DNA from: a virus
DNA: 36,157 bases
Direction: 5' to 3' (one strand)
IMG/VR virus record: IMGVR_UViG_3300021961_000287
Coordinates: 1-36,157 of that record
Shown: one piece after another, positions 1 through 36,157 of the stretch
How the letters are laid out: every line of letters starts with the position of its first letter
Position numbering within the stretch: position 1 is the first letter of the stretch
Position numbers and translations under genes: made by a program
Notes under the pieces: model-generated
Database searches by the model: none
What the model was told of the DNA's origin: nothing
The model's input: only the letters and a program-made list of their open reading frames with translations

Positions 1-83
1 TTAGCAGTATCAGCAACCCAGCCGCGTCCGTGGGAGTGCTGGTGAGCAGGGACAGGTCCGTAACCAAAATCAAAAGTAGTCAT
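1..83 (-). CDS. Short conserved phage protein, 3' end outside window
   Basis: The frame opens with ATG at 83 and runs off the left edge, so only about 27 N-terminal residues are visible (MTTFDFGYGPVPAHQHSHGR and onward). The GPVPAH...H.GRGWVADTA pattern resembles very short proteins I recall from marine phages, without known function. A purine-rich GGAAATGAAC lies just upstream, and a sigma70-like promoter stands at 114-142. It is the last gene of the minus-strand block in this window. No function is assigned. Confidence 0.6.
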   Translation of the reverse strand, partial: MTTFDFGYGPVPAHQHSHGRGWVADTA

Positions 84-113
84 GTTCATTTCCTTATCAT
101 TCATCATAAGTAT

Positions 114-142
114 ATACTAAACTATAATAAGAAATATGTCAA
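114..142 (-). promoter_or_regulatory. sigma70-like promoter
   Basis: On the minus strand TTGACA (137-142) is followed after 17 bases by TAGTAT (114-119). It points at the gene starting at 83. The same layout recurs at 2820-2848, 6048-6076, 11436-11464 and 33866-33894. Confidence 0.6.
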
Positions 143-157
143 CCAAAATCGTACCTG

Positions 158-226
158 CTAAGTCATTGATTTTATTAGAAACTTAAAAAAATATCGTTTG
201 AAATCCTCAAGAAGCATATTGTTCAT
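158..226 (-). CDS. Possible 22-residue peptide or gene remnant
   Basis: ATG at 226 overlaps the stop of the preceding gene as ATGA, and the frame closes at 158. The start MNNMLLEDFKRYFF shares LEDF and a 14-base identical DNA stretch (GAAATCCTCAAGAA on the plus strand) with the upstream gene at about 402-415. It may be a truncated duplicate rather than a working gene. Confidence 0.2.
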   Translation of the reverse strand: MNNMLLEDFKRYFFKFLIKSMT

Positions 227-477
227 AGCCATCTCCCCAATACTTCATCGAACAGTTCCGTTAACATTCTGTCGAACTCAACGGTATTGTCCATGTTACG
301 TGCTACATACATCTGATGCACTGTATCCTCTATGCTCTGTGGGGATTTCATAACTTCAATACTGCGATTCTTTAGTTCCTTAATCAGTTCATCGTCTGAG
401 AAATCCTCAAGAAAAAACTTTAGCTCTGAATCATCCACCCAGACTTCAGTGTCCACTGTCACATAACGCCCACTCAT
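223..477 (-). CDS. Conserved hypothetical phage protein, 84 aa
   Basis: Small acidic protein starting MSGRYVTVDTEVWVDDSEL and rich in D and E (FFLEDFSDDELIKELKNRS, residues about 21-39), with a helical middle part. I recognise no catalytic motif, signal peptide or membrane segment. Its start overlaps the end of the upstream gene by four bases (ATGA at 474-477), so the two are probably translationally coupled. Similar short acidic proteins are common in the early regions of marine T4-like phages. Function unknown. Confidence 0.7.
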   Translation of the reverse strand: MSGRYVTVDTEVWVDDSELKFFLEDFSDDELIKELKNRSIEVMKSPQSIEDTVHQMYVARNMDNTVEFDRMLTELFDEVLGRWL

Positions 478-698
478 TTTTCAACTTCCCATGCGTAATG
501 TAATGTCACCCAGTCCTCTAAACATTCTTCAAAAGACCAGTTCTTATCCACTTCTTCTTTACCATACTTTTTACACATCTTCTCATACCACCAGGGGTAA
601 TACTCTTCTCTAATTTCTTGTTCTGAAACTGTTACTACGCTGGTTCCTTCACGAAGGAACCCAGGATCAACAAGTTCGTCATAACAAAAGTATCTCAT
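474..698 (-). CDS. Conserved hypothetical phage protein, 74 aa
   Basis: Acidic, tryptophan- and tyrosine-rich protein with a YYPWWYEKM patch at about residues 33-41; no signal peptide or membrane segment. It is coupled to the next gene by a 4-base ATGA overlap. Its upstream sequence (GGATTGGATTATTGA before ATG) is nearly the same as that before the gene starting at 1383, because both lie in copies of the repeat described at 696-756. Function unknown. Confidence 0.7.
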   Translation of the reverse strand: MRYFCYDELVDPGFLREGTSVVTVSEQEIREEYYPWWYEKMCKKYGKEEVDKNWSFEECLEDWVTLHYAWEVEK

Positions 699-756
699 TC
701 AATAATCCAATCCATGTTTAATCAGTCATTTTCTTTCACCATTGGATTTATTTCCA
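696..756. repeat. Repeat copy 1: shrunken copy of a gene boundary
   Basis: Bases 721-756 are identical over 36 bp to 1698-1733. Bases 696-722 closely match 1381-1407. So this stretch joins the 3' end of the gene at 1380-1706 directly to its 5' end and to the tail of the gene before it, with the interior missing. On the minus strand the leftover reads ATGACTGAT followed at once by TAA. Confidence 0.85.
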
Positions 757-947
757 CGGTTTAACTCCCATCTATACCTAATCCCTAAGTGTTGTGACTG
801 TATCACTTTGCCTTCAATAGTGTCAGGCTCACACCGCACCACTAAGTTAGCAGCCTCTAAATCCTTCATACCATCTACCCAACTGTAAAACCCATTTGGA
901 TACAACTGCATGAGTTTCAGTGTTACTTGGTCTGCTGGGTCAATCAT
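726..947 (-). CDS. Hypothetical protein, 73 aa, tail encoded by a repeat
   Basis: No recognisable family. The last residues (GNKSNGERK) are encoded inside the 36-bp repeat. In the other copy (1698-1733) the same bases are read in a different frame to give EINPMVKEND at the end of another gene. The tail therefore looks recruited by recombination rather than inherited with the rest of the protein. The start overlaps the upstream gene's end by 8 bases (940-947). Function unknown. Confidence 0.65.
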   Translation of the reverse strand: MIDPADQVTLKLMQLYPNGFYSWVDGMKDLEAANLVVRCEPDTIEGKVIQSQHLGIRYRWELNRGNKSNGERK

Positions 948-1383
948 TTTCTAACGCCTCTTTCACCATTTCACCATCACGAACAACATGCATATGAATT
1001 GGACAACCACTAGACTTAATGTAAGCACGCCCACCATCAATCATATTACCATTCTCAAACTTTTTATAATCATGGCGATGTGCGCTGTATTGTAGATTAC
1101 CATCATCATCTTCAATGAGACCAAACTCTACAGATTCAATTCGATCTGCATTGGTAATCATAATTTGTGGCTTTTGTGTTACTCGTGTATCAACCATATT
1201 GTAATATAATCCAAAGTAATGGTTACCAAACTCAGGATGTGGAGTCTCTCTGTAAAAGATATCCATTGCCCATGCCTCATAGCCCAGAGCACTGGTACAC
1301 ACATAGGTAACAGGAACACCATCTTTCTTAGTATAGTGTTCACTAATCTTGTCAGTATCAAATAGTGGTTCGTGTTTAATCAT
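940..1383 (-). CDS. Conserved hypothetical phage protein, 147 aa
   Basis: The start at 1383 (MIKHEPLFDTDKISEHYTKK) is chosen because it overlaps the upstream stop as ATGA; a longer frame from 1395 adds only MDYQ. The protein has several aromatic stretches (NHYFGLYYNMVDTR), an ITNADRIESVEFG segment, and a C-terminal SSGCPIHMHVV. I recall similar proteins in marine T4-like phages but no function. No signal peptide or membrane segment. Confidence 0.65.
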   Translation of the reverse strand: MIKHEPLFDTDKISEHYTKKDGVPVTYVCTSALGYEAWAMDIFYRETPHPEFGNHYFGLYYNMVDTRVTQKPQIMITNADRIESVEFGLIEDDDGNLQYSAHRHDYKKFENGNMIDGGRAYIKSSGCPIHMHVVRDGEMVKEALEND

Positions 1384-1706
1384 TTGATAATCCAATCCAT
1401 GTCTAGCCAGTCTGTTTCTTCTGGCATTATTTCAACTAGATCGCCGTGCTGGTTTTTAAGTTGACTCCATATATGAGCATTGTTCATGCGTAGAGTATAA
1501 CCCTCCTTATGGCAGCTATAGCAACTGCCAGTTGATCCATAGAAGTTATAGCGATCACCCGCATCCTCTACACGAGTAATACCACTGTTCATGCGCCAGC
1601 TATCGCCAGTGAGGTATCCACCACTCCACCCTGCGAGCACACGATAGTGTGGATCATCGCCATTCATTTTGATAACTACCCAATTATCTGGATTATAATC
1701 AGTCAT
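1380..1706 (-). CDS. Conserved hypothetical phage protein, 108 aa
   Basis: Starts MTDYNPDNWVVIKMNGDD and ends ETDWLDMDWIIK. Contains GSTGSCYSCHKEGYTLRMNN at about residues 57-76. The CYSCH is formally a CxxCH heme-type motif, but there is no export signal, so heme attachment is unlikely. The start overlaps the upstream gene by 8 bases and the stop overlaps the next start as ATGA. A nearly complete internal deletion of a second copy of this gene appears to survive at 696-756. Function unknown. Confidence 0.65.
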   Translation of the reverse strand: MTDYNPDNWVVIKMNGDDPHYRVLAGWSGGYLTGDSWRMNSGITRVEDAGDRYNFYGSTGSCYSCHKEGYTLRMNNAHIWSQLKNQHGDLVEIMPEETDWLDMDWIIK

Positions 1707-1733
1707 TTTCTTTCACCATTGGATTTATTTCCA
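1698..1733. repeat. Repeat copy 2 (36 bp, identical to 721-756)
   Basis: Spans the 3' end of the gene at 1699-1929 and the start codon of the gene at 1380-1706. Identical base for base to 721-756. On the minus strand both copies contain an AAATAAAT stretch, but here it is coding sequence, so I do not call a promoter. Confidence 0.9.
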
Positions 1734-1929
1734 TCCACTCGGACCAATCAGCATGTGGCATATAGTATGCAAGCACAGTTTGAATCGCTTTGAGCAACTC
1801 ATAGTCTGGCTCAAGAACATCATCCGAACAGTCAACCTTATCAAACTGATTACACATACGATAAGTGTCCTTTAGCTCATCAATGACTATGTCGTCGCAA
1901 TCTTCAACTCTGAGTATAATCGTTTTCAT
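1699..1929 (-). CDS. Hypothetical phage protein, 76 aa
   Basis: Short acidic protein (MKTIILRVEDCDDIVIDELK) with no recognised family. A purine-rich GAGGAAA lies about 6 bases before the ATG. Its C-terminal EINPMVKEND is encoded by the 36-bp repeat, and its stop overlaps the next gene's start region. Probably part of the same minus-strand operon as its neighbours. Confidence 0.65.
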   Translation of the reverse strand: MKTIILRVEDCDDIVIDELKDTYRMCNQFDKVDCSDDVLEPDYELLKAIQTVLAYYMPHADWSEWMEINPMVKEND

Positions 1930-1966
1930 TTTGTTTCCTCATTTTCAAGATCAATCATTTTAATCT

Positions 1967-2326
1967 TCATCCGCGCCTCATGTTTGAAACAGCAATCGCA
2001 TCCTCTCTGCTGGTTACAGGAACGGCATTGCTTTTGTGCATAGTTGCAATACCTTTGATAAGTGTACCTGTATACACGTTGGGCTGTTTCTTAGCTGTGG
2101 CAGAGTTGTGTGTGGCGATCACATTCGACGTTGGAGCAACATTACGATCTGATTTGTAGTTAGGCATTTCAGAACGATAGTCGTTGTTGTTACCAGTATA
2201 GCCAACACTTTTGAGAAACTTTGCATGACGTGCTTCAGCTTCGAGTTGCGACTTGGTCTTCTTTTTAGCTTTGCGCTTCTTGTAGTTTGTGGTGGTCATG
2301 TATGGTCCAACAAGGTGCATACTCAT
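1967..2326 (-). CDS. Conserved basic phage protein (MHLVGP type), 119 aa
   Basis: Very basic N-terminal half: MHLVGPYMTTTNYKKRKAKK followed by more lysines and a short acidic helix. The rest is polar and probably disordered, ending REDAIAVSNMRRG. The MHLVGP..TTT start with a lysine-rich follow-up is a pattern I recall in small proteins of several pelagic phages. The start at 2326 has AAAGGAAA upstream; the alternative Met at 2320 would remove only two residues. The basic composition could suit nucleic-acid binding, but nothing shows this directly. Confidence 0.65.
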   Translation of the reverse strand: MSMHLVGPYMTTTNYKKRKAKKKTKSQLEAEARHAKFLKSVGYTGNNNDYRSEMPNYKSDRNVAPTSNVIATHNSATAKKQPNVYTGTLIKGIATMHKSNAVPVTSREDAIAVSNMRRG

Positions 2327-2353
2327 AGCTATTTCCTTTAATTAAGGCTTCCG

Positions 2354-2563
2354 TTATTTAGGTTCGTTGGCTTCTTTGAAATGATAAGTGCAAACAACAT
2401 CCATCCATTCTCCAGGCTGATCTAACAAACTTGTAGGTATCTGTTCAGCAACACTCTGAGAGCGAACAATCTCTGCATGGTCTAAGCACTTATCCATATC
2501 AACAAATTCTGCTCTTCCAACAACTATTCCTGCGAGCATAGTAACCATTATAATTGTGTTCAT
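2354..2563 (-). CDS. Small protein with hydrophobic N-terminus, 69 aa
   Basis: The N-terminal MNTIIMVTMLAGIVVGRAEF could be a signal peptide or a single membrane anchor. The remaining ~50 residues hold two cysteines (DKCLDHAEIV and VVCTYHF) that could form a disulfide if exported. AAGGGAT precedes the ATG at suitable distance. No family recognised; an envelope location is inferred only from the hydrophobic start. Confidence 0.6.
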   Translation of the reverse strand: MNTIIMVTMLAGIVVGRAEFVDMDKCLDHAEIVRSQSVAEQIPTSLLDQPGEWMDVVCTYHFKEANEPK

Positions 2564-2596
2564 AATATATCCCTTTATTATAATTTTTATTTTTAA

Positions 2597-2626
2597 TAGT
2601 AGACGGGACCGTGACCCCGTCTACTA
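2597..2626 (-). terminator. Hairpin just 3' of tRNA-Asn
   Basis: Perfect 11-bp stem (2597-2607 with 2616-2626) and an 8-base loop, 7 bases beyond the tRNA-Asn CCA in the direction of tRNA transcription. There is no T-run after it on the minus strand, so it may be a processing or stabilising hairpin instead of a true terminator. Confidence 0.5.
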
Positions 2627-2633
2627 TCGGTTT

Positions 2634-2709
2634 TGGCTCCTGGAGTAGGACTCGAACCTACGACCGAGCGGTTAACAGCCGCTTGCTCTACCAACTGAGC
2701 TATCCAGGA
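2634..2709 (-). tRNA. tRNA-Asn (anticodon GUU)
   Basis: Complete cloverleaf: acceptor TCCTGGA/TCCAGGA, D-arm with AGCTCAGTTGGTAGAGC, anticodon loop CTGTTAA, T-arm with GGTTCGAGTCC and an encoded CCA end at 2634-2636. It is served by the sigma70-like promoter at 2820-2848. Confidence 0.95.
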
Positions 2710-2807
2710 TTATCTCCTTTATATAGTATATACGTTTCGTCTGCATCTCCGTGGTCGTTAATCACTTTGGTGCAGTGGTTGACACAGGCCCTCGCATCGG
2801 GACTACA
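2700..2807 (-). pseudogene. Possible gene remnant between pyrB and tRNA-Asn
   Basis: An open minus-strand frame without an ATG reads protein-like text: SPDARACVNHCTKVINDHGD, then ADETYILYKGDNPG. Its stop lies at 2700-2702, inside the 5' part of tRNA-Asn. A GTG at 2765 could start a 21-residue peptide. It may be the tail of a gene cut off by insertion of the tRNA, or chance. Confidence 0.25.
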
Positions 2808-2819
2808 TCATTATACTAG

Positions 2820-2848
2820 ATAATAACTTAGTAAGGTATATTTGTCAA
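2820..2848 (-). promoter_or_regulatory. sigma70-like promoter for tRNA-Asn
   Basis: TTGACA (2843-2848), 17-base spacer, TATTAT (2820-2825) on the minus strand. The -35 box overlaps the TGA stop of the pyrB gene. Confidence 0.65.
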
Positions 2849-3639
2849 CCTTTTTTTATTAAAATGTCTTGGATTATTGCCTGACGCATGATAAGTCCGT
2901 TGTGCATCTGTTCAAAGTATTTTGCTCTCGGATCGTTGTCAAACCAAGTTGGGATTTCTTCATTTCTAGGAAATGGGTGCATTACTATAGCAGAGTCTGG
3001 TATGTGATGTATATGTTCTTTTCGCATACTATAATTGCCACTACTGCCTCTTTCACGTTGTACTCTAGTTAGATAATATACATCACTAGCAGGCCAGATT
3101 CGTTTATCATAGGTAGGATAGAAATGTTTTGTACAGTTAGGTAATGCTTTGTCTAAACTGTGTACAGTTCTGCCATTTTCAATATCGCCTACAAATGTCA
3201 CAGTGAGATCTTCGATACGCCCAAAGTGCTTGTGAATTGTATATAAGTCTAATAGAGTTTGAGTAGGATGTTCTCCGTTGCCGTCACCAGCATTGATAAC
3301 AGGTACTGTACTAACGTTGGCGGCTTTGTACGCTTCACCTACTAGTTTGCTACGTAATACTATTACGTCAGCATAGTTGCTCATTGTGCGAATAGTATCT
3401 TCAAGGTTTTCACCTTTGGCAACACTACTATAATTTACGTCATTGATACTAATGACCGATCCGCCCATACGATACATAGCACTAGCAAAACTTGAGCTTG
3501 TTCTAGTGCTAGGCTCATAAAACAGATTGCATAACACCCTAGGTCTCGTGAACATACGTGGACCATGAGTTTCAATATGTAAGGCGAAACTTATGAGCTG
3601 ATTGATATCAGCGTCATCGATGCTGATTAGATGTTTCAT
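2845..3639 (-). CDS. pyrB: Aspartate carbamoyltransferase catalytic chain, compact phage form
   Basis: Makes N-carbamoyl-L-aspartate from carbamoyl phosphate and aspartate, the committed step of pyrimidine synthesis. Active-site motifs visible in order: YEPSTRTSSSF (41-51), SVAKGENLEDT (72-82) with the lysine contributed to the neighbouring subunit, VLRS (94-97), GEHPTQTLLDLYTI (122-135), GDIENGRTVHSL (151-162), TRVQRER (191-197) and MHPFPRNEEI (220-229). These match the ligand-binding positions of E. coli PyrB (STRT 52-55, Lys84, Arg105, His134, Arg167, Arg229/Gln231, PLPR). At 264 aa it is well short of the usual ~310; most of the loss lies between the GRTVHS helix and the TRVQ strand. No regulatory-chain gene (pyrI) is seen. 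It sits behind the 110-aa gene at 3660-3992 and shares its promoter. Confidence 0.93.
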   Translation of the reverse strand: MKHLISIDDADINQLISFALHIETHGPRMFTRPRVLCNLFYEPSTRTSSSFASAMYRMGGSVISINDVNYSSVAKGENLEDTIRTMSNYADVIVLRSKLVGEAYKAANVSTVPVINAGDGNGEHPTQTLLDLYTIHKHFGRIEDLTVTFVGDIENGRTVHSLDKALPNCTKHFYPTYDKRIWPASDVYYLTRVQRERGSSGNYSMRKEHIHHIPDSAIVMHPFPRNEEIPTWFDNDPRAKYFEQMHNGLIMRQAIIQDILIKKG

Positions 3640-3659
3640 CCATTATTTAACCTTTTTGG

Positions 3660-3992
3660 TTAGGAACCAGTTACCAGCTTCCATGAACCGTCATCCTGTA
3701 CTCGAAGGTCTTCAATAAAGATGTGATGGTCTCTATTACCTTCGCTATCAACGGCATTACGGATCACCGCATCACATGCTTGGTAAATATCACCCCATGT
3801 TTTACCAGTACAAACAGCAGAAGTATCATACCCCCAAACATCACACTTGTTACGAATGACTAATGGAGTTTTGATGCCATGAGGCTTATCAAACTCAATG
3901 TTTTCATCATACATGCTAAAAACAGCTTCAAAGTTATTAGCATCTTTGTAGTTGGTAAAGTAATCCATTTCTTGTTCAAAAGTCTTTGTCAT
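3660..3992 (-). CDS. Hypothetical protein, 110 aa, upstream of pyrB
   Basis: Soluble acidic protein beginning MTKTFEQEMDYFTNYKDANN. No motif recognised. A strong AGGAGAAA ribosome binding site lies just before the ATG, and a sigma70-like promoter is at 4024-4051. It is followed 20 bases later by pyrB, so the two are likely co-transcribed; a role connected with pyrimidine synthesis is only a guess from position. Confidence 0.6.
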   Translation of the reverse strand: MTKTFEQEMDYFTNYKDANNFEAVFSMYDENIEFDKPHGIKTPLVIRNKCDVWGYDTSAVCTGKTWGDIYQACDAVIRNAVDSEGNRDHHIFIEDLRVQDDGSWKLVTGS

Positions 3993-4023
3993 CTGTTTCT
4001 CCTATTTCCTAACTGTTATATAT

Positions 4024-4051
4024 AGTATAGCATCTAATACCCAAAAGTCAA
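4024..4051 (-). promoter_or_regulatory. sigma70-like promoter for the 3660-3992 gene and pyrB
   Basis: TTGACT (4046-4051), 16-base spacer, TATACT (4024-4029) on the minus strand, about 30 bases before the ATG at 3992. Confidence 0.65.
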
Positions 4052-4070
4052 CCATTTTCTGCCTAATAGC

Positions 4071-4144
4071 TAAATATTTTTGACAAAAAGATTCGCAAGT
4101 TGGGAGAAGGCGCCAACATGTCCGTCCCGCAAGGGCGGTTTTTT
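4071..4144 (+). ncRNA. Possible small RNA or attenuated leader
   Basis: A TAAATA element (4071-4076) resembling a degenerate late promoter is followed by two hairpins. The first pairs GTTGG with CCAAC. The second (4122-4138) is a strong stem with a GCAA tetraloop and then six T (4139-4144), a typical intrinsic terminator. The product would be about 60 nt, or the leader of the small membrane-protein gene at 4190. A 14-codon frame (4119 to about 4163) overlaps the terminator. Confidence 0.4.
4122..4144 (+). terminator. Intrinsic terminator, plus strand
   Basis: Stem CCG-t-CCC / GGGCGG closed by GCAA, followed by TTTTTT. No long plus-strand gene precedes it, so it ends either a small RNA or transcripts leaking past the minus-strand genes at 2845-3992. 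Confidence 0.7.
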
Positions 4145-4189
4145 GTGGAGTATACGCCATGATTACACTAGATCTAGTGGGGGTCTGCA

Positions 4190-4312
4190 ATGACGAAGAC
4201 CCGCCAAGTACTAAAGTTTATAGGCCCATGGGCATTTCGAGCGTATATTGCATGGTCAATCTGCGCTGACATCATTGCGATTTCTGCATTATTTTGGTAC
4301 TTTTTCTTTTAA
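4190..4312 (+). CDS. Small single-pass membrane protein, 40 aa
   Basis: The basic start MTKTRQVLKFIGPWAFRAYI is followed by a hydrophobic stretch (IAWSICADIIAISALFWYFF) that would span a membrane once. A GGGGGT stretch lies 5-10 bases before the ATG. Short proteins of this sort (basic start, GPWAFR-like segment, one helix) occur in marine T4-like phages as I recall. The sigma70-like promoter of the next operon follows within 10 bases of the stop. Confidence 0.6.
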   Translation: MTKTRQVLKFIGPWAFRAYIAWSICADIIAISALFWYFFF

Positions 4313-4318
4313 TTTTGG

Positions 4319-4347
4319 TTGACAAACCCATTATCTTATAGTATATT
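4319..4347 (+). promoter_or_regulatory. Strong sigma70-like promoter for the glycine-zipper operon
   Basis: TTGACA (4319-4324), 17-base spacer, TATATT (4342-4347). The expected start lies about 25 bases before the AAAGGAG ribosome binding site of the ORF at 4383. Confidence 0.75.
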
Positions 4348-4382
4348 AATACATAAGCTAAGTATTATAGCGAAAGGAGCAT

Positions 4383-4508
4383 ATGATGCAGAAAACTCGT
4401 ATTCATTATGTGTTGTTTGACAACAGCTCTCCTTTTAAACCCAAGACTGTAAAGTCTAAAAAGGTTTACAAGCGTAAACCTAAACACTCTAAGAAGGAGG
4501 TTGTATGA
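4383..4508 (+). CDS. Very basic small protein, 41 aa
   Basis: Starts MMQKTRIHYVLFDNSSPFKP and ends in a lysine-rich tail (KSKKVYKRKPKHSKKEVV). A strong AAAGGAGC lies before the ATG pair; initiation at either Met is possible. The stop overlaps the next start as ATGA, and this gene carries the next gene's AAGGAGG site, so the pair is coupled. The charge suggests nucleic-acid or membrane-surface contact, but nothing further can be said. Confidence 0.6.
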   Translation: MMQKTRIHYVLFDNSSPFKPKTVKSKKVYKRKPKHSKKEVV

Positions 4509-4972
4509 TAAAGAAATCACTTATCGTAGCGGCATCTGTGTTAGCTCTATCAACTGCTAGTACAGCAAATGCCGGTGATCAATACTACAGCCACAATGAT
4601 CCATCAGGTATTTTACTAGGTGGTATTATTGGCGGTATCATTGGAAACAATATTGGTAACAGTAAAGGCAACGGAGCGGCTGGTGCGGTTATTGGTGCTC
4701 TTATTGGTAATAATATTACCAACCATGGACATTATAATCAGCATCCACCAGTAACTACAAGCTATCGTAGAGAAGTTGTTGTTGTAGAACCACAGTATGT
4801 GCAACCACAGTATGTGCAACCACAGAATTTTGATCCTTGCTTACGTTATCACAAACCAAAAAATCGTAGAGCTTGTCGCCAAGGACAAAATCTACATCAA
4901 CAAGATCATGCTTTTAACTATGGGTATAACAACCAGAGACGTTATAGTCATAACAATCCATGGTGGGATTAA
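4505..4972 (+). CDS. Exported glycine-zipper protein, 155 aa
   Basis: A clear signal peptide (MIKKSLIVAASVLALSTAS then TANA, cleavage before GDQYY) leads into a glycine-zipper segment at about residues 35-70 (GGIIGGIIGNNIG, then GAAGAVIGALIGNNI). That is the pattern of the glycine-zipper 2TM / rickettsial 17-kDa antigen group, which inserts in or sits at the outer membrane. The C-terminal half is Q/N/Y-rich with a PQYVQ repeat and two cysteines (DPCLRYH, RRACRQ). Driven by the sigma70-like promoter at 4319-4347. A host-derived gene used to alter the envelope or exclude other phages is an inference. Confidence 0.75.
   Translation: MIKKSLIVAASVLALSTASTANAGDQYYSHNDPSGILLGGIIGGIIGNNIGNSKGNGAAGAVIGALIGNNITNHGHYNQHPPVTTSYRREVVVVEPQYVQPQYVQPQNFDPCLRYHKPKNRRACRQGQNLHQQDHAFNYGYNNQRRYSHNNPWWD
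4790..4825 (+). repeat. 15-bp tandem repeat in the glycine-zipper gene
   Basis: The unit CCACAGTATGTGCAA occurs twice plus six bases (2.4 copies) and encodes the repeated PQYVQ. Copy number could vary between relatives by slippage. Confidence 0.9.
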
Positions 4973-5709
4973 AGACTTCTAAGTAAGTCCCAAGTTTCTT
5001 TCCAATCCGCAACGGAATGTACTTCGCCCAATGTGTCGTTGATGATGCGTTGGGCGATTGTATGATCGTTCCCTGTTGGATCTGTACGATCTCCAAAATA
5101 TTGAACATGCCAATGGTATGGAGCAAACGTTGACTTTTGAGAACCTAAGTCTAGTGTGTCAATTACCTGTTGTTTGTCTGCACCTTTGGGATAGATATCA
5201 ATACTGATTTCTCCTCCAACTTTAGCCTCAAGATCAGGAAACACTGCACTAATCTCTGTTGCTATACGAATTCGCTCGCCAGACTGGTTATCATATTCAT
5301 TGTATTCTTTACGTTGCTCTAAGTTGGCTTCACGACCTACCACACTAAAATTTACCAGTCCCGGTCTCTTTTCAATGTGAGTTCCTGTGCGTCGTATATA
5401 GGGGCTCTGAAATAATTTTTCAAGTAAAAACATATGTAGCCCATCGGGCATAGTCCAAGGATTGGTATAGATGTTTTTGCCTTGTGCCCAAATGTCATTG
5501 CCCAAACAGTTGAATGAGCGTCCAACACTTTCGCAGATTTCGGAACCAAGTTGTTCTACTGTTTTGGGATAGTCACTGCCAGTAACCAATCCAACATGAT
5601 ATGATCTGTTGCGTATAAAGTTGAGAAGCCAACGTCTAAAGGTTTCATCAATACGCTGACGGCTGGGAGTAAGTGTTCCGTCGACGTCAAAAAGCAGTAT
5701 TTGTTGCAT
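4969..5709 (-). CDS. Eukaryotic-type phosphomannomutase (HAD superfamily)
   Basis: Interconverts mannose-6-phosphate and mannose-1-phosphate, the step before GDP-mannose. The 246-residue length equals that of eukaryotic PMM1/PMM2. HAD motif I is FDVDGTLT (7-14) with the nucleophile Asp8 and Asp10; then LVTGSDYPKTVEQLG (41-55), the substrate-binding stretch RPGLVNFSVVGRE (115-127), GGEISIDIYPKGADK (165-179) and the metal-binding end FGDRTDPTGNDH (205-216). Each aligns by eye with human PMM2. This is unlike the large bacterial ManB/AlgC enzymes. AAGGAAA precedes the ATG. The stop overlaps that of the convergent glycine-zipper gene by 4 bases. It may work with the isomerase-type cupin encoded at 12197-12964. 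Confidence 0.88.
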   Translation of the reverse strand: MQQILLFDVDGTLTPSRQRIDETFRRWLLNFIRNRSYHVGLVTGSDYPKTVEQLGSEICESVGRSFNCLGNDIWAQGKNIYTNPWTMPDGLHMFLLEKLFQSPYIRRTGTHIEKRPGLVNFSVVGREANLEQRKEYNEYDNQSGERIRIATEISAVFPDLEAKVGGEISIDIYPKGADKQQVIDTLDLGSQKSTFAPYHWHVQYFGDRTDPTGNDHTIAQRIINDTLGEVHSVADWKETWDLLRSL

Positions 5710-5723
5710 GCTGTTTCCTTATA

Positions 5724-5753
5724 AAAGTAATGGGCCTATAGGCCCATTACTTT
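5724..5753 (-). terminator. 30-bp perfect palindrome between two minus-strand genes
   Basis: A 13-bp stem around a TATA loop, immediately after the gene at 5773-6012 and before the ribosome binding site of the phosphomannomutase gene. Only a short T-run (TTTT across the stem end) follows on the minus strand, so it may terminate weakly or act as an mRNA 3' stabiliser. Confidence 0.6.
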
Positions 5754-5772
5754 CTAAATATTACTGGAAGTA

Positions 5773-6012
5773 TTAGTCCTTCTTAGTAACAAAGGTATAA
5801 AGCTCTGCGGCTTTGTCCATGATTTCTTTTGGCTGATACATCTTTGGAGTATAAGTTTCAAAGAAGTCAGTTACTGACTGACCTTGCTCTTTGAACTGCT
5901 CCATAGCATGATGTGCGAGGCTGATCTGATCTTCATACTGACGATCCATCATCTCTTTGGCCATCTTTAGTAGTTCTAAACGGATTTCGAATGGGTTTTT
6001 ATTTGCAGACAT
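5773..6012 (-). CDS. Conserved hypothetical phage protein, 79 aa
   Basis: Predicted all-helical protein: MSANKNPFEIRLELLKMAKE, then EMMDRQYEDQISLAHHAMEQ, ending in a lysine-rich FVTKKD. I recall close matches in pelagic T4-like phages but no assigned role. It stands alone between a sigma70-like promoter (6048-6076) and a palindrome (5724-5753), so it is probably expressed early and on its own. Confidence 0.7.
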   Translation of the reverse strand: MSANKNPFEIRLELLKMAKEMMDRQYEDQISLAHHAMEQFKEQGQSVTDFFETYTPKMYQPKEIMDKAAELYTFVTKKD

Positions 6013-6047
6013 AATATTCTCCTTGTGTGTGTCTGTGTTACATCTGT

Positions 6048-6076
6048 AATATAACGTTAATACTTAGCGATGTCAA
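6048..6076 (-). promoter_or_regulatory. sigma70-like promoter
   Basis: TTGACA (6071-6076), 17-base spacer, TATATT (6048-6053) on the minus strand, about 35 bases before the ATG at 6012. Confidence 0.75.
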
Positions 6077-6110
6077 CCACTAAGTTACCAATTGTGTGTA
6101 TTTGGTAAGA

Positions 6111-6266
6111 TTATTTATGACTGTCTTGCGGAAGTTCTTTAATTGGTATTTTATTTTCTTCTAATACACGCCTAGCAAGATTGCTATTTTTTGTAATAAG
6201 ACAAACACGACCATTAGAATCGTATACTGTTATTCGATGACTTTTTAAATCTTTAAGAGCTATCAT
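6111..6266 (-). CDS. Small hypothetical protein downstream of the tmRNA, 51 aa
   Basis: Frame from ATG at 6266 to TAA at 6111: MIALKDLKSHRITVYDSNGR, VCLITKNSNLARRVLEENKI, PIKELPQDSHK. The text is protein-like, soluble and slightly basic. It begins within a few bases of the tmRNA 3' end, so it may be co-transcribed with the tmRNA precursor and released by processing. Only a GGA serves as a weak ribosome binding site. No family recognised. Confidence 0.55.
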   Translation of the reverse strand: MIALKDLKSHRITVYDSNGRVCLITKNSNLARRVLEENKIPIKELPQDSHK

Positions 6267-6274
6267 AAATTCCA

Positions 6275-6592
6275 ACTTGGATTAAGGTTAAGTGGCCCGT
6301 TCTGTTGCTAGGTGGAGCCATACCCCCTGTGGTTAAGCCGCTAGGGCTAACTCAGAAGTTGCAAAATTATCGTTTGCAGTTATAGTTTTTCTTGCATTAA
6401 CCGAGCTTGCGCCGGACGACTCCACTCTTCTATTAACTACCAGTCGATCCTGGTTCGCCCCCATCATAAGCACACTGCTTTCGGTTAATAACTCTATGAG
6501 TAGCATAACACTGCAATCACAGTGTGCTTATGGTGGAGGCGTCGGGTACTGCCCCCGAGTCCTGTATAGCGTTTGAATTGCTTCAACATCGC
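6275..6592 (-). ncRNA. ssrA: tmRNA, circularly permuted two-piece type
   Basis: The acceptor piece (about 6592-6531) comes first and ends GCCTCCACCA. It contains a T-arm (TCGGG/CCCGA around GGCAGTA) and a GCAA-capped hairpin. A spacer forms a hairpin (TAAGCACACTG with CAGTGTGCTTA). The coding piece starts at 6462 with GGGGGCGAACCAGGATCGAC, the tmRNA 5' signature. GGGGGCG pairs with CGCCTCC of the acceptor piece (one G-U) to make the acceptor stem, and CTGGTAG pairs with CTATACAG (one bulged A) as helix P2. The tag frame at 6377-6333 reads ANDNFATSELALAA then TAA, beginning with a GCA resume codon and ending with a ClpXP-type LAA. The order acceptor-before-coding is the permuted form known in alphaproteobacteria. 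tmRNA rescues stalled ribosomes. The outer ends are approximate. Confidence 0.93.
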
Positions 6593-6596
6593 AGTA

Positions 6597-6812
6597 TTAT
6601 TTATACACTAGGTTTGTAGATTTGTCAAGTACTTTTTGCCAGGCTTCTTCAAAGCCTTCTTCGTAGATGTATGCTTCTTCATTGTACCATAAACGTTTAG
6701 TATAGTCTCTAACCATATCTTGTATGGTTTCATCACTCCAACTATTTGGGACTAGACGCCCCTTTACCATCCAGAATAACCTGTTTGCTTGTTTAAGCTC
6801 TAGGGCTGTCAT
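6597..6812 (-). CDS. Hypothetical protein upstream of tmRNA, 71 aa
   Basis: Starts MTALELKQANRLFWMVKGRL and is acidic and aromatic-rich in the second half (LWYNEEAYIYEEGFEEAWQK). No family recognised. Its last codons (VYK stop) contain the TATAAATA late-promoter element of the tmRNA. It lies beyond the terminator of the porin-side genes only in space: the porin gene is transcribed away from a separate promoter and ends at 6909, before this gene begins. Confidence 0.6.
   Translation of the reverse strand: MTALELKQANRLFWMVKGRLVPNSWSDETIQDMVRDYTKRLWYNEEAYIYEEGFEEAWQKVLDKSTNLVYK
6598..6605 (-). promoter_or_regulatory. T4-type late promoter for the tmRNA
   Basis: Perfect TATAAATA on the minus strand, ending 5 bases before the apparent 5' end of the tmRNA acceptor piece (6592). 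The spacing fits a late start there. It lies within the 3' end of the gene at 6597-6812. Confidence 0.7.
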
Positions 6813-6852
6813 TAAAGTACCTCAATTTAATTTTACAGGTATTTAGTGAGTC

Positions 6853-6884
6853 AAAAAAATAAGCGAAGTTTCCTTCGCTTATTT
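6853..6884 (-). terminator. Intrinsic terminator of the porin gene
   Basis: Perfect 12-bp stem (6857-6868 with 6873-6884), a 4-base loop, and a run of seven T on the minus strand. It lies 25 bases past the porin stop. Confidence 0.85.
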
Positions 6885-6908
6885 GATTGTGATATTAGGC
6901 TTACTTTA

Positions 6909-7793
6909 TTAGAAAGTAAAGCTAATACCACTACGAGCTGTCCAGTCGGTAGCATCGTTGTCATAGTCGACGGTTGCGAATGCAACTGCACCGCTATCGC
7001 CAAACTTGTATTCTGCGCCGCCAGTGATAACACCGTCATCATTTGCCGCATCTGTGTCGCCATAACCAGCCTTAAGAGTTAGTGAGTCAGTTAGGTCATA
7101 ACCAACAACTGCTTCATAGCCAATTACGTCTGTTGCCGCATCCTTCATGCTTACGCTACCTGCAACTAGGATTGGTCCAAAGTTACGCTCGATACCAACA
7201 CCATAGTGTCCAATATCTGTAATAGCGTTGTATGCGTATGCAACACCAATGCCAAACATTTCAGCACCGACTTGGAAACTGTCAATAGCTTCATTTTGTG
7301 CATCGTCTGTCATTACAGCAAGTGCGCCGATCTGTAGATCACCGATCTTGTTCATGTAGCGTACACTGTTTGATTGATAGAAGTTTTGCTTCTGTACGCC
7401 TGCGTTGCCACCTTCAAAAAACTGGTCGCCTTTATCAACGAAGATTTCCATAAGGCTCATGTGCTTACCTAAACTAATTGCACCAAGTGTATCGTGTTGA
7501 ACACCTGCGTATCCAAAACGAGTTGTTAGTGCATTACTGCTGTTAACATCAACATCAGCACTTAGTTCGCCAAATACGCTGATATTTTCAGCGACTCCAG
7601 CGTTTGCTACCACGCCTAGCTTTGAGCTATCGCTACGCACACTAGGATCTACGTCGTCTTGGCTAGTCGCTTGGACGAACGCACGAACCTCACCAAACAC
7701 CTTTGCTGTTGCTGGGGCTGGATGGTTATCTGCAAAAGCAGATGTGCTTGCAATCGCTAACATACTAGCGGCAACCATAGTAAACTTATTCAT
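6909..7793 (-). CDS. Outer-membrane porin, Gram-negative trimeric type
   Basis: Likely forms a beta-barrel channel in the host outer membrane. A standard signal peptide (MNKFTMVAASMLAIASTSAF, cleaved after AFA at residue 21) leads into alternating beta-strand sequence (KVFGEVRAFVQ; FGELSADVDV; FGYAGVQHDTLGAISLGKH). The final GISFTF ends in phenylalanine, the outer-membrane-protein assembly signal. FGYAGVQ...LGAISLGK is the typical region before loop 3 of the bacterial porin (Porin_4/OmpC-like) group. At 294 aa it is compact but complete. It has its own terminator (6853-6884), and two abutting palindromes lie upstream (7867-7900); a clear promoter is not visible. Phage-encoded porins are known (Lc of lambdoid phage PA-2), where they replace host porins and block related phages. 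Confidence 0.88.
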   Translation of the reverse strand: MNKFTMVAASMLAIASTSAFADNHPAPATAKVFGEVRAFVQATSQDDVDPSVRSDSSKLGVVANAGVAENISVFGELSADVDVNSSNALTTRFGYAGVQHDTLGAISLGKHMSLMEIFVDKGDQFFEGGNAGVQKQNFYQSNSVRYMNKIGDLQIGALAVMTDDAQNEAIDSFQVGAEMFGIGVAYAYNAITDIGHYGVGIERNFGPILVAGSVSMKDAATDVIGYEAVVGYDLTDSLTLKAGYGDTDAANDDGVITGGAEYKFGDSGAVAFATVDYDNDATDWTARSGISFTF

Positions 7794-7866
7794 TATTTTA
7801 CCTTCCTATTAGTTTTATTTTGAATGTGTGTATGAAGTGTGAATATATACACATAGTCAATGAAAA

Positions 7867-7900
7867 ACCACTGTATATACAGTGGTCTGTTATTTAACAG
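7867..7900. promoter_or_regulatory. Two abutting palindromes, probable operators
   Basis: ACCACTGTATATACAGTGGT (7867-7886) is a perfect 20-bp palindrome. It is directly followed by CTGTTATTTAACAG (7887-7900), an imperfect 14-bp palindrome. Both have CTGT...ACAG half-sites, with 4- and 6-base gaps. They lie between the divergent porin gene and the gene at 7950, and the second covers the -35 box of the latter. On the minus strand the first is followed by TTTTT, so it could also act as a terminator. Confidence 0.55.
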
Positions 7901-7921
7901 AGACATTATCTTTTATATAAT
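7894..7921 (+). promoter_or_regulatory. sigma70-like promoter for the gene at 7950
   Basis: TTAACA (7894-7899), 16-base spacer, TATAAT (7916-7921). The -35 box lies inside the palindrome at 7887-7900. Confidence 0.5.
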
Positions 7922-7937
7922 TTCGTTGTAAATTGGT

Positions 7938-7945
7938 TATAAATA
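7938..7945 (+). promoter_or_regulatory. Late promoter directly before the ATG at 7950
   Basis: Perfect TATAAATA separated by only TTGT from the start codon. No ribosome binding site is visible, so a transcript from here would be nearly leaderless. Confidence 0.6.
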
Positions 7946-7949
7946 TTGT

Positions 7950-8525
7950 ATGAACATAGAAAAAGCCCAAGAAAACCTTCTGCGTATTAGTGCTCCGCAC
8001 TATAGCGTTGAAACTGTTGGTGACCCTCAAAAGTTACGAGAACAAACCGGAAAACTAACTATAAACGATAACGAAATTGTTGTTAGTGCCGGAACAGAAC
8101 CAATATTAAAATTTATTCTTACTAATCAATATATCTCTTGGAATAAAGAAGCTATTGCAACATCTGCTAATTCTGTGTTTAAACGTCTTGGATCAACTGA
8201 CGAAGTTTCAAAAATTATTATCACTGAAATCAATAAACAAAGACGAGAAGCATTTGACGAAGCCTATTGGATTTTAGAATTAGCAAAACAAGATAAAAAT
8301 CATATACCCTATGAACAACCTTCCAGCGATACACACGAAATACCAGACGTCGTAGTTGTAGAGCGTGTGGTAGAAGTTGAAAAAGCAGTTGAAGTAGAGA
8401 AGATTGTTGAGGTTGAGAAGATTGTTGAAGTAGAGAAGATTGTTGAGGTAGAGAAGATTGTTGAGGTTGAAAAACCCCAACGCAGTCTCTGGGCTACAGT
8501 CAAGGGTTGGTTTAAAAAGGATTGA
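7950..8525 (+). CDS. Unknown protein with VEKIVE hexad repeats, 191 aa
   Basis: Residues 1-130 are a mixed soluble domain of no family known to me (MNIEKAQENLLRISAPHYSV; later FDEAYWILELAKQDKNHIPY). Residues about 137-175 are a run of VEVEK(I/A) repeats, alternating valine/isoleucine with glutamate and lysine, followed by a basic amphipathic end (RSLWATVKGWFKKD) that could bind a membrane or nucleic acid. The repeat could form an extended stalk or coiled coil. It is a plus-strand gene with both an early-type and a late-type promoter, and an intrinsic terminator lies 21 bases past its stop. Confidence 0.7.
   Translation: MNIEKAQENLLRISAPHYSVETVGDPQKLREQTGKLTINDNEIVVSAGTEPILKFILTNQYISWNKEAIATSANSVFKRLGSTDEVSKIIITEINKQRREAFDEAYWILELAKQDKNHIPYEQPSSDTHEIPDVVVVERVVEVEKAVEVEKIVEVEKIVEVEKIVEVEKIVEVEKPQRSLWATVKGWFKKD
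8388..8477 (+). repeat. 18-bp tandem repeats encoding VEKIVE
   Basis: Four near-identical 18-bp units and one degenerate unit starting at 8388, 8406, 8424, 8442 and 8460. They differ only at synonymous or near-synonymous positions (GAAGTA, GAGGTT, GAGGTA). Typical of repeat expansion in a coding region. Confidence 0.9.
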
Positions 8526-8531
8526 AAACTT

Positions 8532-8678
8532 ATGTCTAAAAAAGTAGTACTAGGTTTTCTAGTACTTTTTTCCTATGTGGTTTTAATAATACCAGGACCA
8601 GAACTGATCAAACTAGCATTTGCCTGGCTAATACCAGCTATCGTACTTTTATCTCTTGAGTTGTTTTTTAGCGAGTAA
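8532..8678 (+). CDS. Small hydrophobic membrane protein, 48 aa
   Basis: MSKKVVLGFLVLFSYVVLII, PGPELIKLAFAWLIPAIVLL, SLELFFSE: two hydrophobic stretches separated by PGPE, so two membrane passes are likely. AAGGA lies 12 bases before the ATG. Codons 5-14 coincide with an intrinsic terminator (8546-8571), so expression needs read-through. The end overlaps the convergent gene at 8668 by 11 bases. Small two-helix phage proteins may be holins or superinfection factors; nothing here decides it. Confidence 0.5.
   Translation: MSKKVVLGFLVLFSYVVLIIPGPELIKLAFAWLIPAIVLLSLELFFSE
8546..8571 (+). terminator. Intrinsic terminator after the gene at 7950-8525
   Basis: Stem AGTACTAG/CTAGTACT, loop GTTTT, then six T. 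It sits inside the beginning of the small membrane-protein frame. Confidence 0.7.
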
Positions 8679-10002
8679 CTTTTGTTAAAGTAATAAACAA
8701 AGGTTCTTTTTCTATATAGTTACGAATGTAGCCAGCACTGTTTCTATATGTTCTAATAGTTACTAACTTCTTGCCTGATGTAACATCTTTAATAAAAAGT
8801 TCTGGTGTTGCTTTGTTGTCAACATATTCTGCAACAAGATCTAAATTTTCATCATGTAGCTGATCAAATTTCTTAGCATCTAAAATATAAGAATATCGTT
8901 TTGTAAATTGTTTAAGTTGGATATTGTCATCTTCGCGAACCATCCAATACTTCAAAGCCTTTGCTAGTTTCTTAACATATGTTTTTTCTTGGTCTTCAGT
9001 TTGTAGCTGGGTGTTCATACTGTTAACAGCCGCACGATATGCTAGTTCTTGGGCTTTAAGTTTATCATCTTGTTTGAGGAATTGATCCTTAATACCACTG
9101 ATGTCTGCTAGTTCAAATTTGCTATCAACATTGAACAATCCATTTTGTAGTATATTGTATCGATCTTCCATTGTTAATGACATTGCGCCGCCGCCAACTT
9201 GATGTATCTGTCTGGTTGTTCCAACTTTTAAACTATACTCAGCAAATTTCTTTTCTGTCTCGTTGGCAAATGTAATATCTGTTTTAGTTTCACTTTCGCC
9301 GCTGATGCCGTCTCCAATAATACGTACCCAATCAAACCTACCATTTTTTTGATAGGTATCAGCAAATCTTGCAGTTTCATTGTTTGCATCTTGCACAATA
9401 ACATCAAGCATTGTACCCATATCTTCAGCAACTTTTGGATCTTTAAATGAGTCCCAACTGCCAGGTTTTAAACTGATTGTAATATGAAACTCATCTGCAA
9501 TATCGCTGTTTACTTCTTTGGCTTTTAGTTTTAATGTTTTTCCGTTTTGTAGCTTTGAAACAACATTAAGAAGATCTTGTCGAGTAATAGTTTTTGATGG
9601 GCGTTCGATTAATCTTGCAAAAGCGGCCGCGGCATGAAATCCTTCTGCAACTTCACCTTTGTTATACTTAATACGCTCTTCCGCGGCGTCTCCTGCGGCT
9701 CGGTAATACCCGCCAAATTCGCCAGTTTTAACAAATTTTCCAGTATTAATATATTCCCCATCTGTTGTTTTTAGGTTGATAGTTCCTTTTAAAGGTCCAG
9801 TATCTGTTACTGCTTTCATTCTATCAAATTCACTAGGGTCAATAACAACCTGTGAGCCATCTACCGTAGTAAACGGACTCTGAGATTGTATTTTCTTTAA
9901 AAGAAGTGCAATCCTTTCAGGATACTTGTTGAGTTCTGCCGCAGTGAGGTTACTTGCTTCTTTTAAAAATCTTGGTAAAGGTTTAAACTGGTCGTATCTC
10001 AT
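8668..10002 (-). CDS. Unknown large phage protein, 444 aa
   Basis: Soluble protein with no signal peptide or membrane segment. Notable segments: GEFGGYYRAAGDAAEERIKY (about 94-113), EVAEGFHAAAAFARLIERPS (about 117-136), WVRIIGDGISGESETKTDIT (about 225-244) and GTTRQIHQVGGGAMSL (about 262-277). The WVRIIGDGISGESETKTD segment, with a late acidic cluster beside it, would suit a nuclease-like site, but I cannot assign a family. The late element GATAAATAC ends 6 bases before the ATG and no ribosome binding site is apparent, which suggests a late gene, possibly a virion or injected protein. Its stop overlaps the convergent small membrane-protein gene. Confidence 0.7.
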   Translation of the reverse strand: MRYDQFKPLPRFLKEASNLTAAELNKYPERIALLLKKIQSQSPFTTVDGSQVVIDPSEFDRMKAVTDTGPLKGTINLKTTDGEYINTGKFVKTGEFGGYYRAAGDAAEERIKYNKGEVAEGFHAAAAFARLIERPSKTITRQDLLNVVSKLQNGKTLKLKAKEVNSDIADEFHITISLKPGSWDSFKDPKVAEDMGTMLDVIVQDANNETARFADTYQKNGRFDWVRIIGDGISGESETKTDITFANETEKKFAEYSLKVGTTRQIHQVGGGAMSLTMEDRYNILQNGLFNVDSKFELADISGIKDQFLKQDDKLKAQELAYRAAVNSMNTQLQTEDQEKTYVKKLAKALKYWMVREDDNIQLKQFTKRYSYILDAKKFDQLHDENLDLVAEYVDNKATPELFIKDVTSGKKLVTIRTYRNSAGYIRNYIEKEPLFITLTKVTR

Positions 10003-10008
10003 GATAAT

Positions 10009-10017
10009 GTATTTATC
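10009..10017 (-). promoter_or_regulatory. Late-type promoter directly before the ATG at 10002
   Basis: GATAAATAC on the minus strand, six bases before the start codon, located in the short gap after the deaminase stop. Confidence 0.45.
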
Positions 10018-10021
10018 ATAA

Positions 10022-10474
10022 TCATTTATATCCTTGAATATCTAGATCATAGTTATCAAGTGTAATTACTTCATTACCATTTTCAGTATAGACTACACGC
10101 CGAATGCCAAATTCATTAATGCAACGGGCGCAACCTGTACAAGGCTTGCTAGAACCGTATTCCCAGTGACGCTTTTCCTTGCCGTCGCCTTTACGAGCTC
10201 GTGCAATATATAGCGTACACTTTTCTAAATCTTCAACGTCAAGTGTCTGTAGTGCGTTCTTAATAGCATGCGTTTCAGCATGAAAAAATATTGCGTGTTC
10301 GTTTTTAGCATATTTGGTTTGAAACGGATGCGACTTCATATGGTTAAAGCCCACGCCCACTACTTTGTTCTTGCGTACAAGAACTGCCGCCATGCGACTA
10401 CCTCGAACACGCTCAGTACTCTTGGCGATTTCAAACGCTGTATTGATGTATTCGTGATCTTGTTTAGTCAACAT
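10022..10474 (-). CDS. Zinc-dependent cytidine/deoxycytidylate-type deaminase
   Basis: Contains the family's zinc motifs: HAETHAI (the HAE glutamate-histidine signature) and KPCTGCARCINEFGIRRVVY (the PCxxC signature), in the usual order and spacing for nucleotide deaminases of about 150 residues. These enzymes make uracil-type nucleotides for dTMP synthesis. I chose the ATG at 10474 (MLTKQDHEYINTAFEIAKST); the frame extends seven codons further to a TTG, but the start there has no better ribosome binding site. Substrate (dCMP or other) cannot be decided from the sequence. The gene follows the tRNA at 10501-10594 in the direction of transcription. Confidence 0.8.
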   Translation of the reverse strand: MLTKQDHEYINTAFEIAKSTERVRGSRMAAVLVRKNKVVGVGFNHMKSHPFQTKYAKNEHAIFFHAETHAIKNALQTLDVEDLEKCTLYIARARKGDGKEKRHWEYGSSKPCTGCARCINEFGIRRVVYTENGNEVITLDNYDLDIQGYK

Positions 10475-10500
10475 TGTCGTACCATTGTTGTACAAAAAGT

Positions 10501-10594
10501 TGGTAGTCCTGGGAGGATTCGAACCTCCATCGCTCTCTAATCTGGAGACTATGCCGAGTATAAGCCGGGTGTTTTACCATTAAACTACAGGACC
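10501..10594 (-). tRNA. Atypical tRNA with long variable region, anticodon UAU by position
   Basis: Acceptor GGTCCTG/CAGGACT (first pair G-U), D-arm GTTTAATGGTAAAAC, T-arm GGAGGTTCGAATCCTCC and encoded CCA are all clear. The anticodon arm is CCCGG-CTTATAC-TCGGC with a C-C mismatch at its base; U33 and A37 are in place, giving UAU (isoleucine AUA). A ~24-base variable region (it can form TCTC/GAGA around CAGATTA) makes it 94 nt long, as in class II tRNAs, which is not usual for tRNA-Ile. Identity is uncertain. Confidence 0.65.
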
Positions 10595-10595
10595 T

Positions 10596-10670
10596 TGGTG
10601 ACCCCTACGGGACTCGAACCCGTGTTTACGCCGTGAAAGGGCGTTGTCCTAACCGCTAGACGAAGGGGTC
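10596..10670 (-). tRNA. tRNA-Glu (anticodon UUC)
   Basis: Acceptor GACCCCT/AGGGGTC, anticodon loop CTTTCAC, T-arm with GGTTCGAGTCC and encoded CCA (10596-10598). It lies one base from the atypical tRNA, so the two are cut from one precursor. Confidence 0.95.
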
Positions 10671-10678
10671 GTCTACAA

Positions 10679-10918
10679 CTAGTGAAAAGTATCTAAAACA
10701 GGATATTCAGGACACTCTTCTTGATCAGGATGCCAGTGAGTAACATCACCGGTTAGAAACCCGTAATCACAAAAGAAGACATGCATATCCTTCCATTCCT
10801 TTCCATCTTCGTCAACATATAAGCCATCGTACCATCCTCTATGGCTTCCGACTAAATTAAAATAGTACCAAACTTTTTCGCCTACCTTAGGCAATCTTTC
10901 GTTTACATCAATCCACAT
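10679..10918 (-). CDS. DUF551-like protein, 79 aa
   Basis: Starts MWIDVNERLPKVGEKVWYYF and ends in a VTHWHPDQEECPEYP segment. The W-I-V..RLP..GE.V beginning with a late THW.P motif is the pattern of DUF551, a small domain common in phages and prophages with no known function. The ATG at 10918 is preceded by AAGGAGAG; a longer frame extends upstream through two tRNA genes and is not credible. Embedded in the tRNA cluster. Confidence 0.75.
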   Translation of the reverse strand: MWIDVNERLPKVGEKVWYYFNLVGSHRGWYDGLYVDEDGKEWKDMHVFFCDYGFLTGDVTHWHPDQEECPEYPVLDTFH

Positions 10919-10934
10919 ATTACTCTCCTTAATT

Positions 10935-11019
10935 TGGTGCCCACGGTCAGACTCGAACTGACAAGGCAGATGCCGAGGGATTTTAAGTCCCTTGTGTTTA
11001 CCAATTTCACCACGTGGGC
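10935..11019 (-). tRNA. tRNA-Leu (anticodon UAA)
   Basis: Acceptor GCCCACG/CGTGGGC, anticodon arm GGGACTTAAAATCCC, long variable arm as expected for leucine (CGGCATCTGCCTTG region), T-arm CAGTTCGAGTCTG and encoded CCA. Confidence 0.95.
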
Positions 11020-11021
11020 TA

Positions 11022-11098
11022 TGGCCTGCCCTGAGGGATTTGAACCCCCGACCCACAGCTTAGAAGGCTGTTGCTCTATCCAGCTGAGCTAAGGGCAG
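11022..11098 (-). tRNA. tRNA-Arg (anticodon UCU)
   Basis: Acceptor CTGCCCT/AGGGCAG, D-arm AGCTCAGCTGGATAGAGC, anticodon loop CTTCTAA, T-arm with GGTTCAAATCC and encoded CCA. It reads AGA, a codon favoured in AT-rich phage genes. Confidence 0.95.
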
Positions 11099-11116
11099 GT
11101 TGTGTTCCAAATTAAG

Positions 11117-11308
11117 TTAAGAGTTTTTAGGTAATTGAGTTGCTTCTTCTACTAGAGCTTGAACAGTTGCAAGATCATTGCACACAATCTTGGCTGTTGA
11201 CCATTCATCATCATTATCACGCCCAGCAACTTCAACTACGAAACCATTGTCTAGTTGCTTGATAGTGATATCTTCGTCGACCTTTGATAATTTATCTGCT
11301 AACTTCAT
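11117..11308 (-). CDS. Small hypothetical protein in the tRNA cluster, 63 aa
   Basis: MKLADKLSKVDEDITIKQLD, then NGFVVEVAGRDNDDEWSTAK. Soluble and acidic, with a predicted beta-strand core and a C-terminal helix. I recall similar short proteins in pelagic phages with no function. AAAGGATAT lies before the ATG. It sits between tRNA-Ser and tRNA-Arg, so its mRNA is probably released by tRNA processing. Confidence 0.65.
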   Translation of the reverse strand: MKLADKLSKVDEDITIKQLDNGFVVEVAGRDNDDEWSTAKIVCNDLATVQALVEEATQLPKNS

Positions 11309-11327
11309 TGATATATCCTTTATGTAC

Positions 11328-11419
11328 TGGCGGTGAGACAGGGATTCGAACCCTGGGTACCCATTGCTAGGTACAACAGATTAGCAATCTGCCACTTTCG
11401 GCCTCTCAGTCACCTCACC
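11328..11419 (-). tRNA. tRNA-Ser (anticodon GCU)
   Basis: Acceptor GGTGAGG/TCTCACC (last pair G-U), anticodon loop TTGCTAA, long variable arm (TACCTAGCAATGGGTA), T-arm CAGGGTTCGAATCCCTG and encoded CCA. First gene of the tRNA cluster after the promoter at 11436-11464. Confidence 0.95.
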
Positions 11420-11435
11420 TTTGTTTAGTTTGTAT

Positions 11436-11464
11436 AATATAGCAGACTTACTTAGTAATGTCAA
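11436..11464 (-). promoter_or_regulatory. sigma70-like promoter of the tRNA cluster
   Basis: TTGACA (11459-11464), 17-base spacer, TATATT (11436-11441) on the minus strand, followed by tRNA-Ser. Confidence 0.8.
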
Positions 11465-11629
11465 CCTTTAGTTTACCATTTTATAGCTCTTAGGTTATTA
11501 TGCAGTGCAAAAGGTAAATACCTTGTATTATTGCTTATCTGTAGATAATTTACTATCAGATTTGTGCATTAATGCTAAAAAAGCAATAGTGTTTTTCCCA
11601 AACAACTATTGTATACCATGCATTATTGC
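11465..11629. other. AT-rich divergent intergenic region
   Basis: No gene is visible. It lies between the tRNA promoter (minus) and the late promoter at 11630 (plus). It holds several short inverted repeats (CAATAGT with ACTATTG; GCATTAATGC; AGGTAAATACCT) and a twice-occurring ATTATTGCT. The plus-strand GGTAAATAC may be a second weak late element. An origin or regulatory site is possible but not shown. Confidence 0.35.
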
Positions 11630-11637
11630 TATAAATA
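11630..11637 (+). promoter_or_regulatory. T4-type late promoter, plus strand
   Basis: Perfect TATAAATA. Its transcript would begin near 11643, at the first of a row of hairpins, and lead into the genes at 11803 and 11994. Confidence 0.65.
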
Positions 11638-11642
11638 ACACT

Positions 11643-11802
11643 GAGCGTCCTCAGCTCATAAAAAATGAGTGGCACTAGGAAAGACTAGGGCATATCCCAT
11701 GCCTTACAAGTGGTGTTGAAAATAGACACCGTGGTGACGCCGGAAGAGACCGGGGTATTGCTCTCCTCAAGCACACATACATACACATTGGAGAAACAAA
11801 AA
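11643..11802 (+). ncRNA. Hairpin-rich 5' leader of the 11803-12179 operon
   Basis: At least five consecutive short stem-loops: CTGAG-CGTC-CTCAG (11641-11654), CTCAT/ATGAG (11655-11669), GGCAT-ATCCC-ATGCC (11689-11703), GGTGT/ACACC (11712-11730) and CCGG/CCGG (11740-11753), plus a possible CTAG/CTAG. The ribosome binding site GGAGAAAC follows at about 11790. No riboswitch class is recognised. An unusually folded leader or a separate RNA. Confidence 0.5.
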
Positions 11803-11997
11803 ATGAAGACTATCCTAAACTGGATGTCATTTCCGTTACGAGCATTAGCTTATTTTTTCGAAAACATTAATAACGCCAAAGGTATTGAAGACTACCTAGG
11901 GCAAGCCACAGACCATGCAGATCTTGAGCGTCGTCTCAACAATCTTCGCTATGGTAATCACTTTGGTTTTGATAGAATGAAAGGAACAAGACTATGA
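11803..11997 (+). CDS. DUF3563-like small protein, 64 aa
   Basis: MKTILNWMSFPLRALAYFFE, then an acidic middle, then DYLGQATDHADLERRLNNLR and a polar tail. The YL.QA.D..DLERR.. segment is the pattern of DUF3563, small bacterial proteins of unknown function; the N-terminal part is an amphipathic, possibly membrane-touching helix. The ATG at 11803 follows GGAGAAAC; a longer GTG frame from 11710 would run through the hairpin leader and is rejected. It overlaps the next gene by ATGA. Confidence 0.65.
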   Translation: MKTILNWMSFPLRALAYFFENINNAKGIEDYLGQATDHADLERRLNNLRYGNHFGFDRMKGTRL

Positions 11998-12179
11998 CCG
12001 TAACAGTATTTGATAGAAAATTAGAAATTGAAAACCCTTTTAAAGGCTTTGGTAAGAAGTTTTGGGCTAAGTTGGAAAAATGGGGCGAGGTACATGCTCA
12101 AACCGTTATTCGTCAGCATTGGCATCAACTTGATCTAGACACCCAAAGAGAATTTCTTAAGCGTTGGAAAAACAAGTAA
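11994..12179 (+). CDS. Small hypothetical protein, 61 aa
   Basis: MTVTVFDRKLEIENPFKGFG, then a helical tryptophan-rich part (KKFWAKLEKWGEVHAQ) and a basic end (REFLKRWKNK). Coupled to the DUF3563-like gene through ATGA and driven by the same late promoter. No family recognised. Confidence 0.6.
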   Translation: MTVTVFDRKLEIENPFKGFGKKFWAKLEKWGEVHAQTVIRQHWHQLDLDTQREFLKRWKNK

Positions 12180-12186
12180 TAGAGTA

Positions 12187-12210
12187 GGGAGGAGAATTAA
12201 TTTTCCTCCC
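12187..12210. terminator. Palindrome between convergent genes
   Basis: GGGAGGA (12187-12193) pairs with TCCTCCC (12204-12210); the inner AATTAATT extends the match. It covers the stop codon of the minus-strand gene at 12197 and follows the plus-strand stop at 12179. T-runs are short on both sides. Confidence 0.45.
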
Positions 12211-12964
12211 ATCTCTCTATATCTTCTTCAATACATTCCTTGCCATATTGAATTTCAATTATTGCACAAGGCTCGGGAAATGGATTCATTAACTGATGCC
12301 ACATTGTGTTAGGAATGAATGTACTCTGCAAAGGTCCCATAACAACAGGATCTTGTGTTTCATCAATACTATTGATTACACAAGAGCCTTTGTATACCAT
12401 CCAAAACTCACTGCGCTTGGCATGACGTTGCATGGATAATTTCTGTCCTGGTTCGACTACTAGTTCTTTAACTTTAACACCTTCCGACTCAAAAAGTACT
12501 CGATAATAGCCCCATGGGCGCATGGTTTTAGGTGCTTGTATATTTTCTACTAGTGTACTACTGCTATTTCGTTTGTCGGTGCCGCCAACGCCAAATTTAA
12601 AAGAACATTTAGCATGACCAATCCACATACGTTCTTCTTTGGGTAGATCTTCTTTGCTGGCTCGGTCGCCACCGTTACAAAATACAACATGTTCTGCACC
12701 ATATGATAACGCTTTAAATATTGCGCCACTTGCTGATCCGTCTGAATCATCCCAAGTAATAACTCTATCTACACCAGCCAGTGCTTTTACAATAGCCACA
12801 CGTTCTTGTATGGGCATAAACACAAAACCTTTTTTGCGAGCAAGCCATTCGTCACTGTTTAAGCCAACCCAAACTTGTTCGCCATGCTCTTTAGCGGCAC
12901 GAATCATTTCAATGTGCCCACTGTGTATAGGATCAAATCCACCTGTTACTAGTGCTACTTTCAT
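12197..12964 (-). CDS. Fusion: HIGH-type nucleotidyltransferase + mannose-6-P-isomerase-type cupin
   Basis: Two domains. Residues 1 to ~143 are a nucleotidyltransferase of the TagD/RfaE-domain-2 kind: GGFDPIHSGHIEMI (8-21), LNSDEW (35-40), CNGGD (96-100) and SSSTLVENI (134-142) at the usual ISTT position. Residues ~148-255 match the cupin end of type II mannose-6-phosphate isomerases: MRPWGYY (148-154), PGQKLSMQRHAKRSEFWMV (172-190), IPNTMWHQLMNP (218-229), IEIQYGKECIEEDIERW (236-252). The cupin half would interconvert fructose-6-P and mannose-6-P, or act as a related sugar epimerase/isomerase; the first half would activate a sugar- or polyol-phosphate with CTP or ATP. It overlaps the methyltransferase stop by ATGA, and may act with the phosphomannomutase at 4969-5709. 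The exact substrate is unknown. Confidence 0.8.
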   Translation of the reverse strand: MKVALVTGGFDPIHSGHIEMIRAAKEHGEQVWVGLNSDEWLARKKGFVFMPIQERVAIVKALAGVDRVITWDDSDGSASGAIFKALSYGAEHVVFCNGGDRASKEDLPKEERMWIGHAKCSFKFGVGGTDKRNSSSTLVENIQAPKTMRPWGYYRVLFESEGVKVKELVVEPGQKLSMQRHAKRSEFWMVYKGSCVINSIDETQDPVVMGPLQSTFIPNTMWHQLMNPFPEPCAIIEIQYGKECIEEDIERWEEN

Positions 12965-13716
12965 AATACGTGTCTATGCCAATCCTTGTCAAACCATTTA
13001 GTTATTAGTTCTTCTTGTCTAATATATCCATTGGTCTCTAAACTCTTAATTGCGCTTACATGAATTAACTGCTTATCTGCTAACTCATACAAACTTGTTT
13101 TTGGATCCAGCGGATCTCCAGATTTATATACCGCCGCATGAATCCACGGAACATAATCGTGTGCTTCAACTTTAAAATATGCGTCATTGCAATCAAAACC
13201 ACACACCGCTAACATATACATCAAGTTAATAATGTTGTGTGAATATAGTGTTCCGTTGTGAACACGAAAATGTATTTTGTTGTTGACATATCCTGCATAC
13301 TGTGGCATGACAATAACTAGCATGCCATCTTTGACCATCATTTTGTTCCAGTTGCGAAGTGTTTGCAAAGGATTGATAGCATATTGGAATGCGTTATGAC
13401 TCCATAATAAATCAATTTTACTTCCAACAACTCCTTCGTTTTCAAAGTCGTTGGTTATTTGTTTAATGTTTGGTAATTTTTTTACTTCTAAATCTAATGC
13501 ATCATTTATGTCAACACAAACTACATTATAATTTCTAGGTTCGGCTTTGTCGTCTCTGGTTGTTAGTGTTGCCCACCATCGAGCATCCAGCCCAGCACCG
13601 CATCCAAAGTCTGCAATATTATTGATGCTATCTAAGAAAGAATCGTATTGATATATTTGATTAAGTGTTTTAAGACTATGCAGGTGACTTTGCTGAGGGC
13701 TTATAAATTGATCCAT
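12961..13716 (-). CDS. SAM-dependent class I methyltransferase
   Basis: 251 aa. The SAM-binding motif I is IADFGCGAGLDARWW (about 33-47), followed by VVCVDIND (motif II acidic residue, about 65-72) and the motif IV-like region IDLLWSHNAFQYAINPLQTL (about 102-121). The C-terminal part (HDYVPWIHAAVYKSGD) probably binds the substrate. I recall related methyltransferases in T4-like cyanophages; sugars, lipids or small metabolites are possible substrates. Co-translation with the nucleotidyltransferase-cupin fusion (ATGA overlap) suggests it modifies a sugar in the same pathway. Its first 41 bases overlap the preceding gene. Confidence 0.8.
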   Translation of the reverse strand: MDQFISPQQSHLHSLKTLNQIYQYDSFLDSINNIADFGCGAGLDARWWATLTTRDDKAEPRNYNVVCVDINDALDLEVKKLPNIKQITNDFENEGVVGSKIDLLWSHNAFQYAINPLQTLRNWNKMMVKDGMLVIVMPQYAGYVNNKIHFRVHNGTLYSHNIINLMYMLAVCGFDCNDAYFKVEAHDYVPWIHAAVYKSGDPLDPKTSLYELADKQLIHVSAIKSLETNGYIRQEELITKWFDKDWHRHVL

Positions 13717-13966
13717 GTTTGAGAATATCCAATGTTACTTGTTTACTATAATTATCTAGTTTGGATCCAAACTTTTGATTTAATTTATTGATGCTATCTT
13801 TATCATCATCGAACAGTGTAAGTTGTCTAAGTTGTAGTGCATACATGTCAAGTTCTGTCTGCCAACGCTGTAGTTTAAACATGTCCTGCCATTCTGCTTT
13901 GGGTTTAGCTTCACGCAATGCTTCCCAACGATCTAGGTTTTTTCTAATACTATTGGAGTGTAACAT
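13676..13966 (-). CDS. Hypothetical phage protein, 96 aa
   Basis: Mostly helical, charged protein (MLHSNSIRKNLDRWEALREA; later QTELDMYALQLRQLTLFDDD). It starts 17 bases inside the uvsY gene's end and overlaps the methyltransferase start by 41 bases, so it lies in the tightly packed recombination operon. No family recognised. A link to UvsY or UvsX is conceivable from position only. Confidence 0.65.
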   Translation of the reverse strand: MLHSNSIRKNLDRWEALREAKPKAEWQDMFKLQRWQTELDMYALQLRQLTLFDDDKDSINKLNQKFGSKLDNYSKQVTLDILKHGSIYKPSAKSPA

Positions 13967-14405
13967 CTTCCATGCCCGCCGTGCGTAGTTTTACAATATG
14001 TCCGAGCATCCATTGCTTGTTATCCAATCCTTTGTGTATACCTAACCACTTGTTTCGCAACAAGCTCACTTCATTGATAAGAGTTTCAAAGTCAATAACT
14101 TCATCTTCGCCGTCAACATACTTCTCAGCATCTCTACTACTTAATGCCCGTGAGTACTTTTCTAAATATTTCTGAAAATGTTTACGACGTATTTTACGTA
14201 GCTGTATATTGAGAAATTCGAGCACCGCTTCAATCTCTTGTAGTTGATTAAAACGGTGCTCGGTAATTCCTGGCATTTCTTTTAAGTTAATTTCAATGAT
14301 TCCTGATATACTAGCATCTTTACGAGCTTTCTGAAGTTCAGCTTCATAGTATGCTATAAAGTTAGGAAGTTCAGCTAAATCATTGACTACTTTATTATAC
14401 CACAT
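13950..14405 (-). CDS. uvsY: UvsY-like recombination mediator
   Basis: T4 UvsY helps load UvsX on gp32-covered single-stranded DNA. This 151-aa protein has the length and all-helical make-up of the family (T4 UvsY is 137 aa), with the RRKHFQKYLEKYSRALSSRD and AEKYVDGEDEVIDFETLINE stretches and the WLGIHKGLDNKQWMLGHIVK segment that I recall from cyanophage UvsY proteins. It lies downstream of gp32 and uvsX in the same operon. The start at 14405 has no strong ribosome binding site. Confidence 0.82.
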   Translation of the reverse strand: MWYNKVVNDLAELPNFIAYYEAELQKARKDASISGIIEINLKEMPGITEHRFNQLQEIEAVLEFLNIQLRKIRRKHFQKYLEKYSRALSSRDAEKYVDGEDEVIDFETLINEVSLLRNKWLGIHKGLDNKQWMLGHIVKLRTAGMEDVTLQ

Positions 14406-14413
14406 AGATTAAT

Positions 14414-14662
14414 TCAGTCTTCGTAATCCCAGTTCATTTCATCTTCGTCATCCGCATAATCTTCAAAGTCATAATCATCATATGCACTTTTAAGATATTC
14501 GCAATTTGTTGATGACACAAAATCTTGTAAATCACGTTCGTCTATTGTATCAACGAGTAAACCCATTAAATGATCTGCGGCACCTTGACGGTTTGCTGCC
14601 GGAACATAATCTAATAGAATATTGTAAGTTGTTACCAGACTATCCATGTCAATATCGCTCAT
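14414..14662 (-). CDS. Acidic hypothetical protein between uvsX and uvsY, 82 aa
   Basis: MSDIDMDSLVTTYNILLDYV and a strongly acidic tail (YDDYDFEDYADDEDEMNWDY). I chose the ATG at 14662, one base beyond the uvsX stop, because AGAGGT lies 7 bases before it; an alternative upstream TTG would overlap uvsX. The acidic tail resembles those of proteins that mimic or compete for DNA-binding surfaces, which would suit a place in the recombination operon, but that is inference. Confidence 0.7.
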   Translation of the reverse strand: MSDIDMDSLVTTYNILLDYVPAANRQGAADHLMGLLVDTIDERDLQDFVSSTNCEYLKSAYDDYDFEDYADDEDEMNWDYED

Positions 14663-14663
14663 A

Positions 14664-15734
14664 TTATACCTCTTGTTCAACGACCTCTTCAGGTTCAGTA
14701 TCTACCTCTAGGACAATAGGCTCTCGATAATTTTGCATTATGGAGTCTAAGCATCCGTCGGTATTACGTTCCCAGGCTTTGCGATACTGTTTTACTTCAG
14801 TACCATCTACCAAGTCGTATTTAAGCATGTTACCAGATTTTTGCAACATGCCTTTCTTTTCAAACAAGTCTACTAGGCCGCTGTAAGGATCCATACCTGT
14901 TTCGTATGGAATCTTAACCTGGACTGCTTCGAAAGGTTTTGCATAACGAGTTTTCATAACTTTACAAGCGGCACGAATACCATTCACATCGCTTACTTTG
15001 TTGCCATCTTCGTCTTCTTTGAGCTTGAGCTTACGCATAGCAACCACAATACTTGATGCATACACAAAGCCTTGTCCGCCCGAGATCTTATCATCTGGAT
15101 CAAACATATCTTGTGAAGCATATGTATGGTTAGTACACACCATGCCAACGTTGTGCGATCCAAACATATTAACACAGTTGCGTACCAATGCTGTTAGTGC
15201 TTTGGGCTTACGACCCATGTCGCCTTTAAGATCGCCCTTGTCAAATTGATCTACGTCAGTAGGTGTGAGCAACATACCCAAGCTATCAATAACAAACAAT
15301 ACCTTGGGTCGTTCTTCTTCAGACATACTCTTGTAGTCTGCCATGAACGTGCTAATAGTTTTGGCAACGTCGTCAATCATGCTCATGCTTAGTTTTAGCA
15401 GTTTGCTCTCGTCTGTGTCAACACCTAGAGCATGTAGCCATGCTTCATCTAGTGCGTTTTCACTATCAATGAGAACAACAAAAATGCCTTGCTCTTGAGC
15501 ATTCTTAACAATGTTGCCGGAGACAAAGTAACTTTTGCCAGCGCCGCTCTCGCCAGCAAATACAGTTACCTTACCCATAGGAACTCCCTTGTCAAACTCT
15601 CCGCTGACAAGATAATTTAGTGCATAGTTTCCTGTTGAGATCCAATCTGTAGGATCATGGAAACCAATAGTCAATCCGTTGATTGACTTTGTAATGTCTT
15701 TACGAAATTTACTTACGTCAAATGGTTTAGCCAT
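14664..15734 (-). CDS. uvsX: UvsX, RecA-like recombinase
   Basis: Forms filaments on single-stranded DNA and drives strand exchange for repair and recombination-dependent replication. 356 aa (T4 UvsX is 391). Walker A GESGAGKS (about 61-68), Walker B VLFVIDSLGML (about 145-155), the L1/L2 DNA-binding region around KGDMGRKPKALTALVRNCVN and CTNHTYASQDMFDPDDKISG, and a C-terminal acidic tail (DTEPEEVVEQEV). It follows gp32 after the folded RNA candidate at 15761-15842. Confidence 0.96.
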   Translation of the reverse strand: MAKPFDVSKFRKDITKSINGLTIGFHDPTDWISTGNYALNYLVSGEFDKGVPMGKVTVFAGESGAGKSYFVSGNIVKNAQEQGIFVVLIDSENALDEAWLHALGVDTDESKLLKLSMSMIDDVAKTISTFMADYKSMSEEERPKVLFVIDSLGMLLTPTDVDQFDKGDLKGDMGRKPKALTALVRNCVNMFGSHNVGMVCTNHTYASQDMFDPDDKISGGQGFVYASSIVVAMRKLKLKEDEDGNKVSDVNGIRAACKVMKTRYAKPFEAVQVKIPYETGMDPYSGLVDLFEKKGMLQKSGNMLKYDLVDGTEVKQYRKAWERNTDGCLDSIMQNYREPIVLEVDTEPEEVVEQEV

Positions 15735-15760
15735 ATTTTCTCACCTTATTAAAAAGAAAA

Positions 15761-15842
15761 GATGGGGGATATCAAACCCTAGGGTCACTGTATCATTTAG
15801 CACTCTACACCAACACTAAAGTTGGAATGACAGAGCCCCATC
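15761..15842 (-). ncRNA. Folded RNA candidate in the gp32-uvsX gap
   Basis: An outer stem GATGGGG/CCCCATC (15836-15842 with 15761-15767) encloses a second helix (TGTCATT with AATG-AT-ACA) capped by a hairpin CCAAC-TTTAGT-GTTGG (15810-15825 region) and a short ACCCTAGGGT palindrome. It is followed 27 bases later by the uvsX start. It could be a regulatory leader that sets the gp32:UvsX ratio. No known class recognised. Confidence 0.5.
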
Positions 15843-15861
15843 ATACTGCTCACGCTTCTAT

Positions 15862-16851
15862 TTAATTAGAAGCCTGTCTACTACGAATCATTGCGAGGAT
15901 GTCTTCAGTCCTCTTAGAGGATCCGCTATCTTCAGTAACAGGGGCAACCTCTGCTACTGGTGCTTCTGCGACAGCCGACTCAGTTTGTTCAACTTGAGCT
16001 GGAGCAGGTGTAGGTGCTGGTGCTGGAGCCGGTGTAGAGCTCTCAGAAGCTTTTGCTCCACCACCTACAAATCCGTTGGGCTTGTAATAACTTGCCCAAC
16101 GGTCCGGATCATATGCTTGACCATCAACTGATGCTTCAAACATTTCTACTAGAACCTTAAGGTCTGTTTCGTTTGGTTTTTTAGGTAAGAAATCAGCAAG
16201 ATTATGAAGACCGTACTGATCAACTGCCGCACGTTCTACTTCGGTGAGTGCAGTTTCCTTACGAGCATACTTGGAAGTACTGTAGTCAGCATATCCACCC
16301 TTGCTGGTCTTAACGACACTAAAGTCTAGACCACGCTCGTAATCAGTTGGAAGTTCTTCCATCTCTGGGTCCATCAAAGCCGCTTTAACAATGTTAAAGA
16401 TCTGAGGACTAATAATAAACCTACGGATTGGGTTCTCAGGCGTTGAGTCGTCTGCTAGAGAGCTTTCACGTACAAAGCCCTGGAACAAGTAAGAACGCTT
16501 CTTCCAGTACTTGCGACCCATTTCCTCAAGACTTGCGTCTTTGAACCATGTACGTACTTCTGCAAGAATAGGACAAGAGTCGCCCCACATTTCTACGCAA
16601 GGTACCTGCACAATCTGAGGTTTGCTGTTAACGTCTCCTTTGATTCCATTGAATGGAAGTCGAATCATGTTACGCTCTACCCAAAAGAAATCGTTCTTTG
16701 AGTCTGCGTCTGGAAGGAAACGGATTCGGGAAGTTGTACCCTCTGGGATATTCCAATGAGGGAAAATGGCGTTGTCGCCACCTGTTGTGCTACCGCTTGT
16801 GCGGTTTTCTTGAGCCTGAAGTTTTGCTCGGATTTCAGCCAATGTAGCCAT
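15862..16851 (-). CDS. 32: gp32, single-stranded DNA-binding protein
   Basis: Coats single-stranded DNA at the replication fork and during recombination. 329 aa (T4 gp32 is 301). The core has the order typical of marine T4-like gp32: NAIFPHWNIPEGTTSRIRFL (about 27-46), FFWVERNMIRLPFNGIKGD, the PCVEMWGDSCP cysteine pair and YWKKRSYLFQGFVRES. The C-terminal third is a Pro/Ala-rich linker (PAPAPAPTPAPAQ) ending in an acidic and then a basic helix (RTEDILAMIRSRQASN). AAAGGAG precedes the ATG, and a sigma70-like promoter is at 16910-16938, fitting early or middle expression. Confidence 0.93.
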   Translation of the reverse strand: MATLAEIRAKLQAQENRTSGSTTGGDNAIFPHWNIPEGTTSRIRFLPDADSKNDFFWVERNMIRLPFNGIKGDVNSKPQIVQVPCVEMWGDSCPILAEVRTWFKDASLEEMGRKYWKKRSYLFQGFVRESSLADDSTPENPIRRFIISPQIFNIVKAALMDPEMEELPTDYERGLDFSVVKTSKGGYADYSTSKYARKETALTEVERAAVDQYGLHNLADFLPKKPNETDLKVLVEMFEASVDGQAYDPDRWASYYKPNGFVGGGAKASESSTPAPAPAPTPAPAQVEQTESAVAEAPVAEVAPVTEDSGSSKRTEDILAMIRSRQASN

Positions 16852-16909
16852 AATGTTTTCTCCTTTAATGTGCCATAATGTTTGCTTGTTTGCCTAAGCA
16901 CATACACAC

Positions 16910-16938
16910 AGTATATGCTAGTTTTATTTAGCAGTCAA
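16910..16938 (-). promoter_or_regulatory. sigma70-like promoter of gp32
   Basis: TTGACT (16933-16938), 17-base spacer, TATACT (16910-16915) on the minus strand. The spacer also contains GCTAAATA, a possible degenerate late element, so the gene may be used at two times. Confidence 0.7.
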
Positions 16939-16969
16939 AGGGAAATTTTACCAAAAAGTTAGTTTTGAG

Positions 16970-18733
16970 TTATTTGGAAAGGCCAGCTAACTTACGTAAA
17001 CCAGTTAATTCTTTTTCTGAGTAATCTTTTGAACTTAGCTGTACTGATTTTGCTTTGGGCATTGCCTTGGCTATATTTTCAGCTGACTTTTTAATCTCAG
17101 CTTGAGCATACTTAGCAATATCATTACCCATGGAAGAAACGTTTACAGATTCTGCTGGTTCTTCAGCTGGTGCCTCTGCATCTGCTGGTTCTTCAGCTGG
17201 TGCCTCTGCATCTGCTGGTTCCTCTGCATCTGCTGGTTCTTCAGCTTCGGGTTTCCAAGTTTTTAGGTATTCAAATATTTTAGCCATTGATTCTTCAATG
17301 TCTCTGCTTACTGATGCATTACCAGTAACTATGTCTTTGTGTACTTTAGTAAACCATTTTACAATAGTTGGGCGAGCATCAGCTTCTGGACCTTTAACCT
17401 CTGCTAGTTCATACAAGTTATCAAAAAGTTCATCGTCGCCAAAAATGTCATACATTGCAGATGTAGCATCGTTGCCTTCAGGACCAAACTGGATTGGTTT
17501 AGCAAAGATACGCTTAAACTTTTCAACATCTTCGTCGCTCTCGGGCAATGCCCAAGTACCTTCGGTTATTTCTGATTCGTTGTAGTTTGTTTGCGATAGA
17601 GTATTCATATCACTACCAAAGTTTGAAAATGCCTGGGCAGATACTGATAGCATATTCCGATTTGATGTAGTTGGTGCAATGACGCCGCCCTTACCAGATG
17701 GCTTTGATTTTCCAAACATCTTTCCTACAGTTTTACCTATTAATCCAGCAAATTCGTTTAAACCTTCTTTTCTTACATAGGCTTTGTATACAAACGGTAA
17801 TGCTTCTTCAATGCGTTGATCCAGGAAACGTTTTGTAAAACTATCTTTAAGAGTGTCCTGATCTTCCATTTCAATTGATTCTGGTGCCATATAGTCTTCC
17901 CAAAATGCTTGATAGCCTTTTGGTGTACTCATTCTATCTAAACCCTTACGACATTCGTAATAGCGTTCTCTAGCACATTCAACTAGACCAGGAACTTCTT
18001 CGCTTTCAAATGCTTCAACGTTACGTGTAGCACGTAGAAACTTGCTTAGATGTTTCATTTCTTCAACTAGTGCATAAATCTCTTGTGTACGGTCATCTGA
18101 GATCATACCACCGTGTGCGATATGTTGTCCTACTGCACGAGCACCTCTTAGATTTGTAAATGGTAATCTAAAACGCTCACCTAGATTGTTTTCAACAAAA
18201 ATAACATCAATATTACGACTACGTGCGCCACGCTTATCCTCATCAACTGCTGTGCGATGTCTAATAATTAAACGTGTTTCTCCTACGTGATCGTAGCTTT
18301 TCTTTCTAGTACCGTACATTCTACTTTCCTGAATATCTAATTCACTTGATTTCCAATTGCCATTGTTTGTTTGTTGTTTGATATCTCTGAGATTCAAAGA
18401 ACTGCGATTGATATCTCTGGTATCAAATGTTAGCATGTTTCTTCTAGCAAATCTACGCATTTCTTTTAAAAATGTAAACCAATCATCCTGTTCCTCTTTG
18501 GTAAGTTTATTGGATAGATCTTTGCTAAAGTAAATCTTTAGTGATTGATCGTCAATGATGCTAACAGTAACATTACCAAAGTTATTTCCATCTATACTAT
18601 AATCAAAATTATAAAAACGTGCTTGTGTTGGGTTGTCTGTAGCTCTAGCATTTTCGTCACCAAGACTTATACGCTCAAAGCGGCTTCGTAGCTTGTCAAA
18701 AAGTGCTTCTGCTATGCTGTCAAGTTCTTTCAT
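16970..18733 (-). CDS. Unknown phage protein with A/E/P repeat, 587 aa
   Basis: Located just after the large terminase. N-terminal part (1 to ~230): MKELDSIAEALFDKLRSRFE, FYNFDYSIDGNNFGNVTVSI, and a beta-rich MYGTRKKSYDHVGETRLIIR region. Middle (~230-370): helical, with ECARERYYECRKGLDRMSTP. Then a Gly/Lys stretch (GKMFGKSKPSGKGG), a TWALPESDEDVEKFKRIF segment, and near residues 497-528 an EEPADAEAPA repeat. The end is basic (YSEKELTGLRKLAGLSK). I recall a homologue in pelagic T4-like phages, with no function. The late-like GGTAAATAC 4 bases before the ATG and the place suggest a virion-related protein. Confidence 0.7.
   Translation of the reverse strand: MKELDSIAEALFDKLRSRFERISLGDENARATDNPTQARFYNFDYSIDGNNFGNVTVSIIDDQSLKIYFSKDLSNKLTKEEQDDWFTFLKEMRRFARRNMLTFDTRDINRSSLNLRDIKQQTNNGNWKSSELDIQESRMYGTRKKSYDHVGETRLIIRHRTAVDEDKRGARSRNIDVIFVENNLGERFRLPFTNLRGARAVGQHIAHGGMISDDRTQEIYALVEEMKHLSKFLRATRNVEAFESEEVPGLVECARERYYECRKGLDRMSTPKGYQAFWEDYMAPESIEMEDQDTLKDSFTKRFLDQRIEEALPFVYKAYVRKEGLNEFAGLIGKTVGKMFGKSKPSGKGGVIAPTTSNRNMLSVSAQAFSNFGSDMNTLSQTNYNESEITEGTWALPESDEDVEKFKRIFAKPIQFGPEGNDATSAMYDIFGDDELFDNLYELAEVKGPEADARPTIVKWFTKVHKDIVTGNASVSRDIEESMAKIFEYLKTWKPEAEEPADAEEPADAEAPAEEPADAEAPAEEPAESVNVSSMGNDIAKYAQAEIKKSAENIAKAMPKAKSVQLSSKDYSEKELTGLRKLAGLSK
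17151..17246 (-). repeat. 30-bp tandem repeat encoding EEPADAEAPA
   Basis: Two full identical 30-bp units (17151-17180 and 17181-17210) followed by two shortened units. A typical slippage-prone coding repeat forming a flexible acidic linker. Confidence 0.9.
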
Positions 18734-18747
18734 AGTAGTATTTACCT

Positions 18748-20313
18748 TTAAACCATTATAAAGGGCATTGGCTCAATAAAATCGTCCATGCTGTCTTTGA
18801 GTACATCATCTAGTTCACTGTCAAAATTCTGCATCAACTGTACCATGCGTACAGCCAATAAAGTTGCCATAACTAGATCATCATGTTCACCTGGCTTAGC
18901 TGAAAAGCTCATACCATGTGCAACAAAACTTTTAAGCTCGCTCATTAGTGCCTTGCTGTTAATTGTGATTCTATCTGTTTCTAACAGCATCTTAAACTTA
19001 CTACACGCCGCCAGTTTTGATTTAGCAGTTGTAGTAAATCCTTTGCGAAATCGTCTTGCGTTGCCTACTTTAGCTGGCTCGCTTAAAAATATACCACGTA
19101 TGTTTTCTTCACCAATCTCAGCAATAGTTACAAGTCCTGCTTCGCCAAGTGTATTATTTTCTATACTGTAATATATACGCTCGCTATGGCCAACAACATC
19201 ATAAACATAATCAATGATTTCTTTCATAATAACAATTTGACGTTGTATTGGAGTTTTATTGTGTTTCCATTCAGCAATTTGCATCATAGTAGGAACTTCA
19301 AATACTTGTATAGCACTATAGTCTCCGCCGGTACCCAGGCTAGGATCTAGTGCAACAACATATTGACAATTTGAATTAGGTTTTTTAAACCATCTCACTT
19401 CACCTTGTTTTTCAACTGGATCTTTTCCTTCTATTTCAAGTAATTTTACCGAGTTAATAAGAGTTTCATCGTAGATAATAGGTTCGCATTCGTGTTCACG
19501 TTTAAATCGTTCATCGCCAATGCTTGCTCGTTCTTGTGTAGCCCACTTATCATCTCTTTCTGGATGTCTATTCCAGCGAGCCATATAACCTTTAAACCCG
19601 TTTTGTCCTAGTTCTGTTTTGTTTCCGTATTCGTCTTCGGTCTTGTTAGCACCTGTCCATAGTAACCAAAACTGATCTTCGTCACTGTTTGGTGTTGAAG
19701 TAATAATAGCTTTACCACCTGTTGCTAGTGTTGGGCTAATAGATGTCCAAAACTCTCGAGCAATAGTGTTACGCACAAACGCAAACTCGTCACAGTATAG
19801 CAGTGTAATACTCATACCACGACCAGTAGTTTCAGTGGTTGTTGTGCTTACAATGCGTGAACCATTTTCAAAGTCAATGCTACCTTTGTTGTAGCTGGTA
19901 ACGCCTGCACGTATGTGATTGGGGCACAGTTCGTAAGCATAGCGAATACGTTGCATGATTTCTTGTGCGCCGGTGTATTTGTGTGCGGCAATAAGAATAG
20001 TTGAATCCGGAACAAACATTGCATACCACAGTAAGTATCCTGCGGCTGTAGTGGTCTTGCCCATTTGTCGTCCAAGCAGGTTAATACTGAAACGGTATCC
20101 GTGATAGATGTCAATCAGCTCGTCTTGGTAATCAAAAGGGTCATACAGCAAACGTCCTCGAGTAGGATGCTGTATATAGAAAAAGTTTGATAAAAAATAT
20201 TTGGCGCCTGTTTTTGAATCAGCACAACGAGCAAACTCTTGTAGCTGATTCGGTGTATAAGTTTCCTGCTTGTGTGCAGGTTTAATCAGTACGCCTTCTA
20301 AACTTTTAGACAT
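18748..20313 (-). CDS. 17: gp17, terminase large subunit
   Basis: Packaging motor: an ATPase that pumps DNA into the prohead plus a nuclease that cuts concatemers. 521 aa (T4 gp17 is 610; the N-terminal extension is shorter). Walker A LLGRQMGKTTTAAGY (about 79-93), Walker B TLLYCDEFAFV (about 169-179), a coupling TSTPNSDEDQFW (about 205-216), then the RNase-H-like nuclease with DPSLGTGGDYSAIQVF (about 325-340), and a late Asp in GEHDDLVMATLLAVRM. The start MSKSLEGVLIKPAHKQETYT is 78 bases from the divergent HNH gene. Confidence 0.95.
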   Translation of the reverse strand: MSKSLEGVLIKPAHKQETYTPNQLQEFARCADSKTGAKYFLSNFFYIQHPTRGRLLYDPFDYQDELIDIYHGYRFSINLLGRQMGKTTTAAGYLLWYAMFVPDSTILIAAHKYTGAQEIMQRIRYAYELCPNHIRAGVTSYNKGSIDFENGSRIVSTTTTETTGRGMSITLLYCDEFAFVRNTIAREFWTSISPTLATGGKAIITSTPNSDEDQFWLLWTGANKTEDEYGNKTELGQNGFKGYMARWNRHPERDDKWATQERASIGDERFKREHECEPIIYDETLINSVKLLEIEGKDPVEKQGEVRWFKKPNSNCQYVVALDPSLGTGGDYSAIQVFEVPTMMQIAEWKHNKTPIQRQIVIMKEIIDYVYDVVGHSERIYYSIENNTLGEAGLVTIAEIGEENIRGIFLSEPAKVGNARRFRKGFTTTAKSKLAACSKFKMLLETDRITINSKALMSELKSFVAHGMSFSAKPGEHDDLVMATLLAVRMVQLMQNFDSELDDVLKDSMDDFIEPMPFIMV

Positions 20314-20378
20314 GTTATTTCGGTTCTAATTTCCTTAGATGCTATATAATACTGTTACTTATCAAAGTTTTTAAGGGT

Positions 20379-20386
20379 TATAAGTA
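20379..20386 (+). promoter_or_regulatory. Late-type element directly before the HNH gene
   Basis: TATAAGTA, five bases before the ATG at 20392. The surrounding GGTTATAAGTATTGTT closely matches the sequence before the gene at 7950. A separate TATAAT lies at 20345-20350 without a good -35. Confidence 0.45.
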
Positions 20387-20391
20387 TTGTT

Positions 20392-20940
20392 ATGAGTGAT
20401 ACGCTACTATTGAACGCAAACTACGAACCTGTTAGTATTTTGCCACTAAGTGTAATCGGCTGGCAACAGGCAATCAAATTAGTATTTCTAGACAAAGTTA
20501 AAATAGTAGAAACATACGAAGATCGTGTGATACGTAGTCCTTCTACAGAGATAAAATTGCCTAGTGTTTGTGTAACCAAAGAATACTTTAACCCAATGAA
20601 AAAAGTAAAGTTTACACGGAACAATTTATATCTGCGCGATATGTATCAATGCCAATATTGTAGTGATGTGTTTGGAAACAAACACCTAACCATTGATCAT
20701 GTTATTCCTCGAAGTAAGGGAGGGATTACCAGTTGGGAAAACTGTGTAACAGCATGTAGAGACTGTAACTTCCGCAAAGGCAACAAGATTATGAAGCCTC
20801 TTAAAGAACCTGTTAATCCTGAATATTATCACTTGGTAGCTAAGTGGCGTCGGAGGCCTGGCAATATTAGTGTGCGGTCCGAATGGATAAGGTTCTTACA
20901 CGTAGACGAACAAAAGGTTAACGTTCAGACTTCTCGCTAG
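20392..20940 (+). CDS. HNH endonuclease
   Basis: 182 aa. The C-terminal half holds the zinc-bound HNH fold: CQYC (CxxC), LTIDHVIPRSKGG (catalytic His in IDHV), SWENCVTACRDCNFRKGNK (Asn and second CxxC), as in the McrA/COG1403 group. The N-terminal half (MSDTLLLNANYEPVSILPLS) is the start typical of free-standing bacterial HNH proteins of this group. It is transcribed opposite to gp17 and ends in its own terminator. It may be a homing nuclease, which often sit beside terminase genes, or take part in DNA processing. Confidence 0.88.
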   Translation: MSDTLLLNANYEPVSILPLSVIGWQQAIKLVFLDKVKIVETYEDRVIRSPSTEIKLPSVCVTKEYFNPMKKVKFTRNNLYLRDMYQCQYCSDVFGNKHLTIDHVIPRSKGGITSWENCVTACRDCNFRKGNKIMKPLKEPVNPEYYHLVAKWRRRPGNISVRSEWIRFLHVDEQKVNVQTSR

Positions 20941-21058
20941 AAGTCTTTTTTTGTTCCTTCTCACTTTCATGTTTATATTCATCAGGAACGGAACCCCACC
21001 CTACAGTGCGGTCCCATTGTCTTTGGGTGTACTTGTTTGTAGGTTTATCCTTGCTCAT
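20918..21058 (-). CDS. Small hydrophilic protein, 46 aa, overlapping the HNH 3' end
   Basis: ATG at 21058 to TAA at 20918: MSKDKPTNKYTQRQWDRTVG, WGSVPDEYKHESEKEQKKTS, SEKSER. Basic, then charged; no membrane segment. AGGTAAG lies 8 bases before the ATG, 19 bases after the permease stop, which suggests the same operon. The last 23 bases overlap the HNH gene, and the HNH terminator hairpin lies inside this frame. Confidence 0.5.
   Translation of the reverse strand: MSKDKPTNKYTQRQWDRTVGWGSVPDEYKHESEKEQKKTSSEKSER
20927..20952 (+). terminator. Intrinsic terminator of the HNH gene, includes its stop codon
   Basis: Perfect stem AGACTTCT-CGCT-AGAAGTCT (20927-20946), followed by a run of T to 20952. 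The TAG stop (20938-20940) lies in the loop/stem. Confidence 0.85.
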
Positions 21059-21076
21059 AATACTACTTACCTATTA

Positions 21077-22036
21077 TTACCAGCCATTGGGTACAACAAG
21101 GTAGTGGATAAACAGCACAATACCAACACTAGCACCAAGTCCAATCATCATTTTGATAAAGTCTCTGGTTACAAGTGGGAATACCTGTTTCATTTTAGTA
21201 TTGTAAACTGTAGCAATAGCAAGTTCTCTACCTGTTAGCAAGCCTACAAATACCCATGTTGTTGACATTGGTATTGAGTTTAGTTCTTTAAAGAAGTAAA
21301 GTATTACAAAGTAAACCAAGTCAATTAGTGTGGCACTTCTAATATAATGTGTGGTGCTTTTTTCCAACACAATGTTTTGGATCTTACCGCCACGTTCCTT
21401 AAACATCCATGCTAGCCCGCCTACAAACACAATGCTAATAACTATCATCATATCTACAGGAACTTGGCGTGGCAAGAACACTGCAATGTTAGCCATGTCA
21501 TGACTTAACCAGGTCCACCATAGCAAGCCTGTTGTTCCCCATTGTGCTACACGCCAGTATGGTCTACTCCAATGATCACCAATTGACTTGTTTTCATCTA
21601 TAATTCTACTGATAACGTGCCACAGCGCATAAGCACTTATTGCGGCGATAGCATAGCCCATGACTGATTTCATAAGCATTTTTTCAAGCACGAAACTACT
21701 TGCAAATGCACTTAAAACTAAAAAGGACGTACTAACTGGTACGCCCACTCTGGTTAACAGTAACAGTATTGCTGGTGCAACAGCATGATACCATTGCACT
21801 TCTTGGAATGGGATCTTAGTTAGCCGTCCATAACTAATGTCACCTGCATGTGTGTACCATCCGTACCACAATGCCCATAATAAAACCGCACTAGATGCGG
21901 CCCAAAGAATCTTATAATTAAAACGTTCGTGATTGCTAGCAATCCAAGTACCTAGCGTTTGTACGCTGTCATTTGCTATAACACTGTATGCTGCCAATAA
22001 AAAGCCTATGCCCATCCATAGTGTTAATTGATCCAT
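21077..22036 (-). CDS. PiT-family-like inorganic phosphate permease
   Basis: 319 aa with about nine hydrophobic segments. Two repeats typical of PiT (PHO4) transporters are visible: IANDSVQTLGTWIASN (about 20-35) and SHDMANIAVFLPR (about 178-190), which correspond to the two GANDxANxxGT signatures. They are followed by VPVSTSFLVLSAF (about 99-111) and IPMSTTWVFVGLLTGRELAI (about 260-279), corresponding to the STTH segments. The length is at the short end for PiT proteins. It may raise phosphate uptake in infected cells; metal-phosphate or another substrate cannot be excluded. It lies in the packaging region, followed by the 46-aa gene. Confidence 0.7.
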   Translation of the reverse strand: MDQLTLWMGIGFLLAAYSVIANDSVQTLGTWIASNHERFNYKILWAASSAVLLWALWYGWYTHAGDISYGRLTKIPFQEVQWYHAVAPAILLLLTRVGVPVSTSFLVLSAFASSFVLEKMLMKSVMGYAIAAISAYALWHVISRIIDENKSIGDHWSRPYWRVAQWGTTGLLWWTWLSHDMANIAVFLPRQVPVDMMIVISIVFVGGLAWMFKERGGKIQNIVLEKSTTHYIRSATLIDLVYFVILYFFKELNSIPMSTTWVFVGLLTGRELAIATVYNTKMKQVFPLVTRDFIKMMIGLGASVGIVLFIHYLVVPNGW

Positions 22037-22067
22037 TGTGTGTATTCCTCTGTGTAATTGATTTAAG

Positions 22068-22235
22068 TTATTTAGTAGGGCGATCTTTAACTATGTAATA
22101 ACACTTGGTTTTTGCTTCTTCAACAGAACAGTTAAATTCTTTTGCTACCATATCATAAAAAGGCTCAGGATCTATACCTTGCTGTACCTGTGACCAGGCT
22201 TGGTACATCCATTCAATTCGTGTTTCATCATCCAT
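22068..22235 (-). CDS. Small hypothetical protein, 55 aa
   Basis: ATG at 22235 with GGAGAG just upstream, stop at 22068: MDDETRIEWMYQAWSQVQQG, IDPEPFYDMVAKEFNCSVEE, AKTKCYYIVKDRPTK. The middle looks like a short helix-turn-helix-like helical protein, but there is too little to call it. Immediately upstream of the permease and probably in its operon. Confidence 0.55.
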   Translation of the reverse strand: MDDETRIEWMYQAWSQVQQGIDPEPFYDMVAKEFNCSVEEAKTKCYYIVKDRPTK

Positions 22236-22254
22236 AGTACTCTCCACTATGTAT

Positions 22255-22283
22255 AAAGTAGCATGTTAGCAATTAGTTGTCAA
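22255..22283 (-). promoter_or_regulatory. Possible sigma70-like promoter for the permease operon
   Basis: TTGACA (22278-22283), 17-base spacer, TACTTT (22255-22260) on the minus strand. The -35 overlaps the end of the gene at 22273-22476. The -10 is weak. Confidence 0.45.
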
Positions 22284-22476
22284 TGGGTTTTTCGCCAGTT
22301 AGGTATGGTCTGGCAAACCAGAGTTTAAACCATTCGGGTGTGCCTGGTTTAATGTTATGCTTGCGTTGTAGTTTGGCTTTTTCTGTGCCAGTATGACTGA
22401 TGTTAGCAGGCAGTATGCTTTCGTTAGCATGTCCTGTTATGCCAGCAAGTCTTTTTAAACGTTCTATATCAGTCAT
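22273..22476 (-). CDS. Conserved small phage protein, 67 aa
   Basis: MTDIERLKRLAGITGHANES and a C-terminal GTPEWFKLWFARPYLTGEKP. The GTPEWFKLWF..P.LTGEKP end is one I recall from small hypothetical proteins in several marine phages. Its start overlaps the lipoprotein gene by 8 bases. Soluble; function unknown. Confidence 0.65.
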   Translation of the reverse strand: MTDIERLKRLAGITGHANESILPANISHTGTEKAKLQRKHNIKPGTPEWFKLWFARPYLTGEKPIDN

Positions 22477-22723
22477 TGCATTTCTTGCCAGTTTTAACAG
22501 ATCCTACTTCCAATGTTAACTTGTTAACTTGTTTAAAGTATAACTTGTCTCCTGGGTGTAGGTTAATTAAACCTGGTAAAATGAAAAATGCTGTTTCGCC
22601 TTCGTTTGGATTTTTGACAACTTCGTGGCACCCTACAAAGTCATAAGCAACTTCACCTTTTGTATACATTGGTGAACATGCTCCTACTAATAGTAGAGCA
22701 ACAACTGGAATTAATTTTTTCAT
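22469..22723 (-). CDS. Small lipoprotein, 84 aa
   Basis: MKKLIPVVALLLVGACSPMY is a lipoprotein signal peptide with the lipobox VGAC (modified Cys16). The mature ~69 residues hold two further cysteines (FVGCHEVV and KKCND), probably a disulfide, and a short beta-rich core. It is probably anchored in the outer or inner membrane facing the periplasm. A superinfection-exclusion or lysis role is known for some phage lipoproteins, but nothing here shows it. Coupled to the upstream gene by a 4-base overlap. Confidence 0.72.
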   Translation of the reverse strand: MKKLIPVVALLLVGACSPMYTKGEVAYDFVGCHEVVKNPNEGETAFFILPGLINLHPGDKLYFKQVNKLTLEVGSVKTGKKCND

Positions 22724-23079
22724 TTGTTTTTTCTTTTGATAGGACCTTGTGCGACTGTGATGCTTTGTGTGTTTACATCTGGCATTTCGTTACTGCCTTC
22801 GCCTTTGGTCAATTTATGTTTTGTGGTAACGCCCATACGCTTTTTAGCGGCATCAATAATTTCTTGTTCACCATCGCTATATGCAAGTGTTACCATACGT
22901 CCTTGTGTAGGACCATCTTCAGGCATATCAACACCGTCTGGTGATCCAGCTAGGCTTATGCCAAAACGATAGGCACCATAGTAATCTGTATTCCAAGATT
23001 GTGCGCCTGGTAATGCGAGTTGTGCGCTTTTACGTAGTTGGCGTCGCTTGCGTTCAGTTAAAAAATCTTTGGCTCGCAT
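22720..23079 (-). CDS. Conserved hypothetical phage protein, 119 aa
   Basis: MRAKDFLTERKRRQLRKSAQ at the start is basic; next comes GAQSWNTDYYGAYRFGISLA and a C-terminal EGSNEMPDVNTQSITVAQGP with basic tail. I recall the MRA..FLTE..RR start from T4-like marine phages, where it often stands near structural genes. The ATG at 23079 lies directly after the previous stop with AGGAAATGG upstream; the open frame continues further up through the neighbour gene and is not used. Confidence 0.65.
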   Translation of the reverse strand: MRAKDFLTERKRRQLRKSAQLALPGAQSWNTDYYGAYRFGISLAGSPDGVDMPEDGPTQGRMVTLAYSDGEQEIIDAAKKRMGVTTKHKLTKGEGSNEMPDVNTQSITVAQGPIKRKNK

Positions 23080-23080
23080 A

Positions 23081-23677
23081 TTACCATTTCCTACAAGACC
23101 AATAACGTGCCTTTGTTTTTGGTCCTGGGTTATCGCAATTATGTCTGGCACGAAAGCTCTTACGTGCCTTAGGATTTGATTTTCTAATACGCATAGTTTT
23201 TTGGCCGGCTTTTTTAGCACTTGTTCCGCCGTGTCCAAAGTTAACTTTTTTTACATTTCCTGTTTTAGGATCTTTTACATAGACTTTAAACTTTTTAACA
23301 TCGCCGGCCATTGGCTTGTTTAGTTCAACCTTACGTCCTTGGTACTCTGCTTCGTCTAACCCTAGCGCCTGACGTAGACTATTAAGTTCTTCAATAACAT
23401 CTTCTGAATCCTCATCGTCTGATGTTTCAGTGTTATCGTATTCACCTTGTTCTTCTATGGCTTGATCCTTAGAGGCCTCATCTGTTTCGTCAAGGTCTTC
23501 TAGTGCGTTGTAGCCCTCAAACATTTTAAAAGATTCAGGATCACCTGCTACAACAATAAAATCTTCTTCGCTTTCTAATACATATGTGGACACACAGGTT
23601 TCGTCCATTTCAAAGTCAATGTTATCACCTAAAGTTGGGAGTTCTGTTTCTCTAAGATAGGATGCAAAACTTTTCAT
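23081..23677 (-). CDS. Conserved phage protein with basic C-terminal domain, 198 aa
   Basis: N-terminal MKSFASYLRETELPTLGDNI and an acidic middle (ESEEDFIVVAGDPESFKMFE; DDEDSEDVIEELN) lead to a basic C-terminal domain (KFKVYVKDPKTGNVKKVNFG, then RKSFRARHNCDNPGPKTKAR and YWSCRKW). That end is strongly conserved in marine and T4-like phages as I recall, but its function is unknown. Two cysteines may bind metal or DNA. AGAGGTAAG precedes the ATG at 23677. Confidence 0.65.
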   Translation of the reverse strand: MKSFASYLRETELPTLGDNIDFEMDETCVSTYVLESEEDFIVVAGDPESFKMFEGYNALEDLDETDEASKDQAIEEQGEYDNTETSDDEDSEDVIEELNSLRQALGLDEAEYQGRKVELNKPMAGDVKKFKVYVKDPKTGNVKKVNFGHGGTSAKKAGQKTMRIRKSNPKARKSFRARHNCDNPGPKTKARYWSCRKW

Positions 23678-23682
23678 ACTGC

Positions 23683-24510
23683 TTACCTCTGAACTAGAAT
23701 TGATTGGTAGTTTTGTAACCAAGATTCACCAAGACGTGGTTCTGCACTCTCGTCTTTATCACTTTTAGGCAATTCTATCTTGGTAATTTTAAAATCATCT
23801 GGCTTGCTGTTGTCAAGTGACATAAACTCTTCATAACTTAAATAGAAATCAGAGTCTGGATCGTAGTAGGAACCTTCTTTGGGATCATAGTAAACAACTT
23901 TGCCCGAGCGTGTTTGGAATGGACCTTCAAGCCCATCGCGTTCCTGGTATCTGTCTTTATCCATAGGAGGCATATCGTAATGACCTTCTGGCAGATCATG
24001 TTCCCATAATGTTTCATCGTGCTGATTAGAATCTATCCACTGCAAAAGTGGCCACACTGTATTAACTACTTGATTAGCAAAGTGTGGATCATTATAATCT
24101 TCCGTCTGCTCTAGCTGTTTTGCTGTTTTACGTAAAGCAATCATATCATCAGCATGTTTTTCAATTTGAGAACCCCTAAAGTTTTTGACGTGATTCTCTA
24201 ACCATGTGTATACGTCGTATACGTCATTTGAATACTTGTTAGCAAGGTTGCCTTCATACTCTTGTTGTCCACGCTCTAATGCCTTACCGGCTGCTCTTAG
24301 ACTACCTAATAATTCTACTACATCTTCGGGACCATTGATATATGCTTCTGTCAGATCATGTTGCCCACCACAGTGTTCACAACTTTCATCACAACCACAT
24401 TTGCCTTCTGCGTTAATCTTATTGCCACAACAAGAACATTCCTTACCAGATTCGCTTAGTGCGTCTTCTGTTTCTGCAATAGCGGATAGTTTATCTAATA
24501 AATCTCTCAT
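23683..24510 (-). CDS. Phage protein with N-terminal cysteine cluster, 275 aa
   Basis: Starts MRDLLDKLSAIAETEDALSE. Residues about 24-49 hold a dense Cys/His cluster (CSCCGNKINAEGKCGCDESC, then EHCGGQHD) that probably binds two zinc ions. The middle is helical (EEYEGNLANKYSN-like) and the end aromatic/acidic (VVYYDPKEGSYYDPDSDFYL). The MRDLLDKL..IAE start is familiar from virion-region proteins of marine T4-like phages. AAGGAAAAA precedes the ATG. Part of a run of coupled genes (22.7-25.5 kb). Confidence 0.65.
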   Translation of the reverse strand: MRDLLDKLSAIAETEDALSESGKECSCCGNKINAEGKCGCDESCEHCGGQHDLTEAYINGPEDVVELLGSLRAAGKALERGQQEYEGNLANKYSNDVYDVYTWLENHVKNFRGSQIEKHADDMIALRKTAKQLEQTEDYNDPHFANQVVNTVWPLLQWIDSNQHDETLWEHDLPEGHYDMPPMDKDRYQERDGLEGPFQTRSGKVVYYDPKEGSYYDPDSDFYLSYEEFMSLDNSKPDDFKITKIELPKSDKDESAEPRLGESWLQNYQSILVQR

Positions 24511-24511
24511 A

Positions 24512-24964
24512 TCATTTTTCCTTAGCGATGTCAAACTTAACGGAATTTTTTGTGAAGTCTTTAAGCATGCTCTCAGTACGCTTGTCGCCTACCATCTCTT
24601 GCTTGCCTGCGTCGTCTTCGGCGTCTTGCTCTTCAGCTACAAACTCAGCGCCATCTACAGCAACTAGTATGTTTGCGGCAGGGATACCGGCACGGTCAAC
24701 AATTAAACGCTTGATACCAAAGTCTGTTGCTGGGTACTTGACTTCAATCTCAAATACGTGAGATTCAACAGGACCTAGTCTATGGAACTCTGGCTGTTCG
24801 CTGATTGGTGTACGCTTTGCTTTGCCTAATGATTCTACTTGGTAGACATCAACGGCATTCTTGATGCGATCCATTGTCTCTTTAGTTGGTTCAACACCAG
24901 CTAGTTTGACTTTAAACTGATAGGTTTTGTCAGTTTCAAAATAATATGTGGCAAATGTTTTCAT
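24512..24964 (-). CDS. Conserved hypothetical phage protein, 150 aa
   Basis: MKTFATYYFETDKTYQFKVK begins a beta-rich domain (VESHVFEIEVKYPATDFGIK, RLIVDRAGIPAANILVAVDG) with an acidic, then mixed-charge tail. No family recognised. A late-type element GATAAATAC (24993-25001) stands 28 bases before the ATG, in the same gap that follows the probable gp16 gene, so it is probably a late gene and perhaps a virion part. Confidence 0.6.
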   Translation of the reverse strand: MKTFATYYFETDKTYQFKVKLAGVEPTKETMDRIKNAVDVYQVESLGKAKRTPISEQPEFHRLGPVESHVFEIEVKYPATDFGIKRLIVDRAGIPAANILVAVDGAEFVAEEQDAEDDAGKQEMVGDKRTESMLKDFTKNSVKFDIAKEK

Positions 24965-24992
24965 TTCATAATCCGTTAAAATGTTATTTTAT

Positions 24993-25001
24993 GTATTTAT
25001 C
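24993..25001 (-). promoter_or_regulatory. Late-type promoter
   Basis: GATAAATAC on the minus strand, 28 bases before the ATG at 24964. Confidence 0.5.
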
Positions 25002-25508
25002 CTAATCGTTTGATTTATTAGCTTCCAATAGTTGCTTCAATAGCTCGTCTCTGCTAATTACAACGCCTTCGCTTTCCATAACACCGTCATCTTGGTTTGA
25101 ATCTTTTTTGATCTGATGGTCTAGTCTTGCTTTCTGTAACTGTAATTGCACCATCTTTAGCTTCTTATCCATCTTGGCTGTTTTGGCTGTGATAGCGTGT
25201 CCAAGTAGTCCATTGGCTGTTTGTAGGATCATGCCTGCAAAGCGAGGATCTACGTTCATGCCAAGATCCATTAAGTCTTGAAACTTTTCTTGTGCTAGGC
25301 TAGCAAGCTCATCCATTTCTTGGTCACTTGCTTCGAGGTCTCTAACTGTGGGAAGTGCAACGTTGATTTTATCAATAGCATTGTCTACACTGCGAATAGT
25401 TTCTGTGTGTACTGCTATTTCTTGTTTGGTTGTTTCAACGTCTGGATCCTTTGCTTCGTGTATGTCTGCAGGATCCACGTTAAAGAATTCTTCTAGTTTT
25501 TTTGTCAT
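25002..25508 (-). CDS. 16: Probable gp16, terminase small subunit
   Basis: 168 aa, nearly all helical, with the arrangement I recall for cyanophage gp16: an acidic N-terminus (MTKKLEEFFNVDPADIHEAK), a central segment DLMDLGMNVDPRFAGMILQT (about 82-101), then HAITAKTAKMDKKLKMVQLQ (about 109-128) and a C-terminal RDELLKQLLEANKSND. T4 gp16 is 164 aa. It recognises DNA and regulates gp17. A good GGAGG lies before the ATG and the late-type GTAAATAC before that. Assignment rests on layout and composition, not on a catalytic motif. Confidence 0.65.
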   Translation of the reverse strand: MTKKLEEFFNVDPADIHEAKDPDVETTKQEIAVHTETIRSVDNAIDKINVALPTVRDLEASDQEMDELASLAQEKFQDLMDLGMNVDPRFAGMILQTANGLLGHAITAKTAKMDKKLKMVQLQLQKARLDHQIKKDSNQDDGVMESEGVVISRDELLKQLLEANKSND

Positions 25509-25527
25509 TATAGACCTCCGTTACTGT

Positions 25528-25535
25528 GTATTTAC
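25528..25535 (-). promoter_or_regulatory. Late-type promoter of gp16
   Basis: GTAAATAC on the minus strand, 19 bases before the ATG at 25508. Confidence 0.45.
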
Positions 25536-25555
25536 GTAACTTAGGACTGTAAATG

Positions 25556-25582
25556 AAAAAAGGCACCCTAAGGTGCCTTTTT
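25556..25582 (-). terminator. Intrinsic terminator after the TRAP-type gene
   Basis: GGCACC-CTAA-GGTGCC stem (25562-25577) with six A on one side and five T on the other, so it can work in both directions. It lies 19 bases past the stop at 25601. Confidence 0.85.
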
Positions 25583-25600
25583 CCTTAGTGATTATGCTAA

Positions 25601-26542
25601 TTATGCACGTTTAATTGCGTCAACAATAGCATGGTCGAAGCCGTAATCCTTTTCATAAAGATGAGCTGTAGCTTTAGCAAAACGCTCTTGCTCTTCTTTA
25701 CTTAGATGCACAACTTCAATGTTGTCTGCTTCACAACGAGCCTGTGTCTTTTCAACATCAGCTACACTGATTGAACGCTCGTACTGTGCGGCAACTAGTG
25801 CGGCATCAGAAACAATCTTCTGCTCAGCTTCGCTTAGTTCATTCCAGAAGCCTTCAGCAATTAGAATGCTTGTTAGGAATAAGCTATGCTCTGTGTGGTT
25901 AACAACTTTGGACACTTTGTTTTGTCCTAGTGCATAAACACGTGGGTATGTGCTTTCACCAACTGTAACTGTTGAGTTGTCGATGTTTTCTGTTAGCTCT
26001 TCTAGTTCCATTGGAACAACATCTGCACCCATTGCTTTGAATGTGTCAATAGCAACTGGTGAGAATGAAGTGCGAACTTTCATACCACGTAAGTCTTCAA
26101 TACGACGAACTGCTTCTTGTCCTGGGACAATACGGAAGCCGCCGCTGTATGTAAATGCTAGACCTTTAACAGCCTTACCGCTCTTGGTTAGACCGTTTAA
26201 TAGTCCTTTACCAACTTCACCTTCAAATACACGTGAAGCATGGTCGTGGTCCTTAAATAGGAATGGCATATCTAGCGCACGGAATTCTGGGCAGATCTGA
26301 CCTAGTGAAACTGTGTATGTCTGTGACATTTCAATTTCACGATTGTCTAGTAGATCTACTAGATCGTGTTTGCTAACTAGCTTGCCTTCTTGATACTTAT
26401 TTGAGTAATCACCTAGAGTCATTACTTCGATTTCAAATGCGCCATTGCTCTTTTCAGCAACTTCTGCTTCAAAGACTTTTGCGGCACGAATGAAAAGCTC
26501 GATTGGCTCGTGTGCGAGAACCCAACGGATTTTCTTTGTCAT
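25601..26542 (-). CDS. TRAP-type (DctP-like) solute-binding protein without signal peptide
   Basis: 313 aa, the usual length of mature TRAP substrate-binding proteins that capture organic acids in the periplasm. Family features in order: WVLAHEPIELFIRAAKVFEA (7-26), IEVMTLGDYSN, the RALDMPFLFKDHDHASRVFE region, RIEDLRGMKVRTSFSPVAID with the conserved binding arginine, AMGADVVPMELEELTENI, and the VSKVVNHTEHSLFLTSILIA helix-strand pair. The N-terminus, MTKKIRWVLAH, goes straight into the first strand with no signal peptide, so the protein should stay in the cytoplasm or join the virion. It is flanked by its own sigma70-like promoter (26573-26600) and terminator, between gp16 and gp4. Substrate unknown. 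Confidence 0.85.
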   Translation of the reverse strand: MTKKIRWVLAHEPIELFIRAAKVFEAEVAEKSNGAFEIEVMTLGDYSNKYQEGKLVSKHDLVDLLDNREIEMSQTYTVSLGQICPEFRALDMPFLFKDHDHASRVFEGEVGKGLLNGLTKSGKAVKGLAFTYSGGFRIVPGQEAVRRIEDLRGMKVRTSFSPVAIDTFKAMGADVVPMELEELTENIDNSTVTVGESTYPRVYALGQNKVSKVVNHTEHSLFLTSILIAEGFWNELSEAEQKIVSDAALVAAQYERSISVADVEKTQARCEADNIEVVHLSKEEQERFAKATAHLYEKDYGFDHAIVDAIKRA

Positions 26543-26572
26543 GGTTTATATTCTCCTTAATTAGTTTCCGGA

Positions 26573-26600
26573 ATTATAAAGGAATTTGCAATACCTACAA
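26573..26600 (-). promoter_or_regulatory. sigma70-like promoter of the TRAP-type gene
   Basis: TTGTAG (26595-26600), 16-base spacer, TATAAT (26573-26578) on the minus strand, then an AAGGAGA ribosome binding site before the ATG at 26542. Confidence 0.6.
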
Positions 26601-26616
26601 TTAAGTATCGCTATGT

Positions 26617-27051
26617 TTATTTACCTTTTCCTTGGTGAAATATCTGTTCTTCCGTAATTATTTTAAAATTTAAGCCCTTGCTATTACACCAAACCTTTGC
26701 GGCTTCCCATTTTACCATGTTCAGCACTGCATATGCTTGGTCTCTTCTACTTTTGGCTTCTTCCAAACTTGTTTCTTTCTTGGGCTTAACTTCGATAACA
26801 TCTGCTTGATGCTTGCCATTGCGATCAATGTAATAGATCAAAAAGTCTGGAACGTAGATAGTTTGTTTACCAGTAAAAGGGTTTTTGTAGTTGATGTGTA
26901 CTGCTTCGCTGGCCCATTTAAGTATATTAGGGTTGTTGTCGCAGAAACGCATGAATACATGTTCCCAACTTGAACGATAGGTTGGTTGTCTTTTACCTAC
27001 ATATTTGTCAGGGTTTAAGACTTGGTACTTGCCCTGTGCATACTTGCTCAT
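26617..27051 (-). CDS. 4: gp4-like head completion protein (TnsA-like fold)
   Basis: 144 aa. YRSSWEHVFMRFCDNNPNIL (about 25-44), ITYVPDF-type strand TIYVPDFLIYYIDRNGKHQ and ADVIEVKPKKE show the Asp...Glu-x-Lys pattern of TnsA/PD-(D/E)XK-like nucleases, as in T4 gp4 (about 150 aa), which completes DNA-filled heads. The start MSKYAQGKYQVLNPDKYVGK is coupled to the upstream stop by a 4-base overlap. Part of the structural operon 28729-26617. Confidence 0.85.
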   Translation of the reverse strand: MSKYAQGKYQVLNPDKYVGKRQPTYRSSWEHVFMRFCDNNPNILKWASEAVHINYKNPFTGKQTIYVPDFLIYYIDRNGKHQADVIEVKPKKETSLEEAKSRRDQAYAVLNMVKWEAAKVWCNSKGLNFKIITEEQIFHQGKGK

Positions 27052-27431
27052 GGTAGAATGCTTCGTTCAACATACTGATTTCTAATTTGTTGGTTATTTG
27101 TTCCTAGTAAACTTGTACCAACTCTATTTAAATTTAGGTACATGCATAGGTAATTACTTAAACTGTTGATAGGAACTTTTTTAAAATCGTCTAACACTTC
27201 CATTGGATTAGCACCTAACTTTTGAGCAGTATACATTACTGCACTCGCTAGTGCTTGAGCGGCAGTTTTATTTCCATTGGTATAGTATTGAAAATGTGCA
27301 ATAATTGCATCGTTTTCAGGTCCACTAATATCAATGATTCTATCAAAGTAATTTGAGAAATATCCGTCAGTTGAATTGGTTGAAGTTGAAATTGAAACTG
27401 AATTTAAATTTGTTGGAACATTAAACGCCAT
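27048..27431 (-). CDS. Conserved virion-region protein, 127 aa
   Basis: MAFNVPTNLNSVSISTSTNS with a helical middle (TNGNKTAAQALASAVMYTAQ; NSLSNYLCMYLNLNRVGTSL) and the ending YVERSILP. I recall a conserved homologue with the same ending directly beside gp4 in marine T4-like phages, where it may be a baseplate wedge or head-tail part; I do not assign a gp number. Start and stop are fused to its neighbours (TAATG and ATGA overlaps). Confidence 0.65.
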   Translation of the reverse strand: MAFNVPTNLNSVSISTSTNSTDGYFSNYFDRIIDISGPENDAIIAHFQYYTNGNKTAAQALASAVMYTAQKLGANPMEVLDDFKKVPINSLSNYLCMYLNLNRVGTSLLGTNNQQIRNQYVERSILP

Positions 27432-28729
27432 TAGGTTACTCCGTCATTTAATTCTATATCAAACTCAGCTTCTTCAAAATCAGCACCACTAAAATTATTG
27501 GTTTGAATTCTTTGACGAATGTTTGATTCTTTTAGTTTTGCTTGAGGTACACTTGTACTAAAATTGGTAACTGATGGCAGAGAAAAGTTAGTATTTGACA
27601 ATGCGGCTTGGGCATCATCAGCAAAACTTGATGCTGAGCTGAGTAAACTACCATTGCTACTTACTGCTGGACTTTGCCCACCAATAGTTTTAAATCCGTT
27701 ACTAACAGTGTTACTAATTTCTTGTACTCCATTAGCAATAGTTTGTCCAACATTTACTCCATTAATGGATGGAATACTTAATCTATCCAATGGATTCTGT
27801 CCTCTTAAAATATCTTTAGCAATACTTCCTATTTCAGCTGATGCTACCGCTTTTAAATCTAAATTAGAAAGATTGTTTAATGCTCGTCCACCTTTAAACA
27901 ATGCTGATCCAATATTACCTTCGCTAAGATCCTTGACAATTTCGTCAGCTGTTTGTAACAATCCGCCTGGCCCAGCAATGCTGTTAGTGCCGCCACCTGC
28001 CGGAGTTAGTGGACTTGGAGTATTATCATAATGTAATTTACCAAAGCCTTTAACGTTATCTGCTGTAACATAACCTTTTCTATATTTGACTGCTTCGTAC
28101 TGTACTGTCATTTCGTGTTGCATTACTTCAGATCCATCTGAAGCACGATGTTCACCGTGTTTAAATCCTGATATGATTGGATTTATTAATGTGTATTCGC
28201 TAAATTCTTTTTGGTGTAAACTATAAATTCTAATAGCATTAAGGTACTGTAATTTTTCTGTTTGACCTAAACGCTGATAATCACGAGGGGTATATCCCCA
28301 TACATTTGATTGTAACGATTGGTATTTGTGTCCTGCTCTGTATAATGGATCTTCGTAGTCGCTGTCTCTATAGAAATAACTATAATAGTCATACCAAAAT
28401 TCACGTACAACATCCTGACTATCATCATGGAATGTTATTCTTACATCGTCGTAGTCTATTTTAGTTTGTGCATAGTCCCAACGATTGTACGCATTTTTCT
28501 TTTGTACACCAAGTTTAAATCCAGGCAAAGTTACTTCTTTGACCATCAAACCAATTTCTAATTGTTGTTGGTTTTTAACTTTTGAAACTTGGCCAAAATC
28601 AAATGCTACATGATAGAGAAAAGAATGTTTTGGTTGCAGGCCACCATCAAGAAAAATCTTGCTAGCATGCTTGTAATCTTTAACTTGATCCCCTTGGAAA
28701 AGAGGTTTTAAAAACTGATTAATACTCAT
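27431..28729 (-). CDS. Tail tube cap/initiator-like protein (gp48/gp54 type)
   Basis: 432 aa. The N-terminal ~230 residues have a tail-tube-like layout: MSINQFLKPLFQGDQVKDYK, FLYHVAFDFGQVSKVKNQQQ, IGLMVKEVTLPGFKLGVQKK, DYDDVRITFHDDSQDVVREF and FWYDYYSYFYRDSDYEDPLY. The C-terminal ~200 residues are Ser/Asn/Gly-rich, ending in an acidic EEAEFDIELNDGVT. In T4, gp48 and gp54 adopt the tube fold and connect baseplate to tube; I recall a cyanophage protein of this same type. It lies directly downstream of gp19. Whether it corresponds to gp48 or gp54 is not decided. Confidence 0.6.
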   Translation of the reverse strand: MSINQFLKPLFQGDQVKDYKHASKIFLDGGLQPKHSFLYHVAFDFGQVSKVKNQQQLEIGLMVKEVTLPGFKLGVQKKNAYNRWDYAQTKIDYDDVRITFHDDSQDVVREFWYDYYSYFYRDSDYEDPLYRAGHKYQSLQSNVWGYTPRDYQRLGQTEKLQYLNAIRIYSLHQKEFSEYTLINPIISGFKHGEHRASDGSEVMQHEMTVQYEAVKYRKGYVTADNVKGFGKLHYDNTPSPLTPAGGGTNSIAGPGGLLQTADEIVKDLSEGNIGSALFKGGRALNNLSNLDLKAVASAEIGSIAKDILRGQNPLDRLSIPSINGVNVGQTIANGVQEISNTVSNGFKTIGGQSPAVSSNGSLLSSASSFADDAQAALSNTNFSLPSVTNFSTSVPQAKLKESNIRQRIQTNNFSGADFEEAEFDIELNDGVT

Positions 28730-28733
28730 GTTA

Positions 28734-28742
28734 ATATTTATC
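28734..28742 (-). promoter_or_regulatory. Late-type element directly before the ATG at 28729
   Basis: GATAAATAT on the minus strand, four bases before the start codon and just after the gp19 terminator. No convincing ribosome binding site. Confidence 0.45.
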
Positions 28743-28743
28743 C

Positions 28744-28780
28744 AAAAAATTAACCTGGGTTTTTTAAGCCCAGGTTAATT
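28744..28780 (-). terminator. Intrinsic terminator after gp19
   Basis: Perfect 12-bp stem (28748-28759 with 28769-28780), 9-base loop, followed by TTTTTT on the minus strand. Confidence 0.88.
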
Positions 28781-28837
28781 GTATTAACATGTATTGCAGT
28801 AAGCTATCGTTTTTATTAGTTAAGTGTCGTCTGATTA

Positions 28838-29455
28838 TTAACCAGTAACTGCGCCTGCAATATTTCTGCCAACAAGTGTACCAACACCAACACCAACTGG
28901 TGATTGGATAGCATTGTCGTAACGAATGCTTAATTGGATTGTCATTGGATCGTTATTATCATAAGCTAGTTCACCGTAGTTAACGTTGGTTACCATACAA
29001 CCGTATAATTCCCAACTTTCAATTACGTTAGCATCTTGAGCGCCGTTACCACCATCTAGTACTTCATATACAAGTACAAACTTGTAGTCAATACCACTTG
29101 CGGCACTAGCTTGCTCGAGGAAGTCGAACTGCTTCTGAATTTGTTCACCTACTAGACGTGAAACGTTTCCGCCTGCATCGTCACGTAGTGTAACTGAGGT
29201 TTCTTGCCATTCTGGCTTACCTGCTAGATAAATTTTTGAGTTGTATGTATCAATTGTGATTGGCTCAAATTGGACCTGTGGTCTTGCAATACTTACAACT
29301 TGCTTGGTTAGTTCTGATTTAGGCTGGCTAACACCAAAGTTATTAAAGCTGGCGCGGAAACGATAGCTTAGTTTTGGCATTAGTAGACCTTGGCTTGTTG
29401 CGCTTTGGTCTGTGGCTAATGGAACTGTGAATTTTGTTAAACTTGCAACTGACAT
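28838..29455 (-). CDS. 19: gp19, tail tube protein
   Basis: Stacks in rings to form the inner tail tube. 205 aa (T4 gp19 is 163). Typical segments: LSYRFRASFNNFGVSQPKSE (about 29-48), VVSIARPQVQFEPITIDTYN (about 53-72), GKPEWQETSVTLRDDAGGNV (about 78-97) and SWELYGCMVTNVNYGELAYD (about 146-165) with the final beta strand IQLSIRYDNA. AAGGAGA precedes the ATG and a late-type promoter is at 29476-29484. Transcribed after gp18, as in T4. Confidence 0.9.
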   Translation of the reverse strand: MSVASLTKFTVPLATDQSATSQGLLMPKLSYRFRASFNNFGVSQPKSELTKQVVSIARPQVQFEPITIDTYNSKIYLAGKPEWQETSVTLRDDAGGNVSRLVGEQIQKQFDFLEQASAASGIDYKFVLVYEVLDGGNGAQDANVIESWELYGCMVTNVNYGELAYDNNDPMTIQLSIRYDNAIQSPVGVGVGTLVGRNIAGAVTG

Positions 29456-29475
29456 GTTTTAAATCTCCTTATACA

Positions 29476-29484
29476 GTATTTACC
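29476..29484 (-). promoter_or_regulatory. Late-type promoter of gp19
   Basis: GGTAAATAC on the minus strand, 20 bases before the ATG at 29455. Confidence 0.45.
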
Positions 29485-29495
29485 TGCATGTAATC

Positions 29496-29534
29496 GACAA
29501 CTGAGAGCTATTATGCCCTCAGTTGTCTTTTTTT
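29496..29534 (+). terminator. Hairpin with T-run on the plus strand, gp18-gp19 gap
   Basis: A 10-bp stem (29496-29505 with 29518-29527) and 12-base loop. The seven T (to 29534) follow on the plus strand, opposite to gp18 and gp19. On the minus strand the hairpin is preceded by A and has no T-run, so it may protect mRNA ends or block antisense transcripts. Confidence 0.6.
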
Positions 29535-29535
29535 A

Positions 29536-32500
29536 TTATAATCCTGCCGCGATATCACCTGGGTTCTTTAGGCGAATTGGAATGTAGATAAATTCAACTG
29601 CCTTCATAGGTTCGATTGCAATATCAACGTATAGTTCGTTTCTTGCGATACGTGTTGGCGTATTGTTTGTCTCATCACAAATTACCAAGTAATCGTAAAT
29701 GCCTCGTTTTGCAATTAGGTCGTTAATCGCACCTTCAATAACATTCTTGATCTGATCACGTGTGATCTTATCGTTTGGTTCAAACAAGAACGCATTACCA
29801 ACGCTAGAGAGGATTGTTCTAATGTAGTTAACAAGTCTTGCTACGTTAACACGATCCAACGAACTTGCAACTGGGTTACGTGTCTTTTGACCCCAGCACA
29901 CTAGACCAACGCCTGGTAGGATTGTGAATGGGTTGATACGGTTTTCGTATAGTGCATCACGCATACCGTTGTTGATACCGTTACGAACAAATCCACCTGT
30001 CTTTGGATTGATCCAACCAATATCTGTTGCATTATCAATTAGGCCTCTACGTACACCAGCTGGTGCAAACCACTGATATGCCGCATTATCGTTGCGGATA
30101 TAAGTGCGTAGTGCCATATGACTTGCTGGCATTGTAATTGTATTACCACTTAGATCGTTTGTTTTTGCATGTGGGTAGTAAACAGCTAGGTATGGATCAG
30201 CAGTGCTAAGTCCATCGCCATTTGTGTTATTTGCCCAGTTAGCAAACGCAATACTGTTAGCTGGTAGTGTCATTGGTGTATCACCGATAACAAACGCTGT
30301 ATTCTTACGATCGTTGTTTAGTGCTACCATGTTTGGAATCACTTCAGGGAAACCAGGTGCAACAATTAGGTTATATGAGAATTGCTCTTCACGAATTTGT
30401 ATGTTCGCATCAACTGCGGCTCTCATTGCTTTAACAACCATGTTACGTTGTGCCTGTCCACCCATAAATGGTGATTGATCATCTTTTAGTCCTGAAACGC
30501 TAACCCATGCATCCTTAATAACAGGTAGGCTTGCATTTGGGAAGCTATCATCGTTAAAGTAATCGTTTACAAACTTCTTAACGTTAAAGCCACTTCTACG
30601 TGTGTTCCAAAGTAGCAAACCTCTTGGGAATAACTTGTGATTTGGAGCGTCTAAGTCTAAGTAGTTACTTGTTAACATGCTCTTAGTTGTTGGATAGTTA
30701 GCGGCAATAATGTCTGTTGTGCCGTCTGTGTCCCAACGTGCATCAGCAAAAGTAATACCATTTTGACTGAAACGGTCTGTTGCATCAATAGCTACCCAAG
30801 CATTCGCATCGTTATAGCGATATAGTTTTGGATAGTTAATTAAGTCGCTTGTATCTAACCAAAGATCACCAGCTACAAGAGATGTACCATCTGTTTGTGA
30901 AACTGGCTTACTTGCTGTTACAATAACCCCTCCTGGATCTGTATTAGTTAAGTTATAACCACGTGCATCATTGCTTAGTGTTTTATAACCTTTCCAACCA
31001 TTATCGTTAATCATGATGTCAACTGTAGTTGGATCACCATAATACCATAGTGTATCTGTTGCTGGTTCTTTGTAAGGTGTTTCAAACTGTGCCTTGTAGG
31101 CAAGTAAACGCCAGTTACTTAGGATAATAGTACCAGCGCCGTCATCTAAGAATTCAGCGGGAGTAAATCCAGCACCGTTAACCATTGTACCTGACACATC
31201 TTTGAGTGTAATAATACCACCAGTATCGTGTGTTAGTGTAATTGAACCATCAGCATTTGCTTTAGCTGAAACTTCTGGGATACCAGCAGTTGAAAAACTT
31301 GTTACCCAAGTTAATGCGTCAGTTACGCTTACACTAAATGTAAGACTGTAAGTAAACAGTTCTTCAAAGCCACTACGTGAAGCTTTTACTTCAATAGTCC
31401 CGCCGCCGGCTAATCCAGTTGGATAAACGGTATTAACGTTTTTGCCTTGAACGCCTCGTGTAAACAATCTTAGATTGTTTTCTCTACCAGCATCGTTTGC
31501 ATAGTCGTTGTAGATAGCAATTTTAGTTCCAAAAGGAATACTAAAGCCGTTTGCAATAGGATCTAGTGCAAACTGTGCTGAAGCAAAACTGCCTGCTACT
31601 GTTACTGCTTGTGCAACAAAGCTATCTGTATCTGCATTGTATTCTTTGAGCTGTAGGTTCATACCATCGCCTAGTGCAGAAGTTTTAATCCAAATACTTT
31701 GAGATGGACGAGGTTCTACGTCGCTAGCTCTCCAGGCTGGAACATCAACATATGATCCATAGTGTAGATCTGGTAGGTTGTATGTACCTGCTGTAATGCC
31801 TAGATCGTCTAAGATAGTTCCGGCGCCATTGTTAGCAATTTCAAATTGGTTGTTTCCGCCAACAGTTTGTGCTGTAGAGTCTGCATAAAAACCAATAAAG
31901 TTATCGCGAATGTCAATGCTTAATCCAGTTAAACCTGCGGCCGCATTAAATGATGTTTCTAAATCTTGAATTGTTGTACCGGTAAGAGTTACAGTAACAC
32001 CATTAATATCAATTGCATGTCCACTTGTTAGTGTTGGAGCGGCTACTGTGGCTTTGATAACCGGAACACTACTGAGCCAGTTGTTTGAGCCAAGTCTACG
32101 CCAAAAACCATAATAGTCTTTAACATACATTCTGTTTCTACGATTACTGTCTGAAGAACTGTATGTAACAACTGCATAGTCGCCAACATTACCAATACCA
32201 GTTTGTGGAAAATATGCGCTAGTGTTAATTGTTGCAGAGTTGACCTCTTCAACGACATCAATGATAATTGGAGTTTTCTTAGTGAATGAATTTTCTGAAC
32301 TATCCCATTCGTAAATACCCCACTCTGTTAAACCTAGGTCTAACCAGTTTGTTTGGTTATCTGGGTCGCCTTTTGGACGAATGCTTGTTGCTTCTAGTTC
32401 TTTTAAGTTTACATCTGCACGTACTGCATAGGCACGGTTTGTAATACCCATTGCACTGTACATTGCCATTAAGCCGTATTCGTTTAACGGTGAAGCATGT

Positions 32501-32745
32501 ATTGGAGTACCGCTTGCAGATTGTTTAAAGATTGGCGTACCAAGTTGAGAAACAATTTCTCTCTGTGAGGTAAACACTTGCAGGGCCGCCGCGTTATCTT
32601 TTGTTGTACCGGCAGCAAGCGAACCGTTTGCTGTTTTGTCTTGTTCTGTTGTTAGGAATACTAGAGGTATCGTGCCGACTGCGCCCGGTACGTATGCGCT
32701 TTCGTCGGTGACGGTAATCTCTAAACCTGGTGAAATCAAAGCCAT
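29536..32745 (-). CDS. 18: gp18, tail sheath protein, enlarged form
   Basis: Contractile outer tail. 1069 aa against 659 in T4. The start ALISPGLEITVTDESAYVPG and the C-terminal ~320 residues (RGLLLWNTRRSGFNVKKFVN; later RDALYENRINPFTILPGVGL, ENRIN-type handle, KTRNPVASSLDRVNVARLVN, and IPIRLKNPGDIAAGL) are the conserved sheath core. Between them lie large insertions with beta-rich text, one resembling an INGVTVTLTGTTIQDLETSF...DLGIT pattern as in flagellin/hook-type domains (about 251-325), and a second similar one (about 460-545). The ATG at 32745 follows GGAAAG; the frame continues 14 codons upstream without a better start. Confidence 0.92.
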   Translation of the reverse strand: MALISPGLEITVTDESAYVPGAVGTIPLVFLTTEQDKTANGSLAAGTTKDNAAALQVFTSQREIVSQLGTPIFKQSASGTPIHASPLNEYGLMAMYSAMGITNRAYAVRADVNLKELEATSIRPKGDPDNQTNWLDLGLTEWGIYEWDSSENSFTKKTPIIIDVVEEVNSATINTSAYFPQTGIGNVGDYAVVTYSSSDSNRRNRMYVKDYYGFWRRLGSNNWLSSVPVIKATVAAPTLTSGHAIDINGVTVTLTGTTIQDLETSFNAAAGLTGLSIDIRDNFIGFYADSTAQTVGGNNQFEIANNGAGTILDDLGITAGTYNLPDLHYGSYVDVPAWRASDVEPRPSQSIWIKTSALGDGMNLQLKEYNADTDSFVAQAVTVAGSFASAQFALDPIANGFSIPFGTKIAIYNDYANDAGRENNLRLFTRGVQGKNVNTVYPTGLAGGGTIEVKASRSGFEELFTYSLTFSVSVTDALTWVTSFSTAGIPEVSAKANADGSITLTHDTGGIITLKDVSGTMVNGAGFTPAEFLDDGAGTIILSNWRLLAYKAQFETPYKEPATDTLWYYGDPTTVDIMINDNGWKGYKTLSNDARGYNLTNTDPGGVIVTASKPVSQTDGTSLVAGDLWLDTSDLINYPKLYRYNDANAWVAIDATDRFSQNGITFADARWDTDGTTDIIAANYPTTKSMLTSNYLDLDAPNHKLFPRGLLLWNTRRSGFNVKKFVNDYFNDDSFPNASLPVIKDAWVSVSGLKDDQSPFMGGQAQRNMVVKAMRAAVDANIQIREEQFSYNLIVAPGFPEVIPNMVALNNDRKNTAFVIGDTPMTLPANSIAFANWANNTNGDGLSTADPYLAVYYPHAKTNDLSGNTITMPASHMALRTYIRNDNAAYQWFAPAGVRRGLIDNATDIGWINPKTGGFVRNGINNGMRDALYENRINPFTILPGVGLVCWGQKTRNPVASSLDRVNVARLVNYIRTILSSVGNAFLFEPNDKITRDQIKNVIEGAINDLIAKRGIYDYLVICDETNNTPTRIARNELYVDIAIEPMKAVEFIYIPIRLKNPGDIAAGL

Positions 32746-32776
32746 CTTTTTCTTTCCTTTTATATAAGTAACTTCT

Positions 32777-32799
32777 AAAAAGCACAAGCAACTTGTGCT
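32777..32799 (-). promoter_or_regulatory. Hairpin with T-run in the gp18 leader
   Basis: Stem AGCACAAG/CTTGTGCT with a 3-base loop, followed on the minus strand by TTTTT. It lies between the late-type promoter at 32812 and the gp18 ATG, so it could be an attenuator or an upstream terminator. Confidence 0.45.
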
Positions 32800-32811
32800 C
32801 TTAACTTAAAT

Positions 32812-32820
32812 GTATTTATT
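32812..32820 (-). promoter_or_regulatory. Late-type promoter of gp18
   Basis: AATAAATAC on the minus strand, 66 bases before the gp18 ATG. Confidence 0.45.
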
Positions 32821-32870
32821 TTTCTTCAGGAAAATATGGTGCTTTAGCATGCCCTTAATTAAGGTTTGCC

Positions 32871-32878
32871 CATAAATA
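32871..32878 (+). promoter_or_regulatory. Late-type element before the gene at 32887
   Basis: CATAAATA, eight bases before the ATG at 32887; no ribosome binding site is visible between them. Confidence 0.45.
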
Positions 32879-32886
32879 TATGCATA

Positions 32887-33234
32887 ATGGAACGTAAATT
32901 ATGCTCAATTTGTGAAGAACGCCCTGTAGCAATCAATTGCCACAAGAACGGTCGCACTTATTATAGAAAAATTTGTGATGCTTGTAGTCGGAGAGGCAAA
33001 AGGATAAAAGCCGTTGCTCCGCTTTGGTATAGAATGGGCTATAGAAAAAAAGCTATCTGCGATCGTTGTGGGTTCAAAGCACGATCAAACAAACAGATGT
33101 TTGTGTTTCACGTAGATGGTAATTTATCTAATGTGGATAATTTTAATCTAAAAACTATCTGTGCTAACTGCAAAATAGATTTATACGAAAACCGATCTAA
33201 GTGGCAAGCCCACTCACAAGTAGCAGACTTTTAA
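32887..33234 (+). CDS. Zinc-finger HNH-like phage protein, 115 aa
   Basis: MERKLCSICEERPVAINCHK, YYRKICDACSRRGKR and AICDRCGFKARSNKQMF form three Cys pairs; then FVFHVDGNLSNVDNFNLKTI and CANC. The H-V-D-G-N-L...N-N.K-x-x-C-x-x-C layout matches the degenerate HNH/zinc-ribbon proteins I recall in T4-like cyanophages. I chose the ATG at 32887; an in-frame TTG at 32866 adds seven residues. Its end overlaps the convergent dNMP kinase by 38 bases. Confidence 0.75.
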   Translation: MERKLCSICEERPVAINCHKNGRTYYRKICDACSRRGKRIKAVAPLWYRMGYRKKAICDRCGFKARSNKQMFVFHVDGNLSNVDNFNLKTICANCKIDLYENRSKWQAHSQVADF

Positions 33235-33844
33235 CTTGTGCCTGGAGTGCTTTTAGTGTGCTGTTGTTGTTAATCACTGCATCAAAATAACGATCCTGCA
33301 TTACCCAACGCCATTCGCTTTCGTGTACTTTGGGAAACACCACTTTCATTGAGTGGTCTTCGTCTACTGTGTCTGCTTGATTGATACCGCAAGCAGTAGC
33401 CCACCAGTCGGGCTTTGGTCCTCGCTGTACCTGCCATACTTGACCGCCTACGTCGCGAATCATTTGTAGTTCGTTCTGAAATCTTGCGTCTGGAATAACA
33501 TAATTTACATTAGGATTAGTTAATATTTTTTGTTTTACCAAACTTACCCAAATACCATCATAAAAACCATGACGCATACAATCAGTGCCAAACAACTGAA
33601 GGACCAGCCTAGGGGTAATGTGCTCATTAGTTTCGTTTGACCAGAATGTATCGGGCTTTTCTCTCCACTCTCTGCTCTCATTTGTATCTCCTTCGAGCAT
33701 CGCCCTGTCCCAATCAAACATAGTTGCAACAGCATCTTTTAGCTTATCAGCAAAGCTAATTTTAGTAAATCCATGTTCTTGTACAAGACAATCAGCAACT
33801 GTACCTTTGCCACTACCTATTAGCCCACAAATACCAATGATCAT
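33197..33844 (-). CDS. 1: Deoxynucleoside monophosphate kinase (T4 gp1-like)
   Basis: Converts dNMPs to dNDPs for DNA synthesis. 215 aa (T4 gp1 is 241). Walker A GLIGSGKGT (about 7-15), then KISFADKLKDAVATMFDWDR (about 28-47), RLVLQLFGTDCMRHGFYDGI (about 79-98), a VIPDARFQNEL strand (about 115-125) and the lid region VQRGPKPDWWA. AAGGAG precedes the ATG. It has a near-consensus sigma70-like promoter (33866-33894). Confidence 0.87.
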   Translation of the reverse strand: MIIGICGLIGSGKGTVADCLVQEHGFTKISFADKLKDAVATMFDWDRAMLEGDTNESREWREKPDTFWSNETNEHITPRLVLQLFGTDCMRHGFYDGIWVSLVKQKILTNPNVNYVIPDARFQNELQMIRDVGGQVWQVQRGPKPDWWATACGINQADTVDEDHSMKVVFPKVHESEWRWVMQDRYFDAVINNNSTLKALQAQVKSLLLVSGLAT

Positions 33845-33865
33845 GTGAATCTCCTTATGCTTTTA

Positions 33866-33894
33866 ATTATAGCACGAGGTTGGTACAATGTCAA
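33866..33894 (-). promoter_or_regulatory. Consensus sigma70-like promoter of the dNMP kinase
   Basis: TTGACA (33889-33894), 17-base spacer, TATAAT (33866-33871) on the minus strand: all 12 consensus positions match. Confidence 0.88.
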
Positions 33895-33895
33895 G

Positions 33896-34417
33896 TTAGT
33901 GTTTTTTGATTTTGTTAAGCATTCTTACCAAACGGCTTGTTGGATTTACACGTTTGGTCTTATTGGCTTTACGTGCTTGTCTAATTTTAGTTCTAGCACG
34001 GGTAACTTTCATACGAGCTCGTTGTGCAACATCAATAGGCTGACTACAGTCAATAACTTTAGGCACTACACGACCTTTGCGTGGGCCACTTAAACAACGC
34101 CATTTCATAGTAGGACCTTTTTTAGTTTTAGCCCATACTAATTCGTGTTCGTCAATGATTATATCTTCTTCAACTTGATACTTGTCAATTTCTTCATCAC
34201 TTGCTTCAAAGTATGCTTCGCTTCCACATCTTGGGCATACCACAGTAGTTTCATCCTGATCTTCTACTTCTATTTCGCCAAGAGTTGTGCTAACTAGTTT
34301 ACAATCATAGCAAAAATTATACTCGCCTGGTTCATCTCTAACAAGATCTACTGTTTGATGATATACTCCGTTGTATTCACCTTCTGCTTCGTTAATATTA
34401 AATTCTTTTGATCTCAT
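33896..34417 (-). CDS. Zinc-ribbon protein with basic C-terminus, 173 aa
   Basis: MRSKEFNINEAEGEYNGVYH, then CYDCKLVSTT and CPRCGSEA as two CxxC pairs (about 36-39 and 61-64), an acidic helix, and a basic end (TMKWRCLSGPRKGRVVPKVI; RARTKIRQARKANKTKRVNP). The K.RWRC.SGPRKGR segment is one I recall in T4-like marine phages without a function. I chose the ATG at 34417, which overlaps the gp13 stop as TAATG with AGGATA just before it. Probably a DNA-associated or head-region protein. Confidence 0.68.
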   Translation of the reverse strand: MRSKEFNINEAEGEYNGVYHQTVDLVRDEPGEYNFCYDCKLVSTTLGEIEVEDQDETTVVCPRCGSEAYFEASDEEIDKYQVEEDIIIDEHELVWAKTKKGPTMKWRCLSGPRKGRVVPKVIDCSQPIDVAQRARMKVTRARTKIRQARKANKTKRVNPTSRLVRMLNKIKKH

Positions 34418-35286
34418 TATCCTGTCACCCAAGTTATTGGCATACCGCCGTCAATATAATCTTTGAGTTGCTGTTCTAGTTCTTGCATTTCTTGCTGTCC
34501 TTCTGCAAGGAGAGCTGGTCCATTTAGTGCGGTACCACCAGCTGGGCCTGCAATGCTAGCAAACTTGCTACGTGCTTCACCTAGGATACGTTTAGCAAAA
34601 CTATATGCATACTCTTGGATCCAAGGAAAAGCCATATGATCGTTTAGCAACATGAGATCTGGCTTGTAGTTATCGATCAATAAGCCTACTACTTCGTCAC
34701 TTTGCTCAGGAATTTTACGTAGAATAGTTAATTTTTTAGTAGCATTATTCCAGTTAAACTGCATGTAACCACCAAACATAGTCATTGCTAGTTCTTGATA
34801 TTGGGTATAAAGTTCAAAGCTCAATAGACCACCAACACGCCCTGCTACTAGCATGTATGTGTTTAAGTAACCTGCTGAGAATGGTTCAAATTGTGTAGCT
34901 GTATTACCTGTGACACTACCAATACCACGTCTATAGATCTGACGCACTTGCATAACTTCGTTTGGGAGTATGTATTCTGTAGTTTCTGGTTGTAGTTTTA
35001 AAAATGCATAGCTCTCTTCAACGCTGTTTGAACTACGTTGTCTATACTTAATAATAGATTGGTTAACAGCCATATCGTAGTGTTCTTTGTCTAACTCAAC
35101 ATCTACTATACCGTCTGCTAATCTTAAACGAATGTAGTCTTCGATTTGATGCTTTTTAATATTGGCTGTTGGTAGAGAACTACTGTCAAATTCAATTTGT
35201 CCAGCACCAGTGCCTGTTACAGGATCAAATAATGAATCTGCAATTAGTGTACCATCTGCATTAAGTCCAGTTTTTAGGGTAGCCAT
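34417..35286 (-). CDS. 13: gp13, neck protein
   Basis: Seals the filled head and joins it to the tail with gp14. 289 aa (T4 gp13 is 309). Characteristic stretch DYIRLRLADGIVDVELDKEH (about 49-68), YDMAVNQSIIKYRQRSSNSV (about 69-88), EESYAFLKLQPETTEYILPN and the RIGQ-type helical C-terminal half ending GGMPITWVTG. A late-type GATAAATAAG (35313-35322) lies upstream. It precedes the zinc-ribbon gene with a TAATG overlap. Confidence 0.85.
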   Translation of the reverse strand: MATLKTGLNADGTLIADSLFDPVTGTGAGQIEFDSSSLPTANIKKHQIEDYIRLRLADGIVDVELDKEHYDMAVNQSIIKYRQRSSNSVEESYAFLKLQPETTEYILPNEVMQVRQIYRRGIGSVTGNTATQFEPFSAGYLNTYMLVAGRVGGLLSFELYTQYQELAMTMFGGYMQFNWNNATKKLTILRKIPEQSDEVVGLLIDNYKPDLMLLNDHMAFPWIQEYAYSFAKRILGEARSKFASIAGPAGGTALNGPALLAEGQQEMQELEQQLKDYIDGGMPITWVTG

Positions 35287-35312
35287 ACGTTATATCCTAG
35301 TTGCTTTACTAT

Positions 35313-35322
35313 CTTATTTATC
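35313..35322 (-). promoter_or_regulatory. Late-type promoter of gp13
   Basis: GATAAATAAG on the minus strand, 26 bases before the ATG at 35286. Confidence 0.5.
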
Positions 35323-35334
35323 AGGATTGAAGGC

Positions 35335-36157
35335 TTACTGAACTTTGAGTAGCATCGTATCTGCGTTGATCCTTCCGTTCAGTTTGGTTTCAGTTGTTTT
35401 AATTACTGACATAAACTTACGTAATTGTATCTTACCACTCTTGTTGAATGTAGACAGTTGCTCTGTAGGCTTGCGTAGTGTCTTTTGTACACTCTCGTCC
35501 TCTTTAAAGCCTGTTATAGTCGTACCTTTGACTGTTAGTCCGGTGCCTGAGCGATCCAGTCCTTTAGGATCAACGTTTAGGGCTACATACTTGCCTAACT
35601 TGCGTGTCTTGGTGTTGTAAACCCAAAGCTCGCTGGCTCCAATAATTTCTACAGGATTGACACTGACCAATTTAAGGTCGGTATCTTCTTTCTTAAACTT
35701 GAGTTTGGCTACTAGCTTGTCCTTGCTTGGGCTTTTCTTAACCCTTGCTTTGCGTGTGGTCTTTTTGAGTTGTGCAAATGCATCACATTCCTGCAAAAGA
35801 ACGTCCCACCAAGCAATATGACGCTTCCAGTCTGCTGGCTTCATGTGTGCATAGCCTTCTTTGGCTTGCTCGTCGCCTGCTTTTACTGCGGCTTGCTCTT
35901 CGGCTAGTTGCTGTTTGCGTAGAGTTGCAAACTCTACAACCTGACCAATACGTGCCTGAGGTAGCTTTTCAGCTTTGAACAGATTATATGCATCAGGGGC
36001 GGCTTTTTTATCGTTTAAGATCACTGCATCATAACGACCTTCAATCTCACCTAAGATTTCGTCTACTTTTTCATCAAGTCGATCCTGGATAGTAGGCTTG
36101 TATACCTGTTTGCTCATCTTAGCTTGGCGTTTTTCTTCAGCTTCTTTTGCCGCAATC
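35335..36157 (-). CDS. Unknown phage protein, 5' end outside window
   Basis: The frame is open to the right edge: the visible part starts IAAKEAEEKRQAKMSKQVYK, so the Met at 36117 need not be the start. At least 273 residues. A charged, helical first half (DRLDEKVDEILGEIEGRYDA; ATLRKQQLAEEQAAVKAGDE) leads to a beta-rich second half (DLKLVSVNPVEIIGASELWV; KYVALNVDPKGLDRSGTGLT) ending GRINADTMLLKVQ. I recall the ending from T4-like marine phages near gp13, without a function. Possibly a virion protein. Confidence 0.68.
   Translation of the reverse strand, partial: IAAKEAEEKRQAKMSKQVYKPTIQDRLDEKVDEILGEIEGRYDAVILNDKKAAPDAYNLFKAEKLPQARIGQVVEFATLRKQQLAEEQAAVKAGDEQAKEGYAHMKPADWKRHIAWWDVLLQECDAFAQLKKTTRKARVKKSPSKDKLVAKLKFKKEDTDLKLVSVNPVEIIGASELWVYNTKTRKLGKYVALNVDPKGLDRSGTGLTVKGTTITGFKEDESVQKTLRKPTEQLSTFNKSGKIQLRKFMSVIKTTETKLNGRINADTMLLKVQ

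Follow-up and report, generated by a model that had tools for sequence, protein, structure and literature searches.

A circularly permuted tmRNA gene on the minus strand

The stretch of DNA analysed here (the window; 36,157 nt) is an IMG/VR fragment of a T4-like jumbo-phage relative, and carries T4-like myovirus genes for terminase, tail sheath, tail tube, UvsX and a gp32-like SSB. Its terminase is 53% identical to that of the PA5oct group and 50% identical to that of Sinorhizobium phage Phosso (469 kb). The minus strand carries, at 6591-6293, a circularly permuted (two-piece) tmRNA gene. An Rfam scan of the window returned matches to RF01849 (alpha_tmRNA; 6645-6291, minus strand, 125.9 bits, E = 3.4e-34) and to RF04321 (tmRNA_permuted; 6591-6333, minus strand, 109.4 bits, E = 1.1e-20), for which the gathering scores are 50 and 47, respectively. 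An earlier note on this DNA had proposed a permuted two-piece tmRNA at 6275-6592 and had called for a scan with the Rfam alphaproteobacterial model; the score lies far over the cut-off and the proposal is borne out. The region was examined on both strands, and the strand, which the note did not state, is minus. The standard one-piece form (RF00023), in which a tRNA-like 5′ half is followed by the tag and then by the 3′ half, was rejected for this gene on account of its permuted order and the lack of an RF00023 match at the gathering threshold.

A putative sigma-70-type promoter (6600-6628, minus strand), recognized from the sequence, sits within the 3′ end of a 71-amino-acid ORF of unassigned function (6597-6812, minus strand; tblastn and phmmer), which is directly upstream of the tmRNA. 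The promoter consists of a -35 box TTGACA (6628-6623), a 17-nt spacer and a -10 box TATAAA (6605-6600) that scored below the rule of the promoter scanner, and its end is separated from the acceptor piece by about 10 nt. The acceptor (tRNA-like 3′) piece (6531-6590, minus strand; RF01849 and RF04321 matches, with the mature 5′ end estimated at about 6590) comprises, in order, the conserved TTGAAGC, the P2 strand CTAT-A-CAG (6569-6562), GAC, the T-arm (6558-6542), CGCCTCC and an encoded ACCA ending at 6531. It is followed by an intervening segment of 68 nt (6463-6530, minus strand) that holds no ORF of note; in two-piece tmRNAs this segment is excised. Its arms, AUAAGCACACUG and CAGUGUGCUUAU, pair as one long hairpin that continues the acceptor stem, with a folding energy of -44.7 kcal/mol when the acceptor stem is included. 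The coding (mRNA-like) piece (6293-6462, minus strand; RF01849 match, 3′ boundary predicted) then runs from the acceptor 5′ strand GGGGGCG through a D-loop-like region, the P2 strand CTGGTAG (6443-6437) and the tag to a 3′ pseudoknot. The tag reading frame (6333-6377, minus strand) extends from GCA to TAA and encodes ANDNFATSELALAA, and the H-type pseudoknot (6293-6325, minus strand) pairs GGGU with ACCU and UGGCUC with GGGCCA around the invariant AACAGAA.

The acceptor stem GGGGGCG/CGCCUCC forms all seven of its seven pairs, among them G3.U, a hallmark of alanine tRNAs; the T-stem forms five of five, and the P2 helix pairs CUGGUAG with CUAU-A-CAG across the two pieces. The encoded CCA, the hairpin spacer, the cross-piece acceptor stem and P2, and a tag with a GCA resume codon and an LAA end had all been described in the earlier note and are all present in the window. 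Membership of RF01849 is thus indicated by a covariance-model score above the curated cut-off; by a CCA-ended acceptor piece 5′ of the coding piece, with acceptor stem, T-arm and P2 formed across the pieces; by a tag frame with an Ala-type resume codon and a hydrophobic AA end; and by the AACAGAA-centred 3′ pseudoknot inside the coding piece. These features support the view that this T4-like phage encodes a tmRNA of the circularly permuted, alphaproteobacterial type.

ARAGORN reported six tRNAs and no tmRNA in the window, and found no tmRNA either in Phosso or in the jumbo relative G022, despite strong Rfam matches in both. That the program is blind to the window gene may explain why such genes stay unannotated, and surveys that depend on it clearly undercount two-piece tmRNA genes.

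Several other minus-strand genes of the window are of separate interest. They encode an aspartate/ornithine carbamoyltransferase-like protein of 264 amino acids, possibly metabolic (2845-3639), a phosphomannomutase-like HAD protein of eukaryotic type (4969-5709) and, amid tail and structural genes, a DctP-family TRAP-transporter solute-binding protein (25601-26542; Pfam E = 1e-50). A 294-amino-acid protein (6909-7793) begins with what resembles a signal peptide, matches nothing in Pfam or PHROG and may be an outer-membrane protein; a homologue 50% identical to it occupies the same place in the related phage G002.

Conservation and phage setting

In G002, the terminase of which is 83% identical to that of the window, the same pair of ORFs flanks the tmRNA, whose acceptor stem, tag (ANDNFASEDFALAA) and T-arm are intact, the last with changes in the T-stem. 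Its promoter keeps the TTGACA-17-TATAAA layout although the promoter spacer sequence differs. The arms of the intervening segment resemble those in the window, and the loop has diverged. Among 81 distinct viral homologues, all seven acceptor and all five T-stem pairs persist, and positions that the search pattern left free show compensatory changes. The T-arm and acceptor of this set were picked by pairing, whereas P2 played no part in the selection; pair 2 of P2 is paired in 81 of 81 homologues, by four pair types. Of 99 distinct homologues, 91 form one pseudoknot helix and 96 the other; re-dealing the partners gives about 55 and 45.

Such conservation bears on whether the gene is a relic without function that the phage took from a host and that now drifts in its genome. 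Relics of this kind could readily arise, as tmRNA genes are common integration sites from which fragments get captured, and the patchy distribution across the jumbo-phage lineage would fit. However, neither the window nor G002 has lost any paired element, the tag frame, the CCA or the promoter, whereas the spacer loop has diverged, and the pairs covary across many viral copies; we regard a relic as highly improbable.

The type of tmRNA varies among the relatives. Three jumbo relatives (G022, G025 and G044) carry a beta-type permuted tmRNA (RF01850), and in four gammaproteobacterial ones no tmRNA of either form, permuted or one-piece, exceeds the cut-off. A search of 50 related records gave no RF00023 match above the cut-off; the sub-threshold matches are mostly tRNA-like fragments. 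A Microviridae record gave a weak match. In a terminase tree, the resolution of which is limited by fragments and long branches, tmRNA types are scattered, and the tree did not reveal a single origin of the tmRNA. More than one acquisition is therefore likely, and judging from these sequences the phage lineage of the window probably acquired tmRNAs more than once. It follows that tmRNA type is a weak guide to the host. The earlier note had taken the permuted form to point to the host: the alphaproteobacterial type holds, but its value as a pointer is low, given these beta-type relatives and methylophage Melnitz, which has a two-piece tmRNA of alpha type in a non-alphaproteobacterial host (PMC9004378).

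Two further arrangements were seen in this survey. In Ruegeria phages V10 and DSS3P8 (L007:343-776 and L008:343-776), a GOLLD RNA lies directly upstream of a tRNA and the permuted tmRNA, and in Sinorhizobium meliloti (L243:1074-1282) the host tmRNA gene adjoins a gene for an SspB-family adaptor.

A viral tag and host partners

The pattern ANDNFAxSE[L/F]ALAA occurs in 38 viral contigs and in 0 of 84,980 prokaryote species genomes, and the broader ANDNFA-x4-ALAA in more than 119 viral contigs and 1 of the 84,980 species genomes, in scans with degenerate DNA patterns of two collections (viral and species genomes) for the completeness of which there was no independent positive control. The lone cellular match, NHBR02000136.1 from the 'Muricauda sp. 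TMED12' MAG (L241:1-8000), is itself a phage contig: it bears an alpha-type tmRNA and, by reading of its sequences, RegA-, clamp-, clamp-loader- and dCTP-deaminase-like genes. On the strength of these phage replication genes it was judged misbinned and rejected as a cellular carrier of the tag; it appears to be a T4-like phage contig misbinned into a Bacteroidota MAG. A literature search for ANDNFA in published tags brought up unrelated papers only.

Host tags on alphaproteobacterial replicons include ANDNYAEARLAA, ANDNVGMEMRLAA and VNDNNAGYALAA. The phage tag differs from these, yet shares their ANDN start and LAA end. It copies no host tag in the scanned genomes and its form is viral, in agreement with the suggestion in the earlier note that the phage has a tag of its own. 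The ANDN start and ALAA end are the elements read by ClpX and SspB-type adaptors. The best explanation is that the window tag is a virus-lineage version that would still fit host proteases, and the viral tags in general seem to be a set of their own and not copies of those of present hosts.

Searches of 21 related phage records found neither SmpB (PF01668) nor SspB (PF04386), with bacterial controls positive in 10 and 2 genomes, respectively; for SmpB the absence refers to these relatives, the window being a 36-kb fragment. The RNA would accordingly need host partners, with SmpB supplied by the host.

A different use of the tag would be to send its products to another protease or to shield phage proteins from SsrA-dependent proteolysis. 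Its absence from the scanned cellular genomes would suit such a role, and the earlier note had likewise envisaged routing to different proteases. Routing of this kind is not supported, because the tag retains both ends, ANDN and ALAA, as in VNDNNAGYALAA and ANDNYAEARLAA, and the tested phage records contain no gene for an SspB-type adaptor (or for SmpB); we consider diversion unlikely. Dependence on host SmpB also means that the phage RNA must compete with the host tmRNA, and so raises the idea that this RNA is a decoy or an inhibitor: by competing for SmpB it would divert tagging in the trans-translation of the host, or block it. There is a precedent in the tmRNA of mycobacteriophage DS6A, which lacks a CDS and, according to a passage in PMC11915505, has been reported to act on host trans-translation in this way. 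In contrast to DS6A, however, the window gene has an undamaged tag frame with its resume codon and stop, all conserved in hundreds of viral copies, which makes a decoy very unlikely.

We therefore favour a tmRNA that works in ribosome rescue. Host RNA polymerase would probably transcribe it from its own strong promoter and, as in known two-piece tmRNAs, host RNase P and 3′-end nucleases would cut the precursor on either side of the spacer hairpin, yielding a CCA-ended acceptor piece and a coding piece that stay associated through the P1 and P2 helices. Host alanyl-tRNA synthetase would be expected to charge the RNA through the G3.U pair, and host SmpB would bring it to stalled ribosomes, where it would append ANDNFATSELALAA for ClpXP-type proteolysis. 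The phage would probably benefit by sustaining ribosome rescue during infection, as damaged mRNAs build up and host genes are shut down. We put the probability of this explanation as a whole, that the window tmRNA is complete, selectively maintained and of alpha type, and is transcribed by the host, cut, charged and engaged in tagging during infection, at about 0.9. Phages with their own rescue RNA and apparently no SmpB would offer a direct test of the role of trans-translation in lytic infection.

Spacer genes in related phages and comparison with known systems

In viral permuted tmRNAs the spacer is between 5 and 499 nt long. Once redundancy among the viral contigs was removed, 116 spacers had a length of at least 75 nt, and 39 of these hold an ORF of at least 25 codons behind a Shine-Dalgarno site; 60 dinucleotide shuffles yielded 4.9 +/- 2.6 (maximum 11). 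These ORFs fall into at least eight unrelated protein families. In example pairs for which saturation allows the comparison, dN is far below dS (0.034 versus 0.68, 0.065 versus 0.67 and 0.15 versus 1.96); a Melnitz-type pair is less clear (0.10 versus 0.24). For one of the families, a small membrane protein with the sequence WSICAD, a pattern scan identified 119 viral stretches. In 54 of them the ORF is enclosed by complete acceptor and coding pieces, and its TGA stop is then always 4 nt upstream of the latter; in 38 of the 119 stretches no tmRNA was seen nearby. Some of these contigs carry gp32-like or exonuclease genes, which marks them as phages, and the protein had no match in isolated phages. 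The spacer of the beta-type tmRNA of G044 (L096:1500-1787) encodes a homologue of the window ORF at 6597-6812 (tblastn and phmmer), and the spacer of the Melnitz tmRNA also has a nested ORF. Loci with spacer-nested genes are L122-L240 and L364-L587 (viral tmRNA loci), L003:1532-1675, and L141, L217, L231 and L237.

As the 68-nt spacer of the window has no ORF, this finding concerns the group and not the window copy. For the group of phage two-piece tmRNAs to which the window gene belongs, we think it likely that the excised spacer has repeatedly nested small-protein genes, such that one precursor would give rise to both a rescue RNA and an mRNA. No report of spacer-nested genes was found in the literature searched. 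If true, the arrangement would make a textbook non-coding precursor a messenger too.

Phage two-piece tmRNAs have already been published: in addition to Melnitz (2022), a survey counted 133 unique tmRNA structures in 402 phages, 53 of them two-piece (PMC9004378). The window gene is therefore not a new class. A tmRNA has also been reported in the Sinorhizobium jumbo phage AP-J-162 (PMC11242549). New here is the tmRNA of Phosso (L002:1945-2590), which has a 410-nt spacer and the tag ANDNVSTKVALAA and is unannotated in its record. It resembles the window gene in the broad jumbo-phage kinship of its carrier, its alpha type and the same form of 3′ pseudoknot, and differs in its tag and spacer length and in the lack of synteny. 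The tmRNAs of G022, G025 and G044 come from the same phage lineage by terminase, but are beta-type RNAs. Melnitz and the pelagimyophages (PMC9004378) share with the window a phage-encoded, alpha-type permuted tmRNA; Melnitz, with the tag ANDNYVPVDYALAA, belongs to another phage lineage, and its tmRNA gene is followed by a glutamine riboswitch and contains a spacer of 142 nt that holds a small ORF. With the two-piece tmRNAs of alphaproteobacteria (Caulobacter and Sinorhizobium), the window gene has in common the permuted order, the cross-piece P1 and P2, the CCA, G3.U, an ANDN...LAA tag and the 3′ pseudoknot, whereas its location in a phage, its 68-nt hairpin spacer and the ANDNFA-x4-ALAA shape of its tag set it apart.
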